Positions 1 to 64,000 of a stretch of DNA of 64,000 nucleotides are shown here, piece after piece. The position numbers and the translations under genes were made by a program. The first letter of the stretch is position 1. Every line of letters starts with the position of its first letter. The notes under the pieces were generated by a model. It had not been told where the DNA came from. It made no database searches and saw only the letters and a program-made list of their open reading frames with translations. This DNA is from Variovorax sp. ZS18.2.2 (lineage in GTDB: Bacteria; Pseudomonadota; Gammaproteobacteria; Burkholderiales; Burkholderiaceae_C). Where the stretch lies: assembly GCF_024701975.1 (NCBI RefSeq), contig NZ_JANLNM010000003.1, forward strand, positions 1 to 64,000, read 5' to 3'.

Positions 1-1
1 C

Positions 2-2185
2 GCAACCGCCACGCTGAAGTACAACGCCCTCGACGCCGTCACCGAAGCCAAGGATTTCAAGGGCATCGCCACCACCTACGCCCGCGACGCCCAAGGCAAC
101 GCCACTGCCGAAGCCAGCACCGACATCGGCACCGCCAGCACCCAGTACGACAACCTCGGCCTCCCCAGCCAGATCACCGATGCGCTCGGCCAGGCGACGA
201 CGATCACGCGCGATGCATTGGGCCGCCCCACCAGCCTCGTCTTCGCCGACGGCAAGACCACCACGCTGCGCTACGACCTCACGGCCAACAGCAAGGGGTA
301 TCTGTCGGAGATCATCGACCGCAGCGGCACCACCGAGTACACCCGCGATGCCTTCGGCCGCGTGACCTTGAAGAAGCAGACCCTGGCGACAGGCGCAAGT
401 ACAGGCAGCGTGCAGCAGGTCAAGTACGAGTACAACGCCAGCGGCACGCTGGCGGCGATCATCTATCCCGCCGGCCCGACGCTCACGCACCTGTACGACA
501 GCACCGGCCGCCTCACGGGCCTGAGCCTGAACGGCACGCCGCTCGTCACCAACGTCGCCTGGAACCCGCTGGGCCAACCCATCGCCTGGACCTGGGCCTT
601 CACCCCGAGCCCGGGCCTTGCGGCTTACCGCGTCTACGACACCGCGGGCCGCCTGACCACCACCGAGTTCAGCAGCTACGTCTACGACGCCGCCGGCCGC
701 ATCACCAGCCTCACGCAGAACCTCTACCAGCCCGGCGACGCCGATCCCACGCACAACACCATCGGCAGCGGCAATGTCACCTGGACCGTCGGCTACAACG
801 CGGTGGGCCGCATCACCGGCTTCAACGCCACCGGCAACACCGCCGGCTTCGGCTACGACGCCAACGGCAACCGCTCGAGCAGCACGCGCATGCTCGGCAG
901 CCTGAGCACCAGCCGCACCTACACGGTGGGCGCCACGAGCAATCGCCTCTCGGGATTCACTCAGAGCATCAACGGCGCGAGCAACACCAGCGTCACCTAC
1001 GGCTACAACGCCAACGGCGACCTGCTCGGCGATGGCCTGCGCAGCTACACCTACGACGCCGAAGGGCGCCTCGCGGCCTCCACCACCGGCGCCACCGACA
1101 CCAGCCCGACCACGCGCTACGCGCACAACGCACTGGGCCAGCGCGTCTTCAAGACCGAGCCGCTGTACCCGCCCAGCCAGGGCGACGAGGCCGACCCGGG
1201 CTTCATGCAGAGCCTGATCGCGTTCTTCACCAAGCTGTGGAGCCCCTCGACCACGCAGGCCGAGCAGTTGGGCTATGCGTATGTCTACGACGAGCAAGGC
1301 ACGCTCATCGCGGAGGTGGGCAGCGGCGGCACGCAGAGCGCGGGCCAGGCGCAGTACATCTACCTGCCCACGGCCAACGGGCCGATGCCGATTGCGGCAG
1401 TGATCGACGGCGCCACGTATGCGGTGCACAGCGATCACCTGAACACGCCGCGCAAGCTCACGAACTCGGATGGACAAGCGGTCTGGCAGTGGAGCTACAG
1501 CGCGTTCGGGGAAGACAAGCCGACGCTGGCGAAGAACCGGTTTGCGAATCTGGAGGTGACGCCGAATCCGGGCACGACGGGGGTCTCGGAGGTGAAGTTC
1601 AACCTGAGGTATCCAGGGCAGTATGCGGATGAGGAATCGGGACTGTTCTACAACGGGTTCAGGACCTACATTCCGACCATTGGGCGATACACACAGAGTG
1701 ACCCTATTGGGCTCGACGGTGGGTGGAATCGATTTGGCTATGTAGATGGAAACCCGCTGAGCTACGTTGATCCTGATGGGCTAGCTCCAAGAATCGGCCG
1801 CAAGCCGACTGACCTTGAGCCACTTGATGGAGGCGGTGGCTCTGGGGTTGGAGGCGGGGGCGGCGGAAGAGCCACCACACCAAATTGTCCGCCAGTCACG
1901 TCGAGAATCAAAGAATCTCCTCGACTGGTGAGAGAAGCTGAGAAGGCCGGAAAATCCAATCAAGATGGTATTGATCGACTTCTAGAGCAGATTCGACAAG
2001 GCAATACCAATCCTGGAATGGGTAGCAAGCCCATTGGTGATGGTCTATCGGAAGCTCGTGGAATAGACGGAAGCCGTGTCTATTTTCGGGAAACACCGAA
2101 CGGAACTGAGATTCTGGGAAAGTCAAATAAAGACAACCAGCAGTCCGTTATCAACGAAGTGCTCAAAGCCTTCGGAAGAAAGTAA
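2..2185 (+). CDS. Rhs-family polymorphic toxin, 5'-truncated by window edge
   Basis: The reading frame is open from the first bases, so the gene starts before the window; about 727 residues are visible. The sequence is a string of YD/RHS repeats (units such as YDAAGRITSL and YDAEGRLAAS) that build the shell encapsulating the toxin. The core ends with the hallmark GRYTQSDPIGL and then DPDGL at about 1769-1783. After DPDGL comes a variable tip of about 133 residues (1784-2182). It has a glycine-rich linker and then a compact domain with QIRQGNTNPG, SEARGIDGSRVYF and ILGKSNKDNQQ blocks. The tip has lower GC than the core, as usual for exchanged toxin tips. Its spacing recalls RelE/ParE-like toxins, but this is only a suspicion. 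Rhs proteins are usually delivered by type VI secretion; no secretion gene is visible here. Confidence 0.93.
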   Translation, partial: ATATLKYNALDAVTEAKDFKGIATTYARDAQGNATAEASTDIGTASTQYDNLGLPSQITDALGQATTITRDALGRPTSLVFADGKTTTLRYDLTANSKGYLSEIIDRSGTTEYTRDAFGRVTLKKQTLATGASTGSVQQVKYEYNASGTLAAIIYPAGPTLTHLYDSTGRLTGLSLNGTPLVTNVAWNPLGQPIAWTWAFTPSPGLAAYRVYDTAGRLTTTEFSSYVYDAAGRITSLTQNLYQPGDADPTHNTIGSGNVTWTVGYNAVGRITGFNATGNTAGFGYDANGNRSSSTRMLGSLSTSRTYTVGATSNRLSGFTQSINGASNTSVTYGYNANGDLLGDGLRSYTYDAEGRLAASTTGATDTSPTTRYAHNALGQRVFKTEPLYPPSQGDEADPGFMQSLIAFFTKLWSPSTTQAEQLGYAYVYDEQGTLIAEVGSGGTQSAGQAQYIYLPTANGPMPIAAVIDGATYAVHSDHLNTPRKLTNSDGQAVWQWSYSAFGEDKPTLAKNRFANLEVTPNPGTTGVSEVKFNLRYPGQYADEESGLFYNGFRTYIPTIGRYTQSDPIGLDGGWNRFGYVDGNPLSYVDPDGLAPRIGRKPTDLEPLDGGGGSGVGGGGGGRATTPNCPPVTSRIKESPRLVREAEKAGKSNQDGIDRLLEQIRQGNTNPGMGSKPIGDGLSEARGIDGSRVYFRETPNGTEILGKSNKDNQQSVINEVLKAFGRK

Positions 2186-2494
2186 ATGATGGATTTCTCT
2201 CTGCACTTCCCCACCGGTCTTAATGAGCCGACCACAGATGACAACGTTGACGTACGCATCGAGCTTGCAGATGGCCGCGCTTACAGCGTGACCTTCTTCA
2301 CTGTCTCTAACCTAGTGACGCTTATGGCTCGTTGGGGGAAGACCGGGGAATGCGCAAACGGACTGTACGTCTGGGCGAAGAACATGATCGTGGTGCAGGA
2401 GATCTCGCAGGCAGTGATAAGAAAGGTCGTCCACGATCTTGTTGTAACTGGTGATATTGAATCGGTTGGCTGGCCAATCCGTTCGTCTGATTAG
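2186..2494 (+). CDS. Putative immunity protein for the Rhs tip toxin
   Basis: This 102-residue protein starts at the ATG directly after the TAA of the rhs gene, with no spacer, so translation is probably coupled. No signal peptide or membrane segment is visible, so it should be cytoplasmic. It begins with a beta-rich half (VRIELADGRAYSVTFF) and ends with an acidic, helical half. I do not recognise the family. The immunity role is inferred from position: the gene just downstream of a tip toxin normally encodes its cognate antitoxin. Base composition is AT-richer than the chromosome average, like the tip. Confidence 0.7.
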   Translation: MMDFSLHFPTGLNEPTTDDNVDVRIELADGRAYSVTFFTVSNLVTLMARWGKTGECANGLYVWAKNMIVVQEISQAVIRKVVHDLVVTGDIESVGWPIRSSD

Positions 2495-2529
2495 ATTGGC
2501 GACCCAGCCTCCCCGCTGGGCCTTGTTCA

Positions 2530-2895
2530 TCACCGGCCAAACAGCTTCCGGATGATCGACGGGCCAAGTAGCCCCGTCAGGAACGGATGGCGCTCGACCA
2601 GCTTCTTGCCTCGTGCGAAAGCACTGGATTCCTCGACCGTCTGCGCAACGTTGTCGATGCTGTCGATCAACTGCCGGTGACGGTCGTCCTCGCGTTCCAT
2701 CTGCAATGTCTGGAGCTTTGTGGTCGCATCGATGCTCTGCCTGATCGACCACTCGGTTTCCATCTCGACCTTGGTCTGCTTCTCGACCATCGCTGCAAAC
2801 TCGGGATGGCCTCGACCGTACGCGCGTGAAACGAAGTCCTCTGCCTTCTGCTTGGCATCGTCTTCGGAAAAAATCAGGGTCAGACTCTCGTTCCT
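2530..2895 (-). pseudogene. Small hypothetical protein, probably missing its 5' end
   Basis: The frame is open for 121 codons up to an upstream TAG at 2896-2898, but the first ATG is at 2790, giving 86 residues. The residues before that ATG (SEDDAKQKAEDFVSRAYG and onward) look like real protein, with helical, charged composition continuing smoothly into the ATG part. No ATG, GTG or TTG exists in the first 35 codons. The C-terminal part is mainly helical and ends with GLLGPSIIRKLFGR. I read this as a gene that lost its 5' end, perhaps at a junction near 2875 where the sequence becomes AT-rich. Function unknown. A non-standard start, or a true start at 2790, is also possible. Confidence 0.4.
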
Positions 2896-2908
2896 CTAGA
2901 AGCCAACC

Positions 2909-3406
2909 ATGAACCTGAAGCCAGATCTTTCGAAGACTTTCGAGTGGAACAAGTACTTCGCAAATGCCGGTGCTTTTGACCTTGACGCCCAATCCATCAA
3001 AGCACTTCACCAAGAAGCTCGGGCGTTCTTGACATCCTTCGTCTGGTGCGATTCGATCATCGAAGATCGCATTGGTTTTGCTTACCCGGGCATCGTTGGC
3101 GTCTTCCTGTTCAAGTTCGTTGTGACGCAAAAAGCGAGAGAAGACTGGGTCTGGGTACTAACTGGAGATATTCCGCCTGCTTACATCACAGGTGAAGACT
3201 GCCCGAATCCAGCAACGGCACTCGACGCCTATATAGGGGCGATGCAAGAGTGGGTTGAGGCAGCTGAGCGTGGAGCAGCTACAGACCATCTGATTCCGGT
3301 GAACGTAGAGCCGACGTCAGAAAACGCGGCCCGCCTCAAGGTGCGGCTTGACTTCCTGGACGAGAAAATTCTGTCGGGGTATGCCGAGGACTTGAAAGCA
3401 TCTTGA
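2909..3406 (+). CDS. Hypothetical protein, possible Rhs-locus cargo
   Basis: This 165-residue soluble protein has no signal peptide and no family I recognise. It is rich in aromatic residues (FVWCDSII, DWVWVLTGDIP) and has a C-terminal amphipathic helix. The ribosome-binding site is weak. It lies 414 bp after the immunity candidate in a region of lower GC than the rest of the window, which fits the cassette-like DNA behind rhs genes. It could be an orphan immunity protein left from an earlier toxin tip, but nothing in the sequence proves that. Confidence 0.6.
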   Translation: MNLKPDLSKTFEWNKYFANAGAFDLDAQSIKALHQEARAFLTSFVWCDSIIEDRIGFAYPGIVGVFLFKFVVTQKAREDWVWVLTGDIPPAYITGEDCPNPATALDAYIGAMQEWVEAAERGAATDHLIPVNVEPTSENAARLKVRLDFLDEKILSGYAEDLKAS

Positions 3407-3488
3407 GTCAGGGGCCAGAAGTCGGGCCCAATTCTCATGCTGGCTCTCGGCGAACACATGGCGCCATGCGCCGGCAGCTGCTGTCGGA

Positions 3489-3517
3489 CTTTGAGGTCAC
3501 AGTCCGTGACCTCAAAG
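3489..3517. terminator. Perfect 12-bp hairpin between convergent genes
   Basis: CTTTGAGGTCAC at 3489-3500 and GTGACCTCAAAG at 3506-3517 form a perfect 12-bp stem around the 5-base loop AGTCC. It lies between the ends of two converging genes (3406 and 3557), where a two-way terminator is expected. There is no long T-run, so termination efficiency is uncertain. Confidence 0.45.
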
Positions 3518-3556
3518 CCGCTCACTCCTCGGGCGAGAGTTGATGCGTGATCGCGC

Positions 3557-3859
3557 TCAAGAGGCAGTCTTCGCACCGCCTCCAATCAGGACAACGCGCA
3601 GTACCTGCATCGTGGCATCGGCAATCTCGATCCGCCGCCGCAACTCCTCATTGACCAGCCCAACCAACGCGCTGAGTTCGGTCCGACTCGGACAGACCTC
3701 TTCCATATCGCTCGTGTGCTGCGGCCCGATGAGCTTTTCGAGACACGCATATGCGCGCTGCACAACGTGAAGACTTTCAATGTCATCGCAAGCCCGCAGC
3801 GCGAGCAATCCGGCGCTGAGGGTTTCAGAAGATTCGGGGAACGAGGGAGCGTGAGCCAT
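3557..3859 (-). CDS. Small hypothetical protein with structured leader
   Basis: The protein has 100 residues starting MAHAPSFPESS. It is predicted helical and soluble, with a conserved-looking middle (AYACLEKLIGP) and a C-terminal helix ending in a glycine-rich tail. I do not recognise the family. The start at 3859 is chosen over an in-frame ATG at 3910 because a strong Shine-Dalgarno GGAGG lies 6 bases upstream of it. That site is the end of a long self-complementary leader (3860-4006), which suggests post-transcriptional control. Confidence 0.6.
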   Translation of the reverse strand: MAHAPSFPESSETLSAGLLALRACDDIESLHVVQRAYACLEKLIGPQHTSDMEEVCPSRTELSALVGLVNEELRRRIEIADATMQVLRVVLIGGGAKTAS

Positions 3860-4006
3860 GTATGGCCTCCAAGAGGTGCGGTTTGCTGAAACCGCCGCTT
3901 CCGAGTCCAAACGGAGGCGGCAGCTCGACGGGTTGGACTACCGGGCACCTCTTGCGAGAACCGGCCGGGCTTGCGCCCGCCCGTCGAGCCGCCAAAACTT
4001 GGAGGC
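3860..4006 (-). promoter_or_regulatory. Structured mRNA leader with sequestered ribosome-binding site
   Basis: About 150 bases upstream of the small gene at 3859 are packed with perfect complementarity. The Shine-Dalgarno arm CTTGGAGGC (3873-3865 on this strand) pairs with GCCTCCAAG (4006-3998), 9 bp. A second 9-bp helix joins 3945-3953 to 3871-3879 and overlaps the first by three bases. A third 9-bp helix joins 3980-3988 to 3924-3932 and crosses the second, so a pseudoknot or switching is possible. Local hairpins are 3895-3920 (9 bp, one G-U), 3878-3895 (7 bp, loop GCTG) and 3966-3979 (5 bp). This layout is what a translational switch would need. It matches no riboswitch class I know. Confidence 0.5.
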
Positions 4007-4015
4007 ACGAACGAC

Positions 4016-4049
4016 AAAGCCGCAGACCCTGCGGGGTGACTGCGGCTTT
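4016..4049. terminator. Hairpin terminator downstream of the oxidoreductase genes
   Basis: AAAGCCGCAG (4016-4025) and CTGCGGCTTT (4040-4049) form a 10-bp stem, with an inner 4-bp ACCC/GGGT stem. The A and T ends make it symmetrical. It lies about 95 bases beyond the stop codon of the minus-strand molybdoenzyme gene and just before the structured leader, so it probably separates the two transcripts. Confidence 0.5.
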
Positions 4050-4144
4050 CGTCGCAGAGATGCTTCGGGAGTCCAATCCCGGTCACGCCTTTTTAGACGC
4101 GACGGCGGCAGTATAGCCACGCGAACATTCGCACCGCCCCAGAC

Positions 4145-6346
4145 CTACGCCTTCAACGACAACCCCTGATTCTTCAACGGCAACCCCCGAATCCTCTTCC
4201 CCGTAGCCGCAAAGATCGCATTGCAAACCGCCGGCACGATCGACGCCTGCCCGGGCTCGCCCACCCCACCCCAAAACCCACCCGTCGGCGCAAGCACCAC
4301 TTCCACCTTGGGCATTTGCGACAACCGCAGCATCGGATAGTCGTGAAAGTTCGACTGCTCCACGCGCCCGTCTTTCAGCGTCACTTCGCCCATGAACATC
4401 GCCGTCAGCGCAAACACCGCGCTGCCTTGCATCTGCGCCGAGATGTTGTCGGGGTTCACCGCGTGCCCGCAGTCGATGCCCAGCACCAGCCGCTGGATCG
4501 CGACCTCGCCCTGCGGGCTGACCGACAGCTCCGCCACCACCGCGGTGTAGCTGCCGTAGCCCTCGGTCTCGGCCACGCCGCGGAACACGCCCTGGGGCAG
4601 CGGCTTGCCCCAGTCGGCCGCCTTCGCCACCGCTTCGAGAATGGCCAGGTCCTTCGGCGCGCCGGCCAGCAGCGTGCGGCGGTAGGCCACGGGGTCGGCG
4701 CCGGCCGCGTGCGCGAGTTCGTCGATGAAGCACTCGCGCACGAACGGGTTCTGCGAATGCCCCACGGTGCGCCAGAAGCCGACGGGCACGTTCAGGTCGC
4801 GTTTCGAGTACTCGATCTGCAGGTTGGGAATCCTGTGCGGCATGTCGACGATCGCGGCCAGCGCCTGTGGGTCGACGCCGTTGCGCAGCGGCATCTTCAA
4901 CAGGGTCGCCATGATCGAAGGCGCCGACACGCGAGCCTGCAGCGCCACCGGCTGCCCCGACGTGGCATCGAGCGCGGCCTTGAGCTTGATGAGGCTGATG
5001 GGGCGGTAGAAGTCGTGCTGCGTGTCTTCTTCGCGCGTCCACAGCGTCTTGACCGGCGTGCCCTCCATCGCCTTGGCCACCTGCACGCCGAAGCGCACGA
5101 AATCCTGCGAAGCGCCGCGCCGGCCGAAGCCGCCGCCGACCTGCATCGCATGCAGCTCGACGTTCTCGGGCGCGATGCCGGCGGCCGCGGCGGCGGCGGT
5201 GAGCGAGCTGTCGGCGCTCTGGGTCGAGGTCCAGACTTCGAGCTTGCCGTTCTTCAGCAACGCGGTGCAGACCTGGGGTTCGAGCGTGGCATGCGCGAGG
5301 TAGGGGGTGAAGTATTCGGCCTCGATGAGCTTGGCCTTGGCGGCCTTTGCGAACGCCTGGTCGCCATCGCCCTCGCGCCGCGCCACCACCGCATCGGTCG
5401 CGGCGATGCCAGCGCGCAGGTTGTCCAGAATCGATGCGCTCGACATGCCCGCATTCGCGCCGAAGTCCCATTCGATGGGCAGCTCCTTCAGCGCCTCTTT
5501 CGCGCGCCACCAGTTGTCGGCGATGACGGCCACGAACTCGTCGAAGGCCTGCACCTTCACGATGCCGCGCCGGCCCTGGATGCGTGCGGCGTCGAAGCTC
5601 TTTACCTTGCCGCCGAACACGGGGCACTGCGCGATGGCGGCGTAGCGCATGCCGGGCAGTTGCACGTCGATGCCGTAGCGCTGCGCGCCCATGGCGGTGG
5701 CGGGAATGTCCACCCGGCGCACCGAGGTGCCGACGAGCTTCCAGTCCTTCGGGTCCTTGAGATTGGGCTCCTTCGGCGCTTCGAGCTTCGATGCGGCGGT
5801 GGCCACCTTGCCGTAGCTGATGCTGCGGCCGCTGGGCGCATGCGTGACGGTGCCGAGCGATGTGGTGCATTCGGCCGCGGGCACTTTCCACTGCTGCGCC
5901 GCGGCGGCCACGAGCATCTCGCGCGCGCCGGCGCCGGCCTTGCGCAGGTAGTCCTGCGACTGGCGGATGGTGCGGCTGCCGACGGTGGCCATGTCGCCCC
6001 AGACGCGGTTGCGCCGCAGGTTCTGGTTGGCGGTGGCGTACTCGACCTTCACGCGGCGCCAGTCGCAGTCGAGTTCCTCGGCCACGAGCATGGGCGCGGA
6101 GGTCATGCTGCCCTGCCCCATCTCGGAACGCGCGTAGCGGATGACGATGGTCTCGTCGGGCCGCACGACGACCCATGCGTTGACCTCGTGGCCGGCCAGT
6201 GCGGTAGCCACAAAAGCTGCAGTGCCTTGTGCCTGCGCGAGTCCGGTGGGCAGGAAGAAGCCGAAGGTCAGGCCCCCACCCACGCCGGCCACGGCGGCCG
6301 ATGTCTTGATGAACTCGCGGCGCGATGTGCGAAGGAATGCAGTCAT
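4145..6346 (-). CDS. Molybdopterin-binding subunit of an isoquinoline-1-oxidoreductase-like enzyme
   Basis: This 733-residue protein is the large catalytic subunit of a xanthine-oxidase-family hydroxylase of the IorB type, which hydroxylates N-heterocycles or oxidises aldehydes in the periplasm. It begins with a Tat signal (TSRREFIKTSAAVAG), used to export the folded cofactor-loaded enzyme with its small subunit. Molybdopterin-contact motifs include RSEMGQGSMTSAP near residue 70, VGGGFGRRGASQDF in the middle, and GGVGEPGQ near the C-terminus, which carries the expected catalytic glutamate. The start at 6346 is chosen because the Tat signal begins there and it follows the small-subunit stop by 4 bases. 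The substrate cannot be read from sequence. No maturation factor or cytochrome partner is adjacent. Confidence 0.9.
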   Translation of the reverse strand: MTAFLRTSRREFIKTSAAVAGVGGGLTFGFFLPTGLAQAQGTAAFVATALAGHEVNAWVVVRPDETIVIRYARSEMGQGSMTSAPMLVAEELDCDWRRVKVEYATANQNLRRNRVWGDMATVGSRTIRQSQDYLRKAGAGAREMLVAAAAQQWKVPAAECTTSLGTVTHAPSGRSISYGKVATAASKLEAPKEPNLKDPKDWKLVGTSVRRVDIPATAMGAQRYGIDVQLPGMRYAAIAQCPVFGGKVKSFDAARIQGRRGIVKVQAFDEFVAVIADNWWRAKEALKELPIEWDFGANAGMSSASILDNLRAGIAATDAVVARREGDGDQAFAKAAKAKLIEAEYFTPYLAHATLEPQVCTALLKNGKLEVWTSTQSADSSLTAAAAAAGIAPENVELHAMQVGGGFGRRGASQDFVRFGVQVAKAMEGTPVKTLWTREEDTQHDFYRPISLIKLKAALDATSGQPVALQARVSAPSIMATLLKMPLRNGVDPQALAAIVDMPHRIPNLQIEYSKRDLNVPVGFWRTVGHSQNPFVRECFIDELAHAAGADPVAYRRTLLAGAPKDLAILEAVAKAADWGKPLPQGVFRGVAETEGYGSYTAVVAELSVSPQGEVAIQRLVLGIDCGHAVNPDNISAQMQGSAVFALTAMFMGEVTLKDGRVEQSNFHDYPMLRLSQMPKVEVVLAPTGGFWGGVGEPGQASIVPAVCNAIFAATGKRIRGLPLKNQGLSLKA

Positions 6347-6350
6347 GGCC

Positions 6351-6857
6351 TTATCCCTTCGCCGGTGTGGCGGACGATTCGGCCGTTCGCATCGACGCGG
6401 CGGCCGCATGGATCGCGGGCCGTATGCGCGCGTAGGTGCCGCATCGGCAGATGTTGGTCATCGCCTCGTCGATGTCGGCATCGGTGGGGTTGGGCTTCTG
6501 CTTGAGCAGCGCGACGGCGGCCATCATCTGCCCGCTTTGACAGTAGCCGCACTGGGGCACCTGGTGTTCGATCCACGCGGCCTGCACCGGGTGCGGCTGG
6601 CCGCGCACCGCGAGGCCTTCGATGGTGGTGACGCTCTTGCCATCGGCCGCCGAGGCCGGGAATGAACACGAACGTACCAATTCGCCATTCACGTGCACCG
6701 AGCAGGCCCCGCACAGGCCGATGCCGCAGCCGTATTTCGGGCCCTTGACGTCGAGCACGTCGCGCAGCACCCAGAGCAATGGCATCTTGGGCTCGACGTC
6801 GGCCTCGCGGGCCTGGCCGTTGACGCTGATCCTGATCCTGATCCTGATCCTGATCAT
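6351..6857 (-). CDS. (2Fe-2S)-binding subunit of the same oxidoreductase
   Basis: This 168-residue protein is the small IorA-type subunit, carrying two [2Fe-2S] clusters that take electrons from the molybdenum site. The plant-ferredoxin motif is CGIGLCGAC with the last cysteine in LVRSC. The second cluster uses CGYCQSGQ and NICRCGTY. The start at 6857 is supported by GAGGAG about 8 bases upstream; a further upstream ATG at 6902 is less likely. The first residues are [10 protein letters not shown], encoded by a perfect 6-bp tandem repeat, which is unusual for a folded ferredoxin strand. It is the promoter-proximal gene of a two-gene operon divergent from a LysR regulator. Confidence 0.92.
6826..6855. 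repeat. Five perfect CTGATC hexamers in the 5' end of the Fe-S gene
   Basis: CTGATC occurs five times head to tail. On the coding (minus) strand it encodes four Arg-Ile pairs directly after the start codon. Because the unit is 6 bases, gain or loss of a copy keeps the frame and changes only the number of Arg-Ile pairs. Confidence 0.9.
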
Positions 6858-6982
6858 CGTGAGTCTCCTCGAAGGGACTGGCGGGCCGCGGGGGACGGCC
6901 ACGCCGCGCGGATTATCTGCCTGCCGCAGAAAGCCTGCTGGATGCCCCTACGGCTGACAGCCCCAACCCCGATGCTGGAACA

Positions 6983-8011
6983 ATGGGCGCATCCATGGAC
7001 GGTCTCGATCTCATCAAAACATTTCGCGAGGTTGCGTTTCGTCGCAGCTTCTCCCGCGCTGCCGACTCGCTCGGCATGTCCAAGGCCACGGTCAGCCGCT
7101 ATGTGGCCGAACTCGAAACGCGCAGCGGCGTGCGGCTGCTCAACCGCTCCACGCGCGCGCTGAGCCTCACCGATGCCGGGCAGGTGCTGCTGGACCGCAG
7201 CACCGAGCTGGTGGCGATGGCCGAGAACACGCTCAACGACCTGCAGGGCCACGGCTCGCATCCGCGCGGGCGGCTGCGCATGAGCGCCCCCAGCGGCATG
7301 ATCGCGGGCTGGATGTCGGATGTGATCGCCGAGTTCATCAACCTCTACCCCGATGTGTATGTGAGCCTGGTGTTCACCAACCGCGCCATCGACCTGATCG
7401 AGGAAGGCATCGACATTCATCTGACGGGCGGGCGCATCGACGACATGAACCTCATCGTGCGCCGGCTGGTGCAGTACGACATGGTGGTGTGCGCATCGCC
7501 CGCCTACTGGGCGAGGCGCGGCATTCCGCAGGTGCCCGAGGACATGGGCCGGCACGACGTGCTGAGCTATGCGCTGATGCAGACCACGCACCTGCCCTTC
7601 GTGACCGACGGCCGCGCGCACGAAGTGGCGGTGCACAGCCGCATGGAAGCGAACGATGCGATCGCGCTCATCGAGCTTGCGCTGCGCGGCGTGGGCGTGG
7701 CCTATGTGCCGGAGCCGCTGGCGCAATCGCACCTGGAGCGCGGCGCGCTGGTGCCGGTGCTGCGCGAGCACATGCCGCGCGACCACTGGCTGTATGCCGC
7801 GTACTCGCAGCGCCGCCACAACAGCGCGGCGATGCGCGCGATGCTCGACTTCCTGGAGAAGTCGATGATGCCGCTGGGCGACCCGCCCACGATGCCGGCG
7901 CTGCCGCCCGCGTCGCCGGTATCGCCGGCTACATGCGCCCTTTCCATGGCACGAGACGTCGCTCGAGCCACCGCATCAGCAGGTCGAACAGATAAGCCAC
8001 CACGCCAATGA
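6983..8011 (+). CDS. LysR-family transcriptional regulator
   Basis: This 342-residue regulator has an N-terminal winged helix (FSRAADSLGMSKATVSRYVAEL) and a C-terminal effector-binding domain ending near residue 292. It is divergent from the molybdoenzyme operon (125 bp apart), so it most likely controls that operon and itself. The start at 6983 has a weak GGA upstream; an internal ATG at 6995 (MDGLDL) would fit the family's usual length slightly better. The last 45 or so residues are proline- and alanine-rich and unlike LysR proteins. That tail is encoded by DNA that also encodes the end of the convergent permease gene, an 83-bp overlap. Confidence 0.92.
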   Translation: MGASMDGLDLIKTFREVAFRRSFSRAADSLGMSKATVSRYVAELETRSGVRLLNRSTRALSLTDAGQVLLDRSTELVAMAENTLNDLQGHGSHPRGRLRMSAPSGMIAGWMSDVIAEFINLYPDVYVSLVFTNRAIDLIEEGIDIHLTGGRIDDMNLIVRRLVQYDMVVCASPAYWARRGIPQVPEDMGRHDVLSYALMQTTHLPFVTDGRAHEVAVHSRMEANDAIALIELALRGVGVAYVPEPLAQSHLERGALVPVLREHMPRDHWLYAAYSQRRHNSAAMRAMLDFLEKSMMPLGDPPTMPALPPASPVSPATCALSMARDVARATASAGRTDKPPRQ

Positions 8012-8822
8012 CGATGATGCCCATGATGACGATGTCGGTGCGCAGGAAGTTCGACGCGTTCAGCACCATCTGACCGAGCCCCATGCTGGCCGCGACCATC
8101 TCGGCGGCCACCAGCGTGGTCCAGCCGAAGCCGATGGCGATGCGCATGCCCACGAGGATGTCGGGCAGCGCCGAGGGCAATATGACGTGGCGGATCACCT
8201 GCATGTAGCTCGCGCCCATCGAGTACGCGGCGTTGATCTGCTCCTGTGACGCGCTGCGCATGCCCGAGCGCGCGGCCAGTGCCAGCGGCGCGAAGCAGCT
8301 CAAGAAGATCAGCAACACCTTCGGCAGCTCGTCAATGCCGAACCAGATGATGATGAGCGGCAGGTACGCGAGCGGCGGCAGCGGCCGGTAGAACTCCAGC
8401 GGCGGATCGAAGATGCCGCGCCAGAAGCGGCTCATGCCCATCGCGATGCCGACCGGAATGGCAGTGGCGCACGCAAGGAAGAAGGCCGAGAACACGCGGA
8501 ACATGCTCGCCAGGAAGTGCTGCCACAGCGGCTTGTCGTTGGCCTGGCCCGTGAGGTATTCGTAGAACTGCTGGAACACGGCCTGCGGCGTCGGCAGGAA
8601 GAGCGGCTTGACCCAACCCATGTTGGTCACGAGGAACCACAGCGCGAACAGCGACATCACGGTGACCACGCTGATGACCACGCTGGAGCCCTCGCCCGGC
8701 ACCTTGAAGGCGCTGGTCTTGAGCTTGGCGCCGGGCGCGGGTGGCGGCGGTGCGGCGGGTTTCGAAGGCGGCGTCATGGCAACAACAGCAGCAACGGGCG
8801 ATGCGATGGTGACCTCAGGCAT
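7929..8822 (-). CDS. ABC transporter permease, taurine/sulfonate type
   Basis: This 297-residue inner-membrane protein has about six transmembrane segments. It carries the EAA loop that docks the ATPase ([20 protein letters not shown]). Sequence and gene order match the TauC/SsuC/NrtB family, which imports alkanesulfonates, nitrate or related small anions. The first 45 residues are a proline-rich cytoplasmic extension. It is the last gene of an operon encoding binding protein, ATPase and permease, and its start overlaps the ATPase stop by 8 bases. Its 3' end overlaps the convergent lysR gene by 83 bp. Confidence 0.93.
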
Positions 8823-9603
8823 GGGCAGCCTCGCGATGATGAATGATCGACAGGACCTCCTCGCGCATGCGGATGAATTCGGGCTCGGACTTCACCTTGC
8901 GCGAATCGCCGTGCGAGAGGTACTGGCGCGAGAACGGCACGTTGTCGTAGACGTGCGAGATGCGCCCCGGGCTCGGGCTCATCACGATCAGCCTCGTCGC
9001 GAGGAACAGCGCCTCTTCCACCGAGTGCGTGATGAAGAACACCATCTTGTTCGACTTGGACCAGGCCTTGAGCAGGATCTCCTGCACCTGTTCACGCGTG
9101 AACGCATCGAGCGCCCCCATGGGCTCGTCCATCAGCAGCACGGCCGGGTCGCTGGCCAGCGCGCGCGCAATGCCCACGCGCTGCTGCATGCCGCCCGAGA
9201 GTTCGTAGACCGCGCGGTCTGCGTACTGCTGCAGGCCAACGAGCGCGAGCTTGTCTTCGGCGATGCGGTCGCGCTCGGTCTTGCCCATGCCGGCCAGGCG
9301 CAGGCCGAGTGCCACGTTGTCGCGCACGTTGAGCCAGGGCATGAGCGCGTGCTTCTGGAACACCACGCCGCGGTCGGCACCGGGGCCGACGACGGGTTTG
9401 CCGTCCAGAAGAATCTCGCCGGTCGATGGCGGAAGGAAGCCCGCGATGCTGTTGAGCAGCGTCGTCTTGCCGCAGCCCGAAGCACCGAGCGCGACGACGA
9501 AATCGCCGTCGTGCATCGTGAGGTTGACGGGCGCCAGCGCCTGCAGCGTGCCGCCCTTGACGGCGTAGTTGACCGTGAGGTCGCGGATGTCGAGCGTGGG
9601 CAT
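8815..9603 (-). CDS. ABC transporter ATP-binding protein, taurine type (TauB-like)
   Basis: This 262-residue ATPase powers the adjacent permease. It has Walker [10 protein letters not shown] near residue 42, the signature [15 protein letters not shown] near 137, Walker B VLLMDEP just after, and the switch histidine in [21 protein letters not shown] is typical of the TauB/SsuB group. It starts 15 bases after the binding-protein gene and overlaps the permease start. Confidence 0.94.
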
Positions 9604-9618
9604 CTGGTTACTGCTGGC

Positions 9619-10629
9619 TTACTTGCCCATCGCCTTGTCGACGTACACGGTGGTCACGAACGCGCCGTAGTCGGGCTTCACTTCCTGCACGCGGCCCTGC
9701 TCTTTGAGGAAAGCCGCCGTGCCCGCCATCGCCTTGGCCGCGCCGCCGCCCAGCCACGCGGGCGAGACCTGCTCGGCCATGGTCGGGAAGGTGTAGAGCG
9801 CCATGGCCGCGCCCACGTCCTTCGGGTCGGCTTTGGTCCACTTGGCCATCGCTTTGGTCTGTGGCGAATCGGGCGTCCAGCTCTTGCCGGTGGCCTTGTA
9901 TTCCTCGTTGGCGCGGTTCAGGGCTTTGACGAACGCGATCATGAAAGGCTCGTTGGCCGCGGCCCACTTGGCGTTGACAACGATGCCCTCGAAGGTCGGC
10001 GCGCCGCGCTTGCCGATGCTGCCCGAGGTGGCGATGGTCTTGCCCGTGCCCTTGATCTTGGAGAGCACCGGGTCCCAGATGAAGGTGGCGTCGATGTCGC
10101 CGCGCTCCCAGGCGGCGGCGATCTCGGGCGGGCGCATGTTCATCACGTTGACGCTCTTGGGGTCCACGCCGTCCATCTTCATGCCGGCCATGAGCTGGTA
10201 GTGCGCGGTCGACACGAAAGGCGTCGCCACCTTCTTGCCGGCCAGGTCCTTCATGCTGTTGATGCCCGACGCGTTGCGGGCGATGAGCGCCTCGGCGTTG
10301 GCGATGTCGGCCGAGATCCAGAAGAGCTTGATGTCCTGGCCCTGGCTGGCTGCCGCGGTGAGCGGGCTGGAGCCGGTCTCGCCCATCTGCACGTCGCCTG
10401 AAGCCATCGCGCGGATGACGTCGCCGCCGCCGGAGAACATGCGCCAGTTGATCTTGTAGCCGGTGGCTTTCTCGACCTCGCCGGATTCCATGATCAGGCG
10501 CAGGGGGACCAGCATGTCCTGGTGGGCGAAGGTGAGTTCCTTGGTTTGCTGTGCGAAGGAGGTGCCGCACAGCGTGAGGACGGAGGCCAGGATGGCGAGT
10601 TGGAGGGGGAGACGGCGGGACGGGGTCAT
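9619..10629 (-). CDS. Periplasmic substrate-binding protein, taurine type (TauA-like)
   Basis: This 336-residue binding protein has a Sec signal peptide (LAILASVLTLCGTSFA) and a two-lobed NMT1/TauA fold with characteristic blocks such as GDVQMGETGSSP, LAGKKVATPFVSTAHY and DATFIWDPVL. It captures the solute for the transporter encoded directly downstream. The start at 10629 is chosen over one 42 codons upstream because the signal peptide begins there and GGAGA precedes it. TauA-like sequences also bind nitrate or pyrimidine precursors, so the solute is uncertain. Confidence 0.93.
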   Translation of the reverse strand: MTPSRRLPLQLAILASVLTLCGTSFAQQTKELTFAHQDMLVPLRLIMESGEVEKATGYKINWRMFSGGGDVIRAMASGDVQMGETGSSPLTAAASQGQDIKLFWISADIANAEALIARNASGINSMKDLAGKKVATPFVSTAHYQLMAGMKMDGVDPKSVNVMNMRPPEIAAAWERGDIDATFIWDPVLSKIKGTGKTIATSGSIGKRGAPTFEGIVVNAKWAAANEPFMIAFVKALNRANEEYKATGKSWTPDSPQTKAMAKWTKADPKDVGAAMALYTFPTMAEQVSPAWLGGGAAKAMAGTAAFLKEQGRVQEVKPDYGAFVTTVYVDKAMGK

Positions 10630-10831
10630 CGGGTTTCTCCGTTGGATGAATCGGAGCAACTTTGCACTTAACGACTGCAGCCAGGAAGTACCAGCGACGC
10701 GGTGGGGATAGAGCCAGCTTGTCCGTGAATACCCTTGTTCTGGTGCATATGGCACTCAGACGGGGCGTGTCGGCCTCCCCGTCGCCCTCGCCGCGGGGCC
10801 TGGGGTTTGATTGGGGATGTGCTTTCTTTTT

Positions 10832-11602
10832 CTTTCCGAGGCCGGGTCTCGGCCCGGCGGCCGACTTACTTTCTTTTGCTTCGCCAAAAGAACGTAAGCA
10901 AAGAAAAGGCGACCCTGCTGTCTGCGACCCTCCGCTTCGCTACGGGCAACCTGCGGTGCTCACGTTCCGCGGGGTCTCGCCCAAACTCGCTTCGCTCAAA
11001 CAAGGGCGAGCCCTGATCCGCGAAACGCTCCGCTCCTCGGCGCATACAGAAGGGCTTTGGGGACCAACACGCCTTCGCTGCGCTCGGCCAGTTCACGGGC
11101 CTTCGCTTCGCTCGGCTTGGATTGCTCCCTCTCCCCTTGGGGAGAGGGTTGGGGTGGGGGCACGCGGCGCTCGTTGAGGCGCTGCCATGTAGCGAGCGCC
11201 GTCGTGCCCCCATCCCAGCCTTCCCCCGGAAGGGGAAGGAGCAATGCATCAGGCCCGGTGTCGCACGTCTTGTCTTTCTCCCTCCCCTCCCGGGGGAGGG
11301 CTGGGGTGGGGGCACGGTGGCCGAGCGAAGCAAAGGCCCGACTGCAAGCCGAGCAAAGCGATGGCCCGTTCGGTTCCCAAGCCCCTCTGGCTGCGCCGAG
11401 GAGCGCAGCGTTTCGCGGATCAGGGCTCGCAGCTGTTTGAGCGAAGCGAGTTCTGCGAGACCCCGCGAAACGCGAGCACCGCAGGTTGCCCGCAGCGAAG
11501 CGGAGGGTCGCAGACAGTGGGGTCGCCTTTCTTTTGCCTACCTTTCTTTGGCGAAGCAAAGAAAAGTAGGTCGCCTGCCGGGGCGAGACCCGGCCTCGGA
11601 AA
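10832..11602. repeat. Large inverted-repeat island (gene-free)
   Basis: The whole stretch 10630-11612 has no convincing gene. Arms of roughly 290 bp at about 10832-11127 and 11312-11602 are inverted copies of each other with mismatches. Both carry the pyrimidine-rich CTTTCTTTTG block, a CGACCCTCCGCTTCGCT block, GGGCAACCTGCGGTGCTC and CCCTGATCCGCGAAACGCT. They flank a GC-rich core with smaller palindromes. The many ORFs here differ in every frame and are low-complexity, so I call none. This looks like a dispersed intergenic repeat pair, not a transposon: no transposase is present. Confidence 0.8.
11131..11245. repeat. GC-rich palindromic repeat unit inside the island
   Basis: ATTGCTCC at 11131 and GGAGCAAT ending at 11245 bound an imperfect inverted repeat with CCCC/GGGG mini-hairpins and GGTTGGGGTGGGGGCAC-like arms. 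A further half-unit with GGGCTGGGGTGGGGGCAC follows at about 11279-11315. A related unit lies at 59460-59573, so this is a dispersed family. Confidence 0.7.
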
Positions 11603-11612
11603 ACAAATCAGA

Positions 11613-13151
11613 TCAATGCGTACGAAGCCCAGCCGCTCTCTTCTCGCCCCGCGCCAAAGCCAACTCTTCCACAGCCATCCCAAGAGCCCGGATACCAGCC
11701 GGAATCTGCGAGGCCGCAATGGAAGACAACCGCAGCCGAAAGAAAGGACACGGATACGGCGGCCGTGCAAAGAACACGTCCCCTGCTTCGATCAGCACCC
11801 CATGGCTCCGAGCCATGAGAGACAACTCCGTCGCATCCACCCAGGTAGGCGCCTGAACCCAGATCGAAGCCCCCCCCGAAGGCAGCCGAAACTCAAAATC
11901 CGGCAAATGATCCCGCAGCGCCTGCGCCGCAATCGCCAGCCGCTCCTGCATCGCATGGTTCACCCGCCTCGCATGCGACTCGTGATGCCCCAGCGAAAGA
12001 AACAAGGCATACGCATGCTGCAGAAACGCACTCGGATGCCGCACCATCGCATGCCGGATCACCCGCAGTTCCTTGATCAACGCCCGAGGCGCCACGATGA
12101 ACCCCAACCGCAGCACCGGCGACAAACTCTTCGACACCGACCCCACGTAGATCACCCGCCCCGTCTTGTCGAGACTCTTCAAGGCAGGCATCGGCGTACC
12201 TTCGTACAGGTTCTCCGCCTCGTAGTCGTCCTCGATGATCACGAAGTCCTGCAGCTCGGCCTTGCGCAGCAGCCACTGCCGACGCTCCAGGCTCAGCGTG
12301 GCGGTGGTCGGACTCTGGTGCGAGGGCGTGACGAACATGTAGTCGGCGGCGGGCAGCGCATCGACCACGAGGCCGTCTTCATCGACATCGACCTCCACCC
12401 ATTTCGGCTGCCGCAGCGAGAAGCTGTTGCGCGCATGCGGATGGCCGGGTTCTTCGAGTCCCACGCGCGTCTGCTCATCGAACAGCGCCTCGGCCAGCAG
12501 GTAGTACGCGTGCTGCGCGCCCATGGTGACGAGGATCTCTTCCTTCAGCGCGAACACGCCACGCCTGGGCAGCAGGCGGGTGCGGATCTGCTCGATGAGG
12601 TCGGGCACATCGTCGGTCTCGAAGTCGGGCGTCCAGTGCGGCAGCTGCGAGCGGGCCAGGCTGCGCGCACAGCACTCGCGAAAGTCTTCGGTCGGAAACA
12701 GTTGCGGGTCGTAGTTGCCGTAGACAAAAGGGTACGGGTAGTCACGCCACCGGTCCGGCTTCGACAGCGTGGGCTTGTCGACCAGCGAGCGCAGCACGCG
12801 GCCCGACCAGTCGGGCGGCTGGCTCGCCTGGCCGCTGCGGCCGACCAGCGGCTCGGCATGCACGGCGGAGAGCGGGCGCGCGTTGTGCGCCACGAACACG
12901 CCGCTGCGCGGGCGCGCCTCCAGGAAGCCTTCGTCGATCAGTTGCAGGTACGCCGAGGTCACGGTGTTGCGGCTCAGCCCGAGCAGGGCTGCCAGTTCGC
13001 GCGACGAGGGCAGCGGCGCACCGGGCGCGAGGTGCTCTTCGAGGATCGCCTGCACCACCGCGGTTCGCAGGCGCGCCTGCAATGGCAACGCAGGTTGGTC
13101 GGGCAGCGCAAAAAGCTGCGCCCACTGGGTGGATCGCGGGTTCGGGGGCAT
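11613..13151 (-). CDS. MocR-type regulator (GntR DNA-binding domain fused to aminotransferase fold)
   Basis: This 512-residue protein has an N-terminal GntR winged helix (LPSSRELAALLGLSRNTVTSAY, residues about 45-75). A PLP-dependent aminotransferase-like domain follows, with the PLP-lysine region VSKSLSPVLRLGF and the DDYEAENLY block. MocR proteins sense PLP or amine substrates and control amine or vitamin B6 genes. It is divergent from a SnoaL protein and an FAD-dependent amine oxidase (159-bp gap), its likely targets. A second MocR of separate lineage lies at 50258. Confidence 0.92.
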   Translation of the reverse strand: MPPNPRSTQWAQLFALPDQPALPLQARLRTAVVQAILEEHLAPGAPLPSSRELAALLGLSRNTVTSAYLQLIDEGFLEARPRSGVFVAHNARPLSAVHAEPLVGRSGQASQPPDWSGRVLRSLVDKPTLSKPDRWRDYPYPFVYGNYDPQLFPTEDFRECCARSLARSQLPHWTPDFETDDVPDLIEQIRTRLLPRRGVFALKEEILVTMGAQHAYYLLAEALFDEQTRVGLEEPGHPHARNSFSLRQPKWVEVDVDEDGLVVDALPAADYMFVTPSHQSPTTATLSLERRQWLLRKAELQDFVIIEDDYEAENLYEGTPMPALKSLDKTGRVIYVGSVSKSLSPVLRLGFIVAPRALIKELRVIRHAMVRHPSAFLQHAYALFLSLGHHESHARRVNHAMQERLAIAAQALRDHLPDFEFRLPSGGASIWVQAPTWVDATELSLMARSHGVLIEAGDVFFARPPYPCPFFRLRLSSIAASQIPAGIRALGMAVEELALARGEKRAAGLRTH

Positions 13152-13309
13152 GGTGCGCCGCAGTTTAGGACAGGCACCCCCTTCGTGGTGCCCTGGTGGT
13201 GCTGCAGTGGCGCTCTGGCTCGGTCGAATCCCCCCATCTGGACCTATCGCGCCGCCACCCGGCTGCCTAGGCTTGCGCCATTCACTTACTTCCGTCCGGA
13301 GTTCCCCGC

Positions 13310-13717
13310 GTGACCGCCCAGCCTTCTTCCTCTTCAGTGACCACTGACACCCTCGCCGCCTTCAGCGACGCCTGGAACCGCCACGACATCGATGCGCTGA
13401 TGGGCTTCATGACGCCGGACTGCATCTTCCAGACCGCTGCAGGCCCCGATGCCTGCGGCACCCGCCACGTGGGCACGGAGGCCGTGCGCAAGGCTTTCGC
13501 GGGTGCCTGGCAGGCGGTGCCCGATGCGCACTGGATCAATGGCCGGCACTTCGTGCACGGCGATTTCGGCACCTCGCAATGGACCTTCACCGGCACCGCC
13601 GCCGACGGCAGCCGCATCGAGACCGACGGCATCGACGTCTTCACCTTCAGGGACGGAAAGATCCACCTGAAGAACGTGTTCCGCAAGGCCCGGCCGAACC
13701 TGCCGGCGGCGACGTAG
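13310..13717 (+). CDS. SnoaL/NTF2-like protein
   Basis: This 135-residue protein starts at a GTG with GGAG upstream. It has the NTF2-like pattern: helix AFSDAWNRHDIDALMGFM, then TPDCIF, then a beta sheet ending DVFTFRDGKIHLKNVFRK. Such proteins are small cone-shaped enzymes or ligand binders; no catalytic role can be assigned. It is divergent from the MocR gene and 66 bp before the FAD oxidoreductase, so it is probably co-transcribed with it. Confidence 0.85.
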   Translation: MTAQPSSSSVTTDTLAAFSDAWNRHDIDALMGFMTPDCIFQTAAGPDACGTRHVGTEAVRKAFAGAWQAVPDAHWINGRHFVHGDFGTSQWTFTGTAADGSRIETDGIDVFTFRDGKIHLKNVFRKARPNLPAAT

Positions 13718-13783
13718 CGCAACAAGCAACCGAGCAAGCACGAAGGCGGGCAACGGCCCACCTTCCTCACCTGGAGCCCTCTC

Positions 13784-15268
13784 ATGACCATCGCAGCAGG
13801 GACCACCCGATTCACCAGTGACGCCAGCGCCGCGACCATCGACGGCGCCGCCCCCATGCAACCACCGCAAGACCCGTTCCGCCCCTACGACCCGCAATAC
13901 GACCCGCTGCTCGCGGCCGACCCCGGCGCCGGCCGCGCCTACGCGCCCACCTGGTGGGTGGCCAGCGCCGGCACGCCGCCCGAAGACGACGGGCCCTTGC
14001 TGAACGACATCGACGTGGACGTGGCCATCATCGGCTCGGGCGCCACGGGCATGGCGACCGCGCTCTACCTCGCAGAGGAGCACGGCATCCGCGCCACGGT
14101 GCTCGAAGCCAACCAGGCGGCGTGGGGATGCTCCAGCCGCAGCGGCGGACAGGGCCAGAACGCGAGCGGGCGACTCAAACGCTCGCAGTGGATCGAACGC
14201 TGGGGCCTGGACACCGCGAAGAAGCTCGATGCCGAGATCCGCAGAGGCTTCGAGAATTTCCGCCACCTCACGACGCAGATCGATTGCGATGCCTTCGACG
14301 GCGGCCATCTCTACCTGGCGCACCGGCCCGAGAAGCTGGTTGGCCTCGAAGCCGAGGCTCGCCTGATGCGCGAGACCTTCGGCTACGCCACCCGCATGAT
14401 GGGCACCGAGGAACTGCGGCGCGACTACTGCGACGAGCGCGAGGCCAAGGGCGCGATGTTCGAGGCCGAGGGCGTGGGCATCCATCCGCTGAAGTTCACC
14501 TTCGGGCTGATGCGCCGGGCGCGCGCGCTGGGCGTGACGGTGCACACCTCGAGCCCGGTACAGGGCTGGCACACCATCGACGGCGTGCACCACCTGCGCA
14601 CCCCCGCCGGCACGGTGCGCGCTCGCCGCGTGGCGGTGTGCACCGGCGGCTACACGGGGCAGGCGCTGAGCCCGATGCTGAAGAACCGGATCATGCCGAT
14701 CCTCTCGAACTCGGTGGTGACGCGGCCGCTGAGCGATGCGGAGCTGGCCGCGACCAACTTCAAGTCGCACACCTTCCTGACGGACACGCGCACGCTGCGC
14801 TTCTATTACCGGCTGCTCAAGGGCAACCGGCTGCAGATCGGCAGCCGCAGCGCGGTGAGTGGCGCGGATGCCGAAGACCCGGTGCACCTGAAGCTGCTGA
14901 CCGACGCGATCGCCCGCAAGTTTCCGCCGCTCACCGACATCCGCATCGACTACTCGTGGTGGGGCTGGGTCGACATGAGCCACGACATGATGCCGCGCAT
15001 CACGCAGCCCGATGCGGGCAAGAAGATCTGGTACGCGGTGGGCTACGGCGGCAACGGCGTGTCGTTCTCGACATGGGCGGGCAAGCGGCTGGCCGAACGC
15101 GTGGCGGGCAAGGACGCGGGGCAGGACGTGTTCGAGCTGCCGATCTATCACTCGCCGCTGCCGTTCCCGAACGTGATGGGGCTGGTGGAGTCGCGCGCGT
15201 TCGCGCCGTTTCGGCGCATCGGGCAGCGCGCGCTCTACAAGTGGTACTGGCTGCGCGACGAGAAGTAG
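13784..15268 (+). CDS. FAD-dependent oxidoreductase, DAO family (amine or amino-acid oxidase)
   Basis: This 494-residue flavoenzyme carries a dinucleotide-binding motif VAIIGSGATGMATALYLAEE near residue 80, after a long N-terminal extension that contains APTWWVASA. The SSRSGGQGQNASGRL block and the C-terminal YAVGYGGNGVSFSTWAGK are typical of gamma-glutamylputrescine-oxidase/PuuB-like and sarcosine-oxidase-like DAO enzymes. It probably oxidises a primary or secondary amine or D-amino acid in the cytoplasm. GGAG lies 7 bases before the ATG. Placement with a MocR regulator supports an amine-catabolic role. Confidence 0.88.
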   Translation: MTIAAGTTRFTSDASAATIDGAAPMQPPQDPFRPYDPQYDPLLAADPGAGRAYAPTWWVASAGTPPEDDGPLLNDIDVDVAIIGSGATGMATALYLAEEHGIRATVLEANQAAWGCSSRSGGQGQNASGRLKRSQWIERWGLDTAKKLDAEIRRGFENFRHLTTQIDCDAFDGGHLYLAHRPEKLVGLEAEARLMRETFGYATRMMGTEELRRDYCDEREAKGAMFEAEGVGIHPLKFTFGLMRRARALGVTVHTSSPVQGWHTIDGVHHLRTPAGTVRARRVAVCTGGYTGQALSPMLKNRIMPILSNSVVTRPLSDAELAATNFKSHTFLTDTRTLRFYYRLLKGNRLQIGSRSAVSGADAEDPVHLKLLTDAIARKFPPLTDIRIDYSWWGWVDMSHDMMPRITQPDAGKKIWYAVGYGGNGVSFSTWAGKRLAERVAGKDAGQDVFELPIYHSPLPFPNVMGLVESRAFAPFRRIGQRALYKWYWLRDEK

Positions 15269-15313
15269 CAAGCCGATTGAAGGCAGGGGCCGGGTCGTGT
15301 TGCAATCCGGTGC

Positions 15314-15787
15314 ATGACGACGACCTCTTCTTCCTCTCTCCTCATCCGCCCACCGGTGCCCGGCGACTACGCGGGCTGGAAGCCGCTCTGGGACGGCTAC
15401 AACGCCTTCTATGGCCGCGAGGGCCCGACTGCGCTGCCCGACGAGATCACGCAGGTCACGTGGCAGCGCTTCTTCGATGCGTATGAGCCTGTGCATGCGC
15501 TTGTCGCGGAGCGCGACGGCCGGCTGGTGGGGCTCACGCACTACCTCTTTCACCGCAGCATGACGCGCATCGAGCCGAACTGCTACCTGTCGGACCTGTT
15601 CACGCTGTCATCGGAACGCGGCCAGGGCGTGGGCAGGCAATTGATCGAAGGTGTGTACGCGCATGTGCAGCGCGTGGGCGCTCACCGCGTGTACTGGCAG
15701 ACGCATGTGACCAACACGGCCGGGCGCACGCTCTACGACAAGGTGGCCACGCACGACGGGTTCATTGTGTACGGCACGATGGTCTGA
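15314..15787 (+). CDS. GNAT-family N-acetyltransferase
   Basis: This 157-residue GNAT has the acetyl-CoA-binding block LSSERGQGVGRQLIEGV near residue 95 and the C-terminal HVTNTAGRTLYDKVA segment. It resembles single-domain GNATs that acetylate small amines or antibiotics. It follows the FAD oxidoreductase by 45 bp and may be in its operon. Substrate unknown. Confidence 0.9.
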   Translation: MTTTSSSSLLIRPPVPGDYAGWKPLWDGYNAFYGREGPTALPDEITQVTWQRFFDAYEPVHALVAERDGRLVGLTHYLFHRSMTRIEPNCYLSDLFTLSSERGQGVGRQLIEGVYAHVQRVGAHRVYWQTHVTNTAGRTLYDKVATHDGFIVYGTMV

Positions 15788-15793
15788 AGAAGG

Positions 15794-16192
15794 CTAGGAC
15801 AGGGACGACGCGGCCTGCAGCATCGCGCCCATCTTCTCGTGGATCAGGTTCACGGCCTTCAGGGGCCGCAGCATCACCTTGAACTCGGTGATTTGCCCTG
15901 CGTCGTTCCACTTGATCATGTCGACGCCGTTGACGGAGATGCCGTCGATCTCGACCTCGAATTCGAGCACCGCATCGCGCTCGCCCTTGAGCTCGCGCAC
16001 GTAGCGGAAGGTTTCGTTGAAGAAGACATGGAAGGCCGCGCCCAGGTACTTCGCGGTGATGGCCTTGCCCAGCTGCGGCTTGTGCACCACGGGCGAGAGG
16101 AAGACGGCGTCGTCGTCCAGCAGGGCATCGAGCCCTTTCACGTCACGCTCTTTCACGAGCCGGTGCCAGGTGGCGAGGGTGTCGATCGACAT
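15794..16192 (-). CDS. Nuclear-transport-factor-2-like protein
   Basis: This 132-residue protein begins MSIDTLATWHRLV. AGGAG lies 7 bases upstream of this ATG, which is why I reject a start five codons earlier. It has the NTF2/SnoaL layout: LDALLDDDAVFLSPVV, then GKAITAKYLGAAFHVF, then a sheet with FEVEIDGISVNGVDMI. The family includes ester cyclases and delta-isomerase relatives; no catalytic assignment is possible. It converges on the GNAT gene with a 6-bp gap. Confidence 0.86.
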   Translation of the reverse strand: MSIDTLATWHRLVKERDVKGLDALLDDDAVFLSPVVHKPQLGKAITAKYLGAAFHVFFNETFRYVRELKGERDAVLEFEVEIDGISVNGVDMIKWNDAGQITEFKVMLRPLKAVNLIHEKMGAMLQAASSLS

Positions 16193-16246
16193 CAAGGGTC
16201 TCCTCATGCAATGGTGCGAGGGAGTCTATCCGCCGGACCGGATCGC

Positions 16247-16585
16247 TCAGTACTTGATGGTGACGCCGGCCTTCACCCCGTTGTTGGCCTTGCCGTCGGA
16301 GGTCACGCCGCCGTTGAACGACATGCTTCCGCCCGTGCTCCCGCCGAGCGAGTAGGTGGGCCGCGGCATGGAAGTGTCGGTGCCGATGTACGTGCCGCTG
16401 CCGTCGGGCCGCTGCACGCCGACGGTTGCGCCCTTGGTGTAGGCCGAGGTTTCGGTCGAGTTGACGTTGGGCGCCACGTAGACGGTGCCCTTCTCGCTGT
16501 TGTCGATGGGCACCTTCACCTCTTCCGCGGCGGCGAACGAACACCACGCGGCCACGCTCGCACCCACAAGGATCAGTTTGTTCAT
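16247..16585 (-). CDS. Small secreted hypothetical protein
   Basis: This 112-residue protein starts at 16585 with a clear Sec signal peptide (MNKLILVGASVAAWCSFAAA). The mature part is about 92 residues, rich in Gly, Ser and Thr, with strands such as GTVYVAPNVN and NNGVKAGVTIKY. It looks like a small periplasmic or cell-surface beta protein. I do not recognise the family. It is divergent from the TPR regulator at 16705. Confidence 0.75.
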   Translation of the reverse strand: MNKLILVGASVAAWCSFAAAEEVKVPIDNSEKGTVYVAPNVNSTETSAYTKGATVGVQRPDGSGTYIGTDTSMPRPTYSLGGSTGGSMSFNGGVTSDGKANNGVKAGVTIKY

Positions 16586-16704
16586 GCGCCGATCCTGGGG
16601 ACCGTGCCGCGCGGCGCGTGTAGGACGGGAGGAAGCCTGTCCGCCGGACACCGGGGCCAGACCTGTCGATCGACGGCGACCGCCGGCGGTGTAGCCTCGG
16701 CGCC

Positions 16705-17925
16705 ATGGACTCGCTGATCGCCGCCTCCGCACGCGCCCTCGCCGCCGGGGACGCGCTCGGCGCGCTCAAGCGCATCGCGCTGCGCGACGATCCGCCCGCA
16801 CTGGCCCTGCGCGGCATCGCGATGGCGCAGCTTGGCGAACATCCGCGCGCACGCGAACTGCTGCGCCGCGCCGCGCGTGCCTTCGGCGCGCACGAAGAGC
16901 TGGCGCGTGCGCGCTGCGTCGTCGCCGAGGCCGAAGTGGCGATGGCGATGCGCGACCTCGGGGGCACGCCACGCGCACTTGCGGCGGCCGCGGCCACGCT
17001 GGAAGCGCATGACGATTTCGCCAACGCGCGGCAGGCGCGGCTCATCGCGGCGCGCCGGCTGCTGCTGCTCGGCCGCCTCGACGAGGCTGCCGCTGCGCTG
17101 GCGCTGCTCGATGGGCAGGCGCTGCCGCCGCCGCTGACGGCAGTGGCCGAACTCACCGCGGCCGAGCTGGCGTTGCGCTCGCTGCGCGTCGGCCCCGCGC
17201 GTGCCTCGCTCGCCCGTGCCCACGAAGCGGCCGGGCGCGCCCGCGTGCCCGCGCTCGCCGCCGAGGTGGCGGAAGCACTGGCCGCGCTCGACCGCCCCGC
17301 CGCACGCCGGCTCTTTCCCGGTGGCGAGCAGGCGCTGCGCCTGGACGAGGTCGCGGCGCTGCTGGCCTCGGACGCGCTGGTGGTGGACGCCTGCCGTCGC
17401 GGCGTGGGCGCCGGCGATGCATGGCGGCCACTCTCGCGCCGGCCGGTGCTGTTCGCGCTGGCGCGCGCGCTCGCGGAGGCCTGGCCCGGCGATGTCGAGC
17501 GCGAAGCGCTGATCGCCTACGCCTTCAACACCCGCCACCCCGACGAAACGCTGCGCGCGCGTTTGCGCGTCGAGATCGGTCGCCTGCGCGCGCTCGTCGC
17601 ATCGCAGGCCGCCATCGAGGCCACCGTGCGCGGCTTCGCCCTCAAGCCGCACGACGGGCGCGAGGTGGTGCTGCTGGTGCCGCCCATCGATGGTGAACAG
17701 GCCTCGCTGGTGGCGCTGCTGTCCGACGGTGCGGCGTGGTCGACATCGGCCCTCGCGCTCGCCCTGGACGCCAGCCAGCGCACCGTGCAGCGCGCGCTCG
17801 CCGAACTGGAGGCCGAGGGGCGCGTGCGCGCCATCGGACGGGCGCGGGCGCAGCGCTGGCTCGCGCCGCCGCTCGCGGGATTCACGACGATCTTGTTACT
17901 CCCCTCTTCGCTGCCGATTGCATAA
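16705..17925 (+). CDS. TPR-like repeat protein with C-terminal helix-turn-helix
   Basis: This 406-residue protein is almost entirely alpha-helical and extremely rich in Ala, Leu and Arg. The first 200 residues form TPR-like repeats (ARELLRRAARAFGAHEELARARC). A winged-helix motif sits near residues 345-380 (WSTSALALALDASQRTVQRALAELEAEGRVRAIG). It is probably a one-component regulator of the operon directly downstream, 50 bp away. Its last codons contain the shared 25-bp element at 17879, so the downstream promoter appears to lie inside this gene. Confidence 0.72.
   Translation: MDSLIAASARALAAGDALGALKRIALRDDPPALALRGIAMAQLGEHPRARELLRRAARAFGAHEELARARCVVAEAEVAMAMRDLGGTPRALAAAAATLEAHDDFANARQARLIAARRLLLLGRLDEAAAALALLDGQALPPPLTAVAELTAAELALRSLRVGPARASLARAHEAAGRARVPALAAEVAEALAALDRPAARRLFPGGEQALRLDEVAALLASDALVVDACRRGVGAGDAWRPLSRRPVLFALARALAEAWPGDVEREALIAYAFNTRHPDETLRARLRVEIGRLRALVASQAAIEATVRGFALKPHDGREVVLLVPPIDGEQASLVALLSDGAAWSTSALALALDASQRTVQRALAELEAEGRVRAIGRARAQRWLAPPLAGFTTILLLPSSLPIA
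17879..17903 (+). promoter_or_regulatory. Conserved upstream element, copy 1
   Basis: This 25-bp element contains CGACGATCTTGTTACTCCC and differs at one position from the copy at 37787-37811. Each copy lies on the same strand, 72-85 bp upstream of a start codon (here the beta-propeller gene at 17976). About 25 bases further down both share an ATAAAGTTGTC / ATAGATTGGTC-like block. The pair reads like the -35 and -10 regions of an alternative-sigma promoter, or an operator plus promoter. Confidence 0.55.
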
Positions 17926-17975
17926 AGTTGTCTCCAAGGCGCCGATCCGCGGTGCCTCCCCACAAGGAGTCAACG

Positions 17976-18647
17976 ATGAGCAGCAAGAAAGACAGCCCCC
18001 AGCCCACCCCGCGCGTGGCCGAGGTCGTGCGCGAGTACGGTCCCTTCGAAGGCGTCGACAAGGTCGGCGGCGTGACGCACGACGGCCAGCGCGTCTGGGC
18101 CGCCACCGGTGCCCGCCTGATCGCCTTCGACCCCGAGAGCGGCGAACAGACCCGCACACTGGACCGCGCCGCCGACGCCGGCACCGCCTTCGACGGCAAG
18201 CACCTCTACCAGATCGCCGAGGAGCGCATCGACAAGATCGACCCCGCCACCGGCGACGTGCTGAAGTCGATTCCCGCGCCCGGCCACGGCGCCGACTCGG
18301 GCCTCACCTGGGCCGAGGGCAGCCTCTGGGTGGGCCAGTACCGCGACCGCAAGATCCACCAGATCGACCCCGCCACCGGCGCGGTGCTGCGCACCATCGA
18401 ATCGAACCGCTTCGTGACCGGCGTGACCTGGGTCGACGGCGAGCTGTGGCACGCCACCTGGGAAGCCGACGAGAGCGAACTGCGCCACATCGACCCCGTG
18501 AGCGGCGCCGTGCTCGAGCGGCTGGAAATGCCGCGCGGCGTGAACATCAGCGGGCTCGAATCCGATGGGGCCGATCTCTTCTATTGCGGTGGCGGCGGCA
18601 CCGGAAAAGTCCGCGCCGTGCGCCGTCCGAGATCCGCCAGGGCCTGA
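17976..18647 (+). CDS. Beta-propeller protein (glutamine-cyclotransferase / Vgb-like)
   Basis: This 223-residue protein consists of repeated blades with a conserved rhythm: DPESGEQTRTL, DPATGDVLKSI, DPATGAVLRTI, DPVSGAVLERL. It resembles the five-bladed propellers of glutamine cyclotransferase and streptogramin-lyase-like proteins. No signal peptide is present, so it is probably cytoplasmic. The start at 17976 follows AAGGAG. It is the first gene of an operon with the DUF899 and membrane-protein genes. Activity unknown. Confidence 0.8.
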   Translation: MSSKKDSPQPTPRVAEVVREYGPFEGVDKVGGVTHDGQRVWAATGARLIAFDPESGEQTRTLDRAADAGTAFDGKHLYQIAEERIDKIDPATGDVLKSIPAPGHGADSGLTWAEGSLWVGQYRDRKIHQIDPATGAVLRTIESNRFVTGVTWVDGELWHATWEADESELRHIDPVSGAVLERLEMPRGVNISGLESDGADLFYCGGGGTGKVRAVRRPRSARA

Positions 18648-18688
18648 ACACAGGCCTGAGCGGTCCACCGACGCAAGGAGAACACACC

Positions 18689-19495
18689 ATGAACACCGCC
18701 GTTGCAGAAACGAACAGCCTGAAGAACCATCCCGTCGTGTCGAAGGACCGATGGCTGGCCCGGCGCAAGGCGCTGCTGGCGCGCGAGAAGGAACTGACGC
18801 ACCTGCGCGACCAGATCGCCCGCGAGCGCCGCGCCTTGCCGTGGACACGCGTCGAGAAGAACTACACCTTCGACACGCCCGAGGGCCCACGCAAGCTCGC
18901 CGACCTCTTCGAAGGTCGCCGCCAACTGATGGTGCAGCACTTCATGCTCGGCCCGGAATGGGAGCAAGGCTGCCCGAGCTGCTCGTACATGGCCGACCAC
19001 ATCGCGGGCATGAAGGTGCACCTGGAACACCGCGACGTGACGATGCTGGTCGTCTCGCGCGCGCCGCTGGCCGAGATCGAGCGCTTTCGCGAACGCATGG
19101 GCTGGCAGTTCAAGTGGGTGTCGGCGCACGACAGCGACTTCAACTACGACTTCGGCGTGAGCTTCAAGCCGCAGGAGTGGGCCGAGGGCAAGGGCGAGGT
19201 CTACTACAACTACAGCGTGCGGCCCTTCCCCGCGCAGGAGGCGCCCGGCGTCAGCGTGTTCTACAGGGACGATGCGGGCGAGGTGTTCCACACCTACTCG
19301 ACCTACGAGCGCGGCGTCGAAGTGATGATGGGCACATACAACCTGCTCGACCTCACGCCCAAGGGGCGCGACGAGCACAACCCGGTGTATGCGATGGACT
19401 GGGTGCGGCATCACGACCGGTACGAGCCGCAGCCGGTTGCGGCAAAGCCGGCGGCGGGTTCGTGCTGCCACGGTGACGACCACGGCAACCACTGA
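18689..19495 (+). CDS. DUF899 thioredoxin-fold protein
   Basis: This 268-residue protein belongs to the DUF899 family of thioredoxin-like proteins. The N-terminal helix has the usual ARRKALLAREKELTHLRD, followed by LADLFEGRRQLMVQHFMLGP and the CPSC-type centre EQGCPSCSYMADHI near residue 95. The end is a Cys/His-rich tail (SCCHGDDHGNH), a possible metal site. The family is often found with stress-responsive sigma-factor or regulator genes, but its reaction is not established. AAGGAG precedes the ATG at 18689. It lies 41 bp after the propeller gene. Confidence 0.9.
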   Translation: MNTAVAETNSLKNHPVVSKDRWLARRKALLAREKELTHLRDQIARERRALPWTRVEKNYTFDTPEGPRKLADLFEGRRQLMVQHFMLGPEWEQGCPSCSYMADHIAGMKVHLEHRDVTMLVVSRAPLAEIERFRERMGWQFKWVSAHDSDFNYDFGVSFKPQEWAEGKGEVYYNYSVRPFPAQEAPGVSVFYRDDAGEVFHTYSTYERGVEVMMGTYNLLDLTPKGRDEHNPVYAMDWVRHHDRYEPQPVAAKPAAGSCCHGDDHGNH

Positions 19496-19513
19496 ACGCG
19501 TGGAGATGATGTC

Positions 19514-20104
19514 GTGGCAGCCGCAGACCTCTGGCCATGGCTCGCCGTCGCGGGGGTCGGCGCCCTTCACGGGCTGAACCCCGCCACCGGCTGGATGCTG
19601 GCCGCCGCTTGGGGCGTGCGCTCAGGGGATCGGGCAGAGGCGCTGCGGGCGTTGATGCCGATCGCGGTCGGGCATGCGGCATCGATTGCACTGGTGGCTG
19701 GCGCGGTGGCGTTCGGCCTGGCGATGGATCGCACGGCGATGCAGGTGCTGGCGGGTGGACTGTTCGTTGCGGTCGCGGTGCTTCACCTGTGGGGCCGTAC
19801 GCCCAAGGCTGCGCGTGCGCCGGCAGGGCATGCCGGGCTCGCGCTCTGGTCTTTCATGATGTCCACCGCGCATGGAGCGGGGTTGATGCTGGTGCCGGCG
19901 TTGATTCCGCTGTGCATGGGAGACGGAGCCGGCAAGCAGATCGCCGCATCCAATTCATTGATGCTGGCGTTCGCGGCGGTGGGTGTTCACACGGCTGCGA
20001 TGCTCGCCGTTACGGGCTTGATCGCCAGCGGGGTTTGCCGTGGCTCCGATGCGTGCGCCGATCTGCTCCGAAGCCTCGGGGGCAAGACACGGGGCTGCCG
20101 CTAA
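19514..20104 (+). CDS. Polytopic membrane protein, unknown function
   Basis: This 196-residue protein has about six hydrophobic segments and starts at a GTG with GGAGATG upstream. Conserved-looking histidines lie in GALHGLNPATGW, VGHAAS, STAHGAG and GVHTAA, which recalls His-containing membrane transporters such as NicO or CcdA relatives. It lies 18 bp after DUF899, so it is probably the third gene of that operon. The last 4 bases overlap the convergent gene's stop. Confidence 0.75.
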   Translation: MAAADLWPWLAVAGVGALHGLNPATGWMLAAAWGVRSGDRAEALRALMPIAVGHAASIALVAGAVAFGLAMDRTAMQVLAGGLFVAVAVLHLWGRTPKAARAPAGHAGLALWSFMMSTAHGAGLMLVPALIPLCMGDGAGKQIAASNSLMLAFAAVGVHTAAMLAVTGLIASGVCRGSDACADLLRSLGGKTRGCR

Positions 20105-20436
20105 CCGTACACGGCCATCCGCAAGATCTGCCGCGTGCCCTCCACGACCAAGGACAGCAGCGCCCCCGACAGCCCACCCCAGAAGAACCATCGCTCCCTC
20201 CGGCCGGAGACACCGAACGCCGCGATCAGCACACCGAGGGAAATGAAGAAAAGACCCGCGAGGTGGGAGTCGGGTGGCAGGAGCGTGACGGTCGAACTGG
20301 TCCGCCCCGGGCGGTAGGTGTATGCGCCGGACAAGAGGATCCACACGCCAACGGCCGCAAAACCCAGCGGCACCAATGGCCCCAGATATCTGATGACGAA
20401 GGACTTCTTTCCTTCGCTCGTGGTGGTGCTGGTCAT
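20101..20436 (-). CDS. Small membrane protein
   Basis: This 111-residue protein has two or three transmembrane segments (LVPLGFAAVGVWILLSGAYTY, LAGLFFISLGVLIAAFGV, WGGLSGALLSLVVEG) separated by charged loops. No known family is recognised. It is 18 bp downstream of the alpha/beta hydrolase at 20455 on the same strand, so the two probably share a transcript. Confidence 0.65.
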   Translation of the reverse strand: MTSTTTSEGKKSFVIRYLGPLVPLGFAAVGVWILLSGAYTYRPGRTSSTVTLLPPDSHLAGLFFISLGVLIAAFGVSGRRERWFFWGGLSGALLSLVVEGTRQILRMAVYG

Positions 20437-20454
20437 GACGCGACGTGCACCTGT

Positions 20455-21294
20455 TTACGCCGCCTTCGGCTCCGGCAATATCGCCGTCAACGCAAAGTCG
20501 ATCAGCCGCAGCCACGTCTCTTCGAGACCCATGATGTTGTAGTGGTCCGACCCGGGAACGGTCGCCACCGACACCGGCGTCGGCCATGCCGCGATGAGTT
20601 TTTCGGAGCGCTCCGGCAGCACCACATCGTCGCGCTCTGCCAGCAGCACCTGGGTCTTCGCGGCCACCTCCGCACAGTGCGTGAGCGAGTCGAAGCGGTT
20701 GCGCAGCAGCAGCGACAGCGGCACGAGCGGGAAGCGCTTCTTCGCGACCTCCAGCATCGAGTCGTAGGGCGTCACCAGCTGCAGGCTTTCGAACGGCTGC
20801 CGCGCGACGAGCTGGATCGCCACGCCCGTGCCTAGGCTGCGGCCGACGACATGCAGGCGCGCGTTCGGAAAGGCTCGACGCAGATGCTTTGCGAACTGCG
20901 CGCCGTCTTCGACGGAGGCGATTTCCGAAGGGTGCCCTTGCGAGTCGGCCACGCCGCGGTAATTGATCGCCGCGAAGCCGAAACCTTCCGGCAGCCAGTG
21001 CAGCGTCTGCGCGGTGGCGCGAACGTCTTCGCTGCGACCCGCGAAATAGATGAACAGGTCCTGCACCGCCGCCTCGCCCTGCGGGTGGTACACATACCCG
21101 CGGACCATGCCGCCCGGCACCGTGTGCGAGTAGGTGGAAAAGTCGTCCGACAGCTGGACGACGGGGTGCTTGCGGGCGTTGAAGAGGATGTGTCCCTGCC
21201 GCGTGGCAAGGAGGGTCCAGTAGGCGGCGAGGCTGCCGATGGCGGCGGCCGAAGCGGAGAGAGCGATGCGGGCGACTTTGGCTTTGGAGAGCAA
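20455..21294 (-). CDS. Alpha/beta hydrolase, membrane-anchored
   Basis: This 279-residue protein has an N-terminal hydrophobic segment (IALSASAAAIGSLAAYW) that probably anchors it in the inner membrane. The nucleophile elbow is GRSLGTG (serine near residue 153). The acid is likely in LLAERDDVVLP and the histidine is in GSDHYNIM. This is the pattern of BEM46/ABHD-type serine hydrolases. The substrate is unknown. A small membrane protein follows. Confidence 0.85.
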   Translation of the reverse strand: MLSKAKVARIALSASAAAIGSLAAYWTLLATRQGHILFNARKHPVVQLSDDFSTYSHTVPGGMVRGYVYHPQGEAAVQDLFIYFAGRSEDVRATAQTLHWLPEGFGFAAINYRGVADSQGHPSEIASVEDGAQFAKHLRRAFPNARLHVVGRSLGTGVAIQLVARQPFESLQLVTPYDSMLEVAKKRFPLVPLSLLLRNRFDSLTHCAEVAAKTQVLLAERDDVVLPERSEKLIAAWPTPVSVATVPGSDHYNIMGLEETWLRLIDFALTAILPEPKAA

Positions 21295-21395
21295 GATTTT
21301 TTTCCTGAGCGACGAGGCAGGGGCGCGGGGCCTTGTTTGTGTACTTGAGTAGCGCCCTAGTTTCGCCTCGTTCCCGGGTACGGTTGTGTCAGGAA

Positions 21396-21836
21396 TTAAT
21401 TACCCGGCGGGTGAGGCGTTTTCCTCTTCCTTCGCCCGCCGATGGCACCCGAGCCGGCCGCCTTCAGGATGCGGCGAAACGTGGGGCACTCCATGTGGCT
21501 CGGCGCGGGGCACACAGCCGCGTGGCGCAGGCCATCGCGCATGGCGCTCAGCTTGTGGATGGTGCGGTCGAGCTCATCGGCCTTGGCGGAGAGCATCTGC
21601 CGGTCGATGCGTGGCGAGCCTTCCGGTGCGAACATGCGGGCGATTTCATCGAGCGAAAAACCGGCGGAGCAGCCTACAGTGATGAGCGCCAGCCGCTCCA
21701 GCACGCCGGGGTCGAACAGGCGGCGCAGCCCGCGCCGGCCGGTCGAGACGATCAGCCCCTTCTCGTCGTAGAACCGCAGCGTCGAGGCCGGAATGCCCGA
21801 TTGCTGCGCCACCTCGGCAATGTCCAGATGTCGCAC
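21396..21836 (-). CDS. MerR-family transcriptional regulator
   Basis: This 146-residue regulator starts at a GTG preceded by GAGG. It has the MerR winged helix (IAEVAQQSGIPASTLRFYDEKGL) and a dimerisation helix (AKADELDRTIHKLSAMRDGL). Two cysteines in AVCPAPSHMECPTF could sense metal, redox state or an organic ligand, but this is not the four-cysteine iron-sulfur motif of SoxR. An operator resembling the SoxR box overlaps its own translation signal and faces the divergent methyltransferase, so it should regulate both genes. Confidence 0.9.
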   Translation of the reverse strand: MRHLDIAEVAQQSGIPASTLRFYDEKGLIVSTGRRGLRRLFDPGVLERLALITVGCSAGFSLDEIARMFAPEGSPRIDRQMLSAKADELDRTIHKLSAMRDGLRHAAVCPAPSHMECPTFRRILKAAGSGAIGGRRKRKTPHPPGN

Positions 21837-21842
21837 TGCTTG

Positions 21843-21862
21843 ACCTCAAGTCGACTTGAAGT
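21843..21862. promoter_or_regulatory. MerR-type operator, SoxR-box-like
   Basis: ACCTCAAGTCGACTTGAAGT is a near-perfect palindrome that matches the SoxR box CCTCAAGT-ACTTGAGG except for its centre and one outer base. TTGACC at 21840-21845 is a likely -35 for the methyltransferase gene. A 19-bp spacer leads to CACAGT at 21865-21870, and a stretched spacer is typical of MerR-activated promoters. The site also overlaps the leader of the merR gene. Confidence 0.7.
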
Positions 21863-21916
21863 TGCACAGTCTAGTCTTCGCCTCTTTTCCCCGGGGCATG
21901 CAAAGGAACAGACACC

Positions 21917-22771
21917 ATGAATGCCATACAAGCGAATCCCACCGAACAGAGCGCACTCTGGAACGGGCGCGCAGGCCGCGCCTGGATCGACGGACAGGCG
22001 ACGCTCGACCTGATGTTCAGTTCGTTCGAAGACCTGCTCGTCGACGCAGTGCGCGCCACGTCCGCGCGGCGGGTGCTCGACGTCGGCTGCGGCACGGGCA
22101 GCACCACGTTGGCCGCTGCACGGGCAGCCGGCGCGCAGGGCAACTGCCTCGGCGTCGACATCTCGGAGCCGATGGTCGCGGTCGCTCGCGAACGCGCCGA
22201 ACGGGAAGGCTCGACGGCCCGCTTCATCGGCGCCGATGTGCAGACCCACGCCTTCGAGCCCGCGAGTTTCGATCTCGTGATTTCGCGCTTCGGCGTCATG
22301 TTCTTCGACGACCCCGTGGCCGCCTTCGCGAACCTGCGCCGTGCATCGAGCGCCAATGCACGGCTGCAGGTCATCGCATGGCGAAGCGCCGCGGAGAACC
22401 CCTACATGACCACCGCCGAGCGCGCCGCGGCGCCGCTGCTGCCCAACATGCCGGTGCGCCAGCCGGGCGCGCCGGGGCAGTTCGCCTTTGCGGACCAGCA
22501 CCGGGTCGCTTCCATCCTGCAGGAGAGCGGATGGGGCGAGATCGACATCCAGCCGATCGATGTGAGCTGCACCTATCCCGAGAAGAATCTCGTCGGCTAT
22601 TTCACGCGGCTCGGCGCTGTCGGCCAGGTTCTCGAGGACATGGACGAAGCGACGCGCCGGCAGGTCATCGGCACCGTGCGTGCCGCCTTCGATCCGTTCG
22701 TGCATGGCGACGAAGTGCGCTTCACGGCCGCCTGCTGGATGATCGGTGCGAAGGCGCCTGACCAGGCCTGA
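21917..22771 (+). CDS. Class I SAM-dependent methyltransferase
   Basis: This 284-residue enzyme has the SAM-binding motif VLDVGCGTGSTTLAAA near residue 56, motif II FDLVISRFGVMFF near 120, and a UbiE/Methyltransf_25-type fold. The N-terminus (ALWNGRAGRAWIDGQATLD) and a C-terminal lid match small-molecule methyltransferases. It is divergent from the MerR regulator, which probably activates it. The substrate may be the toxic compound sensed by the regulator, but this is inference. Confidence 0.9.
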   Translation: MNAIQANPTEQSALWNGRAGRAWIDGQATLDLMFSSFEDLLVDAVRATSARRVLDVGCGTGSTTLAAARAAGAQGNCLGVDISEPMVAVARERAEREGSTARFIGADVQTHAFEPASFDLVISRFGVMFFDDPVAAFANLRRASSANARLQVIAWRSAAENPYMTTAERAAAPLLPNMPVRQPGAPGQFAFADQHRVASILQESGWGEIDIQPIDVSCTYPEKNLVGYFTRLGAVGQVLEDMDEATRRQVIGTVRAAFDPFVHGDEVRFTAACWMIGAKAPDQA

Positions 22772-22799
22772 GGCGACCGCCTACACAACGCACGCGCGG

Positions 22800-24353
22800 C
22801 TACTCCGCCGCCCTGCCCTGCATCTGCGCCTTGAAGCCGCGGTTGTTCTCGAAGGCCACGTTCACCCGCTGTCCGTCGAAGCGCAAGGTGTACATCGCCA
22901 CCATGTCTTCGCCCAGCTCGCGCGAGACGATGCGAAAGCTCTGCGCATCGAGCCAGTTGCCCTTGACTGCGACGGGCGCGTTGGCGGCCTTGTCGTTGAT
23001 GCGGAAAAGTCCGTCGATCCCGATCGGCCCCGCGAGCGGCTGTGCGGTCGCATCGGGGTACTTGCTGTCGAACACGATCTCGTAGCCCGGCGTCGCGGCC
23101 TTCAGGTCGAGCATCAGGCTCTTGATGCCCAGCAGGTTGCGATCGAACTGCCAGACCTTGCCGGAGACTGCTGCCGCGAGCTCGGGTGCGGGCGTGACCG
23201 CGCTCGGCTTCTCGACGGCTGCATCGCGGATGCGATCGGCCAGTTGCGCCTGTGCCGCGCTGTCCGCAGGCAACGGCGTGGCCGAACGTGCGGCGGCGGT
23301 GATCATGTCGATGAGCGGCTCCATCCGGAAGTTGCTTCGGCTCGTGGTCACGGCGACCACATCGACCTCGGGCAGCACGATGATCAGTTGCCGGTTGTAG
23401 CCCGTCGCGATGTAGGCGCGCTTCTCCGGAATGGTCCACCAGCCGTTGGCGTAGCTGTAGGCCGGCTTCGCGCCGAAGCCCATGTCGACGGAAGCCTTGA
23501 ACACCTGCTCCACCCATTCGGCGGGCAGCAGCTGCCGGCCCGCCCACTGGCCCTTGCGCAGGTAGAGGTAGCCGATCTTCGCCATGTCGCGCGGCTGCAG
23601 GTAGAGGCCGAAGCCACCCGCTTCGATGCCCTGCGGGTCCTTGATCCAGCGCACGTCGCCGATGCCCAGCGGCTCGAACAGGCGCTTCTGCGCATAGGCC
23701 AGTGTGCTGCCGCCGGTTTTCTTCGCGACGATGGCCGACAGCAGGTGCGAGTTGCCGCTGTTGTAGTTGAAGCCGCTGCCGGGCGCCTGCGCCATCGGGC
23801 GGTCGAGCACGAAGCCCTGCCAGTCGCGGCTTCGGCGCATCTGGATCATGCTTTCGGGCACGCTGGCGTCGAGCTTCTCTTTCCAGTCAAGGCCCGAGGT
23901 CTGGTCGAGCAAGTGGCCGAGGGTGATCGACTTCTTGGCAGCATCGGCGTTGGCCACCGTGCGATCGGAAAAGAACTCGAACATGAGCTGGTCGCGCGAG
24001 GCCAGCAAACCATCCTGGATGGCCATGCCGGTGAGCGTGCCGACGACGGCCTTGGTGACGGAGTTGACCGTGTGCTTGAGGCCCGCGCGGTACGGCGCGT
24101 AGTAGGCCTCGGCGACCAGCCGGCCGTGGCGCGTGATGAGAATGCTGTCCAGGCTGTTCGCCTCGCCGCGTTCGATCAGCCTGGCGAGCGCTGCCGAGTC
24201 CATGCCCTGTGCTTCCGGAGTGCTCGTAGCCCAATCTGCGGTGGGCCATGCGGTGGGCTCATCGGCCAGCGCGGCCTTGAGCGGCAGGGCTGCGAGCAGC
24301 AAGGCGGTTGCGAGGTGAGCCAGTGAAGAAACTGTCTTTCCGTGTGCGCGCAT
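22800..24353 (-). CDS. Serine hydrolase, class C beta-lactamase family
   Basis: This 517-residue periplasmic protein has a signal peptide (LATALLLAALPLKAALA). The SxxK motif is SVTK in HTVNSVTKAVVG near residue 94, and the tyrosine motif is probably YNSGNSH in the middle. The family includes AmpC-like esterases and D-aminopeptidases. A C-terminal domain of about 150 residues follows the catalytic domain (EIVFDSKYPDATAQP). The start at 24353 is chosen because the signal peptide begins there. Antibiotic resistance cannot be inferred. Confidence 0.88.
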   Translation of the reverse strand: MRAHGKTVSSLAHLATALLLAALPLKAALADEPTAWPTADWATSTPEAQGMDSAALARLIERGEANSLDSILITRHGRLVAEAYYAPYRAGLKHTVNSVTKAVVGTLTGMAIQDGLLASRDQLMFEFFSDRTVANADAAKKSITLGHLLDQTSGLDWKEKLDASVPESMIQMRRSRDWQGFVLDRPMAQAPGSGFNYNSGNSHLLSAIVAKKTGGSTLAYAQKRLFEPLGIGDVRWIKDPQGIEAGGFGLYLQPRDMAKIGYLYLRKGQWAGRQLLPAEWVEQVFKASVDMGFGAKPAYSYANGWWTIPEKRAYIATGYNRQLIIVLPEVDVVAVTTSRSNFRMEPLIDMITAAARSATPLPADSAAQAQLADRIRDAAVEKPSAVTPAPELAAAVSGKVWQFDRNLLGIKSLMLDLKAATPGYEIVFDSKYPDATAQPLAGPIGIDGLFRINDKAANAPVAVKGNWLDAQSFRIVSRELGEDMVAMYTLRFDGQRVNVAFENNRGFKAQMQGRAAE

Positions 24354-24440
24354 TGCCTGGTCTCCGCGGTTGCTTGCGCCGATCATATCGACGCCTCCGC
24401 ACTACTTGCCCGGCCTTGGGCCCTGGCCGCTCGGAACCTT

Positions 24441-26120
24441 CTAGAGCTCCTGCTCGGGAATGAACGGCGCCAAGAGGCGCAGCCGCAGGCGTTGCCAGGC
24501 CGTGGTTTCCGGCGGCACGTCGTACACCGTCTGCTTGCCGTCATCGTCTTGCTCCACCCACTCGACGCTCTGCCCATCGGCACCCAGGCGCAGCGTGTAG
24601 GCGCTGCCCGCATCCGCAAAACTCTCCAGCTGCCGCGCCATTTCCTCGCTCTGGATGATGATGCCCAGCTCGGTGTTGAGCCTCGCGGAGCGCGGGTCGA
24701 GGTTCATCGAGCCGAGGAACACCTCCTTGTGGTCGAGGATCGCGTTCTTCATGTGCAGCGCGCCGGTGCGGTGCCCGAAGACGCCGAGCTTGCGCCGCTT
24801 CACGCTCAGCGAGGGGCTGATCTCGTAGATGGCGACGCCCGCGGCCAGCAGCTCCTTGATGTGCGGCCAGTAGCCCACGTAGACCCAGGGCTCGTCGGTC
24901 GATGCGAGCGAGTTGGTCACCAGCTCCACGCCGAGGCCGGCCTTGCGCGCCCGCACGAGGTTCGCCACGGCCTCGTCGCTCGGCACGAAGTACGGCGACA
25001 CCATCTTGATGTTCTTGTCGGCCGTCATGAGCCACCGGATGACGCCTTCGGTGACGGTGCCCTTGATCGAGCCTTCGCGCTCGTTGAGCCCCTGTGTCTT
25101 CGTCAGCGGATCGAACAGCACCCGCGCGTTGGCCCACAGCAGCGGACTCAGTTGGCCGTTCGCCAGCTCGAACGGAAGATTGAGCATGGGCACGAGTTCG
25201 AGCGGCACCAGGGGCGGATCGCCCGGGCTCGGATGGAGCGGCTTGCCATCCAGCGGAATCTCGGCCGCCTCAGGCGGCTTCGCCGCCGCGGTCCGGCGCT
25301 CGAAGTGGTCCTGCAGCTGCGCGCGGTTCAGCGTGCTGCGCGCGATGCGCTCCAGCGGGTACACGACCTCGCTGTTCCAGTAGTGGTCGAACTCGGCGGA
25401 CAGGTCGCGCACCACCGGCCCGGCCACGAAAGTGTCCATGTCGATGAAGTTGCTGCCTTCGGCATTCATCACGTACTCGTCGGCCATGTTGCGGCCACCG
25501 GCCACGGCCGCGACGTTGTCGGCCACGAAGAGCTTGTTGTGCATGCGCCGGTTGACGCGGCGGAACTCGAAGCCCGAACTGATGAAGCGGGTGGCCAGGC
25601 TGCTGCGTCCACCGGGGAACGGATTGAACAGGCGAACCTCGACGTTGGGGTAGCTGGCCAAGCCAAGCAGCAGGTCGTCCTCGCCGGAGGTGTAGAGATC
25701 GTCGACCAGGAGGCGCACGCGAACGCCGCGTGCGGCGGCATCTCGCAGCGCGCGCATCAGCGCGCGGCCGGTGTTGTCGCCTTGCAGCAGGTAGTACTGC
25801 ACGTCGAGGCTGCGGGTGGCGAGTTTCGTCAGCGCAATGCGGGTGGCGAACGAATTGGGGCCGTAGGGCTGCAGGCGAAAGCCCGAGCGGCCGTCGGTGG
25901 GCAGCACTTTCTGCGTGATGGCGCCGAGAGGCGTCTGCGCGTAGTCGCCGATGGCGGTGGTCGGCGGTGTGGCGATCTGCGGAGGCAGGCTGGAACAGGC
26001 CGCGAGCGCGACGGCGAGGCCCAGCGCCAGGACCGGTCGAAGCACCGATCGCGCGGAGATTCGCGGCACAGCTGTCCTGCCGGCAGATGCGAGAAGCCCC
26101 GGAAGCATTCGGATCCCCAT
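24441..26120 (-). CDS. Phospholipase D-family lipoprotein (cardiolipin-synthase-like)
   Basis: This 559-residue protein has two HKD catalytic motifs: MHNKLFVADNVAAVAGGRN and LHMKNAILDHKEVFLGSMN, each followed by a serine- or asparagine-containing strand as in cardiolipin synthase ClsC-type enzymes. A lipobox (VALAACSSLPP) predicts an outer- or inner-membrane lipoprotein. It probably transfers phosphatidyl groups or cleaves phospholipids at the periplasmic face. No partner gene is adjacent; it follows the serine hydrolase on the same strand but is 87 bp upstream of it. Confidence 0.88.
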   Translation of the reverse strand: MGIRMLPGLLASAGRTAVPRISARSVLRPVLALGLAVALAACSSLPPQIATPPTTAIGDYAQTPLGAITQKVLPTDGRSGFRLQPYGPNSFATRIALTKLATRSLDVQYYLLQGDNTGRALMRALRDAAARGVRVRLLVDDLYTSGEDDLLLGLASYPNVEVRLFNPFPGGRSSLATRFISSGFEFRRVNRRMHNKLFVADNVAAVAGGRNMADEYVMNAEGSNFIDMDTFVAGPVVRDLSAEFDHYWNSEVVYPLERIARSTLNRAQLQDHFERRTAAAKPPEAAEIPLDGKPLHPSPGDPPLVPLELVPMLNLPFELANGQLSPLLWANARVLFDPLTKTQGLNEREGSIKGTVTEGVIRWLMTADKNIKMVSPYFVPSDEAVANLVRARKAGLGVELVTNSLASTDEPWVYVGYWPHIKELLAAGVAIYEISPSLSVKRRKLGVFGHRTGALHMKNAILDHKEVFLGSMNLDPRSARLNTELGIIIQSEEMARQLESFADAGSAYTLRLGADGQSVEWVEQDDDGKQTVYDVPPETTAWQRLRLRLLAPFIPEQEL

Positions 26121-26258
26121 ACTTTTGTTTCCTGCGGCGCGGTCAAGGCGTTCTGCCCGTTCTCAGAACGGGAGCGAGCCGACAGTGTCGTCCAGAAAAC
26201 TTCCGGAACGCTGACCACCCGGTCTGCCCGGGCGGCCGGCGTTGCGTCCCGCAGCGCG

Positions 26259-28148
26259 TCACCGGCATGCGTAGCTGGCAGCCGCGAAAGCATCACCCGA
26301 TTGGTATGTCGCCTTGAGTGGATAGACACAGAACGGCTGGCCTTTGCCGGGTGCGGTGCTCGTCGCTGCGCTCGTCACATCGACGCGCCCGGGCTCGATG
26401 CCCTTTTCCACCCAGTCGGTCAGCATCGCGTACTTGAGCGCCTCGCTCGGGACCGGCGGATTCGCGTCGGCGTTGACGGTCCCGTTCGTTCCGTAGTGGC
26501 CCATTCCGGGAACGAGATAGAGCTTGTAGAAAGAATTCGCCGCCGCGAATACGTCGGCAGGCGGAGACTTCAACGACGCATTGAGCTGATTCGCCACGGC
26601 CGTGTAGTACTGAAGCAGCCCCTGATGGGGAATCAGATCGTCCGACTGTCCGACAAAGGTGATGAGCTTCCCGCCACGCGCCTGGAACGCTGTCAGATCC
26701 GGGTTGTCCGTGTTGATGTTGCCGAACTCGGATTGAAGCGCGATGCCGCGATCGAAGATGCTGCCGAGGTCGGCATAGCTGAGGTTCTTCCAGCCATCAA
26801 CGCCGTTTCCCGTGGCATTGAGAAAACTCGGGGTCGCGAGCGTGGGGTCCTGCCGGATGAGCGCAATCGTGTCCGTGGCCAGGGTCTGTGGACTCACCGG
26901 CCCCAGGATTGCACCGCCGCCGAATGGTGAAGTCGCCAGCGGCGCACCGCGCGGATAGCCGTACCACAGGCGCGCCCCCGCGAGACCGACCGCGTATCCC
27001 GTGTCCGCCGCCGGCGCGGGCACCGAGCCATCGCGCGTGGGTCCGTACCAGACCTTGACGATGCTCTGTGCCTGCGCGCTCGAAACGCAGGTCGCCGGGT
27101 CTGTATTGCTGCCCCCGCTGCCGGTGCAAAGCACCTGCGGATCCTGCTGCGGGTCGTAGGCGCACTGAGAAGGATCGATCAGGTAGCCCAGATGTTTTCC
27201 GCCAACCAGATCGCATGCACCGAGCGCCGCGGCAGATACCGCATTGACTTGCGCGATGCTCATGGCGACACCGCCAAGATCGCGCTGCGTGATCAATTGG
27301 CCATAGAGCGTGGCGGTGTTGAACCTCGTCCAGTTTATGGCTGGCGAGCTGGCAATGATTCCGTCGAAATCCCCTGGGTACGCCTGCGCCTGCTTGAGCC
27401 CCTGGCGTCCTCCGGTCGAACTGCCGTGCCAGTAGGTGTATTTCGCGTCCGCGCCGTAGTACGCCCGGGCCAGCGCCTTGGCCTTGAGCGTCATTTCATG
27501 GATGCCGCGTTCCGAGAAATCGGACCATCCCGCCGTGTTCACGGTGCCATCGGGATTCATCAGGAAGTCCCCGTTCGACAAGGTGTGCCCCGTATCGGTG
27601 GTCGCGGATACAGCGCCTTCCACGCCAGCCACATCCCAGGGGCTGGCGAGCGGACTGAACGAGATCGCGCTCGTGGAGGTCTGGGTTCCACCCGCCCAAC
27701 CGGTGCCGCCGATCAAATGGATCTTCCTGTTCCAGGCGACCTTGGCAGGCAGCCATATTTCGATCCCGATCCCGGCTGTGGTGGAAGGTGCGTCCGAAGG
27801 TCCAGCGTGCCCCGGCCCCACGATCAGCTTCACCAGGCACAAGTCGCTTTGCGCGATGGGCGTTGCCGGCGTTGCGGCGCCGGAGAGCAGGAGCGCATCA
27901 CCCTTCTTGAAGGACCTCGCCAGCAAGACAGAAGTGTTCGCGTCCGGCGCGAAGCCGGTCTTCATCGCGTCGTCGCATGCGAGGCCTTGCGCGCCGGATG
28001 TGTCGGTCGGCGGCGGCACGGGAGGCAAGACCAGGCCGGGTGCCGAACCGCCATCCCCACTTCCTCCACACGCCGTCAACCCTGCAAGCAGGAGTCCGGC
28101 CGCCAGGAAATGCCATCGATTGCAACGACGATACCGCTCACGGGTCAT
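26259..28148 (-). CDS. Tannase/feruloyl-esterase family lipoprotein 1
   Basis: This 629-residue esterase has a lipoprotein signal (LLLAGLTACGGSG) and the tannase fold. The serine motif is GSSTGGRQGLKQAQ near residue 270, a calcium-loop-like region follows, and the histidine is probably in LYLVPGMGHYGTNG near the end. Such enzymes hydrolyse esters of hydroxycinnamic or gallic acids. GGAGA precedes the start at 28148. It is divergent from an AraC regulator (196 bp apart), which probably controls it. A paralogue lies at 30439. Confidence 0.9.
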   Translation of the reverse strand: MTRERYRRCNRWHFLAAGLLLAGLTACGGSGDGGSAPGLVLPPVPPPTDTSGAQGLACDDAMKTGFAPDANTSVLLARSFKKGDALLLSGAATPATPIAQSDLCLVKLIVGPGHAGPSDAPSTTAGIGIEIWLPAKVAWNRKIHLIGGTGWAGGTQTSTSAISFSPLASPWDVAGVEGAVSATTDTGHTLSNGDFLMNPDGTVNTAGWSDFSERGIHEMTLKAKALARAYYGADAKYTYWHGSSTGGRQGLKQAQAYPGDFDGIIASSPAINWTRFNTATLYGQLITQRDLGGVAMSIAQVNAVSAAALGACDLVGGKHLGYLIDPSQCAYDPQQDPQVLCTGSGGSNTDPATCVSSAQAQSIVKVWYGPTRDGSVPAPAADTGYAVGLAGARLWYGYPRGAPLATSPFGGGAILGPVSPQTLATDTIALIRQDPTLATPSFLNATGNGVDGWKNLSYADLGSIFDRGIALQSEFGNINTDNPDLTAFQARGGKLITFVGQSDDLIPHQGLLQYYTAVANQLNASLKSPPADVFAAANSFYKLYLVPGMGHYGTNGTVNADANPPVPSEALKYAMLTDWVEKGIEPGRVDVTSAATSTAPGKGQPFCVYPLKATYQSGDAFAAASYACR

Positions 28149-28344
28149 TGTGTTTTCTCCGAGTTGTTTTTCGGCGGGCAGACATTGCGCGGCCGCTCGG
28201 CGCGATCTGGCGCCGCGGGTCGATTTCAATGGGCAAGCGGAATCCGGTCTTGCCGTTTCGACTCACTTTTGAACAAACGACCCTCATCGAAAACACTAAA
28301 GTGGCGCAGTTGCCGTGTCGGCTCGCCGACGTTCTGGAGGAGAT

Positions 28345-29247
28345 ATGGTCTTCAAGCTGAGCCGGACTGCACTGGACGATGCAGCGCGCAATCGCGAGAA
28401 CGCGAGTCTTCTTGCGCCGTCGTTGACCGCTGCCTGGAACGGCCTGCCCTTCGCATGGGTCGGCACTCCGGAGGGCGCCTGGACAAGCAGCTTCACCACG
28501 ATCGCGCCAACGCTGTCGATGATCGAATCCGGCGCCGTCACATCGCGCATGACCGTGGGCGGTCGCGGGCACGACCTCAATGCGGGCGCCGGCGCCCTCA
28601 CGCTGTTCAACGCGGAAACGCGCGTCCAGGTGAACCAGGTCGACTGCCGTGATGCCCACCGGCTGCTGCTCCCGCTCGATCTGACCGCACTCGAACATCA
28701 GGGCTTGGCGCAGGAAGACCTGCTCATGAATCTCCGGCAGGCCGTCGAGTTCCACGATCCTTCCCTGGCCGCCGTGCTGCGGGCGATGCTGCGGGAGGTC
28801 CGGCTCGGCTGCCCCAACGGACCGCTCTACGCCGAGTCGCTGAGCTGTGGCGTGCTGGCCCACCTGATCCGAAGCCGCGGGCAGGCGCCGGTGCGGGAAC
28901 GCGGGACATTGACGGAATGGCAATGGTCGCGGCTGAACGAACTCATCGCGGAAAAGCCGATGAGCGAGCTGACGCTCACGGCGCTATCGACAAGCGTGGG
29001 CATGAGCAAGTCGCAGTTCGTCCGCATCTTCCGAAAGTCCACGGGGACCTCGCCGCACCAGTTCATCGTTCACAGGCAACTCGAGGTCGCACGCGGGCTG
29101 ATGCGTTCGTCGAACGCCGCGTTGGTGGACGTGGTGGCGCAAGCGGGGTTTGCGAGCCAGAGCCACTTCACGCGTCTGTTCCGGGACACCTACGGCATCA
29201 CGCCGGGAGAGTTCCGGCGCAAGGCTGGCGGTGCTCTGCCCCGTTGA
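28345..29247 (+). CDS. AraC-family transcriptional regulator
   Basis: This 300-residue regulator has a poorly conserved N-terminal sensing domain and a C-terminal double helix-turn-helix (LTALSTSVGMSKSQFVRIFRK and VAQAGFASQSHFTRLFRDTY, ending TPGEFRRK). GGAGGAGAT directly precedes the ATG at 28345, which I prefer to a GTG ten codons upstream. It lies between two tannase-type genes and is divergent from the first, so it is likely a regulator of aromatic-ester use. Confidence 0.9.
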   Translation: MVFKLSRTALDDAARNRENASLLAPSLTAAWNGLPFAWVGTPEGAWTSSFTTIAPTLSMIESGAVTSRMTVGGRGHDLNAGAGALTLFNAETRVQVNQVDCRDAHRLLLPLDLTALEHQGLAQEDLLMNLRQAVEFHDPSLAAVLRAMLREVRLGCPNGPLYAESLSCGVLAHLIRSRGQAPVRERGTLTEWQWSRLNELIAEKPMSELTLTALSTSVGMSKSQFVRIFRKSTGTSPHQFIVHRQLEVARGLMRSSNAALVDVVAQAGFASQSHFTRLFRDTYGITPGEFRRKAGGALPR

Positions 29248-29281
29248 TTCGCCCTGGCCGACACTGCCCGCGAATTGCCGA

Positions 29282-30442
29282 TCAGCGCAAGACCCGTTTC
29301 GAGGCCCCGACGATCGTCAGTTCGACATGATTCGATCCGTTGTGGTTGCGCTCGGAGAAACGCACCACGTAGCCGCCGAGGTCGAGTTCGCGAAGCCCTT
29401 CGAGACCTCGCACGAGGCTCTCGCGCGTCGGGGATGGGCCGGCCTGCTGCAATCCTTCGACGAGCACCTTGGCGGACACGAAACCCTCCATGTGGTTGTA
29501 GCCAACTTCCACGCCCTTGCGGCTCGCCAGCTCGGACAACTCGCGCGCAAGCTTCGTACCGCTGCCCCACGGATAGGGCATCACCTGGGCGATGGCGACG
29601 CCCTTGCTGCGATCGCCGAGCGCCTGGATCAGTTGCTGCGAGCTGACCACGGACAAGGCATAGAACTGCGCGCTGGCGCCGGACGACTGATAGGCCGCGA
29701 TGAAGTCGCTCGTGAGCTTGCCTGCTGTGGCCAGGATGATCACCGGCGGCCTGGCACGCGCGAGGTCTTGCGCCGCCACTCGCAGCCCGCTGCCGTCGAT
29801 TTCCAACGGCGCCGTCGCCGCCAGCACCACGTCGCGCCTGGCGGCAGCGCTCTTGACGGCATCGAGCCCTCCCTTGCCGAACGAGTTGTTCATGTAGGCC
29901 ACGCCCACGCGATCGATGCCCAGGACGGCGAGGTGCTGCACGATCTTCTCGATCTCGTCCGCATAGCCCGCGCGCACGTTGAAGACATATCTGTCGAAAC
30001 CGCTGCGCAGGGCGTCGGTTCCCGTGAAGGGCGCGATCAGCGGCACCTTGCGCTCCCGCAATACCGGGAGCGCAGCCAGCGTGGTCGGCGTGCCCGCGAG
30101 ATTGAAGAGCGCGAAGACACCCTGCTTCTCGATCAGCTGCCGCACGTTGTCTGCCGTGCGCTGGGGGTCGTAGGCATCGTCCAGCGCGACGACCCGGACC
30201 TGCCGCCCGTGCACGCCGCCCCTGGCATTGACCTGCTCGAAGCACCACGCCGCGCCTTCCTGGAGCTCGCGCGTCAGCGGGGCGAGCGGGCCGCTCAGCT
30301 GGCACGACTGGCCGATCAGGATCTCCGCGTCCGCCTCGGCGCGTGGCGCCGGCGACGCCCACGGCGCCGCAACCAGCGCCGCCGCACCCGCGCCCAAGAT
30401 CCGCAAGGCGCGACGCCGCGTCGCCGTAGCGCCAGTCCTCAC
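29282..30442 (-). CDS. Branched-chain-amino-acid-type ABC substrate-binding protein
   Basis: This 386-residue protein belongs to the LivK/periplasmic-binding-protein type 1 family (LIGQSCQLSGPLAPLTRELQ near the start, MNNSFGKGG in the middle, HMEGFVSAKVLVEGL near the end). It starts at a GTG overlapping the TGA of the upstream esterase gene (GTGA). A Tat- or Sec-like signal follows (RRRALRILGAGAAALVAAP). No permease or ATPase is nearby. Orphan Liv-type proteins in Burkholderiales often bind aromatic acids, which would fit the coupled esterase. Confidence 0.85.
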   Translation of the reverse strand: MRTGATATRRRALRILGAGAAALVAAPWASPAPRAEADAEILIGQSCQLSGPLAPLTRELQEGAAWCFEQVNARGGVHGRQVRVVALDDAYDPQRTADNVRQLIEKQGVFALFNLAGTPTTLAALPVLRERKVPLIAPFTGTDALRSGFDRYVFNVRAGYADEIEKIVQHLAVLGIDRVGVAYMNNSFGKGGLDAVKSAAARRDVVLAATAPLEIDGSGLRVAAQDLARARPPVIILATAGKLTSDFIAAYQSSGASAQFYALSVVSSQQLIQALGDRSKGVAIAQVMPYPWGSGTKLARELSELASRKGVEVGYNHMEGFVSAKVLVEGLQQAGPSPTRESLVRGLEGLRELDLGGYVVRFSERNHNGSNHVELTIVGASKRVLR

Positions 30443-32139
30443 GGTGTGCAGGTGAAGCTGGCCGCGGCGTTGACGTCGCCCGTCCCGTTGTAGCGCGGGT
30501 ACCTCGGCGCCTCGCAGACCGGCATCGTCCGGGCCGTGGCACCGGCCATGAAGTTGTAGGTCAGCTGGTCCGGCGCCTTGCTGCTCTCCACCCAGTCGAC
30601 GACGGCGCTGAGCCAGTCGACCTCGTTCAGGTTGCCGCCCGCCCCGTGGGTCGGGGCGGGAACGATGAACATGCGGGCGTTGGTTCGCGGATCGGCCAGG
30701 CCGAAGGCCTTGGCGGCGGCGGACATGGTGGTGAAGTTGCGAACGTGGTCGTTCGCCGACATCAGTGGATCCCCTGCGTCGTGCCAGGAGAGGAGCTTGC
30801 GGCCCGACGCCACGTAGGCCGCGATGGCGTTCCTGTCGTGGTCGGCGCCCAGTCGCTGAAGGCCGCTGCTGAAGATGTAGTAGTGGCGGTTGACGTCGAA
30901 GCTTGCCAGGTTGGGAGCGGGCGCCGTGCCCGGGGGCGGTGCACCGAACCACAGTGGATCGTTCGTCGCCAGGAACGCGAAGCCGCCACCCAGGCCGCCA
31001 TAGCTCGTGACGCCCAGCGCGGGCACGCCGGGAATGGGTGACGAAGGCGCGAAGTTGGTCCAGTTGTACTTGCTGTACGCGGTGGCGCCGGTGGCCAGCG
31101 TCAGGTCGCTGAGCAGGCCCGCGAGCGTGGGAACCTGCGCGGCCGACAGGCACAGGGCAGGGTCGGCATTCGCGCCGGGCTGGCCGCATTGCAGCGAGGC
31201 GGCAGGGAGGGTGCATGCGCCGGGGTTGGCGAGGTAGCCGTCGGTCGCGCCGTCGCTGGCGTCGCAGGCTGCCACTGCGGCCGCGTAGGCGGCGGTGTAC
31301 TGCGGCGGGCTGATCTCGGCCGGCGTGGCCGCCTTGGCGGCTGTGTTCATCAGGCCTGTGACGGCCCCGCCCATGTCCATGGTCTCGCAGCCGGCGACGA
31401 TGCCGTCGAACTCCTGGGGCCAGCGCTGCGCGGCGATGTAGGCGTTGCGTCCGCCGTTGGAGCAGCCGCTGAAGTAACTGTGGCTCGGCGCCTTGCCGAA
31501 GAAGGCCTTGGCGACGGCCTTGCCGAAACGCACCGTGGTGCCGCCGGCGGCGTAGGCGTAGTCGATGGCCGACTGCTGGCCTTCGGGCGTACCGCTCACC
31601 CACACGCCCGGCGCGGCCTGTGCGGGAACGCTCGCCCGGTTGCCGCCGTTGGATGCCGCGTACACCGCGCCCTTCACGGCGAGCACGGGGCTCACCGCAG
31701 TCACCGCGCCGCCCGCATCGGTGGTCACCACCGAGGCGATGCGCCCGTCGAAACCGCCGCCGCCCTGTTGCCAGTAGCGGCCGGTCCAGTTGTCGGGCAC
31801 GTCGATCTCGATGTCGAGGAAGGGTGCGCGTGTGCCCAGCACCTGGCAGAAGCCCGACGGGTAGATCGGCGCCTTGGCCTCGAAGCGCACGGTGCCCGTG
31901 ACGGTCACGCCTTCGATGACCTGTCCCTTGAGCGTGTTGCAGGTGCTCTTGAGCTGTTCGGCCGTGGGCCCGGAAGGCGGCGGTGCGGGGGGCGCCGGGG
32001 CAGGTGCGGGCGCAGGAACGATAGGCAGAAAGCCACTGCCTCCCCCGCCGCCGCCTCCGCAGGCCTGCAGGGCCAGGCCCGCAGCCAGCAGCAAGCCCTT
32101 TGACAGCAGGGCTCGGGGAACACGTTTTTCGTCGCGCAT
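30439..32139 (-). CDS. Tannase/feruloyl-esterase family lipoprotein 2
   Basis: This 566-residue esterase has a lipoprotein signal (LLLAAGLALQACGGGGGG) and a proline-rich linker. The serine motif is GCSNGGRNAYIAAQ near residue 200, and the predicted histidine is in PAPTHGAGG. It shares family and layout with the gene at 26259 but is clearly diverged. The 3' end overlaps the start of the binding-protein gene (GTGA), so translation of the pair is coupled. An outer-membrane or periplasmic esterase and a solute receptor made together suggest release and capture of one product. Confidence 0.9.
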   Translation of the reverse strand: MRDEKRVPRALLSKGLLLAAGLALQACGGGGGGGSGFLPIVPAPAPAPAPPAPPPSGPTAEQLKSTCNTLKGQVIEGVTVTGTVRFEAKAPIYPSGFCQVLGTRAPFLDIEIDVPDNWTGRYWQQGGGGFDGRIASVVTTDAGGAVTAVSPVLAVKGAVYAASNGGNRASVPAQAAPGVWVSGTPEGQQSAIDYAYAAGGTTVRFGKAVAKAFFGKAPSHSYFSGCSNGGRNAYIAAQRWPQEFDGIVAGCETMDMGGAVTGLMNTAAKAATPAEISPPQYTAAYAAAVAACDASDGATDGYLANPGACTLPAASLQCGQPGANADPALCLSAAQVPTLAGLLSDLTLATGATAYSKYNWTNFAPSSPIPGVPALGVTSYGGLGGGFAFLATNDPLWFGAPPPGTAPAPNLASFDVNRHYYIFSSGLQRLGADHDRNAIAAYVASGRKLLSWHDAGDPLMSANDHVRNFTTMSAAAKAFGLADPRTNARMFIVPAPTHGAGGNLNEVDWLSAVVDWVESSKAPDQLTYNFMAGATARTMPVCEAPRYPRYNGTGDVNAAASFTCTP

Positions 32140-32219
32140 GCTTTTTTCCAGTGTTTGAGTCGTGCGCCGGGTGTCCGGCAAATCTCGCTTGGTTGCTTCA
32201 TCGCTCGGATGATCGACCG

Positions 32220-32233
32220 ACCGACCGGTCGGT
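32220..32233. promoter_or_regulatory. Perfect 14-bp palindrome, TetR-operator-like
   Basis: ACCGACCGGTCGGT lies 81 bases upstream of the esterase start at 32139, followed by TTTAAA. Palindromes of this ACCGACCGGTCGGT type are common TetR/AcrR binding sites. No TetR gene is in the window. The 296-bp gap 32140-32435 holds this site and a hairpin but no gene. Confidence 0.45.
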
Positions 32234-32370
32234 TTAAAGCAGCGCGAGACTAACGCAGGAGCGCGAACGCAGGCAAGCGGCGAAGGCTCGGGACTAACCC
32301 CTAAGGTTTACATTCGCACCGGCTGGCGCATGACGGTGTCTTGGGGTCTGGGGACTGGAAGTCGAGGGAT

Positions 32371-32400
32371 CCGGGGAGCGCCTGTAGCCGCGCTCCCCGG
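32371..32400. terminator. GC-rich 11-bp hairpin downstream of hydrolase gene
   Basis: CCGGGGAGCGC and GCGCTCCCCGG form a perfect 11-bp stem around an 8-base loop, 36 bases past the stop of the minus-strand hydrolase at 32436. No T-run follows, so it may act as a weak terminator or as an RNA 3'-end protector. Confidence 0.5.
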
Positions 32401-32435
32401 TGGCTTCACACGGCACTGCGCGGTGCCGTACCCGA

Positions 32436-33224
32436 TCACTGGGCTGCGACGGCCACCTTCTCCGCGGCCTTCTTGATCAAGGCGGCAACCGCCTTGGTAT
32501 TCGAAACGTAGACGGCGTGGCTGCCCGGCGTTTCGGTGACGACGGCACCTGCGCGCTTGGACATGTTGCGCTGCGCGGGCGGCGGGATCATCTTGTCGTC
32601 GGTGGCCACGAGGTACCAGCTCGGCTTCGACTTCCATGCGGGTTCGCTCACCGCGCCACCCAGGGCGGCAACGCCCCACGGCACCTGCGAGTTCGCCATG
32701 AAGGCGGCCGTTTCGGGCTTCACATCGGCGGCGAAGGATGCGGCGAACTTCGTCTTGTCGAGCATCAGGAAGCCATCCTGCGGCGGAAGGATCGGGGGCA
32801 CCGGCGCGCCGGGCGGCGGGTTCTTGATCAGCGAATCGACCGACTCGCCCTTGTCGGGTGCGAACGCGGCGATGTAGACGAGGCCTGCCACCTTGTCGTC
32901 GTTGCCCGCCTCGGTGACCACCACGCCGCCATAGGAGTGGCCGACCAGGACGACCGGCTTCTTCTGCGCGGCGATTGCGCGCTTCGTGACCGCGACATCG
33001 TCGGCCAGCGAGATGGTGGGGTTCTGGACGATGGTGACGTCGTACCCGTCCTTCGACAGGATCTTGTAGACGCCTTCCCAGCCGGAGCCGTCGACGAAAC
33101 CACCGTGCACGAGAACGATGCCGGGCTTGGCCGGCGCGGCGGCGGCAGCGCTGGCTGCACCGGTTGCGACGACTGCGGCACCGAAGATGGCGGTGAAGAG
33201 CTTTGCGATCTTGAGCATGGACAT
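32436..33224 (-). CDS. Secreted alpha/beta hydrolase
   Basis: This 262-residue protein has a signal peptide (LFTAIFGAAVVATGAASAAAAA). The nucleophile elbow is GHSYGG in VVLVGHSYGGVVVTEAG, the oxyanion segment is VLVHGGFVDGSGW, and the histidine is in TPGSHAVYVSN. This is the EstC/salicylate-esterase-like subfamily. AGGAG lies 6 bases upstream of the ATG at 33224. The upstream gap is unusually AT-rich. Natural substrate unknown. Confidence 0.88.
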   Translation of the reverse strand: MSMLKIAKLFTAIFGAAVVATGAASAAAAAPAKPGIVLVHGGFVDGSGWEGVYKILSKDGYDVTIVQNPTISLADDVAVTKRAIAAQKKPVVLVGHSYGGVVVTEAGNDDKVAGLVYIAAFAPDKGESVDSLIKNPPPGAPVPPILPPQDGFLMLDKTKFAASFAADVKPETAAFMANSQVPWGVAALGGAVSEPAWKSKPSWYLVATDDKMIPPPAQRNMSKRAGAVVTETPGSHAVYVSNTKAVAALIKKAAEKVAVAAQ

Positions 33225-33328
33225 TTGCGACTCCTGAATGCGCCCTTGGGCGCGTTGATTGAACGAGTGCTTGGAAGGGATGCCACTGAAAGCCGCACAC
33301 AGAACTTTCGCGGTGATGTGAATTTAAA

Positions 33329-33344
33329 ACTCAATTGTTTAAGT
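33329..33344. promoter_or_regulatory. AT-rich imperfect palindrome, possible MarR/HxlR-type operator
   Basis: ACTCAATTGTTTAAGT has half-sites ACTCAA and TTAAGT (5 of 6 complementary) around TTGT. It sits in the AT-rich part of the gap upstream of the hydrolase at 33224, where a promoter is expected. No regulator of that type is adjacent. Confidence 0.3.
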
Positions 33345-33506
33345 GTCAACTATTTATTTTTAAAGCTGTTTTTTGAGACCCTGCGCTTGACGGATGCGTG
33401 GGCCCTCGATCACGCAAGACGGGACGGCGGATGACGGCGATACCAGCGATAACATCCGCTCCTGAGACCACAGGGCCCGAAGACTTTTCCACCCAGGAGA
33501 TCGTCG

Positions 33507-34298
33507 ATGCGCAACGCTGCCGGATGCTGGATCGCGGGCTTTCTGATCGCGCTGGTTTCGCAAGTCCAGGCGCAGATCACGCAGAAGGTGGTCGACATTC
33601 CCACCCGTCCCGGAGTGACGCAACGCATGCTCGTGCTGTCGCCGCCGACGACCAAGGCCGCGGTGATCCTGATCGCGGGCGGGCACGGAGGGCTGCAGAT
33701 CTTTCCCAATGGGTCGTTCAAGTGGGGCGCCGGAAACTTCCTCGTGCGCACGCGGCAGTTGTTTGCGGACCAGGGCTTGATGGTCGCGGTGATCGACGCG
33801 CCGTCCGACCGGCAGAGCCCACCCTTTCTCACCGGGTTTCGCCAGAAGCCCGAGCATGCGGCCGACATGAAAGCGGTCATCGCGTGGATGCGCGAACAAG
33901 CCAAGGTGCCGGTGTGGCTCGCGGGCACCAGCCGCGGGACGCAGTCGTCGGCCTACGTCGCCACCGAGCTTTCCGGCCTCGAAGGCCCGGACGGCATCGT
34001 GCTGAGTTCGACCATCCTCACCGACGATGCCGGCCGGCCTGTTCCGGCCATGCCGCTAGGAAAGATCCGGGTCCCGGTGCTCGTCGTGCATCACGAGCAG
34101 CACGGTTGTGCACATTGCGCATTTGCCAACGTGCCCGCGCTCATGGAGAAGCTCGACAACTCGCCGAGGAAAGAACTGTTGAGCTTCAAGGGCGGGGAGA
34201 ACAAGGGCGACCCGTGCGAGGCCATGGCGTATCACGGCTTCAATGGGCTGGATCGCGAAGTCGTTCCGCGGATCGCAGGTTGGATTCTTGCCAAGTAG
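33507..34298 (+). CDS. Secreted alpha/beta hydrolase-fold protein
   Basis: This 263-residue protein has a signal peptide (WIAGFLIALVSQVQA). The nucleophile motif is GTSRGTQS near residue 148. Two cysteines in EQHGCAHCAFA and one in KGDPCEAM may form disulfides. The C-terminal histidine is in MAYHGFNGL. It is divergent from the hydrolase at 33224 but not closely similar to it. GGAG occurs in CCCAGGAGATCG upstream of the ATG. Substrate unknown. Confidence 0.8.
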   Translation: MRNAAGCWIAGFLIALVSQVQAQITQKVVDIPTRPGVTQRMLVLSPPTTKAAVILIAGGHGGLQIFPNGSFKWGAGNFLVRTRQLFADQGLMVAVIDAPSDRQSPPFLTGFRQKPEHAADMKAVIAWMREQAKVPVWLAGTSRGTQSSAYVATELSGLEGPDGIVLSSTILTDDAGRPVPAMPLGKIRVPVLVVHHEQHGCAHCAFANVPALMEKLDNSPRKELLSFKGGENKGDPCEAMAYHGFNGLDREVVPRIAGWILAK

Positions 34299-34306
34299 GC
34301 GCGAGC

Positions 34307-35503
34307 TCAGGAACTCGTCCCGCTCTTCGCACTTTCTATGGAGAAGATGGCGATTGCGGCAAGGAACGACAACACCGAGGACGCCAGCATCACGCCCAGC
34401 ACCGCAAAGTGCGCGTTCGAAGCATCGACAACCAGCCCCGAGAGAAAAGCGATGATCCCGGCGCCGATCACGGTCAACGCAGCCGCCAGACCCGACGCCG
34501 TGCCCGCAAGTCCTGGGCGTATGGACAGGACTCGTGCGTTGGCCGCGGGCATGGTCAATCCGTTGCCCAGCCCCACGCACACGCAGGGGCCAAAAAACGC
34601 GAACGGGTGCGTCATGCCGCACATGGCCAGAACCAGTCCGGTCACCAATCCCAGGCAAGTCAGAACCCGTCCCGCAAGGATGAAGCTGATCGGCGTGTGG
34701 CGGGAACTTGCGTGTCCGACCACATAGCTCCCGACGATGAAGCCCGCGGGGACCATCCCCATGTAGAAGCCAAGCGCCGTGCTCGATGTCCCGCCCGACC
34801 GCGCGACCACCAGGGGCGCACCGCCGAGAAACGCATACAGCGTCCCGATGGCGAATGCCATGCAGAGCGCATACGCCCAGAACCGCGCCGAACGGATCAA
34901 TTCACCGTAACCCCTGAGCTGGAGTGCGACCGACTTCGTGCGATGGATGTTCGTCTCCTTCATGCAGAAGGTCACCAGGCACAGGCCCACAACCCCAAGG
35001 ACTGCAAACGCAATGAAGTTTGCGCGCCACCCGAAAGATGAATCGAGTATTCCGCCGATGGCCGGCCCCACCATCGGCGCGACGGCCCATGCCGAAGACA
35101 CGTAGCCGATCCGGCTTGCCGCCATGCGCTCGTCGCTGGTGTCTCGAATTGCCGCAAGAGAAACCGCGTATCCGGCGATGACGGGGCCTTGGAACAGCCG
35201 GCACAGCAAGAACATGCCGATGTCGTTCGCCAGGCTGCAGCCGATGGATGCCACCGTGAAGACGGCGAGAGCGATCAGCGCGATCGGCTTGCGCCCGAAC
35301 CTGTCCGACAGCGCACCCGCGATCAGGTGCGTGAAGGCTGTGGCGATGGCATATCCGGCGATGGCGACGTTGACGAGCGCAAAGTCCGCACCGAGGTCCT
35401 TGGCGATGCCCGGCAGCGAAGGCACGAACATGTTGACCGGAAGAACCGCGATGGCGGAAAGGGCGATCAGGACTGGAAGACGTGGATTGGCCTGCGAATG
35501 CAT
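34307..35503 (-). CDS. MFS multidrug exporter, Bcr/CflA type
   Basis: This 398-residue inner-membrane protein has 12 predicted segments. The MFS signature GALSDRFGRKPIALIAL lies after segment 2, and PMVGPAIGGILDSSFGWRANF is the drug-exporter motif C region. It probably exports drugs by proton antiport. AAGGAG lies 10 bases before the ATG at 35503; a GTG 7 codons earlier would put that site inside the gene. The 293 bp upstream to 35796 show no gene. Confidence 0.9.
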   Translation of the reverse strand: MHSQANPRLPVLIALSAIAVLPVNMFVPSLPGIAKDLGADFALVNVAIAGYAIATAFTHLIAGALSDRFGRKPIALIALAVFTVASIGCSLANDIGMFLLCRLFQGPVIAGYAVSLAAIRDTSDERMAASRIGYVSSAWAVAPMVGPAIGGILDSSFGWRANFIAFAVLGVVGLCLVTFCMKETNIHRTKSVALQLRGYGELIRSARFWAYALCMAFAIGTLYAFLGGAPLVVARSGGTSSTALGFYMGMVPAGFIVGSYVVGHASSRHTPISFILAGRVLTCLGLVTGLVLAMCGMTHPFAFFGPCVCVGLGNGLTMPAANARVLSIRPGLAGTASGLAAALTVIGAGIIAFLSGLVVDASNAHFAVLGVMLASSVLSFLAAIAIFSIESAKSGTSS

Positions 35504-35796
35504 TGCTGTTGAACTCCTTGACACGGCGCTGTCGAAATCGCTTCGATGGCGCCCAGAGAGAAAGATCGAATCACCGGGGCGTGCTGTTGCACGGCCTCTG
35601 ATCTACTCGTGTCGGGTCCAACAGGAGTCAATGCGTCGCCAGTCCTTATGAAGCCGGGCGACATGAATGCGAGCAGGCTGGATGCTGCTCCAACGAGCGG
35701 GTGTGCGCTCTGGCTCAAATTCTGCCTCATCCACGCGCAGCCCCGAATTCACCGAACGCTGCCCGCTCCCGACCAGGCTCCGCGTTCTGCACGCGC

Positions 35797-36252
35797 TCAT
35801 TCCCCGAGCACAGGGCGCTTGGCGATGAACGCCTGCTTCTCGTGCCGATCGAAGCCGGCTGCCTCGTAGAACTGGAAGGTCGCTTCATCCTTCCTGCCGG
35901 TCAACAGCATGACCTTGTAGCAGCCCTGCGACCAGGCGATTGAAAGCGCGGCGGCAAGGACGGCCTTGCCGTGGCCCTGCCCCCGGTGGTCGGCGTGGGT
36001 CACGACGTTTTCGATCACGCCATAGGGCTTGCAGCCGCGCGTGAGATTGGGGATGACGGTGAGCGTGCAGCTGGAGACGAGCTTGTCCTGCACATAGACA
36101 CCGAGGCATCTGCAACGCCGATTGCCCGACAGTTCCTGCCAGACCGCATCGACGGTGGCCGGGTCCGGGAGCGGGTCGTCGACCTCGTGAAGATGTCGAT
36201 AGAGAGCCAGAAGCTCTTCGAGTTCTGATGGGGCAATCTGACGAATTTTCAT
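35797..36252 (-). CDS. GNAT-family N-acetyltransferase
   Basis: This 151-residue GNAT carries the acetyl-CoA motif THADHRGQGHGKAVLAAAL near residue 88 and FQFYEAAGFDRHEKQAF at the end. The ATG at 36252 overlaps the TGA of a 51-residue gene (ATGA), so the two are translationally coupled. Substrate unknown. It could be the effector of a two-gene unit, but the partner does not look like a known antitoxin. Confidence 0.9.
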   Translation of the reverse strand: MKIRQIAPSELEELLALYRHLHEVDDPLPDPATVDAVWQELSGNRRCRCLGVYVQDKLVSSCTLTVIPNLTRGCKPYGVIENVVTHADHRGQGHGKAVLAAALSIAWSQGCYKVMLLTGRKDEATFQFYEAAGFDRHEKQAFIAKRPVLGE

Positions 36253-36404
36253 GGCTCACCCAGGTCGAACCGCACAGCCCAGAGCTCTTGCTTGAGCCTG
36301 GCGACGCGTTCGAATTCCTCGGGCAGGCGGCCCGGCAGCAGAGGCACGGACACGCCAAGCCCCTGCAACGCCGCCATCCGCAGATCCTCCGCAATCACCG
36401 CCAT
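36249..36404 (-). CDS. 51-residue small protein coupled to the GNAT
   Basis: The frame begins MAVIAEDLRMAALQG and ends ELWAVRFDLGEP. It is preceded by a strong AGGAGG Shine-Dalgarno at good spacing and ends in an ATGA overlap with the GNAT gene, which together strongly support translation. The protein is predicted helical and slightly acidic. It is not a DUF1778-type ribbon-helix-helix antitoxin. The role is unknown; a GNAT partner or regulator is a reasonable guess. Confidence 0.65.
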   Translation of the reverse strand: MAVIAEDLRMAALQGLGVSVPLLPGRLPEEFERVARLKQELWAVRFDLGEP

Positions 36405-36499
36405 GCTGAATCCTCCTTCGTCACCTGACCGTGGCTATTCTGACGCCAGGCTTCGCGCGCTTGCACAGGCGCGGGCCGGAGTCCGGCGAGGCTGGAGAC

Positions 36500-36790
36500 A
36501 TGGCTGGACCGCGCGGCGACAATCCCGCCATGGCTCAAGGCAAACGCATCTCGGCAGACATCGACAGCGACGCCCTCCAGGCGATCAGGCACATGGGGGC
36601 GCAGGCCAAGCTGGCGCGCACACGTGCCGGTGAAGGCCAGGCCACGGCCGCCACGCGACTGGGCGTGCACGTCCAGACAATCGCGCGAATCGAATCGGGT
36701 GAGCCTGGCGTTGCCATCGGGCATGTGCTGGGCATGCTCGCGCTCTACGGCATCGCGACGAAGACGATCGAACCAGGGAGCACCGAATGA
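36500..36790 (+). CDS. XRE-family helix-turn-helix protein
   Basis: This protein of about 96 residues has one HTH_XRE domain (LARTRAGEGQATAATRLGVHVQTIARIESGEPG), with HipB-like spacing. Two starts are possible: 36500, with GAGG 8 bases upstream, or 36530 (MAQGKRI), without a clear site. The stop overlaps the start of the lipoprotein gene (ATGA). No HipA or other toxin follows, so it may be an orphan regulator. Confidence 0.75.
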   Translation: MAGPRGDNPAMAQGKRISADIDSDALQAIRHMGAQAKLARTRAGEGQATAATRLGVHVQTIARIESGEPGVAIGHVLGMLALYGIATKTIEPGSTE

Positions 36791-37461
36791 CGACCATCGA
36801 GAGACGTGTCGGCTCGCGGCAGCAAGGGCGGACAGTGCAGACGATGTTGCGCACCATGACAGCTGCAGCAACGCTGTCGCTCCTTGCCGGCTGCCCCGCG
36901 GACACCCCGGCGCAATCGCCGGCCGCGCTTGCCAGCCTGCGGCAGCAGATCGATGCCGTCCGGGTCTGCGCGCCGCTTCTCTCGGGAACCTGGCCGATCG
37001 AGTTCAGCGCGGACAGCCTCGCGACACCGCCCGTCGACGCGCTGGTAAGCGCAGGCATCGTGCGCCGCGTGCCGCTGCCGAATCCGGGTGGCGAACGCCC
37101 TCGCGTGCGGATCGATCTCGTCCAGGAGACCGGCGGCGATGCGCGCCTGTATCGCTTGCGGCCCGAAGCCCCGCCGAACCCGCAGCTGTGTTTCGGCCGC
37201 AGGCAGGTCACGACGATGCAGCATGAAGCGATGGGCAAACGCAGCGGGTTGCTGCACTACGCCTACCGCGTCGCCGATGCCCCCGCATGGACCGCCCGGC
37301 CCGACATCCGCGCAGCCTTTCCCTTCATGGTGGCGATGCTGGACGGCGAACATCGGACGATCGGCGCGACGGGCCTTCAGGCCGATGGCTCGTGGCGCGT
37401 GACGGGCGACCCGCAGGCGCAGGGCGCCGATCCGATGGAGAACAAGGGCTTCCTGCCCTGA
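36787..37461 (+). CDS. Putative lipoprotein, hypothetical
   Basis: This 224-residue protein has a lipobox (TLSLLAGCPAD) near residue 36; an internal ATG at 36844 would give a normal-length lipoprotein signal. The mature part has a helical start with a conserved-looking VRVCAPLL, then beta strands with VRIDLVQETGG and PQLCFGRRQV. I do not recognise the family. It is translationally coupled to the XRE gene upstream. Confidence 0.7.
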   Translation: MTTIERRVGSRQQGRTVQTMLRTMTAAATLSLLAGCPADTPAQSPAALASLRQQIDAVRVCAPLLSGTWPIEFSADSLATPPVDALVSAGIVRRVPLPNPGGERPRVRIDLVQETGGDARLYRLRPEAPPNPQLCFGRRQVTTMQHEAMGKRSGLLHYAYRVADAPAWTARPDIRAAFPFMVAMLDGEHRTIGATGLQADGSWRVTGDPQAQGADPMENKGFLP

Positions 37462-37513
37462 GGCCAGTCCATCGCCGATGAAGGTCACCCCGCAGGGCGA
37501 CCGATTGCGCGAA

Positions 37514-37699
37514 CTAGCGCTTGAACAGCTTGTAGGCCCCGAACGCCAGCAACACGGCGGCGAAGACCAGCATGCCTGCGGATTTTCCGGCCGAGTAGCC
37601 GGCCTCAGCGCCCGCTGCGGCCTGCGGGAGATTCATCCAGCGGGTCATCGCCCATCCACCCCACACGACGGCGATCACGCCCTGAACCTTGTTCCCCAT
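37514..37699 (-). CDS. 61-residue membrane protein
   Basis: The protein starts MGNKVQGVIAVVWGGWAMT at 37699, preceded by AAGGGAG. It has one or two hydrophobic segments (GVIAVVWGGWAM and MLVFAAVLLAFGAYKLF). The family is unknown. It is a stand-alone small gene convergent with the lipoprotein gene and divergent from the GFA gene. Confidence 0.6.
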   Translation of the reverse strand: MGNKVQGVIAVVWGGWAMTRWMNLPQAAAGAEAGYSAGKSAGMLVFAAVLLAFGAYKLFKR

Positions 37700-37786
37700 G
37701 CATGCGCTCCCTTGATTTGGAGCGCGATGATACCCATCGGGAACCTCGTCGAGATCGCATGCCGCTCGCACGGTCCCACTCCGCGC

Positions 37787-37811
37787 GATTCGCGACGATC
37801 TTGTTACTCCC
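37787..37811 (+). promoter_or_regulatory. Conserved upstream element, copy 2
   Basis: This is the second copy of the 25-bp element at 17879, with one mismatch. It lies 85 bases upstream of the GFA-family start (37897). A shared downstream block (ATAGATTGGTC) sits at about the same distance as in copy 1. This links two otherwise unrelated genes to one regulator. Confidence 0.55.
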
Positions 37812-37896
37812 TCGCCGTGCGTCCGCTCGAATAGATTGGTCATCACGCCACGCGGCACGCGTGCGTTTTTCTCGAACCAACTGAACGGAGCGCTCC

Positions 37897-38340
37897 ATGA
37901 CCGACATCGTCGAAAGAACAGCAGAGATCGACCAGCCTTACACCGGCGGTTGCGCATGCGGCGCGATCCGCTTCGAAATCTCTGGCGAACCGGTCTTCCA
38001 GAACGACTGCCAATGCCGCGACTGCCAGCGCAAGAGCGGCACCGGCCACGGTTCGTACCTCACCTTCCCCCGCGGCGGCGTGAAGTACAGCGGCGAAGCG
38101 ACGCTGTGGGACATGGTCGGCGACAGCGGCAACGTGAAGACCCGCGCGTTCTGTCCGCACTGCGGATCGCCCGTGTACCTGACCTTCGCCGCGATGCCCG
38201 ACGTGTTCACCGTGCATGCCGCGAGCCTCGACGACCCTGGCCGTTATCGACCGCAGGCGGTCACGTACGGCGTGCGCGGACACGCATGGGATTTCCTGGA
38301 CCCGGCATTGCTGAAGTTCGACAGGATGCCGCCGATGTGA
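37897..38340 (+). CDS. GFA-family protein (glutathione-dependent formaldehyde-activating-like)
   Basis: This 147-residue zinc protein has the GFA pattern: GGCACGAIRFEISG, NDCQCRDCQRKSGTGHG and RAFCPHCGSPVYL, which supply the two zinc sites. The family name comes from Gfa, which speeds condensation of glutathione with formaldehyde; most members are uncharacterised. It is downstream of the conserved element also found before the DUF899 operon. Confidence 0.9.
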   Translation: MTDIVERTAEIDQPYTGGCACGAIRFEISGEPVFQNDCQCRDCQRKSGTGHGSYLTFPRGGVKYSGEATLWDMVGDSGNVKTRAFCPHCGSPVYLTFAAMPDVFTVHAASLDDPGRYRPQAVTYGVRGHAWDFLDPALLKFDRMPPM

Positions 38341-38352
38341 GGTCGCCCGGGC

Positions 38353-38847
38353 CTACCGCATGTGCGCCAGGTCGCGCAGGTCCGACCGGATCGCCGCGCG
38401 GTCGGCACCTTGAAGCGGCAGGCTCACGAACAGCTCCAGGCGCCGGCGCAGCACGAACATCATCTGGATGGCTGCGCGCACGGCGTCTTCGGGATTCTCG
38501 ATCTCCGCAATATCCGGAAAGGCCCACAGCGCCGCATCGGGCTGACCCGGCCAGCGTGGTTGGGCGAGCGACGTTGACTCGTCCAGGGTGATGACGAACT
38601 CCGCGCGGGGTGCGCCCGATGCGGTCAGGTCGTTCCAACTGCGCGGCGGCGCGTCCAGCTGCGGAATGCCTGCGTTGTCGAGCGCGGCGACGGCCGCGGG
38701 ATGGATGCCGCCAGCGATCTTTCCGGGCTGGCCGCACGAGAGCACCGTGAACCGGCTCCCGCCCAGGTGTGCGAGGCTGGCGTGCGCCAATCTGCTGCGA
38801 AGGGAATTGCGTCGCGAGACGAAGGTAACCACGATGCCTCTTGCCAT
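38353..38847 (-). CDS. LMW-phosphatase/arsenate-reductase-like protein lacking the catalytic cysteine
   Basis: This 164-residue protein follows the low-molecular-weight tyrosine phosphatase fold. Its N-terminus VTFVSRRNSLRSRLAHASLAHL aligns with the active-site loop CxxNSxRS, but the cysteine position is serine. A later FVITLDE aligns with the usual VTMGCDE-like segment. The loss should abolish phosphatase and arsenate-reductase activity. The start at 38847 is chosen as the first residue of the fold. It is the last gene of a four-gene minus-strand run. Confidence 0.75.
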   Translation of the reverse strand: MARGIVVTFVSRRNSLRSRLAHASLAHLGGSRFTVLSCGQPGKIAGGIHPAAVAALDNAGIPQLDAPPRSWNDLTASGAPRAEFVITLDESTSLAQPRWPGQPDAALWAFPDIAEIENPEDAVRAAIQMMFVLRRRLELFVSLPLQGADRAAIRSDLRDLAHMR

Positions 38848-38910
38848 GAGTTCCAGTCTAAAACGAAGATGTGTCGATCGCACGGGACGATGCCCGTCGG
38901 CCCGATGCCG

Positions 38911-39456
38911 TCAACCGCCCTTCCCTGAGGCTGACAGCACCTCGAAGGGCTCATCTCCGGCGCCTTTGATGTCCTGGTCGTACCGGAATCCGACCGCGGC
39001 CTGGGCGAGTTCCACCGGCACTTCGAACATGTAGTCGACCTCGCCGTCCGCATCGGCTTCGTGCTGCGCGAGGGCCCGCGCCCGGATGGACGGGAGTTCC
39101 TCCGGCAGCGTTCCCGTCTCCTCGAGGTCCAGCAGGCCGCGCTCGGCATCGTGCACCGCCGACCAGGCCAATGATCCGTTTCGCCAGCAGCTGACGGCGC
39201 TGACCATCACGTGCTCCTCGATCTCGCACGCGAAGACTTCACCACGCAAGGAAAGCTTGCGCAGGCTCGCATCCGAATGCAGGGCGGAGTCCGCCGAGTT
39301 GATGAACACCAGGAACCAGCCCGAGGGAAGGTCCACGCCGCAGAAGTCGGACTCGGGCAACTCTTCGCGAACGCCGGTGGCGCGCAGCCCGCAGTGAGCC
39401 AGCGCTTCTTGGCGCCGGTCGGCCTTCACGGCCAGCCATGAAATGGCAAATCCCAT
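38911..39456 (-). CDS. Hypothetical protein
   Basis: This 181-residue soluble acidic protein has no family I recognise. Strands such as FLVFINSAD and SWLAVKADRR and a C-terminal EVPVELAQAAVGFRYDQD suggest a compact alpha/beta fold. It sits 18 bp after the DUF1801 gene and 63 bp before the LMW-phosphatase-like gene in one probable operon. Confidence 0.7.
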   Translation of the reverse strand: MGFAISWLAVKADRRQEALAHCGLRATGVREELPESDFCGVDLPSGWFLVFINSADSALHSDASLRKLSLRGEVFACEIEEHVMVSAVSCWRNGSLAWSAVHDAERGLLDLEETGTLPEELPSIRARALAQHEADADGEVDYMFEVPVELAQAAVGFRYDQDIKGAGDEPFEVLSASGKGG

Positions 39457-39474
39457 GTTTCTTCCTTCGTGTGT

Positions 39475-39870
39475 TCAGGCCGTTGGCTTGGCCGTGGGGT
39501 CGCCAAGCAGGCGATTGAGTTCAACAGCCTCCGTCGCGAGACGCGAGACAGTCGCTTGAAGCAGCGGCGTGTCCTGCCGAAGCGCGAGTGTCGCCATCTC
39601 GTACTGGCCGCCGGGCTTCAGGCGCGGCTCGATGTGCCGCATCCGCTGGCCGCGCCAGAACCCGAAGAGCACGCGCTCGGGTTCCGCCCGTATCAGGAGC
39701 ACCGGTCCGGTGTGGAAGCCGACGATGTGCCCCCATTTGAGGCGCTCTTCCAGTTCGGGCACGGCCTCGCGGACGGCGCGTCGCAGGGCGGCGGCGTAGT
39801 CTCGCTGCCAGCCGCCCAGGCATGCGATGTATTCGTCCGGCGTGGCTGCGGAGGTCAGGACCATCTTCAT
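39475..39870 (-). CDS. DUF1801-domain protein
   Basis: This 131-residue protein has the DUF1801 layout (ATPDEYIACLGGWQRDYAAALRRAV, then ERLKWGHIVGFHTG, then LLIRAEPERVLFGFWRG). Members are small proteins of unproven function, sometimes iron-chaperone-like. Its ATG overlaps the stop of the ester-cyclase gene (ATGA). Confidence 0.85.
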   Translation of the reverse strand: MKMVLTSAATPDEYIACLGGWQRDYAAALRRAVREAVPELEERLKWGHIVGFHTGPVLLIRAEPERVLFGFWRGQRMRHIEPRLKPGGQYEMATLALRQDTPLLQATVSRLATEAVELNRLLGDPTAKPTA

Positions 39871-40301
39871 GGGAATCGCTTCGCTTGTTCCGGTGCCGCA
39901 CCTTTGCTGTCGTTCATGAGCTGAGCTTCGATGGCCGCCTTGTCGATGACAGACCAGACGTTCGCAATTCTTTCATCCAGGAATTCGTAGAACACGTTCT
40001 CGCTGAAAGAGATTCTTCGGCCATTCACGGGCAGCCCGAGAAAGACGCCCTTCGGCGAGCAGTCGAACTGCAGCCGGCTGGCGATATGCGGCGGCTCGGC
40101 AATGAGCAGCCGGATGTCGAAGTGCAGATCGGGGATCTCGTCGCAGTCTTTCTCCAGCATCTCGCGGTAGCCGGACAGGCCGATGCGTCGGCCGTTGTAG
40201 CGAGCCTCGGTGTGAACGAACCTGCCAAGACCCGGCCAGTCCCGCGCATTCAGGCAGGCGATGTAGCTTCGATAGATGCTGGGGAGATCCGTCCCTGTCA
40301 T
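39867..40301 (-). CDS. Ester cyclase/SnoaL-like protein
   Basis: This 144-residue protein has the SnoaL-type polyketide-cyclase pattern: SIYRSYIACLNARDWPGLGRFVH, then YREMLEKDCDEIPDLHFDIR, then FYEFLDERIANVWSVIDKAA. AAAGGA precedes the ATG at 40301. It is the first gene of the operon that continues with DUF1801. Substrate unknown. Confidence 0.87.
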   Translation of the reverse strand: MTGTDLPSIYRSYIACLNARDWPGLGRFVHTEARYNGRRIGLSGYREMLEKDCDEIPDLHFDIRLLIAEPPHIASRLQFDCSPKGVFLGLPVNGRRISFSENVFYEFLDERIANVWSVIDKAAIEAQLMNDSKGAAPEQAKRFP

Positions 40302-40456
40302 GCCGATTCCTTTCTTCGAACGAGTGTGCGATGCAGGGCTGGCTCCGCACAGCGCAAGAATGGCCGATCGCGGCGCCCCCGACAAGTGCGGCGGCCGGCG
40401 TGCGGCACCCGATGCGGCATACTCCCACCCCCCAAACACGCCACAAAACCACCCGC

Positions 40457-41383
40457 ATGGACAAGGAAGTCGACCCCCACGTACTCACCGTCATCGATGA
40501 GATGCGACTCTCAGGACCCCGGCTCACGCCGGTCGAGATCGTCGCCAAGATGGGGGTGTTCGACGCGCGGGAAAAGCCGTTCGACCAGGCCTGGCTGGCG
40601 ACCGGCGACAACGTCATCGCGACCATCTGGGCGGAGTATGTGAGCGTGGGCACCGGCAACCGCTGGTTCTGCCTCGAGTCGCTGGATACGCAGCTTCGCG
40701 CCGGCGGCGGCACACGCAGCCCCTTCCAGGTCCAGCGCGCGAAAGACCGCCTGGCCTTGCTCAAGCGCACCTTCGACGCCGGCCAGGGCTTCCGGGCCGT
40801 GCTGCAGACCAACCGGGTCGCCATCGCCGAGCTGGAGAGCAACAAGGCCGCGAAGGTCTCCACGCGCGTGCGCGACGATGCCGAATGGCACGTCGCCAGC
40901 TGGGAGCCCGAGGAGCAGATCGCGGTGCTGGTTCGCGGCCCGCGCGGCTGGACGCCCGACGAGGCGGAAGTGAAGGCCGCCGCGGCACGGGGCAGCGTGC
41001 CGGTCGTGGCCGAGGCCGAGCCGGAGGCCGACGCCCCACCCGCCCCCGTTTCGCGCGAAGAGGTCCAGGCCGCTGCCATGGACTACGTCATGCGCCACTT
41101 CAAGGGCTACGGCTACAACGCCGAGGACCTCACCAGCAAGAACATCGGCTACAGCATCGAGGCGTCGAACGCGAAGGGCGCGACGCTTCTGCGCGTCGTG
41201 GTGAAGGGCACCTCCACCGGATCGCCCAAGTTCCAGCTCACGAGCGAGGAGCAGGCCTGCTCGGTGCGCGAGCCGCTCTGGCGGCTGCTGGTGGTTTCCG
41301 ACGCAGGCAGCGCGATTGCGCAGCACAAGATCTACAAGCCTTCGGAGATGAGCCAGACGCCTGGGTTCGAAGCACAAGGCTGA
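40457..41383 (+). CDS. Protein with C-terminal DUF3883-like domain
   Basis: This 308-residue protein starts MDKEVDPHVLTVIDEM. The N-terminal half is a helical region (PVEIVAKMGVFDAREK), then a charged linker. The C-terminal 100 residues match DUF3883/NO-VEIN-C, a restriction-endonuclease-like fold: YNAEDLTSKNIGYSIEASN, LLRVVVKG and EEQACSVREPLWRLLVV. In the LRVVVKG strand the usual acidic residue of the E-x-K pair is valine, so nuclease activity is doubtful. A small membrane gene follows by 8 bp. Role unknown; a defence link is possible but unproven. Confidence 0.7.
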   Translation: MDKEVDPHVLTVIDEMRLSGPRLTPVEIVAKMGVFDAREKPFDQAWLATGDNVIATIWAEYVSVGTGNRWFCLESLDTQLRAGGGTRSPFQVQRAKDRLALLKRTFDAGQGFRAVLQTNRVAIAELESNKAAKVSTRVRDDAEWHVASWEPEEQIAVLVRGPRGWTPDEAEVKAAAARGSVPVVAEAEPEADAPPAPVSREEVQAAAMDYVMRHFKGYGYNAEDLTSKNIGYSIEASNAKGATLLRVVVKGTSTGSPKFQLTSEEQACSVREPLWRLLVVSDAGSAIAQHKIYKPSEMSQTPGFEAQG

Positions 41384-41390
41384 CGCGATC

Positions 41391-41741
41391 GTGTCGTTCC
41401 TTCTCTCGCTGGTGCTGCCGTTCGCCGTGTGCGTGCTGCTGGTCGGCATCACCTCTGCATTCTGGTGGGGCAAGTTGCAGAAGCCCTGGGCCTATGTGAC
41501 CTTCGCCTTCCTTGCCGTGCTCGGTCTGCATCGCGTGCTTCAGGCGGGTGCGGATTTCATCGGGCTCATCGCCTCCGCCTCCACGCCAGGCGGTTACTTT
41601 CTCGAATACCAGCAGAGTCAACCGGACCTGGTGCAGATGGTAGAGCGCTCTCTCACCACCGAAGCACTGCTGGTCTCGACTGTCCTGGTCGTTGCCGGCT
41701 GGCCGCTTCTGCGCTGGCTGCGGGCGCTGCTGTCGCGTTGA
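41391..41741 (+). CDS. Small membrane protein, unknown
   Basis: This 116-residue protein starts at a GTG 8 bp after the DUF3883-like gene. It has three hydrophobic segments (LVLPFAVCVLLVGITSAFWW, AYVTFAFLAVLGLHRVL, ALLVSTVLVVAGWPLL). It is probably the second gene of that operon. No family recognised. Confidence 0.65.
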   Translation: MSFLLSLVLPFAVCVLLVGITSAFWWGKLQKPWAYVTFAFLAVLGLHRVLQAGADFIGLIASASTPGGYFLEYQQSQPDLVQMVERSLTTEALLVSTVLVVAGWPLLRWLRALLSR

Positions 41742-41757
41742 CCCGTCGGCGCCTCGT

Positions 41758-42183
41758 TCAGAGCGTCTCCCAGACCTGAACGAGCCCGACCAGATGGACA
41801 AGGCCGAACACAAAGCAGATGGCCGAGCTCCACACCCAGAAGGCGCTCAGCCGCTGCCGGTCGAACACGAACAGCACCACGGCAACAAGCCCCCGCAGCA
41901 GGTAGACAGCAGTGATGGCGGGCAGCACGAATGCCAGCAACGGCAGCGGTTGCAGCACTCCCGCACCGGAGAGTGCGTATGCGGCCCAGACGCCCAGCAC
42001 GCCGGCGATCAGCAACGTGACGATCGGCGGATACCAATGCCCGGCCGCCGCGCCCACGGCCATGCGCTCGCCTGCGCCGAAGAAGCGATACCACGCGGGC
42101 CCACCGAAGATGACGCAGATGTGCAGCAGCGCGGCAATGGCGCTGAGTGCTGCGCCGACGATCAGGAAGATGTTGGGCGTCAC
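41758..42183 (-). CDS. Small membrane protein ending the kinase/VWA/PurA-like run
   Basis: This protein of about 141 residues starts at a GTG 8 bp after the PurA-like stop. It has four predicted segments (LIVGAALSAIAALLHICVIF, VTLLIAGVLGVWAAYALS, LLAFVLPAITAVYLLRGL, AICFVFGLVHLVGLV) with His and Tyr in loops. No known family. Tight spacing suggests it belongs to the unusual operon upstream. Confidence 0.7.
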   Translation of the reverse strand: MTPNIFLIVGAALSAIAALLHICVIFGGPAWYRFFGAGERMAVGAAAGHWYPPIVTLLIAGVLGVWAAYALSGAGVLQPLPLLAFVLPAITAVYLLRGLVAVVLFVFDRQRLSAFWVWSSAICFVFGLVHLVGLVQVWETL

Positions 42184-42191
42184 ACGGTCTT

Positions 42192-43526
42192 TCAGATGTG
42201 CTCTCGCGCACGCACGGTGTCGCGCGTCGGACCGAAGGCGCCGAAGCGTACCGGCAGGCCGGTGAAGGTTTCGACGCGCTCCGCCCACGCTCGCGCGGTG
42301 CCGATGGGGTGCGGTTCGTAGAGGGGCTGTGCGCCTTGCAGCAGCTGGGTCAATGCGTGCTGATGCCCGAGGTCCGGTTCGTCGCTGAACGGCAGTGATC
42401 CAACTTCGGCACCATCGGCCGTGCGGTAGCCCGTGCACCAGCGAAGGCCCGCGCCCTCGACGGCATCGAGGTGACTCGCCACCAACCCGTCGAGCGGCCC
42501 GACCGCCGCGAGCGCATAGCGCAGCAGCAACGCATCGGGATGGCCGCGACGGAACGCGCCCTGCCAGCCTTCGTCGGCGTTGTGCGGTTCGGCGAATCGC
42601 GCGTCGAGTGCGGGATCGTGCGTGGGCAATGGGCCCGGGCCATGACGCGTGAGGTAGCTGCGCAACACGCCGAAGTGCTGCACATGCGCATCGACGCCCG
42701 CGTCGTGCAGCACGGCCTCGACTGCGGCCGTTGAGATGGTGCTCCACGTCGTGTGCGGATGAAAGCCGTGCCACTCATCGAGCAGCACGCCCTGCGCGCC
42801 TTCGAACAGCACGGTGCCGGGACGCGCGAGCCTTGCACCGATGGCGTCGGCGCGTGCAGGGGGCGACAGGCGGACACATGGCGCCGCAGCGTCGAACCAG
42901 CGCTGGGCGAGCGAGGCGTCGGCTAGCAATGCCAGCTCCTGCGCGGCCTCGGGGTGCAATGGCGCCATGTCCGCGAACTCGCGGCGCAGTGCCACGCGCG
43001 AAGCCTCCAGCTTTTCGAGCGTGCGCGCACGATGCATGAGGTCGCCGTAGCGCAATGCATCGACGGGCGCAGCCAGCGCCTGCCGCACCGTCTCGCCGAC
43101 GCCCACACCGCAGCTGCCGTGTGCCGCTGTTCCCCTCGCCCATTCACGCAGCCGGCCCGCGGCCTGATGGAACGGCGTCGTCACGCGGCAGCGCGCATCG
43201 ATCTGCAAGCGCGCGAAGGCATCGGACACGCCCACGCGGCGCAGCGCCTCTTCCTCGACACGCAGCGCCGTCGGATGCACCACCACCGGGCTCGCGAGCA
43301 CCGTCGCCACGCCCGCATGAAAACTGCCGGCGCCGAACTGCGAGAAGGTGTGATGCCGCCCATCGGCCAGCACCACGTTGTGGCCGGCCTGTGCGCCGCC
43401 GTTGAAACGCACCACCGTGTGCGCCTGCAACGCGCCGCACAGGTGGTCGGTGAAGAGGCCCTTGCCGCAGTCCCCGAAGCCCAGGCCCAGCAGCGAGACG
43501 TAGCGCGTGGCCGCGGCGGTCGTCAC
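42192..43526 (-). CDS. Divergent adenylosuccinate synthetase paralogue (PurA-like)
   Basis: This 444-residue protein has the whole PurA fold. The GTP/IMP loop is GFGDCGKG (canonical WGDEGKGK), with the catalytic aspartate and lysine kept. Next is GGAQAGHNVV (canonical GGHNAGHT), with the histidine kept but Asn changed to Gln. FEGAQGVLLDEWHG keeps the active-site glutamine. The guanine-recognition TKLD is replaced by SHLD. It joins a nucleotide-like acceptor to an amino acid, or a similar ligation, in the cytoplasm, but ordinary AMP synthesis is unlikely given these changes and its setting. GTG start. It lies 15 bp after the VWA gene. Confidence 0.85.
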   Translation of the reverse strand: MTTAAATRYVSLLGLGFGDCGKGLFTDHLCGALQAHTVVRFNGGAQAGHNVVLADGRHHTFSQFGAGSFHAGVATVLASPVVVHPTALRVEEEALRRVGVSDAFARLQIDARCRVTTPFHQAAGRLREWARGTAAHGSCGVGVGETVRQALAAPVDALRYGDLMHRARTLEKLEASRVALRREFADMAPLHPEAAQELALLADASLAQRWFDAAAPCVRLSPPARADAIGARLARPGTVLFEGAQGVLLDEWHGFHPHTTWSTISTAAVEAVLHDAGVDAHVQHFGVLRSYLTRHGPGPLPTHDPALDARFAEPHNADEGWQGAFRRGHPDALLLRYALAAVGPLDGLVASHLDAVEGAGLRWCTGYRTADGAEVGSLPFSDEPDLGHQHALTQLLQGAQPLYEPHPIGTARAWAERVETFTGLPVRFGAFGPTRDTVRAREHI

Positions 43527-43541
43527 ACGGTGTTCAGCCGT

Positions 43542-44510
43542 TCAGCCGAAGAGCCGCTTCCACCACGACGACCGCGGTCCGCTGGGAGACGGCGGTGCGC
43601 GGCGCGGCGCGGTCGGGTCGAGCAGCGCGGCGTACGCATCGAGCGCGTGCAGCACGCCGCCCACGCGCTCCTTGGCCATGCCGGTCGCGCCCATCACCCT
43701 GGCGAGGCCGTCGAGGTTGGGCACGGCCTTCTCGGTGAGCGCGACGATGCCGGCAGCCACGGCGCAGGCATCGTCGGGCGAGTCCATGCAGATGACGTGA
43801 TCGCCCAGCAGTTCCCGCCAGCGCGGCTCGCAGCGGCGGCGACGCTGGGCGTCGGGGATCAGGAAGAACAGGTTCGTGGTCTCGGCCGCGGCGGCGATGA
43901 CTTCCTCGATGGGAATGTCCTCGTCGAGCTTCTCGCCGATGAGGCCTTCGATCTGGTGGCGCGAGACGGCGGGGTACGGCAGCTCGTCGCCGGTCACGAA
44001 CAGGTAGCCGCGCTTTTTGCGCTTTACCCAGCAGTCCATGTCGGTGTGCTGCGCCATCACGTAGAAGGCCAGCTCGTAGCTCTCTTCACCGCTGCCACCA
44101 CCGCCGCCTTCGAGATAACTCCAGGTAAGCCACTGATCCATGAGGTTGGCGGTCGATTCGAACTGGCCGACCTGCAGCGGTGCGCGGTCGGAGGTGGCGT
44201 CGCCGATGGCCATGAACATGAGCTGGGGGTCGGCCACGCCGCAGTCGGTCAGCAACTTCATGAAGGTGGGCAGCTCGCGGCGCGCGAGGGTCTGCGGGAT
44301 ATCGCCCATCGAGCCGGTGACGTCGAGCGCGAACACGATGCCCAGCGAGTTGGGGTGGTCGGCGTTGTCGCGCGACTCACGCACCTTGAGGCCGTGCGGG
44401 TTCATGAGCGCGTGCGTCGCGGTCTGCGTGAACACCTCGGCGCCTGGCTTGGCGGCGCGGTCGGCGATCAGCGCCGTGTGGGCGGCGTGCGAGTAGTTTC
44501 CGTAACCCAT
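43542..44510 (-). CDS. VWA-domain protein
   Basis: This 322-residue protein has a von Willebrand A domain beginning about residue 54. The metal-binding motif is DVTGSMG in IVFALDVTGSMGDIP. LMFMAIGDATSDRAPLQVG is the second metal-loop region, and a GGGGGSGEESYELA loop follows. The C-terminus is basic and aromatic (SWWKRLFG). Its length and lack of a signal recall TerY-like cytoplasmic VWA proteins. AAGGAG lies 7 bases before the ATG at 44510. The gene is 26 bp after the kinase-like gene, suggesting that they act together. Confidence 0.9.
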   Translation of the reverse strand: MGYGNYSHAAHTALIADRAAKPGAEVFTQTATHALMNPHGLKVRESRDNADHPNSLGIVFALDVTGSMGDIPQTLARRELPTFMKLLTDCGVADPQLMFMAIGDATSDRAPLQVGQFESTANLMDQWLTWSYLEGGGGGSGEESYELAFYVMAQHTDMDCWVKRKKRGYLFVTGDELPYPAVSRHQIEGLIGEKLDEDIPIEEVIAAAAETTNLFFLIPDAQRRRRCEPRWRELLGDHVICMDSPDDACAVAAGIVALTEKAVPNLDGLARVMGATGMAKERVGGVLHALDAYAALLDPTAPRRAPPSPSGPRSSWWKRLFG

Positions 44511-44536
44511 GGGGTGCTCCTTGGAATGTCTGTCAG

Positions 44537-45514
44537 TCAGCCGCCGAGGCGCGGCGCGGGATCGAAGTGAACGAACTGCGGCGCGCCGAAGGATTCGCGC
44601 GATGCGGCCGAGAGCGCCTGTTCGATGCCCTGCGCGCCGAGGCGTTCGCAGAAGGCGGTGTCTTCGCTGCACTGGCGCAGCAGCGTGACCAGTGGCGCGG
44701 GTGTGTGCGCACCGAAGCCAGGGTCGCCCGCAGCGCCGCCGTGCAGCACTGCGCGCACGGTCCACGCGGCCTGCGCGAGATCGCGCGCCGCAGCGGCGGC
44801 GTGCGCGGAACCCGAGGCCTGCCGCGCCTGCGACCAGCCGATGAGCAGCACGCCGTGGTCGCGCGGATGCACCAGCGCATGCGCGGGCGAAAGATCGCGG
44901 TGCGCCCAGCCGGCGCCATGCACGAAGGCCAGCACCTCGAGCATTCGGCGCCAGATCCACACGGCGTGGCGCGCATCGATGCCTTGCGGGTTGGCCTGCT
45001 GCACGTCCTGCAGGCTGCCCCAGAAACCGGTCGGGTGGCGCAGCACCAGCACCTGGCGCTTGCCGTCAGCCAGGCCTTCGGCGACGCCCGTGCCCAGTGG
45101 CTGCGGCAGCCGGCGCGTGAAGTAGACAGCGCCCGGAACAGACAGGTCTTGCAGCGCCTGCAGCACCGCGCCCTCGCGCAGCAGCACATCGTTGTCCGAC
45201 GCCTCGCGCGCCAGCTTCAAGGTGACGCGTTCGGGTACCGCACCGAGCCGTTCGGCGAACAGCACCTCGCTGTGCTCGCCGACACCCAGCGGCGCCAACA
45301 CGCGGTAGCGCGCGCCGCGCCATTGCACGATGCGCCCGCCTGCAACGTCCGCATTGGCACGCCGCAAGGCCGCACGGAAGCTCTCGCGCTCCACCGTTTC
45401 CTCGCCGCGCGTGATGGTCGCGCCGCAGTAGCTGCAGTTGACGGTGCGCCAGCGTGCGGCGCGTGGCAACGGCGCGGAGCATTGCGGGCAGCTCAGTGCG
45501 AGCAGCGACAGCAT
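44537..45514 (-). CDS. Zinc-ribbon protein kinase-like protein with altered active site
   Basis: This 325-residue protein starts with a zinc ribbon (CPQC near residue 9 and CSYCG near residue 27). A kinase-like domain follows: glycine loop LGVGEHSEVLF, lysine strand VTLKLA, and catalytic loop HRDLSPAHALVH. The Asn of HRDxxxxN is His, and the DFG aspartate is missing (LLIGWSQA). It is therefore a pseudokinase or an enzyme with unusual metal binding. It is the second gene of the minus-strand run, 12 bp after the CorC-type gene and 26 bp before the VWA gene. Confidence 0.82.
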   Translation of the reverse strand: MLSLLALSCPQCSAPLPRAARWRTVNCSYCGATITRGEETVERESFRAALRRANADVAGGRIVQWRGARYRVLAPLGVGEHSEVLFAERLGAVPERVTLKLAREASDNDVLLREGAVLQALQDLSVPGAVYFTRRLPQPLGTGVAEGLADGKRQVLVLRHPTGFWGSLQDVQQANPQGIDARHAVWIWRRMLEVLAFVHGAGWAHRDLSPAHALVHPRDHGVLLIGWSQARQASGSAHAAAAARDLAQAAWTVRAVLHGGAAGDPGFGAHTPAPLVTLLRQCSEDTAFCERLGAQGIEQALSAASRESFGAPQFVHFDPAPRLGG

Positions 45515-45526
45515 GCCCGTTCCTGC

Positions 45527-46837
45527 TTATTCTTCGCGCGGCGCCGCGGGGTCGGGCGAGGCCAGCACGCGATCGATGCGCCGGCCTTCGAGCGCCACGA
45601 TCTCGAAGATCCATCCCGCGCACTCGATGCGCTCGCTCACCGCGGGCAGGCGGCCCGACACCGACATCAGGAGGCCGGCCACCGTGTTGTAGCGGCCGCG
45701 CTCTTCATCGGGCAGTTCGCGGATGCCCAGGCGCGCACGCAGCTCCGACACGGGCATCAGGCCATCGAGCTCCCACACGCCATCGGGCCGCTCGCGCGCC
45801 CAGGCGTCGGTCTGCATGCCGGGCTGCAGTTCGCCGGTGATGGCTTCGAGCAGGTCGCGCGGTGTCATGAGGCCCTGCACCACGCCGTATTCGTCGACCA
45901 CGAACACCAGCCGGCCGGCGCGGGCGCGGAACTGCTCGAGCAGTTCCATGCCGGTGAGGGTCTCGGGCACGAACACGGCGGGCGTGGCCTCCTGGCCGAG
46001 CACACCCTTGTGGGCGGAACCCAGGCGCAGCAGATGCGCCACGCTGATCACGCCGACCACGTCGTCCAGCGAGTTGCGGCAGACCGGATACCACGAGTGC
46101 ACGAGGTTGAGCGCTGCCGCGTCCGCCACCTTCTGCAAGGCTTGCGACACGGTGTTGGAGGCGTCGAGCCATTCGATGTCGGCGCGCGGGATCATCAGCG
46201 ACGAGAGGCGCCTGTCATCGAGGTGAAACACGTTGCGCACCATCTGGTGCTCGTGCTGCTCGATCACGCCGGCGTCCACGCCTTCTTCGAGGCTGGCCGA
46301 GATTTCTTCTTCGGTCACCGAACGTGCGGCATTGGCATCGATGCGCAGCACCTTGAGCATGGTGGCCGTGGCGCCGGCCAGCAGCCACACGAAGGGCTTG
46401 GCGCCCTTGGCGAGACCCCGCATCGGACGCGACACCCAGCGCGCCACCGGCTCGGGGTAGAGCTGGCCGATGCGCTTGGGCACCAGTTCGCCGAAGATGA
46501 TCGTGAAGAAGGTGATGCAGGTCACCACCACCGCGGTAGAGGCGATGCTGGCGGGGCCTGCGCCCATGCCCATGTGCTCCATCCACACCGCGAGCGGCGC
46601 GGCGAAGGCGGCCTCGCCGACGATGCCGCTCAGCATGCCGATGGAGGTGATGCCGATCTGCACGGTCGAGAGGAATTGCGTTGGCGATTCCATCAACTTG
46701 AGCGCGGCGGCCGCGCCGGTGTCCCCCGTTTCGGCCAGGGCTGCGAGGCGTGCGCGCCGGCTGGTTGAAAGGGCCATTTCGGACATTGCGAACACCGCAT
46801 TGAGGGTGGTCAGCAAGGCCAGCAGCAAGACATCCAT
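45527..46837 (-). CDS. CNNM/CorC (HlyC) family membrane protein with CBS domains
   Basis: This 436-residue protein has an N-terminal DUF21 membrane domain (VLLLALLTTLNAVFAMSEMAL and STVQIGITSIGMLSG), a pair of CBS domains (MIPRADIEWLDASNTV and GRLVFVVDEYGVVQGLMTPRDLLEAI) and a C-terminal CorC/HlyC domain (YNTVAGLLMSVSGRLP). The family handles Mg2+ or Co2+ efflux, and the CBS pair can bind adenine nucleotides. The ATG at 46837 is preferred to a GTG at 46867, which would overlap the divergent apaH start. It heads the kinase/VWA/PurA-like run. Confidence 0.92.
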   Translation of the reverse strand: MDVLLLALLTTLNAVFAMSEMALSTSRRARLAALAETGDTGAAAALKLMESPTQFLSTVQIGITSIGMLSGIVGEAAFAAPLAVWMEHMGMGAGPASIASTAVVVTCITFFTIIFGELVPKRIGQLYPEPVARWVSRPMRGLAKGAKPFVWLLAGATATMLKVLRIDANAARSVTEEEISASLEEGVDAGVIEQHEHQMVRNVFHLDDRRLSSLMIPRADIEWLDASNTVSQALQKVADAAALNLVHSWYPVCRNSLDDVVGVISVAHLLRLGSAHKGVLGQEATPAVFVPETLTGMELLEQFRARAGRLVFVVDEYGVVQGLMTPRDLLEAITGELQPGMQTDAWARERPDGVWELDGLMPVSELRARLGIRELPDEERGRYNTVAGLLMSVSGRLPAVSERIECAGWIFEIVALEGRRIDRVLASPDPAAPREE

Positions 46838-46860
46838 GAACAGGGGGAGAGAATGAGGGA

Positions 46861-47712
46861 ATGGCACTTTACTGTATCGGCGACGTTCAGGGCTGCGACC
46901 CTGCCCTCGGGCGGCTGCTCCGCGAGATCGATTTCTCCCCCAGCCGCGACACCCTCGTGCTGCTCGGCGACCTGGTCAACCGGGGGCCGGATTCAGCGGC
47001 CGTGCTGCGCCGCGTGCAGGGCTACGGCGCCTCGGCGCGGAGCCTTCTGGGCAACCACGACCTGCACCTCCTGGGCGTGGCGCACGGCGCGCGCAAGGCC
47101 GGCCGCAAGGACACGCTGGCCGACCTTTTGGCTGCGCCCGATAGCGAAGCGATGCTCGACTGGGTGCGCAACCAGCACATGGCGCTGCATATGCAGATCG
47201 GTGGCGGCGACCTGCTGATGGTCCACGCCGGCGTGCTGCCGCAGTGGACGGTCGGCGACACGCTCGCGCTGGCGTCGGAGGTCGAATCGGTGCTGCGCGG
47301 CCCGGCGCTCGGCGACTTCCTGCTCACCATGTACGGCGACGAGCCGACGCAATGGAGCGACACGCTCACCGGCAGCGCGCGCCTGCGCGTCATCGTCAAC
47401 GCGCTCACGCGCCTTCGCTACTGCACGCCCGAGAGCGTGATGGACTTCGAGACCAAGGACGGCGCGATCCCCGCGCCCGAAGGCCTCTTGCCGTGGTTCG
47501 ACATGCCGGGCCGCAAGACCGCCGCGGCCACCGTCGCTTTTGGCCACTGGTCCACGCTCGGCTGGCTCTCGCGGCCCGACCTGCTCTCGACCGACACGGG
47601 CTGCGTCTGGGGCGGGTGCCTGAGCGCAGTGCGCATCGGTGCGACGCTGGGCGAGCGAGAGTTGATCCAGGTGAAGTGCGAAGCGGCGCAGAAGCCCGGC
47701 AAGTCGGCCTGA
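46861..47712 (+). CDS. apaH: Bis(5'-nucleosyl)-tetraphosphatase, symmetrical
   Basis: This 283-residue calcineurin-like phosphoesterase hydrolyses Ap4A to two ADP and controls alarmone and NpnN-RNA-cap levels. Metal motifs are all present: GDVQGC near the start, GDLVNRGPDS near residue 36, and LLGNHDLHLLG near 60. The histidines LMVHAGVLPQW and FGHWSTLG complete the site. GAGGG precedes the ATG. Here it is divergent from the CorC gene of the kinase/VWA/PurA-like run with only 23 bp between starts, so regulation may be shared. The usual ksgA/apaG neighbours are absent. Confidence 0.96.
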   Translation: MALYCIGDVQGCDPALGRLLREIDFSPSRDTLVLLGDLVNRGPDSAAVLRRVQGYGASARSLLGNHDLHLLGVAHGARKAGRKDTLADLLAAPDSEAMLDWVRNQHMALHMQIGGGDLLMVHAGVLPQWTVGDTLALASEVESVLRGPALGDFLLTMYGDEPTQWSDTLTGSARLRVIVNALTRLRYCTPESVMDFETKDGAIPAPEGLLPWFDMPGRKTAAATVAFGHWSTLGWLSRPDLLSTDTGCVWGGCLSAVRIGATLGERELIQVKCEAAQKPGKSA

Positions 47713-47728
47713 CGGGCGCGCCGTCCGC

Positions 47729-49288
47729 TCAGAACCCGTGCGTCATCAGCGCGTACACCGTCTGCACGCCCGTCACGTAGTTGCCCATGCGCAGGTTCTC
47801 GTTCGCCGCATGCTGGTTGTTGTCGGCATTGACCAGCGGAATGATCGCGAAGGGCACCTGCAACACACGCACGATCTCCGCCGTCGGCACGGTGCCGCCC
47901 ATCATGCGGATGCGCACCGGCGCGGGCGTGGTGCCGAAGGTGTCGGTCAGAGCCTTGTAGGCCCATTGCCCGATGGGTGAGTTGATCGGCGAGCCCGCCG
48001 CGTCGGCGCCCTCGCTGCGGTAGGTGAAGCTCGCGATCTTGTCGTAGCGGGCACGCTCCTCGTCCGTTGGCGCGCCCTTCACGAGGTGGTAGCCCTGCTT
48101 GGCAATGTGCGCCTCGATCAGTTTGCCGAGGTACGGTGCATCGGAGTCGGGCGTGGTGCGCAGGTCCATCTCGGCCTCGGCCTTGTCGGGGACGATGTTC
48201 GCCACCTTGTCGCCCACGGCTGCCGAAGCCATGCCGCGCACGTTCAGCGAGGGGTACTGCATCGCCTCCTGGTAGTTGGCTCCGACCTTGTCGGTTTGCG
48301 CGATGCCCAGCCGGCGCTTGAGCGCGGCCTCGTCGTCCGGCACGGCGGCCATGATCTTGCGGTCGGCCTCGCCGATCTTCACGCGGTCGTAGTAGCCGGG
48401 AACGGTCACCCGCCCCGTGTCGTCCTTCATCGAGGCCAGCAGGTTGGCCAGCCGCTGGGCCGGGTTGGGGGCGTAGTTGCCGTAGTGTCCGCTGTGCAGC
48501 GGCACCTTGGCGCCGTACACGGTGAGCCGCGCATCGGCCGCGCCGCGGTTGCCGAACACCAGCGTGGGCCGGTTGGTCGCATGCATCGGGCCGTCGTGGA
48601 TCACGATGGCGTCGCTGCGCAGCAACTCGCGGTGCGCCTGCATGACCTTGCTGATCGATGGCGAGCCTTTTTCTTCCTCGCTGTCCAGGATCACCTTGAC
48701 GTTGACCGCCGGCTGGCCGCCGCCGGCCTTGAGCGCATCGATGGCCGCCAGCAACATCATGATCGGACCCTTGTCGTCCGCCGAGGCCCGGCCGAACACG
48801 CGCCACTCGGGGTCGAGCGGGCCGCTGAAGAGCGGGGCGGAATCGATCTCTTCCCAGTCGCCCTTGTCCGTCCTGCGCTTGAGCACGGGCGTCCACGGGC
48901 TCTTTTGCGCCCACTGCGCGGGAATCACCGGCTGGCCGTCCAGGTGCATATAGAAAAGCACCGTCTTTCGCGAGGGATCGCTCCCCGGGAACTCGGCGTA
49001 GAGCATCGGCTTGCCGTTGTTGGGCAACTGCTGCGTCGTGAAGCCGCGCTTGCGGAAAGCCTGCTCCAGCCAGTCGACGTTCTTGCGGATGTCTTCCGCC
49101 ACGGTGGCGTCGTTGGGCAGGGACAGCAGCTCGAAGTATTCGCGGTAGGTGGCCTGGGCATGGCGCTCTGCGAGGGCTGGCGAGAGTTCGGCGGCTGGCG
49201 CAAGGCCGTGGCCCAGGAGGAGGAAGGCTGCGGGCAGCAGCGCCATCAGGTGGCGATGGGAGTGAGTGGTTGAGGTGGAAATAGGCAT
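47729..49288 (-). CDS. M20-family metallopeptidase, secreted
   Basis: This 519-residue zinc peptidase has a signal peptide (LLPAAFLLLGHGLAPAA). Metal-binding blocks are YMHLDGQPV (His-x-Asp), GRASADDKGP (bridging Asp) and LDSEEEKGS (catalytic Glu-Glu). The dimerisation domain follows. It resembles carboxypeptidase/dipeptidase-type M20 enzymes with broad peptide specificity. It converges on apaH with a 16-bp gap. Confidence 0.92.
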   Translation of the reverse strand: MPISTSTTHSHRHLMALLPAAFLLLGHGLAPAAELSPALAERHAQATYREYFELLSLPNDATVAEDIRKNVDWLEQAFRKRGFTTQQLPNNGKPMLYAEFPGSDPSRKTVLFYMHLDGQPVIPAQWAQKSPWTPVLKRRTDKGDWEEIDSAPLFSGPLDPEWRVFGRASADDKGPIMMLLAAIDALKAGGGQPAVNVKVILDSEEEKGSPSISKVMQAHRELLRSDAIVIHDGPMHATNRPTLVFGNRGAADARLTVYGAKVPLHSGHYGNYAPNPAQRLANLLASMKDDTGRVTVPGYYDRVKIGEADRKIMAAVPDDEAALKRRLGIAQTDKVGANYQEAMQYPSLNVRGMASAAVGDKVANIVPDKAEAEMDLRTTPDSDAPYLGKLIEAHIAKQGYHLVKGAPTDEERARYDKIASFTYRSEGADAAGSPINSPIGQWAYKALTDTFGTTPAPVRIRMMGGTVPTAEIVRVLQVPFAIIPLVNADNNQHAANENLRMGNYVTGVQTVYALMTHGF

Positions 49289-49408
49289 GGGTGGACAGCG
49301 AAAGAGAGCGGGTGTCCATCCAGCATAGAAAGCTGCCGGGCTTTCAACAATCGTTATTTTCCGGAACTACCTGGCCTTCCCGCCTCCCCCGGATTCGTTC
49401 ACACCTTC

Positions 49409-50128
49409 TCAGTCCGCGCGCGGCAGCCGGAACTTGTCCAGCGCCATGCGCTGCCTGCCCTGCGCATCGAAGTTCTCCGGCGCGAGCCAGCGCTCGAACG
49501 CCGTTCGCAGCACGGGCCACTCGCTGTCGATGATGGAGAACCACGCCGCGTCGCGGCTGCGGCCCTTGTAGATGCTGTACTGCCGGAACACGCCCTCGGC
49601 CTGGAAGCCCAGGCGGGCTGCCGCGCGCTTCGAGGGCTCGTTGAAGCTGTCGCACTTCCATTCGTAGCGCCGGTAGCCCAGCACGTCGAAGGCCAGCTTC
49701 ATCAGCAGGTACTGGGCTTCGGTGGACATGGGCGTGTGTTTCAGCAGCGGCGAGAAATTGACATGGCCGACCTCGACCACGCCGTTGGCGGCGTCGATGC
49801 GCATCAGCGACAGCGTGCCGATGGCCCGGCCGCTCTGCCTGTCGATGACGGCGAAGTGCAGCGGGTCGGTGGTTTGCGCAAGGCGCTCGATGTGGGTGCG
49901 CATGGCATTCAGGTCGGCGGGTCGCTCGGCGCCCAGGTAGGTCCAGTCGCGAGTATCGGGGGCCTGCGCGTAGGCGGCGTGCAAGTCGTCGGCGTGCTTC
50001 GCGGCGTTCGCCGGCTCGAGCGTGCAGTAGCGGCCTTCGACGGGCGCGCGCGGCGGCAGCGGGCGGGCGCTCCATTCGGGCATGAGGGAGCCGAGGGATT
50101 GACCGAATTCGTTGTGGCGGGCTGGCAT
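49409..50128 (-). CDS. GNAT-family acetyltransferase, RimJ/RimL type
   Basis: This 239-residue protein has the RimL-type layout: WTYLGAERPADLNAMRTHIE, then IGTLSLMRIDAANGVVEVGHVNFSP, then YLLMKLAFDVLGYRRYEWKCDSFN-like end blocks, with AARLGFQAEGVFRQY closing the domain. Such proteins acetylate N-termini or small amines. An alternative ATG at 50083 would remove 15 residues. It is divergent from the MocR gene at 50258, whose operator region it shares. Confidence 0.9.
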   Translation of the reverse strand: MPARHNEFGQSLGSLMPEWSARPLPPRAPVEGRYCTLEPANAAKHADDLHAAYAQAPDTRDWTYLGAERPADLNAMRTHIERLAQTTDPLHFAVIDRQSGRAIGTLSLMRIDAANGVVEVGHVNFSPLLKHTPMSTEAQYLLMKLAFDVLGYRRYEWKCDSFNEPSKRAAARLGFQAEGVFRQYSIYKGRSRDAAWFSIIDSEWPVLRTAFERWLAPENFDAQGRQRMALDKFRLPRAD

Positions 50129-50206
50129 GGGATGAAGAGTCTTTCAGGAGCAAAGAAGCGGCGGTACCGGAGAACGGTAAAGTACGCCCGCCGTGGCGCC
50201 ATGAAA

Positions 50207-50240
50207 AGTACCACGAGGTATTCATTTCGTAGTGCCACGA
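50207..50240. promoter_or_regulatory. Direct repeats, probable MocR operator
   Basis: AGTACCACGA (50207-50216) and AGTGCCACGA (50231-50240) are near-identical direct repeats 24 bp apart, between the GNAT and mocR starts. MocR regulators commonly bind direct repeats on one face of the helix. A weaker CGCCACGAC follows at 50242. Confidence 0.5.
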
Positions 50241-50257
50241 CCGCCACGACCTCTTTC

Positions 50258-51739
50258 ATGCCCAACCCGCCAGATCTCGCCGCATTGATCGAGTCCCCGC
50301 TCGCCAGGGACCGCGAGGCCGGCTCGATGCAGCGCCAGCTGCACGAGCGCCTGAAGCGCGCCATCCTCGACGGCGGCCTCGCTCCAGGCAGCCGGCTGCC
50401 CGGCTCGCGCGCGCTGGCCGAGGCGCTCGCGATCTCGCGCAACACCGTCACCGCCGCCTACGAGCACCTGGCCGCCGAAGGCTACGTGCAGCCCGACCGC
50501 CAGGGCACACGGGTGACCGAGCTGTCGTCTCCGGCAGCGACGACAACCAAGCGCTCCCGCAAGACCACGGGCTCGCCGGCCACCGCGCACCGCCTCGCCG
50601 ACATCCAGCCACGCACCGCCTTCACCGAGCCGGACGCCACCTTTCGCCCCGGCGTGCCCGCGCTGTCGCACTTTCCCATGGCCGCCTGGCGCCGCGCACT
50701 CGATCGCGCCATCCGCACCGCGAGCCCGGCCACGCTCGGCTACGGCGATCCGCTGGGCGAGCCCCGGCTTCGTGCGGCCATCGCGCGGCACCTGGCCATT
50801 GCGCGCGGCGTGCGCTGCGAGCCACGGCAGGTCGTCATTGCCGAGGGTGCGCAGGAAGCCATTTCGCTGTGCGTGCGGCTGCTCTCGAACCCCGGCGAAA
50901 CGGGCTGGATCGAAGACCCGGGCTACCGCGGCGCAAAGTCGGCCATGCGCGCGGGCGACATGCACATGGTGCCGATCCGCGTCGATGCGGAAGGCCTCCA
51001 CGCGAGCGCGGAAGACTGGCAGAAGCACCCGCCCCGCCTCATCTACACGACGCCCTCGCACCAGTACCCGGCTGGCGCGGTGCTGAGCATCGCGCGCCGG
51101 CTCGCGCTGATCGCCGAGGCCCGCCGGCACGGCGCATGGATCATCGAAGACGACTACGACAGCGAGTTCCGCCACACGGGCGAGCCCATCGGCGCGATGC
51201 AGGGGCTGGTGCCCGACGCGCCCGTGCTCTACATCGGCACCTTCAGCAAGACGATGTTCCCGTCGCTGCGGCTGGGTTTCCTGGTGCTGCCCGAAGCGCT
51301 TCTGGCCGGCGTGCAGGCCCCGCTCGAGGAAATGCTGCGCGGCGGGCATCGCCACGAGCAGCTGGCGATGGCCGACTTCATCGAGAGCGGGCAATTCGGC
51401 CGGCATCTGGGCCGGATGCGGCGGCTGTATCGCGACCGGCAGCAGGCGTTGCGGCTGGCGCTGACCCGGCACCTGAAAGTGCCGCACGCGATCGATGGCG
51501 GCTACTGCGGGCTGCACCTCACCGTGCGCCTGCCGCCCCGCTTCGACGACCGCCGGATCGCCGCCGAGGCACTGCGCCACCACCTGGCGCCCGTGGCCCT
51601 GTCGAGCTTCGCGCTGCAGCCGCTGCCGGCGGACAACGGGCTGGTGCTGGGCTACGGCAACACGTCGGCGGAGCTCTTCGAGCCGCTGGTCAAGCGCCTG
51701 TCGCAGCTGGCGCGCGCTGCGGAACGCCAAGGCCCCTGA
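50258..51739 (+). CDS. MocR-type regulator 2 (GntR-aminotransferase fusion)
   Basis: This 493-residue protein has an N-terminal GntR winged helix (SRALAEALAISRNTVTAAYEHLAAEG) and an aminotransferase-like domain with YTTPSHQYPAGA, IIEDDYDSEF and the PLP-lysine region GTFSKTMFPSLRLGFLVLP. It is a transcription factor using PLP-type chemistry to sense an amine. An ATG at 50201 is in frame but would put the repeats inside the gene. The divergent GNAT is the likely target. Confidence 0.92.
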   Translation: MPNPPDLAALIESPLARDREAGSMQRQLHERLKRAILDGGLAPGSRLPGSRALAEALAISRNTVTAAYEHLAAEGYVQPDRQGTRVTELSSPAATTTKRSRKTTGSPATAHRLADIQPRTAFTEPDATFRPGVPALSHFPMAAWRRALDRAIRTASPATLGYGDPLGEPRLRAAIARHLAIARGVRCEPRQVVIAEGAQEAISLCVRLLSNPGETGWIEDPGYRGAKSAMRAGDMHMVPIRVDAEGLHASAEDWQKHPPRLIYTTPSHQYPAGAVLSIARRLALIAEARRHGAWIIEDDYDSEFRHTGEPIGAMQGLVPDAPVLYIGTFSKTMFPSLRLGFLVLPEALLAGVQAPLEEMLRGGHRHEQLAMADFIESGQFGRHLGRMRRLYRDRQQALRLALTRHLKVPHAIDGGYCGLHLTVRLPPRFDDRRIAAEALRHHLAPVALSSFALQPLPADNGLVLGYGNTSAELFEPLVKRLSQLARAAERQGP

Positions 51740-51754
51740 AGCCTTCGTGACGAG

Positions 51755-52222
51755 CTACTGCGGGCGGCTGGCATCCCAGCTCAGCAGCCCCGCTTCCATC
51801 GCCTTGCGGACCGCCTGGGTTCGCGAGTTGACGTCCAGCTTGCGATAGATGCTCTTGATCTGCGTGTCGATGGTGTTGGCCGACCGGCTGAGCGCCTCGG
51901 CGATCCGGCGGTTGGTCCACCCCTGCGACACCATCTGCAGCACCTGCAATTCGCGCGGCGACAGCGCCCCGCCCGATGCCGCCTGGCCGGCGGATGGCGC
52001 GGCGCCGGTGCGCGGCTTCGTCGCGATGGCCGATGGCGGCCGGGCTTTCGCGGCCGCGGCGATCAGCGCCAGCATGTGGCGCGCGATGCGCGTGGCGCCG
52101 GGCGACTCGCTGCGCTCCATGGAGAACATCAGGACGGCCAGCTCGTCCTCGTTCGCCTCGTTGAAGAGATGACCGACGGCACCGGCGGTTGCGGCGGCGG
52201 GATCGGCTTTTCCTGTGGACAT
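51755..52222 (-). CDS. LuxR-type helix-turn-helix regulator
   Basis: This 155-residue protein has a C-terminal LuxR/GerE domain (LSPRELQVLQMVSQGWTNRRIAEALSRSANTIDTQIKSIYRKL). The N-terminal 75 residues are low-complexity and Ala-rich with a short NEANEDELAVLMFSMER segment; no receiver domain or autoinducer domain is visible. It converges on the MocR gene with a 15-bp gap. Targets are unknown. Confidence 0.85.
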   Translation of the reverse strand: MSTGKADPAAATAGAVGHLFNEANEDELAVLMFSMERSESPGATRIARHMLALIAAAAKARPPSAIATKPRTGAAPSAGQAASGGALSPRELQVLQMVSQGWTNRRIAEALSRSANTIDTQIKSIYRKLDVNSRTQAVRKAMEAGLLSWDASRPQ

Positions 52223-52408
52223 GGGTCTGCTCGCTCAAGAAATCGGGTTCGTTCGGCCATGCGGCCGGGCGAAGACAAGCGTGGTGGCACCGGTCCGCCC
52301 GGCTTGACCGTCCGTCTCAGTTATTGAGAGAATTCCTCCGGTTGTGTACTTTTTTTCACGTTTTCGTCCATTCGTTGGCGCGGCGACCTTGCGGATTTCC
52401 CCTCTCCA

Positions 52409-53473
52409 ATGAACCTTCGCGCCCTCCAGGGGGCCCCCCAGGCCCCGGTTCCCCCAGCGCAAGGCGGCGTGGCACGCAGCCACTTCAGCGTGCATGGCGA
52501 GCCGCAACACCGGCAGTTGCTGGCCTGGCGCGAGCGCGTCGGCCACGTGATCGACGTGCTGCCCTCGAAGGCTGATGTCGAACAGCCTTTCCGGGCAGAG
52601 ATCGATCGCTACAAGGTCGACGGCCTCCTCTTTACCGACTGCCGCTCCGACGCAATGCTGCTCGAGCGCTCGTTGGCCCGCATCTCGACGGACAGCGTGC
52701 GCGACTACGTGTTCCACGTGTTCGCCGAGGGCGGCGTCGATGACATCGCGCTGCGCGCCTCGCCGCGTCGCGCAGCCCCTTCCACCAACGCCACCACGAA
52801 GATCCTCGCGCTGGACATGAACCAGCCGGTGCGCATGCGGCGCAGCAGCTGCCGGGTGCTCACCTTCTTCGTGCCGGCCGCGCTGGTGCAGGAGGTCTTT
52901 CCCGACCCCGAAGCCATCCACGGCCGCACGATCCAGGACGCGACGCCGCTCACGCGGCTGGCGCTCGAACATGTGGCGGCGCTGGGCGCCAACATCCCCA
53001 GCATGACCCCCGCCGCGGCCGACAGCGCCGTGCGCAACGCCGCGCATCTGGTCGTCGCCGCCTTCGGCAAGCAGGCCGGGTTGAGCGGCAATGCGCGCTC
53101 GGCGGCGCGGGCCGCGCTCTTCGGCCGGGTGCGGCGCCACATCCAGGCCAACCTGCACCGCGCCGAACTGACGCCCGAGGGCGTGCTCAACGCCCTGCAC
53201 CTGTCGCGCCCGACCATCTACCGCATGTTCCAGCACGAAGGCGGCCTCGGCGCCTACATCCGCCACCTGCGGCTGCGCCAGGCGGCCGACGAGCTTGCCC
53301 GCTACCCGCACATGATGGTGACGGACGTGGCCTATGCGGTCGGCTTCAAGAGCGCGTCGGACTTCACCCGCGCCTTCCGCCGCGCCTACGGCATGGCGCC
53401 GCAGGAGTTCCGCGCGCAGTCGCAGACGTACCGGGCCGAGCGCCCAGCCTCCTGGCAGGTGTTGCCGACCTGA
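52409..53473 (+). CDS. AraC-family regulator (FeaR-like)
   Basis: This 354-residue protein has an AraC-binding-like N-terminal domain and a C-terminal double helix-turn-helix (LTPEGVLNALHLSRPTIYRMFQ and VTDVAYAVGFKSASDFTRAFRRAY, then MAPQEFRAQ). FeaR/AraC-ligand-binding-like proteins sense aromatic amines or acids. It is a single gene between the LuxR-type gene and the convergent binding-protein gene. The 186 bp upstream hold its promoter; the AT-rich TTTTTTTCACG stretch is noted. Confidence 0.9.
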   Translation: MNLRALQGAPQAPVPPAQGGVARSHFSVHGEPQHRQLLAWRERVGHVIDVLPSKADVEQPFRAEIDRYKVDGLLFTDCRSDAMLLERSLARISTDSVRDYVFHVFAEGGVDDIALRASPRRAAPSTNATTKILALDMNQPVRMRRSSCRVLTFFVPAALVQEVFPDPEAIHGRTIQDATPLTRLALEHVAALGANIPSMTPAAADSAVRNAAHLVVAAFGKQAGLSGNARSAARAALFGRVRRHIQANLHRAELTPEGVLNALHLSRPTIYRMFQHEGGLGAYIRHLRLRQAADELARYPHMMVTDVAYAVGFKSASDFTRAFRRAYGMAPQEFRAQSQTYRAERPASWQVLPT

Positions 53474-53479
53474 CCCTGT

Positions 53480-54451
53480 TCAGCCAGCGGTGCCGAAGCC
53501 GGTGTCGAACGTCGCCTTCACATCGAGCGGCTGCTTGATGAGCCCCACCTGCCGGTAGAAATCCGCCGTGCCCTGCTGGTCGGCGATGACCTTCGCATCG
53601 ATGGCCACCCACTTCTGCTGGCGGCGCTCGAACTGCAGCTTCGCCGCTTCGGGCGGGATGCCGATGATGCGGGCCAGCGCGGCCGAGTAGGCATCGACAT
53701 TGCGGTACGACCAGAGCTGCGCCTTCACCACGCGCTGCAGGAAGTCCTGCAGCACCGGCCGCTTGGCGGCGATGGCCGCATCGGTCGCCGCGAGGTAGCT
53801 CAGCCCCGGCAGCAGCCCGCGTCCGCTCACCAGCACGCGCGCGTGATTGCTCACCTCGGCCAGCGCGGTGTAGGGCTCCCAAGTGGCCCACGCATCGACC
53901 GAGCCCTGTGTGAGCGCGAGCTTGGCATCGGCCGGCGCGAGGAAACGGATGTTCACGTCTTCCGGCTTCAGGCCCGCCGCGGTGATCGCCTTGAGCGTCA
54001 CGTAGTGGCCGATGGAGCCGCGGTTGGTGGCGATGCTCTTGCCCTTGAGGTCGGCCGCGGTCTTGAGCGTGGAATCGGGCCGCACCAGCACTGCCGTGCC
54101 GTAGGAGTCGGAGCGGTTCGCGCCGATGGCCTTGACGCGCGTGCCCGCGGCCAGCGCGAAGATCAGCGGCGCATCGCCGATGGGGCCCGAATCGACCGCT
54201 GCCGCGTTCAGCGCCTCGGCCAGCGGCGCGGCGGCGGGGAATTCGGACCACTGGATGTCGTAGCTCAATCCTTCGAGCCCGTTGGCCGCTTCGAGCAGCG
54301 CGCGCAGCCCACCTTTCTGGTCGCCGGCCTTGAGCACCGGACGACCCTGTGCGCGGGCCGGCAATGAGAAGGCGGGTAGAGCAGCAGCCGTGGCGGCAGC
54401 GAGGCCTTGGGTGAGGAGCTTGCGGCGGGATGGGTCGAGGTGTGAGGTCAT
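53480..54451 (-). CDS. Sulfonate-type ABC substrate-binding protein (second receptor)
   Basis: This 323-residue protein has a Tat signal (SRRKLLTQGLAAATAAALPAF) and an SsuA-type fold (LADLKGKSIATNRGSIGH-like block, VDAWATWEPYTALAEV). GGAGA precedes the ATG at 54451. It ends the operon of another binding protein, permease, ATPase and cytochrome c, 33 bp after the cytochrome gene. It is therefore a second receptor for the one transporter. Confidence 0.9.
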   Translation of the reverse strand: MTSHLDPSRRKLLTQGLAAATAAALPAFSLPARAQGRPVLKAGDQKGGLRALLEAANGLEGLSYDIQWSEFPAAAPLAEALNAAAVDSGPIGDAPLIFALAAGTRVKAIGANRSDSYGTAVLVRPDSTLKTAADLKGKSIATNRGSIGHYVTLKAITAAGLKPEDVNIRFLAPADAKLALTQGSVDAWATWEPYTALAEVSNHARVLVSGRGLLPGLSYLAATDAAIAAKRPVLQDFLQRVVKAQLWSYRNVDAYSAALARIIGIPPEAAKLQFERRQQKWVAIDAKVIADQQGTADFYRQVGLIKQPLDVKATFDTGFGTAG

Positions 54452-54484
54452 GGGTTCTCCGTGTTCGGTCGAGGTCAAGAAAAA

Positions 54485-55648
54485 TCAGTGAATGAAGCCG
54501 CCCTTGACGAAGCGCACCGGCTCCGCGTCCATGCGGGCGATGAGTGCACCCAGTCCATCGGCGGGCAGCGCGGCGTTCTTCGCCAATGCAGCGGGCGCAC
54601 GCTCGCTGCGGCACAGCAGGTCGTCGTCGGACCAGCCCGCCTTGCCGGGCTCGCCGCGCGCACGCAGCCAGCCGTCGCGGTCGGCGATGAGTTGCGTGCC
54701 GGCGAGGCGATCGGTACCGGTGATGAGGGCCAGCGCTTCCCAGGCGGCAGGCGAGTCGGCCACGCAGTCGGCGGCGGCCAGTGCTGCCTCCGAAGGCGCT
54801 ACCAGCTGGACGGTCACGAGCCGCGGGTCTTCCGCCGGCGTGACGTTGCCCGTCACGATGCGCACGCGCTGGCCGCGCCAGCTCGCGAGCAACCGTGGCG
54901 GCTGCGCGCCGCAACGCACCGCCATGTCGGGCAGGCCGATGGGCTGTGGCCAGTTGCCGAGCGCGCGCAGGCTCTGGCCCGCGCCCTGCGCCTTCATGTA
55001 GTCGATCAGCGCCCAGGCATCGGCCTCATCGAGCTTGCCGCCGAAACCGGGCATCGTGGGCTTGCCGCCCTGCTGCGCATCGCGCGTGCCGTGCAGGATG
55101 CGCCAGAGCAAGTCACCATCTGCGCGGCGCCACAGCAAGGGGCCGCTCAGGTTGGGCGGCCACACTGCCAGCGATGCCGCGAGCGGGCCTTCGCCCTTGC
55201 CGTCCGCACCGTGGCACGCGACGCAGTTCTGCGCGTAGAGCGCGCGGCCCTTGGCGATGGAGGCGGCGGTGAAGCCTGTCGGCGAAGACTGGAAACTCGT
55301 CGGCGTGGCGGGCACCAGCACCACATGCGCCTCGGGCCATGGCGCCGCGATCAGCAGCATCGGCACCAGCGCGAGCGCGTAGAAGCGCCGACGTCGCCAG
55401 AGCAGTGCGACAAGCAATGCAAGGACCGCCAAGGCCACGCACACCAGCGTCCATGCGAGATTGCGCGCCTGCCCCAGATCGATCAGCAGGTTCTCGCCCG
55501 ACAACCGCCGCGCCCACGGCCACGCCGGCTGGCCATGCACCTGCCCCGCGAGCCCGAGCGCATCGAGCGCCCGCAAGAGTTGCAGTTGCGCGCCATGGAG
55601 CAGGCCGATCAGCAGGTTGAGCCAATCGGCCTCGGGCGTGCTGTTCAT
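54485..55648 (-). CDS. Membrane-anchored cytochrome c
   Basis: This 387-residue protein has N-terminal membrane segments (LAWTLVCVALAVLALLVALLW and FYALALVPMLLIAAPW) and then a periplasmic cytochrome c domain with the heme motif CVACH and a methionine ligand probably in GKPTMPGFGGKLD. A C-terminal domain of about 150 residues has cysteines (MAVRCGAQP, AADCVAD, DDLLCRSER). The ATG follows the ATPase stop by one base. Such a cytochrome is not a normal part of a sulfonate transporter; it may take electrons from a coupled oxidation. Confidence 0.85.
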   Translation of the reverse strand: MNSTPEADWLNLLIGLLHGAQLQLLRALDALGLAGQVHGQPAWPWARRLSGENLLIDLGQARNLAWTLVCVALAVLALLVALLWRRRRFYALALVPMLLIAAPWPEAHVVLVPATPTSFQSSPTGFTAASIAKGRALYAQNCVACHGADGKGEGPLAASLAVWPPNLSGPLLWRRADGDLLWRILHGTRDAQQGGKPTMPGFGGKLDEADAWALIDYMKAQGAGQSLRALGNWPQPIGLPDMAVRCGAQPPRLLASWRGQRVRIVTGNVTPAEDPRLVTVQLVAPSEAALAAADCVADSPAAWEALALITGTDRLAGTQLIADRDGWLRARGEPGKAGWSDDDLLCRSERAPAALAKNAALPADGLGALIARMDAEPVRFVKGGFIH

Positions 55649-55649
55649 C

Positions 55650-56429
55650 TCACCAGGTGGCGTCGAGCCCCAGGTGCCGCAGCGCTTCGTGACGCAGCTC
55701 TGCCAGTCGCGCGTGCCCGCGATGACGCGGGTACGGCAGGTCGACCACGATCTCGGCCGCAATGCGCGCCGGCCGGTCGCTCAGCACGATCACACGGTTG
55801 GCGAGGAACAGCGCCTCTTCCACGTCGTGCGTCACCAGGAGCGCCGAGAAGCCCGCGCGCTGCCACAGGTTGACCAGCTCGCTCTGCATCGCGATGCGCG
55901 TGAGCGAGTCGAGCTTGCCGAGCGGTTCGTCGAGCACCAGCAGTTGCGGGTCGTTGACCAGCGCACGCGCCAATGCCACGCGCTGCGCCATGCCGCCCGA
56001 GAGCTGGTGGGGAAAGGCTTTCGCGAAGTCGGTCAGGCCCACGAGCTTGAGTGCCTCGTCCACCCGCCCGCGCTGCGCCTTGAGCACGCCGCGCGCCTGC
56101 AGGCCGAGCGCCACGTTGTCCCACACGCTGCGCCACGGGTAGAGCGTCGGGTCCTGGAAGACAACGATGCGCGACGGGTCGGGCCGGGTGATCGGCACGT
56201 CGTCCTGCGTGATGCGGCCGGCGGTGGCGGGCTCCAGGCCCGCGACCAGCCGCAGTAGCGTCGACTTGCCGCAGCCGCTCGGGCCGAGCAGCGCGACGAA
56301 TTCGCCAGGCTTCACCGTGAGATCGATGTCGTCGAGCACCTGCAGCGGCCCCGCGGGCACGTCGAACCAGTGGCTCACGCCGCGGATGTCGATGTGCGCG
56401 CCAGCCTGTCGCACGCCTGTTTCAGCCAT
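55650..56429 (-). CDS. ABC transporter ATP-binding protein, SsuB type
   Basis: This 259-residue ATPase has Walker [10 protein letters not shown], signature [15 protein letters not shown] and Walker [29 protein letters not shown] is typical of SsuB. It starts 2 bp after the permease gene. The reading frame upstream of this ATG is open but belongs to the shadow of the permease. Confidence 0.94.
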
Positions 56430-56431
56430 CG

Positions 56432-57496
56432 CTACCACTTCACGGTCCCCTTCTGCCACGACAGCACGCGGTCGCGGACCTTGAAGAGCAGCGTGATGAG
56501 GCCCGAGCACAGCACGGCCATCACGATCAGCGCGGCGTACATGTTCGAGTACGAAGCCCAGCCCTGCGCCCACGACAGGTAGAAGCCGAGGCCGGCCTTC
56601 ACGCCCATCATCTCGGCGGTCACGAGTACCGAGAACGCGGCGCCCAGCCCCATGAAGAGCCCGACGAACACCTGCGGCAGCGCGGCGGGGATCGCCACGC
56701 GCAGCACCAGGAAGCGCTCGCTCGCGCCCATGGTGCGCGCCACGTCGTAGTAGTTGCGGTTGACGCCGGCCACGCCCGACCAGGTGAGCACCGCCACCGG
56801 AAAGCCCGTGGCCAGCGCGATCAGGAACACGGCCGCCGCATAGCTCGACGGAAAGAAGAAGAATGCGAGCGGCAGCAGCGCCGACGCCGGCACCGGCCCC
56901 ACGAAGCGCAGCACCGGATGCACCCAGTAGCCCGCGATGCGCGACCAGCCGATGGTCACGCCTGTGAGAAATCCCGCGAGCGCGCCGAGCACGAAGCCGT
57001 GGGCGAGCAGGCGGGCCGAATGCAGCAGGCTTTCGCCGAGGCGGCGCCAGTCGTCGATGTAGGTTTCGACCAGGCTCTGCGGCGGCGCGAAGAAAGGCGT
57101 GGGGAGCAGCGCGAGCTTGGCGGTCACGATCTCCCAGATCGCGAAGAGCACCGGCAGCGCGACGAGCCACGGACCCGCGGGCCGCAGCACGCGCGCCACG
57201 CGACCGGCGCGCGGCCCGAGCAATGCGACGGCCAGCAGCAGCGCACCCACGGCGATGGCGGCGATGCCGAACTCGTCCGTGTACGCCCAGTCGCTGAAGC
57301 CCACCGCCTTGTTCGGCCAGTAGATAGTGAGCAGGCCCAGGGCGAGCCATGCGGCGGTCGCGAGCACGCCGGTCAGCCAGAAGCCCTCCGCGGCGCGCAC
57401 GGGAAACGAAGCCGGCGCGACCTTTTCAGTGCCAGCACGTCGCCAGTTTCCCGGCGCGGGCGGCGCCTCCAGCACCCGATCAATGACCGCGCTCAT
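56432..57496 (-). CDS. ABC transporter permease, SsuC type with extended N-terminus
   Basis: This 354-residue protein is longer than typical SsuC (about 260 residues). It has extra membrane segments at the N-terminus (FWLTGVLATAAWLALGLLTIY, FGIAAIAVGALLLAVALLG) before the standard domain. The EAA motif is GASERFLVLRVAIPAALPQV. It overlaps the upstream binding-protein stop (ATGA). It imports the solute delivered by one of the two receptors. Confidence 0.92.
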   Translation of the reverse strand: MSAVIDRVLEAPPAPGNWRRAGTEKVAPASFPVRAAEGFWLTGVLATAAWLALGLLTIYWPNKAVGFSDWAYTDEFGIAAIAVGALLLAVALLGPRAGRVARVLRPAGPWLVALPVLFAIWEIVTAKLALLPTPFFAPPQSLVETYIDDWRRLGESLLHSARLLAHGFVLGALAGFLTGVTIGWSRIAGYWVHPVLRFVGPVPASALLPLAFFFFPSSYAAAVFLIALATGFPVAVLTWSGVAGVNRNYYDVARTMGASERFLVLRVAIPAALPQVFVGLFMGLGAAFSVLVTAEMMGVKAGLGFYLSWAQGWASYSNMYAALIVMAVLCSGLITLLFKVRDRVLSWQKGTVKW

Positions 57497-58494
57497 GCCA
57501 GCGGATCGAAAGACACGTGATCGGCGAACTTCACCGGGTCGGTCGTCTTCTTGAGCACGCCGACGCTGCGGAAATCGCGCGCGTAGAACTCCACCTCGTC
57601 GCGCAGGTTCTTGCCCAGCGGATGGTGGTTGTGCGTGAGCGTGCCCAGCAGCGCGCGCAGGTCTTCGATCGGCACCTTGGGCGAGTACTTGGCAAAGAGC
57701 TTGGCCGATTCATTCGGGTTCTCGGCCACGTAGGCCGACGCCTGCGCGATGGAACGCACCAGCGCCGCGACGGTCGGCTTGTCCTTGCGCACCAGCTCGC
57801 CGCGCGCACCGACGATGCAGCAGACCTTGTCCTTGTATTCGCCCGAGAGGTTGCTCGCCACTTCGACGAAGGCGCCCTTGTTGCGCTTCTCGATCAGATA
57901 GACGTTCGGGTCGCCGTCGGCAATGGCGTGGATCTCGCCCTTCTGCACCGCGATGTCGAGCAGGTCGGCCGGGTACTGGCGCCAGGTGACGTCGCGGTCG
58001 GCGTCGATGCCGTTCTTCGCCAGCAGGATCGAGAAGAAGTTCTTGCCCGGGCTCGCGATGTCCGACACGCCGATGATCTTGCCCTTCAGGCTCGCGAGGT
58101 TGGTCACGCCCGCCGCCTTGGCGCCCACCAGGCGCACGCAGCCGCCGTGCGAGCTGCCGACGATCTTCACGTCGAAGCCCGACTCCAGCGGCTTGAGCCA
58201 GCGGTGGATCATGCCCACGGCCGCATCGGCCTTCGCGGTGGCGAGCGATTCGAGCAACTGGTCGGTGGAGCCGGTGTAGTTGATCAGCTCCACCTGCAGC
58301 CCGTTGCGCTCGAAGTAGCCGCGCTCCTGCGCCACCACCACCGGCGAGAGGCAGAACGCGGCGGCGTTCCATGCGAAGGTGAGCTTGCGCGCCTGCTGCG
58401 AAAACGCCTGCGAGGCGATCAGGCCGCCCGAGGCGACCACGGCGGCAGCGGCGCCTGTGCGCAGAACGCTGCGGCGTGAAAGGGATGCGGTCAT
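57493..58494 (-). CDS. Sulfonate-type ABC substrate-binding protein (first receptor)
   Basis: This 333-residue protein has a Tat signal (SRRSVLRTGAAAAVVASGG) and the NMT1/SsuA fold (YTGSTDQLLESLATAKADAA, LASLKGKIIGVSDIASPGKN). It is the first gene of the transporter operon and overlaps the permease start. Upstream at 58526-58589 is a long perfect hairpin that separates it from the aldolase gene. Confidence 0.92.
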   Translation of the reverse strand: MTASLSRRSVLRTGAAAAVVASGGLIASQAFSQQARKLTFAWNAAAFCLSPVVVAQERGYFERNGLQVELINYTGSTDQLLESLATAKADAAVGMIHRWLKPLESGFDVKIVGSSHGGCVRLVGAKAAGVTNLASLKGKIIGVSDIASPGKNFFSILLAKNGIDADRDVTWRQYPADLLDIAVQKGEIHAIADGDPNVYLIEKRNKGAFVEVASNLSGEYKDKVCCIVGARGELVRKDKPTVAALVRSIAQASAYVAENPNESAKLFAKYSPKVPIEDLRALLGTLTHNHHPLGKNLRDEVEFYARDFRSVGVLKKTTDPVKFADHVSFDPLA

Positions 58495-58525
58495 GGGCGG
58501 ATTCCGGAAGGTGTCATGCGATAGG

Positions 58526-58589
58526 AACCGTTCGGGCTGAGCTTGTCGAAGCCTCGCGCGGCGCTTCGACAAGCTCAGCGTGAACGGTT
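58526..58589. repeat. Dispersed inverted repeat / terminator between operons
   Basis: CTGAGCTTGTCGAAGC (58537-58552) and GCTTCGACAAGCTCAG (58563-58578) form a perfect 16-bp stem. AACCGTTC and GAACGGTT extend it by 8 bp beyond a 3-base internal loop. Sequences of this type (GCTTCGACAAGCTCAG) recur in many Burkholderiales genomes. It sits 20 bp past the aldolase stop and is a likely terminator. Confidence 0.75.
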
Positions 58590-58609
58590 TTGTTGAACGG
58601 GTCCTGGCG

Positions 58610-59434
58610 TCAAAGCAGCAGTTCGGGCTCGGCCTCGACCAAGCCCTCGTAGAGGCTGTCGAAGGAATGGATGGCCCCCTCCGGGCCGCCGATCTGGCTG
58701 TGGGTGTGGCGCGCGGTTTCCTCGTCGATGGGCTGTGGCTTGCCGGCGGCTTCGGCGAGGAGTTGCGTGTGGCAGGCGTTGTCCAGCGCGATGTACCACC
58801 ACGCGGCGGCCTCCACCGTCGGGCCCGCGGTCAGGATGCCGTGGTTCTTGAGGATCGCGCCCTTCTTGTCGCCCAGCGCCTCGGCGATGCGGTCGCCCTC
58901 GCTGGTGTCGACCACCATGCCGGTGAAGTCGTCGAAGAGGGCCACGTCTTCGTGGAACACGCAGCTGTCCTGCGTGATCGTGTCGAGCTTGCGGCCGAGC
59001 GTGGACCAGGCCTTGCCGTAGGTCGAGTGCGTGTGGGCGGCGGCAACGATCTTCGGGTTGTGCTCGTGGATCGCCGCGTGGATCGCGAAGGCGGCCTTGT
59101 TGAGCGGCTTGTCGCCGATCACGGTTTCGCCCTTCGCGTTGACAAGCAGCAGGTCGGACACCTTGATGCGCGAGAAGTGGATGCCCAGCGGGTTGACCCA
59201 GAAGTGGTCGGTGAGCTCGGGATCGCGCGCGGTGATGTGGCCGGCCAGTCCTTGCGCGAAGCCGAAGCGCGCGAACAGGCGGAAGGCGCCCGCCAGGCGC
59301 TCCTGCCGATGGCGGCGCTCGGCCTGCACGCTGGTGCGCGGCGGGACCGGGTCGAACCAGTACTTCTGCTGCGGGTTCGGGTTGAGCTTGAGCGGCTGGG
59401 CCGCGCTGCGGTCGATGGAAAGAACGGCACTCAT
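58610..59434 (-). CDS. Class II aldolase/adducin-family protein
   Basis: This 274-residue protein has the zinc-binding pattern of the family: AAHTHSTYGKAWS (two histidines), a later KNHGILTAGPTVEAAAWW histidine, and the acidic FHEDVALFDDF region. The family cleaves or epimerises sugar phosphates such as fuculose phosphate; many members act on small hydroxy acids. AGGA precedes the ATG at 59434. It lies between a flavin monooxygenase and a sulfonate transporter, so it might act on an organosulfur breakdown product. Confidence 0.88.
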   Translation of the reverse strand: MSAVLSIDRSAAQPLKLNPNPQQKYWFDPVPPRTSVQAERRHRQERLAGAFRLFARFGFAQGLAGHITARDPELTDHFWVNPLGIHFSRIKVSDLLLVNAKGETVIGDKPLNKAAFAIHAAIHEHNPKIVAAAHTHSTYGKAWSTLGRKLDTITQDSCVFHEDVALFDDFTGMVVDTSEGDRIAEALGDKKGAILKNHGILTAGPTVEAAAWWYIALDNACHTQLLAEAAGKPQPIDEETARHTHSQIGGPEGAIHSFDSLYEGLVEAEPELLL

Positions 59435-59459
59435 GGGGATTCCTCGTATTCGGTTTTTG

Positions 59460-59573
59460 CTCCTTCCCCCTCTGGGGGAAGGTTGGGATGGGGGCAAGCG
59501 GCGCTCGAAAGGCCGCGGCGTCGTGAAGGCCGCTTGCCCCCACCCCTGCCCTCCCCCAGAGGGGGAGGGAGAA
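59460..59573. repeat. GC-rich palindromic repeat, second copy of the island family
   Basis: CTCCTTCCCCCTCTGGGGGA followed by GGTTGGGATGGGGGCAAGCG is inverted as CGCTTGCCCCCACCCCTGCC and CTCCCCCAGAGGGGGAGGGA. This is the same motif family as 11131-11245. It fills the gap between the aldolase and flavin-enzyme genes and could terminate transcription. Confidence 0.7.
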
Positions 59574-59580
59574 AGTCAAG

Positions 59581-60708
59581 TCATGCCGCTTTGCGAACCG
59601 AAGCCGCGCGCTGCGCCACCAGCTCGCGCGTGCGCGGAATCAGCTCGCGGCCGTAGTCGGTCGCGTCTTCCAGCGGATCGAAACCGCGGATCAGGAAGGT
59701 GGTCACGCCCAGGTCGTAGTAGTCGAGCAGCGCATCGGCCACCTGCTCGGGCGTGCCGACCAGCGCGGTGCTGTTGGAGCGTCCGCCGATCTCCTGCGCG
59801 ACTGCCGTCCACAGGCGCTTGTCCACGCGCGGGCCCTTGTCGGCCGCGGCCAGCAGGCGCTTGGCACCTTCGCTCTGCTGCGGGCCGCCGCGGTTGTAGC
59901 CCTGCACCACGCGCAGGCGCTTGGTCTCAGCCAGGATGTTCTCGGCCCGCGCCCAGGCGGCCTCTTCGGTCTCCGCGAGGATCGGGCGGAACGACACCGA
60001 AAAGCGCACGCTGCGCCCGTGCTTTGCGGCCTCGGCGCGCACGCGCGTCGTGAGTTCGCGCGCCTGGTCGAGCGATTCGCCCCACAGCGCATAGACGTCG
60101 GCGTACTTGCCGGCGACCGGGATCGCCGCCTCCGACGCGCCGCCGAAGTACACCGGCACGTGCGGCTTGCCGTTGCGCGTCTGCAGCGGCTTCACTTCGG
60201 AGAAAGCGTTCTGGTAGTGGTAGTGCGCGCCTTCGTGGTCGAAGGGCTTGTCGGCGGTCCACACCTTGTGCAGCACGTCGAGGTATTCGTCGGTACGGGC
60301 GTAGCGCTGGTCGTGGTCGAGCCAGTCGCCATCACGGCGCTGCTCTTCGTCGGAGCCGCCCGAGATGTAGTGCACGCCGAGCCGGCCGCCGCTGAACTGG
60401 TCGAGCGAGGCGAACTGCCGCGCCGCGAGCGTGGGCGCCACGAAGCCGGGGCGGTGCGCGAGCATGAAGTGGATGCGCTCGGCGACCGAGGCCGCATACG
60501 CCACGGTGAGCGTGGCGTCGGGGCCGGTCGAGTGGTGCGGCACCAGCACACGGTCGAAGCCGGCGTTCTCGTGCGCCTGCGCGAAGGCACGCACGTAGTC
60601 GCGGTCGATGGCCGGGCCCTTGGCGGCATGGATCTCCGAAACCTTCTGGCCCTGGATCATGCCGATGAATTCAACTTCGTTCTGGGTGTTCTGGGTGTTC
60701 TGGCTCAC
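59581..60708 (-). CDS. LLM-class flavin-dependent monooxygenase (SsuD-like)
   Basis: This 375-residue FMNH2-dependent enzyme has the alkanesulfonate-monooxygenase fold: FDRVLVPHHSTGPDATLTVAYAA near residue 52, YISGGSDEEQRRDGDWLDHD near 115, and VYFGGASEAAIPVAGKYADVYALWGE near 185. It splits the C-S bond of sulfonates or oxidises related organosulfur compounds using reduced flavin. The first residues QNTQNTQN come from a 9-bp tandem repeat. No flavin reductase gene is adjacent. Confidence 0.9.
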   Translation of the reverse strand: MSQNTQNTQNEVEFIGMIQGQKVSEIHAAKGPAIDRDYVRAFAQAHENAGFDRVLVPHHSTGPDATLTVAYAASVAERIHFMLAHRPGFVAPTLAARQFASLDQFSGGRLGVHYISGGSDEEQRRDGDWLDHDQRYARTDEYLDVLHKVWTADKPFDHEGAHYHYQNAFSEVKPLQTRNGKPHVPVYFGGASEAAIPVAGKYADVYALWGESLDQARELTTRVRAEAAKHGRSVRFSVSFRPILAETEEAAWARAENILAETKRLRVVQGYNRGGPQQSEGAKRLLAAADKGPRVDKRLWTAVAQEIGGRSNSTALVGTPEQVADALLDYYDLGVTTFLIRGFDPLEDATDYGRELIPRTRELVAQRAASVRKAA

Positions 60709-60744
60709 GGGAGTCCTTGTGTTGTTGTCGAGGTGTTGGGGTGA

Positions 60745-61755
60745 TCAGGCGGCGGGCAGGCGCAGCACGCTCTCGAAGCTGCGGTCCCACAGGGGCTTCA
60801 CGTCGGCGGGGCCGTCGAGCACGCCGATCTTCAAAAAGGTGTCGGCCACATCCTGGTGGCTGCGCACCACTGCGTCGCTGACAGGACCGAGGCTGTAGTC
60901 GCCGCTGCGGCCGTTGAAGAGTTCGACGAGGTCGCCGACCGGCACACGCGTCTCGGCCGATTGCGCGCGCGCATAGGCCAGGAAATTGCCGTTGATCCAC
61001 GCGAACGAACGCTGCAGGCGCTGCAGCAGATCGCTCAGCGCCGCGCGACGCAGCGTGTCGTCGAGCGCACGCGGGTTGGCGTAGATCGGGAAGTTGCCCG
61101 AGAGATAACCCACGCCGGTCTTGATGACCCGCGCGCCGTACTGGGTGCGCGCGATCTGCCCGTTGTAGCCATAGATGGCCCAGGCATCGAGGTCGCCGCG
61201 CGCGAAGGCCGAGAGGCCGTCCGAGGGCGTGAGGCTCACGGCCTGGATGTCGCTGAACGAGAGCCCCGCCTCGGCCAGTTGCTTGGCCAGGTAGTAGTGC
61301 GAGGTGGTGGCGCGCACGTAGCCCACGCGCTTGCCCTTGAAGTCGGCAATGCTGCGGATCGGCGAATCCTTGCGCGCCAGCGTGGCCTGGTTGTTCAGAT
61401 CTTCGTGAGTCACGGCAACGAGGCGCACGCTGGACTTCTGGCGCGCCGCGAACACCGGCGGGATCTCGCTGCCCGAGCCCAGGTCGAGCGCATCGCCGTT
61501 GATGGCCTCGATGTGCAGCACGCCGTTGTTGAGCTCGCGCCAGTCGACCTTGTAAGGCGTGTTGGCCTGGCCCGAAGCCTGCAGCAGCGGGCGCCAGAGG
61601 CCCTTGTAGGTGCCGACGCGCAAGGTCACGCCCGAGAGGTCGCGCGACGGTGTTGCGGCCTGGGCCACCTGCGCCCCCAGGCCAGCGGCGGCTGCACCCC
61701 ATGCGGCGGCGGCCTGCAGCAGGCTGCGGCGATCGAGGGGGAAATCGGGTGTCAT
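60745..61755 (-). CDS. Sulfonate-type ABC substrate-binding protein (third receptor)
   Basis: This 336-residue protein has a Tat signal (DRRSLLQAAAAWGAAAAGLG) and the SsuA-type fold (GDALDLGSGSEIPPVFAAR, IADFKGKRVGYVRATTSHYY, AFARGDLDAWAIYGY). The start at 61755 is chosen because the Tat signal begins there. It is upstream of the flavin monooxygenase on the same strand and divergent from the acyl-CoA-dehydrogenase-like gene. It has no permease of its own. Confidence 0.9.
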   Translation of the reverse strand: MTPDFPLDRRSLLQAAAAWGAAAAGLGAQVAQAATPSRDLSGVTLRVGTYKGLWRPLLQASGQANTPYKVDWRELNNGVLHIEAINGDALDLGSGSEIPPVFAARQKSSVRLVAVTHEDLNNQATLARKDSPIRSIADFKGKRVGYVRATTSHYYLAKQLAEAGLSFSDIQAVSLTPSDGLSAFARGDLDAWAIYGYNGQIARTQYGARVIKTGVGYLSGNFPIYANPRALDDTLRRAALSDLLQRLQRSFAWINGNFLAYARAQSAETRVPVGDLVELFNGRSGDYSLGPVSDAVVRSHQDVADTFLKIGVLDGPADVKPLWDRSFESVLRLPAA

Positions 61756-61855
61756 GCGTTGCGGTCTTTCTTCTTCCCTGCCCACGGGAGCCGCAGGAGA
61801 GAGAAGCGAGACCGTACCGAGGCGCCCCGAAAAAGCGAACGCAGAAAAACGAGTT

Positions 61856-61865
61856 TGCATATGCA
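61856..61865. promoter_or_regulatory. 10-bp palindrome in divergent promoter region
   Basis: TGCATATGCA lies midway between the divergent starts at 61755 and 61914. It may be a regulator half of a larger site, but a 10-bp palindrome can occur by chance. Confidence 0.25.
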
Positions 61866-61913
61866 GGATGCGTCGTTTTCGGGTCGCCAGCGGGCCATTA
61901 CCGTGCGGGAACC

Positions 61914-63149
61914 ATGAGTGCACTCCCCTTGCGCCGCCCGTCGGCCACGCCTGAAGAAGAATCCCCCTCCGCCACCGTCGATGCCGCAGTGCTGGCCCGG
62001 CTGTCGGCCCAGTTCGCAGCCAGCGCGGCCGACTACGACCGCAGCGGCGCCTTTCCGCAGGAGAACTTCGAGGCGCTGCAGGCGAGCGGCCTTGTCGGCC
62101 TGGTGGCACCCGCTGCACACGGTGGCGGCAGCGCCACGCTGGCGACGGCCCGGCGCGTGATCGCAGCCGTGGCGCGCGGCGAGCCGGCCACCGCGCTCAT
62201 CCTCACGATGACCTATCTGCAGCATCACGCGCTCACACGCGGCGACAACCGCTGGCCGCCGCAGCTGCGCGAACGCGTGGCGCGCGATGCGGCGGAGCGC
62301 GGTGCGCTCATCAACGCGCTGCGCGTGGAGCCCGCGCTGGGCTCGCCTTCGCGCGGCGGCCTGCCATCGACCGTCGCACGGCGCAGCGACAACGGCTGGG
62401 CCATCGACGGCCACAAGCTCTACACCACCGGCATCGAAGGCCTGACATGGCTCGCCGTGTGGGCGCGCACCGACGAAGCGACGCCGCGCACCGGCGTGTT
62501 CCTGGTGCCGCGCCACGCCCCCGGCGTGCGCGTGATCGCCAGCTGGGACCACCTGGGCCTGCGCGCCTCGGGCAGCCACGAAGTGATCTTCGAGAACGTC
62601 GCGATCGACCTCGACCACGCGGTCGACCTGCGCGCACCGGCCGACTGGGCGCCCGACGCCGGCAGCCAGACCGACATCGACGCGCACGCCACCCAGCAGG
62701 CCTGGATGGTCGTGCTGCTTGGCAGCCTCTACGACGCGGTGGCACAGGCCGCGCGCGACTGGCTGGTGGGCTTCTTGAACCAGCGCGCGCCCGGCAGCCT
62801 GGGCGCGCCGCTCGCGAGCCTGCCGCGCGTGCAGGAGCATGTCGGCGAGATCGAGGCGCTGCTGCGCACCAACCGCGTGCTGCTCGACGACGCAGCAGGC
62901 GCCGTCGACAACGGCCACGCGCAGCCGGCCACCGACAGCGGCTTGCTCAAGTACACGGTGACGAACAACGCGGTGCGCGTGGTCGAGCTCGCGCTGCAGC
63001 TGAGCGGCAACCACGGTCTCACGCGGCAGAACCCACTGGAGCGCCATTACCGCGACGTGCTGTGCAGCCGCATCCACACGCCGCAGAACGATGCGATCCT
63101 GGTCGGTGCAGGGAAGCGTGCGCTGCTGACTGCGGGAGCAGCCGCATGA
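61914..63149 (+). CDS. SfnB-like acyl-CoA-dehydrogenase-family protein
   Basis: This 411-residue protein has the acyl-CoA-dehydrogenase fold: N-terminal helices (DRSGAFPQENFEALQASGLVG), a middle beta domain (GWAIDGHKLYTTGIEGLTWLAVWARTDE) and a C-terminal four-helix bundle (LLKYTVTNNAVRVVELALQLSGNHGL). SfnB- and DszC-type relatives are flavin-dependent oxygenases for organosulfur compounds, and the nearby binding proteins and LLM enzyme fit that. The acyl-CoA base is not evident. The start at 61914 has CGGGA upstream. Confidence 0.87.
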   Translation: MSALPLRRPSATPEEESPSATVDAAVLARLSAQFAASAADYDRSGAFPQENFEALQASGLVGLVAPAAHGGGSATLATARRVIAAVARGEPATALILTMTYLQHHALTRGDNRWPPQLRERVARDAAERGALINALRVEPALGSPSRGGLPSTVARRSDNGWAIDGHKLYTTGIEGLTWLAVWARTDEATPRTGVFLVPRHAPGVRVIASWDHLGLRASGSHEVIFENVAIDLDHAVDLRAPADWAPDAGSQTDIDAHATQQAWMVVLLGSLYDAVAQAARDWLVGFLNQRAPGSLGAPLASLPRVQEHVGEIEALLRTNRVLLDDAAGAVDNGHAQPATDSGLLKYTVTNNAVRVVELALQLSGNHGLTRQNPLERHYRDVLCSRIHTPQNDAILVGAGKRALLTAGAAA

Positions 63150-64000
63150 CCGACCTGCTTTTCTCCAAGGCCTCGCGCCGCAACTGGCTCAAGCAAGGTG
63201 CCGCGCTCTCGTTCGCGGCAGCGGGTTCGCTGCGTGCGTGGGCGCAGCCGCAAACCACGCTGATCCTCGGCGACCAAGCCGGTGGCCTGCGTTCGCTGTT
63301 CGAAGCCTCGAAGGCGCTCGAAGGCGCACCGTTCGCTTACCGCTGGGCCAACTTCCAGGGCGCCGCGCCGCTGTTCGAGGCGCAACGCAGCGCCGCGGTC
63401 GACACCGCGATGGCCGGCGACCTGCCGGTGCTCGCTGCGGCCGTCGGCAAGACGCCGCTCAAGATCGTCGCCACGCGCGTCGGCAAGGCCGATTCGCTGG
63501 GCATCGTGGTGCAGGCCGATTCGCCGCTGCGCAGCGTGAGCGACCTGCGCGGCAAGACGGTGATCGTCTCGTCGGCGCGCGGCAGCATCTCGCAGTACCA
63601 GCTCTACGGCGCGCTCGAAGAAGCCGGTGTGCCGCGCAGCGAGGTGACGGTGAAGTTCGTGCTGCCGACCGATGCGGCGGCCGCGTTCGCATCGAAGCAG
63701 ATCGACGCATGGGCCGTCTTCGATCCGTACTACACGATCGCGGTGCAGCAGGGCGGGCGCATCCTGCGCGACGGGCGCGGCATCAACACGGCCCTGGGCT
63801 TCATCACTGCGAGCGAGCATTCGCTGGCCGATCCGGCCCGGCGCGCGGCCATCGTGCAATTCCTCGACCGGCTGGGCCGCGCGGGCGACTGGGCGCTGGC
63901 CAACCCCGAGGCCTATGCGCAGGCCTACAGCCAGCTCACGCGGCTGCCGATCGAGTCGGCACGCATCATCACTTCGCGTGCGTCTGTTGCAGGCCGCCCG
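63146..64000 (+). CDS. ABC substrate-binding protein, 3'-truncated by window edge (fourth receptor)
   Basis: The frame starts at the ATG overlapping the TGA of the preceding gene (ATGA) and is open to the last base; 285 codons are visible. It has a Tat-like signal (SRRNWLKQGAALSFAAAGS) and the SsuA/NMT1 fold (LRGKTVIVSSARGSISQYQLY, QIDAWAVFDPYYTIAVQQGG). It is co-translated with the SfnB-like enzyme. A permease and ATPase may follow outside the window. Confidence 0.9.
   Translation, partial: MTDLLFSKASRRNWLKQGAALSFAAAGSLRAWAQPQTTLILGDQAGGLRSLFEASKALEGAPFAYRWANFQGAAPLFEAQRSAAVDTAMAGDLPVLAAAVGKTPLKIVATRVGKADSLGIVVQADSPLRSVSDLRGKTVIVSSARGSISQYQLYGALEEAGVPRSEVTVKFVLPTDAAAAFASKQIDAWAVFDPYYTIAVQQGGRILRDGRGINTALGFITASEHSLADPARRAAIVQFLDRLGRAGDWALANPEAYAQAYSQLTRLPIESARIITSRASVAGRP

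Follow-up and report, generated by a model that had tools for sequence, protein, structure and literature searches.

A PurA-like and a VWA-like protein form a near-obligate reciprocal pair that, frequently joined by a predicted pseudokinase, makes up a cassette common to bacteria and many large phages. We tentatively propose, with less than even confidence, that this cassette modifies or repairs a nucleotide of the NAD pool or a related purine nucleotide as its putative substrate. The cassette was identified in a 64,000-nucleotide stretch of Variovorax sp. ZS18.2.2 DNA (hereafter the window, meaning the whole stretch analysed), in which four open reading frames are packed on the minus strand with gaps of 26, 15 and 8 bp, just as the preliminary description had reported; we confirmed this run from the sequence (Table 1).

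Results

Table 1. Features of the gene run in the window and of its immediate context
Feature	Coordinates	Strand	Details
corC-type CNNM/CBS protein (context only)	45527..46867	-	Pfam CNNM, CBS, CorC_HlyC
Kinase-like gene (predicted zinc-ribbon pseudokinase)	44537..45514	-	325 aa; kinase fold; catalytic residues counted
Zinc ribbon CxxC...CxxC (C9, C12, C27, C30), pseudokinase N terminus	45425..45490	-	Cys counts
VWA-like protein with MIDAS-like motif (core)	43542..44510	-	322 aa; phrog_2971, E 1e-47
MIDAS-like D63-V-T65-G-S67 of the VWA-like protein	44310..44324	-	alignment of 16 sequences
PurA-like protein, adenylosuccinate synthetase superfamily (core)	42192..43526	-	444 aa; GTG start; Pfam, fold
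GTP/catalytic loop GFGDCGKG of the PurA-like protein	43458..43481	-	D19/K22 = Asp13/Lys16 of E. coli PurA
Small membrane protein, lineage-specific, probably outside the core	41758..42183	-	141 aa; GTG start

The ATG of the VWA-like gene is preceded by AAGGAG. Because corC lies upstream on the same strand and ends only 12 bp before the kinase-like gene, the transcription unit may begin further upstream than previously described.

Starting from 79 bacterial and 80 viral loci seeded with the VWA-like protein, a PurA-like gene was sought within 4 kb and found in 76 and 75 of them, respectively; a further viral set, drawn partly from the same contigs as the first, gave 74 of 76. Reverse seeding with the PurA-like protein recovered the VWA-like gene in 77/80 viral loci, and the three misses reflect loci cut by contig ends, which lie 3, 211 and 978 bp from the start of the PurA-like gene. 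With start positions approximate, 55/75 gene pairs in bacteria and 35/75 in viruses were separated by no more than 20 bp. The kinase-like gene accompanied the VWA-like gene at 78/79 bacterial loci; one viral set lacked it at 57/80 loci, and none was found in four genomes carrying an NrtR-type gene, although the VWA-PurA pair was retained. Carriers included betaproteobacteria, Myxococcota, Verrucomicrobia, Fibrobacteria and Chloroflexi in addition to many large phages, among them 190 phage records whose hosts are mycobacteria, chiefly M. smegmatis mc2 155.

The proposal that these genes form a module was thus upheld, since their conservation in other genomes makes the run non-random, and the gene order recurs far outside Burkholderiales without the corC and apaH genes that flank it in the window. 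The membrane protein does not share in this. It had no family match in Pfam or NCBIfam, and its 15 phmmer matches, in which one locus is represented twice, all fell in Variovorax loci, so that it is probably not part of the core. Similarly, every contig found with corC beside the module came from Variovorax or was Variovorax-like.

The PurA-like protein matched Pfam PF00709 (E 4e-56), and its AlphaFold2 model (pLDDT 89.6) had E. coli PurA (1cg3) as its best PDB match (Foldseek E 1e-29), which places its identity firmly at the level of superfamily and fold. By contrast, it failed the NCBIfam PurA equivalogs TIGR00184 (131.5 versus a cut-off of 395.55 bits) and NF002223 (150.4 versus 402), and mean identity of the family to E. 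coli PurA was about 27%. We compared 158 family members with 17 canonical PurA proteins in E. coli numbering, positions being mapped by alignment only. The fold, the GTP loop and several active-site residues were shared with PurA: D13 was kept in 156, K16 in 156, H41 in 158, Q224 in 156, T239 in 150 and D333 in 152 members, and the two non-matching members at D13 and K16 were gaps. Unlike PurA, the family carried N38Q (156), T129C (141), V273H (156) and T301Q (154), and the canonical residue survived in only 2/158 members at N38, 2/158 at T129, 9/158 at R143, 0/158 at T301 and 25/158 at R303, each of which was present in 17/17 canonical proteins. In the E. coli enzyme these five residues belong to the IMP-phosphate and aspartate sites. 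A separate canonical purA was also found in 15/15 carriers searched (in carrier G409 as two contig-end pieces). Given this separate gene and the conserved replacements at the IMP and aspartate sites, the PurA-like protein is, by its sequence, not plain PurA, and the concern that it might be a simple purA copy does not hold. Its active site should support PurA-type chemistry on a substrate other than IMP.

A phage PurA paralogue with an altered substrate pocket has a parallel in PurZ (DgsS; 7odx, 6fko), which serves Z-genome phages as 2-amino(deoxy)adenylosuccinate synthetase. S-2L PurZ, the sole PurZ in our tree, fell outside the 158-member clade, with weak support at that node (0.51) and 0.96 at the next. 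According to PMC12884076, Ser occupies the Asp13 position in 147/147 phage PurZ proteins, whereas the module proteins have Asp in 156/158 and gaps in the other two.

For the kinase-like protein, an AlphaFold2 model (pLDDT 86.9) gave 1998 PDB matches at E≤0.001, the best being 2buj (E 8e-11), and the predicted structure firmly indicates a kinase fold. The Pfam Pkinase score was 17.8 bits, below the cut-off of 31.7, and the PADLOC PD-T4-6 kinase profiles matched weakly (E 2e-9). With gaps counted as missing, at least one catalytic Asp was lacking in 77/78 bacterial and 24/24 viral-labelled sequences. The VAIK Lys, HRD Asp and DFG Asp were present in 73, 30 and 2 of the bacterial and in 18, 0 and 11 of the viral-labelled sequences, and both Asp residues occurred together in 1/78 and 0/24, respectively; in the window copy HRD is kept and Gly replaces the DFG Asp. 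Judged by these residues the protein is a pseudokinase, and the idea of a phosphorylating signalling pair, put forward in the preliminary description, finds no backing. Each zinc-ribbon Cys was present in 76/78 bacterial sequences, at the N terminus. An HPD (J-domain) motif was found in 67 of the 78 kinase-like proteins from the first two viral sets plus locus L003, with Pfam DnaJ above cut-off in those of L111 and L146, and the protein of phage Pleione has the motif and a weak DnaJ match where the zinc ribbon would be. At its N terminus the bacterial pseudokinase has a zinc ribbon, whereas most phage versions carry a J-domain motif there.

In the VWA-like protein, D63, T65, G66 and S67 of the MIDAS-like motif D63-x-T65-G66-S67 were invariant in 16/16 aligned sequences. 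A profile comparison with E. coli YegL gave a partial match (63% probability over 40 columns), and no VWA domain was matched in Pfam, NCBIfam or PDB sequences, so that the assignment as VWA is weaker than the PurA and kinase-fold identities.

The most useful functional clue is NAD: several lineages have NrtR-type regulators next to the module, some NAD-salvage operons have the module as their last part, and NAMPT-type genes of phages cluster close to it. Seeds for NAD genes matched 10/79 bacterial loci (L035, L042, L043, L047-L050 and L052-L054). A Rhodocyclaceae MAG (L035) carries an NrtR-type gene together with PncA-like, PncB, NadE, NMNAT-Nudix, kinase-like, VWA-like and PurA-like genes; L048 has the same set, an NAD-salvage operon that ends in the module, and L052 and L054 have PncB, NadE and NMNAT beside it. 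NAD-linked loci were present in both PurA-like clades. The seed search found no NAD genes in the Variovorax, Duganella, Verrucomicrobia, Myxococcota and Chloroflexi loci among the 79, nor at L034 and L036 among six Rhodocyclaceae-type loci; most carriers, Variovorax included, are without the NAD link.

An NrtR-type gene stood beside the module at 8/79 VWA-seeded bacterial loci and upstream of it at five Massilia loci and one Janthinobacterium locus. A sample of 299 genomes from the window's phylum contained four carriers besides the window's genome, in three genera, and in all four the NrtR-type gene was divergent from the VWA-PurA pair. Over all random genome samples, and with the window's genome set aside, 4/8 carriers had it and the other four (G350, G139, G782 and G846) lacked it; a search of the window's genome with one of the Massilia proteins, run without a positive control, returned no match. 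Pfam NrtR_WHD was above cut-off in 2/2 NrtR-type proteins scanned, and NF050029 was the best NCBIfam match in 4/4, at 142-159 bits, far under its cut-off of 400. These proteins also exceeded the Pfam AraR_C cut-off, and an NrtR-family protein governs arabinose use in Bacteroides according to PMC4666351. The gap between the NrtR-type gene and the VWA-PurA pair at L178 contains a perfect 24-bp palindrome (24/24), with 22/24 matching positions at L179 and L180, values that carry no chance control; palindromes were weak or absent at L035, L042 and L048. As the palindrome occurs only once in the G552 genome, the regulator may be dedicated to the module and may sense another signal.

Among large phages, 14/48 contigs encoded an NAPRTase-family (PncB/NAMPT-type) gene, which lay within 8 kb of the module in 8/14 (0.84 expected); after removal of four contigs whose proximity was known beforehand, this was 4/10 (0.56 expected, P 0.0015). 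NAMPT fell inside the stretch read at 7/80, 3/76 and 6/80 viral loci of three overlapping sets. Some phage copies thus cluster with NAMPT and NMNAT, as in phage NAD+ salvage or reconstitution, for which PMC12774641 describes NARP1 Adps-Namat; the module genes, however, do not encode these enzymes, and most carriers have no such genes nearby. Recurrent neighbour clusters at 156 viral loci, with contigs repeated and each cluster named from a Pfam scan of one member, were ATP-dependent DNA ligase (40), R2K ATP-grasp (33), HAD_SAK (26), RNA ligase (25), TROVE (14) and RtcB (8). Phage module loci also adjoin RNA-repair genes.

The same protein family is known in cluster C mycobacteriophages (Bixzunavirus) as phrog_1211, or "PurA-like adenylosuccinate synthetase". 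Their genes are labelled singly as kinase, hypothetical protein, and PurA-like or 2-aminooxy adenylosuccinate synthetase, and Pleione has the same gene order with an extra small gene between the VWA-like and PurA-like genes. Searches of open-licence papers turned up no account of the module, of its homologues in bacteria or of a link to NAD. The earlier statement that no described system with this composition was known is not upheld: those papers likewise yielded none, but the gene order itself was already present in these phages.

Discussion

A nucleotide-related role for the module, as originally suggested, is likely. In our preferred reading, the PurA-like protein would transfer a phosphate from GTP to the 6-oxo group of a non-IMP purine nucleotide, and the phosphate would then be displaced by an amine, not necessarily aspartate. 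The likeliest substrate class would be nucleotides of the NAD pool, such as deamino-NAD or a derivative of ADP-ribose, with the outcome that NAD or ADP-ribose is repaired or modified. Assembly or gating of the enzyme would fall to the VWA-like protein, acting via its metal site, together with the pseudokinase as an adaptor bearing a zinc ribbon or J-domain, and the J-domain in phages would recruit Hsp70. We infer this chemistry, the NAD-class substrate and the helper roles; the exact substrate is a guess. A more detailed scenario, unlikely as a whole, is that a phage-born J-domain/VWA/PurA-like system with a metal-binding VWA-like protein and an Hsp70-recruiting pseudokinase aminates or conjugates an NAD-pool purine, making or restoring a modified NAD or ADP-ribose species, and that bacteria captured it at least twice, swapped in the zinc ribbon and partly placed it under an ADP-ribose-type regulator or in NAD operons.

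Alternatively, the PurA-like protein could modify or repair bases of RNA or DNA, acting on a nucleic-acid purine or its precursor, either in a PurZ-like manner or on RNA hypoxanthine. With PurZ, there is already a case of a PurA paralogue in phages that remakes a base, and the recurrent phage neighbours point the same way, although their counts are inflated by related contigs and such genes were not noticed among recurrent bacterial neighbours read by eye. Since Asp13 is kept where phage PurZ has Ser (PMC12884076) and NAD-linked loci occur in both clades, we regard this as unlikely.

Distinctly unlikely is a GTP-dependent switch or scaffold without ligase activity, in which the cassette would be a chaperone-like assembly device built on the J-domain pseudokinase and the VWA-like protein. 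The frequent HPD motif, the pseudokinase and the loss of aspartate- and IMP-site residues would fit, as would the MoxR-vWA chaperone pairs and J-domain co-chaperones reported for jumbo phages in PMC7824862. However, D13, K16, H41 and Q224 are each kept in at least 156/158 members, and because the new Q38, H273 and Q301 are as invariant as the catalytic residues, a changed substrate fits better than lost catalysis.

The preliminary description had compared the run with the TerY-P triad, which comprises a VWA protein, a PP2C phosphatase and a Ser/Thr kinase with a C-terminal zinc ribbon (PMC11090510), and a phosphorylation signalling module of this type with the PurA-like enzyme as output is improbable. 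A zinc-ribbon kinase fold and a VWA-like protein do share one run, E. coli yegI/pphC/yegL of similar composition adjoins an HSP70-family gene, and the weak PD-T4-6 match is in keeping with it. Here, however, the core is PurA-like, the ribbon is N-terminal and the kinase is predicted to be inactive; no PP2C was found among the four genes by Pfam or recognised in the recurrent neighbour clusters, which were scanned in part. Kinship of the VWA-like protein to TerY could not be demonstrated, nothing convincing emerging beyond the MIDAS in the comparison with YegL. The kinase scored 0.7% probability against the YegI profile, and the VWA-PurA pair persists where the kinase-like gene is missing. An extra ordinary purA for AMP synthesis, despite the common fold and superfamily, is highly improbable in view of the failed equivalog cut-offs, the separate canonical gene and the conserved pattern of replaced pocket residues.

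Collectively, these findings describe a conserved cassette of bacteria and large phages that has so far been labelled only as PurA-like. If the NAD reading is true, an extra NAD or purine derivative would take part in bacterial physiology and in phage-host conflict, and the phage carriers make this reading directly testable.

Conservation and setting of the module

All four genes of the minus-strand run were borne out as described in the window. At 69.8% GC, the run differs little from the window as a whole (67.1%), and a corC gene of the same strand has its end 12 bp upstream. The membrane protein, which the preliminary description had counted as a module part, is rejected as such, its 15 matches (one locus counted twice) being confined to Variovorax or Variovorax-like contigs. 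The corC and apaH genes were likewise rejected as parts, with 23 and 20 matches beside the module, every one in such contigs; the module extends far more widely and recurs without them. Among the bacterial loci (best 80 of at least 529 relatives), 18 from Variovorax have corC immediately upstream of the module, an arrangement that favours an ordinary chromosomal location in Variovorax. Two IMG/VR contigs labelled viral, L091 and L092, show the same Variovorax corC-module arrangement and resemble chromosomal fragments; they are counted as viral below.

Coordinates of module genes and neighbouring features; gene starts, taken from our own gene-calling script, are approximate
Feature	Locus	Coordinates	Strand
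Kinase-like gene	Window	45514-44537	minus
VWA-like gene	Window	44510-43542	minus
PurA-like gene	Window	43526-42192	minus
Membrane protein gene	Window	42183-41758	minus
SPFH/Band 7 protein gene between NrtR-type gene and module	L042 (Massilia)	6036-7010	
J-domain or J-like segment fused to pseudokinase	L374	8716-9807	
J-domain or J-like segment fused to pseudokinase	L111	6839-7909	
J-domain or J-like segment fused to pseudokinase	L003	3523-4653	
yegD (HSP70 family), yegI (kinase), pphC (PP2C), yegL (VWA) cluster	L212 (E. coli K-12)	3675-9129	
~115-aa coiled-coil-like protein	L133	7507-8001	
~115-aa coiled-coil-like protein	L145	7628-7999	
R2K-clade ATP-grasp protein	L222	3910-4665	
PRTase_3 gene	L378 (Rhizobium phage Y65)	534-1385	
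Nudix gene	L378 (Rhizobium phage Y65)	1637-2206	

Searching GTDB genomes with a VWA alignment of five rows returned at least 529 relatives; the best 80 were retained (79 loci), so that bacterial counts lean to window-like copies. Hosts among these best 80 include Variovorax, Massilia, Duganella, Rugamonas, Accumulibacter and Chitinilyticum, as well as Verrucomicrobia, Fibrobacteria, Myxococcota, Chloroflexi and others. Occurrence is patchy: with the window's own genome counted in both samples, the module is carried by 4 of 399 genomes from the order and by 5 of 299 from the phylum. IMG/VR yielded 141 relatives, 80 of which were kept as the viral set. Using the window proteins in tblastn against 50,697 phage records, we found VWA-like sequences in 206, PurA-like in 226 and kinase-like in 190. 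The genes run kinase (265), hypothetical VWA-like (266), small gene (267) and PurA-like (268) in Mycobacterium phage Pleione, and VWA-like, small gene and PurA-like in Vibrio phage phiKT1024, which carries a NADAR gene approximately 1.2 kb upstream of its VWA-like gene. The ORF set leaves out L001, L002 and L005-L008 (duplicates or controls), the neighbour clustering and residue counts leave out L009-L011, and L009 and L021 are one locus.

The proposed co-conservation holds beyond the window: VWA-like and PurA-like genes lie within 4 kb of each other in 76 of 79 bacterial loci (best 80 of at least 529) and 75 of 80 viral loci (of 141 relatives), with a kinase-like gene in 78/79 and 23/80, respectively. 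Among the bacterial exceptions, L071 has 92 bases left on its contig, and no PurA-like gene was found in L068 and L085 despite approximately 8 kb of downstream sequence. The viral exceptions comprise three contig ends (L091, L103 and L105) and two loci with 1.2 kb (L157) and 7.9 kb (L169) remaining. A second viral set, seeded with phage-type VWA sequences, gave PurA-like genes in 74/76 and kinase-like genes in 54/76 loci; reverse seeding with the PurA-like protein recovered VWA in 77/80 and kinase-like genes in 52/80, and the three loci lacking VWA have a PurA-like gene whose start lies 3, 211 and 978 bp, respectively, from the end of the contig. The three viral sets share contigs and their counts are not independent. 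The VWA-like and PurA-like proteins almost certainly act together.

Four Myxococcus loci (L075, L076, L078 and L080) carry a further VWA-like gene after the PurA-like one, and two tandem VWA-like genes precede the PurA-like gene in L079, L082, L084 and some other loci. The VWA profile had no match among PDB sequences at E ≤ 10.

The PurA-like protein

The PurA-like protein belongs to the PurA superfamily and scores far under the purA equivalog cut-offs. Canonical PurA was also present in all 15 carrier genomes searched (split into two contig-end pieces in G409); canonical copies are 46-62% identical to E. coli PurA and PurA-like copies 30-35%. Alignment of 158 family members (76 bacterial, 77 viral-labelled, the window copy and four added by hand, L011 and L178-L180) with 17 canonical sequences showed that Asp13, Lys16, His41, Gln224, Thr239 and Asp333 (E. 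coli numbering) are each kept in 150 to 158 members. Asn38 is replaced by Gln in 156, Thr129 by Cys in 141, Val273 by His in 156 and Thr301 by Gln in 154, while Arg143 and Arg303 survive in only 9 and 25. In E. coli PurA, these positions are contacts to the IMP phosphate, ribose and aspartate. With catalytic residues retained alongside altered contact positions, phosphoryl transfer to a purine-like oxygen has probably been kept and the substrate changed; very likely the substrate is something other than plain IMP plus aspartate. A plain purA copy, which would have undone the module as first proposed, is rejected on the equivalog cut-offs, the separate canonical purA and the replaced residues.

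In a FastTree phylogeny of 176 sequences, the 158 members group in a single clade that excludes PurA and S-2L PurZ (support 0.51; next node 0.96). One group within it holds 59 viral-labelled and four NrtR-linked bacterial sequences, another holds 77 bacterial and 17 viral-labelled sequences, and L093 stands alone. This nesting of bacterial groups among phage ones suggests capture from phages at least twice. Identity with PurZ was rejected on the active-site residues and on a tree position separate from that of S-2L PurZ.

An adaptor-like pseudokinase

The predicted model of the kinase-like protein has a protein-kinase fold. However, both catalytic Asp residues are present in only 1 of 78 bacterial (best 80 of at least 529) and none of 24 viral-labelled sequences, and a reading of the originally envisaged signalling pair as one with an active kinase is therefore rejected. 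Within the same bacterial copies, the DFG Asp is Gly in 75/78 and each zinc-ribbon Cys is present in 76/78. An HPD motif occurs within the first 110 residues in 67 of 78 kinase-like proteins from the first two viral sets plus L003, a sample in which some contigs recur and which takes in L091 and L092, both Variovorax-like. Of seven proteins scanned, L111 and L146 exceeded the Pfam DnaJ cut-off, L003, L104, L373 and L374 fell short of it, and L137 gave no match; L373 and L374 come from two additional carriers in the random samples, which have kinase-like, VWA and PurA-like genes. Given the lost catalytic Asp and the ribbon or HPD N-termini, the third component is a pseudokinase of adaptor-like character that is often absent and whose N-terminal ends are interchangeable. 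PADLOC returned generic kinase matches only.

The J-like pseudokinase fusions come mostly from phages, plus two small-genome bacteria. The clustered yegD, yegI, pphC and yegL genes of E. coli parallel the pairing of a J-domain pseudokinase with VWA.

Other phage neighbours

In 60 viral loci, repeated contigs included, the gene immediately upstream of the VWA-like one encodes a coiled-coil-like protein of approximately 115 aa (GAFxxSLxRNNKQIRxDRA...NMLDLSP...); this protein had no Pfam match in the one copy scanned and may be a fourth partner. Downstream of VWA-PurA, 33 viral loci carry an R2K-clade ATP-grasp protein cluster, one member of which is Pfam-named. In Rhizobium phage Y65, PRTase_3 and Nudix genes lie a few kb upstream of VWA-PurA; the Nudix gene is deposited as an NMN adenylyltransferase, which Pfam does not support. 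PRTase_3 is a gene kind linked to Ter systems, and it was not found near other modules.

A possible link to NAD

At locus L035, the module closes an operon of PncA-like, PncB, NadE and NMNAT-Nudix genes, with an NrtR-type gene divergent upstream. PncB and NadE pass their NCBIfam cut-offs; the PncA-like match is weak and falls below, as does NMNAT-Nudix, although it is the best match. The same set occurs in L048, and PncB, NadE and NMNAT in L052 and L054; no NAD genes were seen in L034 and L036, which are of the same kind as L035. Five Massilia loci run from an NrtR-type gene through an SPFH-domain gene to the module, and in Janthinobacterium L053 the NrtR-type gene immediately precedes the kinase-like gene. 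Besides the window's genome, the phylum sample held four carriers from three genera. In each, an NrtR-type gene diverges from VWA-PurA, and no kinase-like gene was found. Over all random samples, and again besides the window's genome, the NrtR-type gene accompanies 4 of 8 carriers and is missing from G350, G139, G782 and G846. The NrtR assignment is based on Pfam NrtR_WHD, above cut-off in both proteins scanned, and on NF050029, the best NCBIfam match in 4/4 but below its cut-off; Pfam AraR_C also passes, with lower scores. In phages, a NAPRTase-family gene occurs in 14 of 48 large contigs and is no more than 8 kb away from the module in 8 of the 14 (0.84 expected), or in 4 of 10 when four contigs known beforehand are set aside (0.56 expected, P 0.0015).

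Several observations weigh against such a link. NAD genes were not seen at most loci, those of Variovorax among them, and in phages the surroundings of the module also abound in genes for RNA repair and for ligases. Moreover, the perfect 24-bp palindrome between the divergent genes of L178 is unique in genome G552: a search of four genomes recovered the original site only, in one of the four. That module function touches NAD or ADP-ribose is a tentative reading, to which we give slightly less than an even chance.

Standing of the module

The module is genuine and, within the open-licence literature searched, undescribed as a unit, in agreement with the preliminary description, which knew of no system of this composition. 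It does not appear in the passages of PMC5343134, PMC12839542, PMC7159879, PMC11090510, PMC4431377 and PMC7824862 retrieved by search term. The likeness to TerY-P initially drawn did not hold, since the module falls outside that system by its defining tests, and it differs from PurZ in the same way. As these are the two nearest known kinds, the module is counted as a new kind, a standing that would fall if its product were a known nucleotide.
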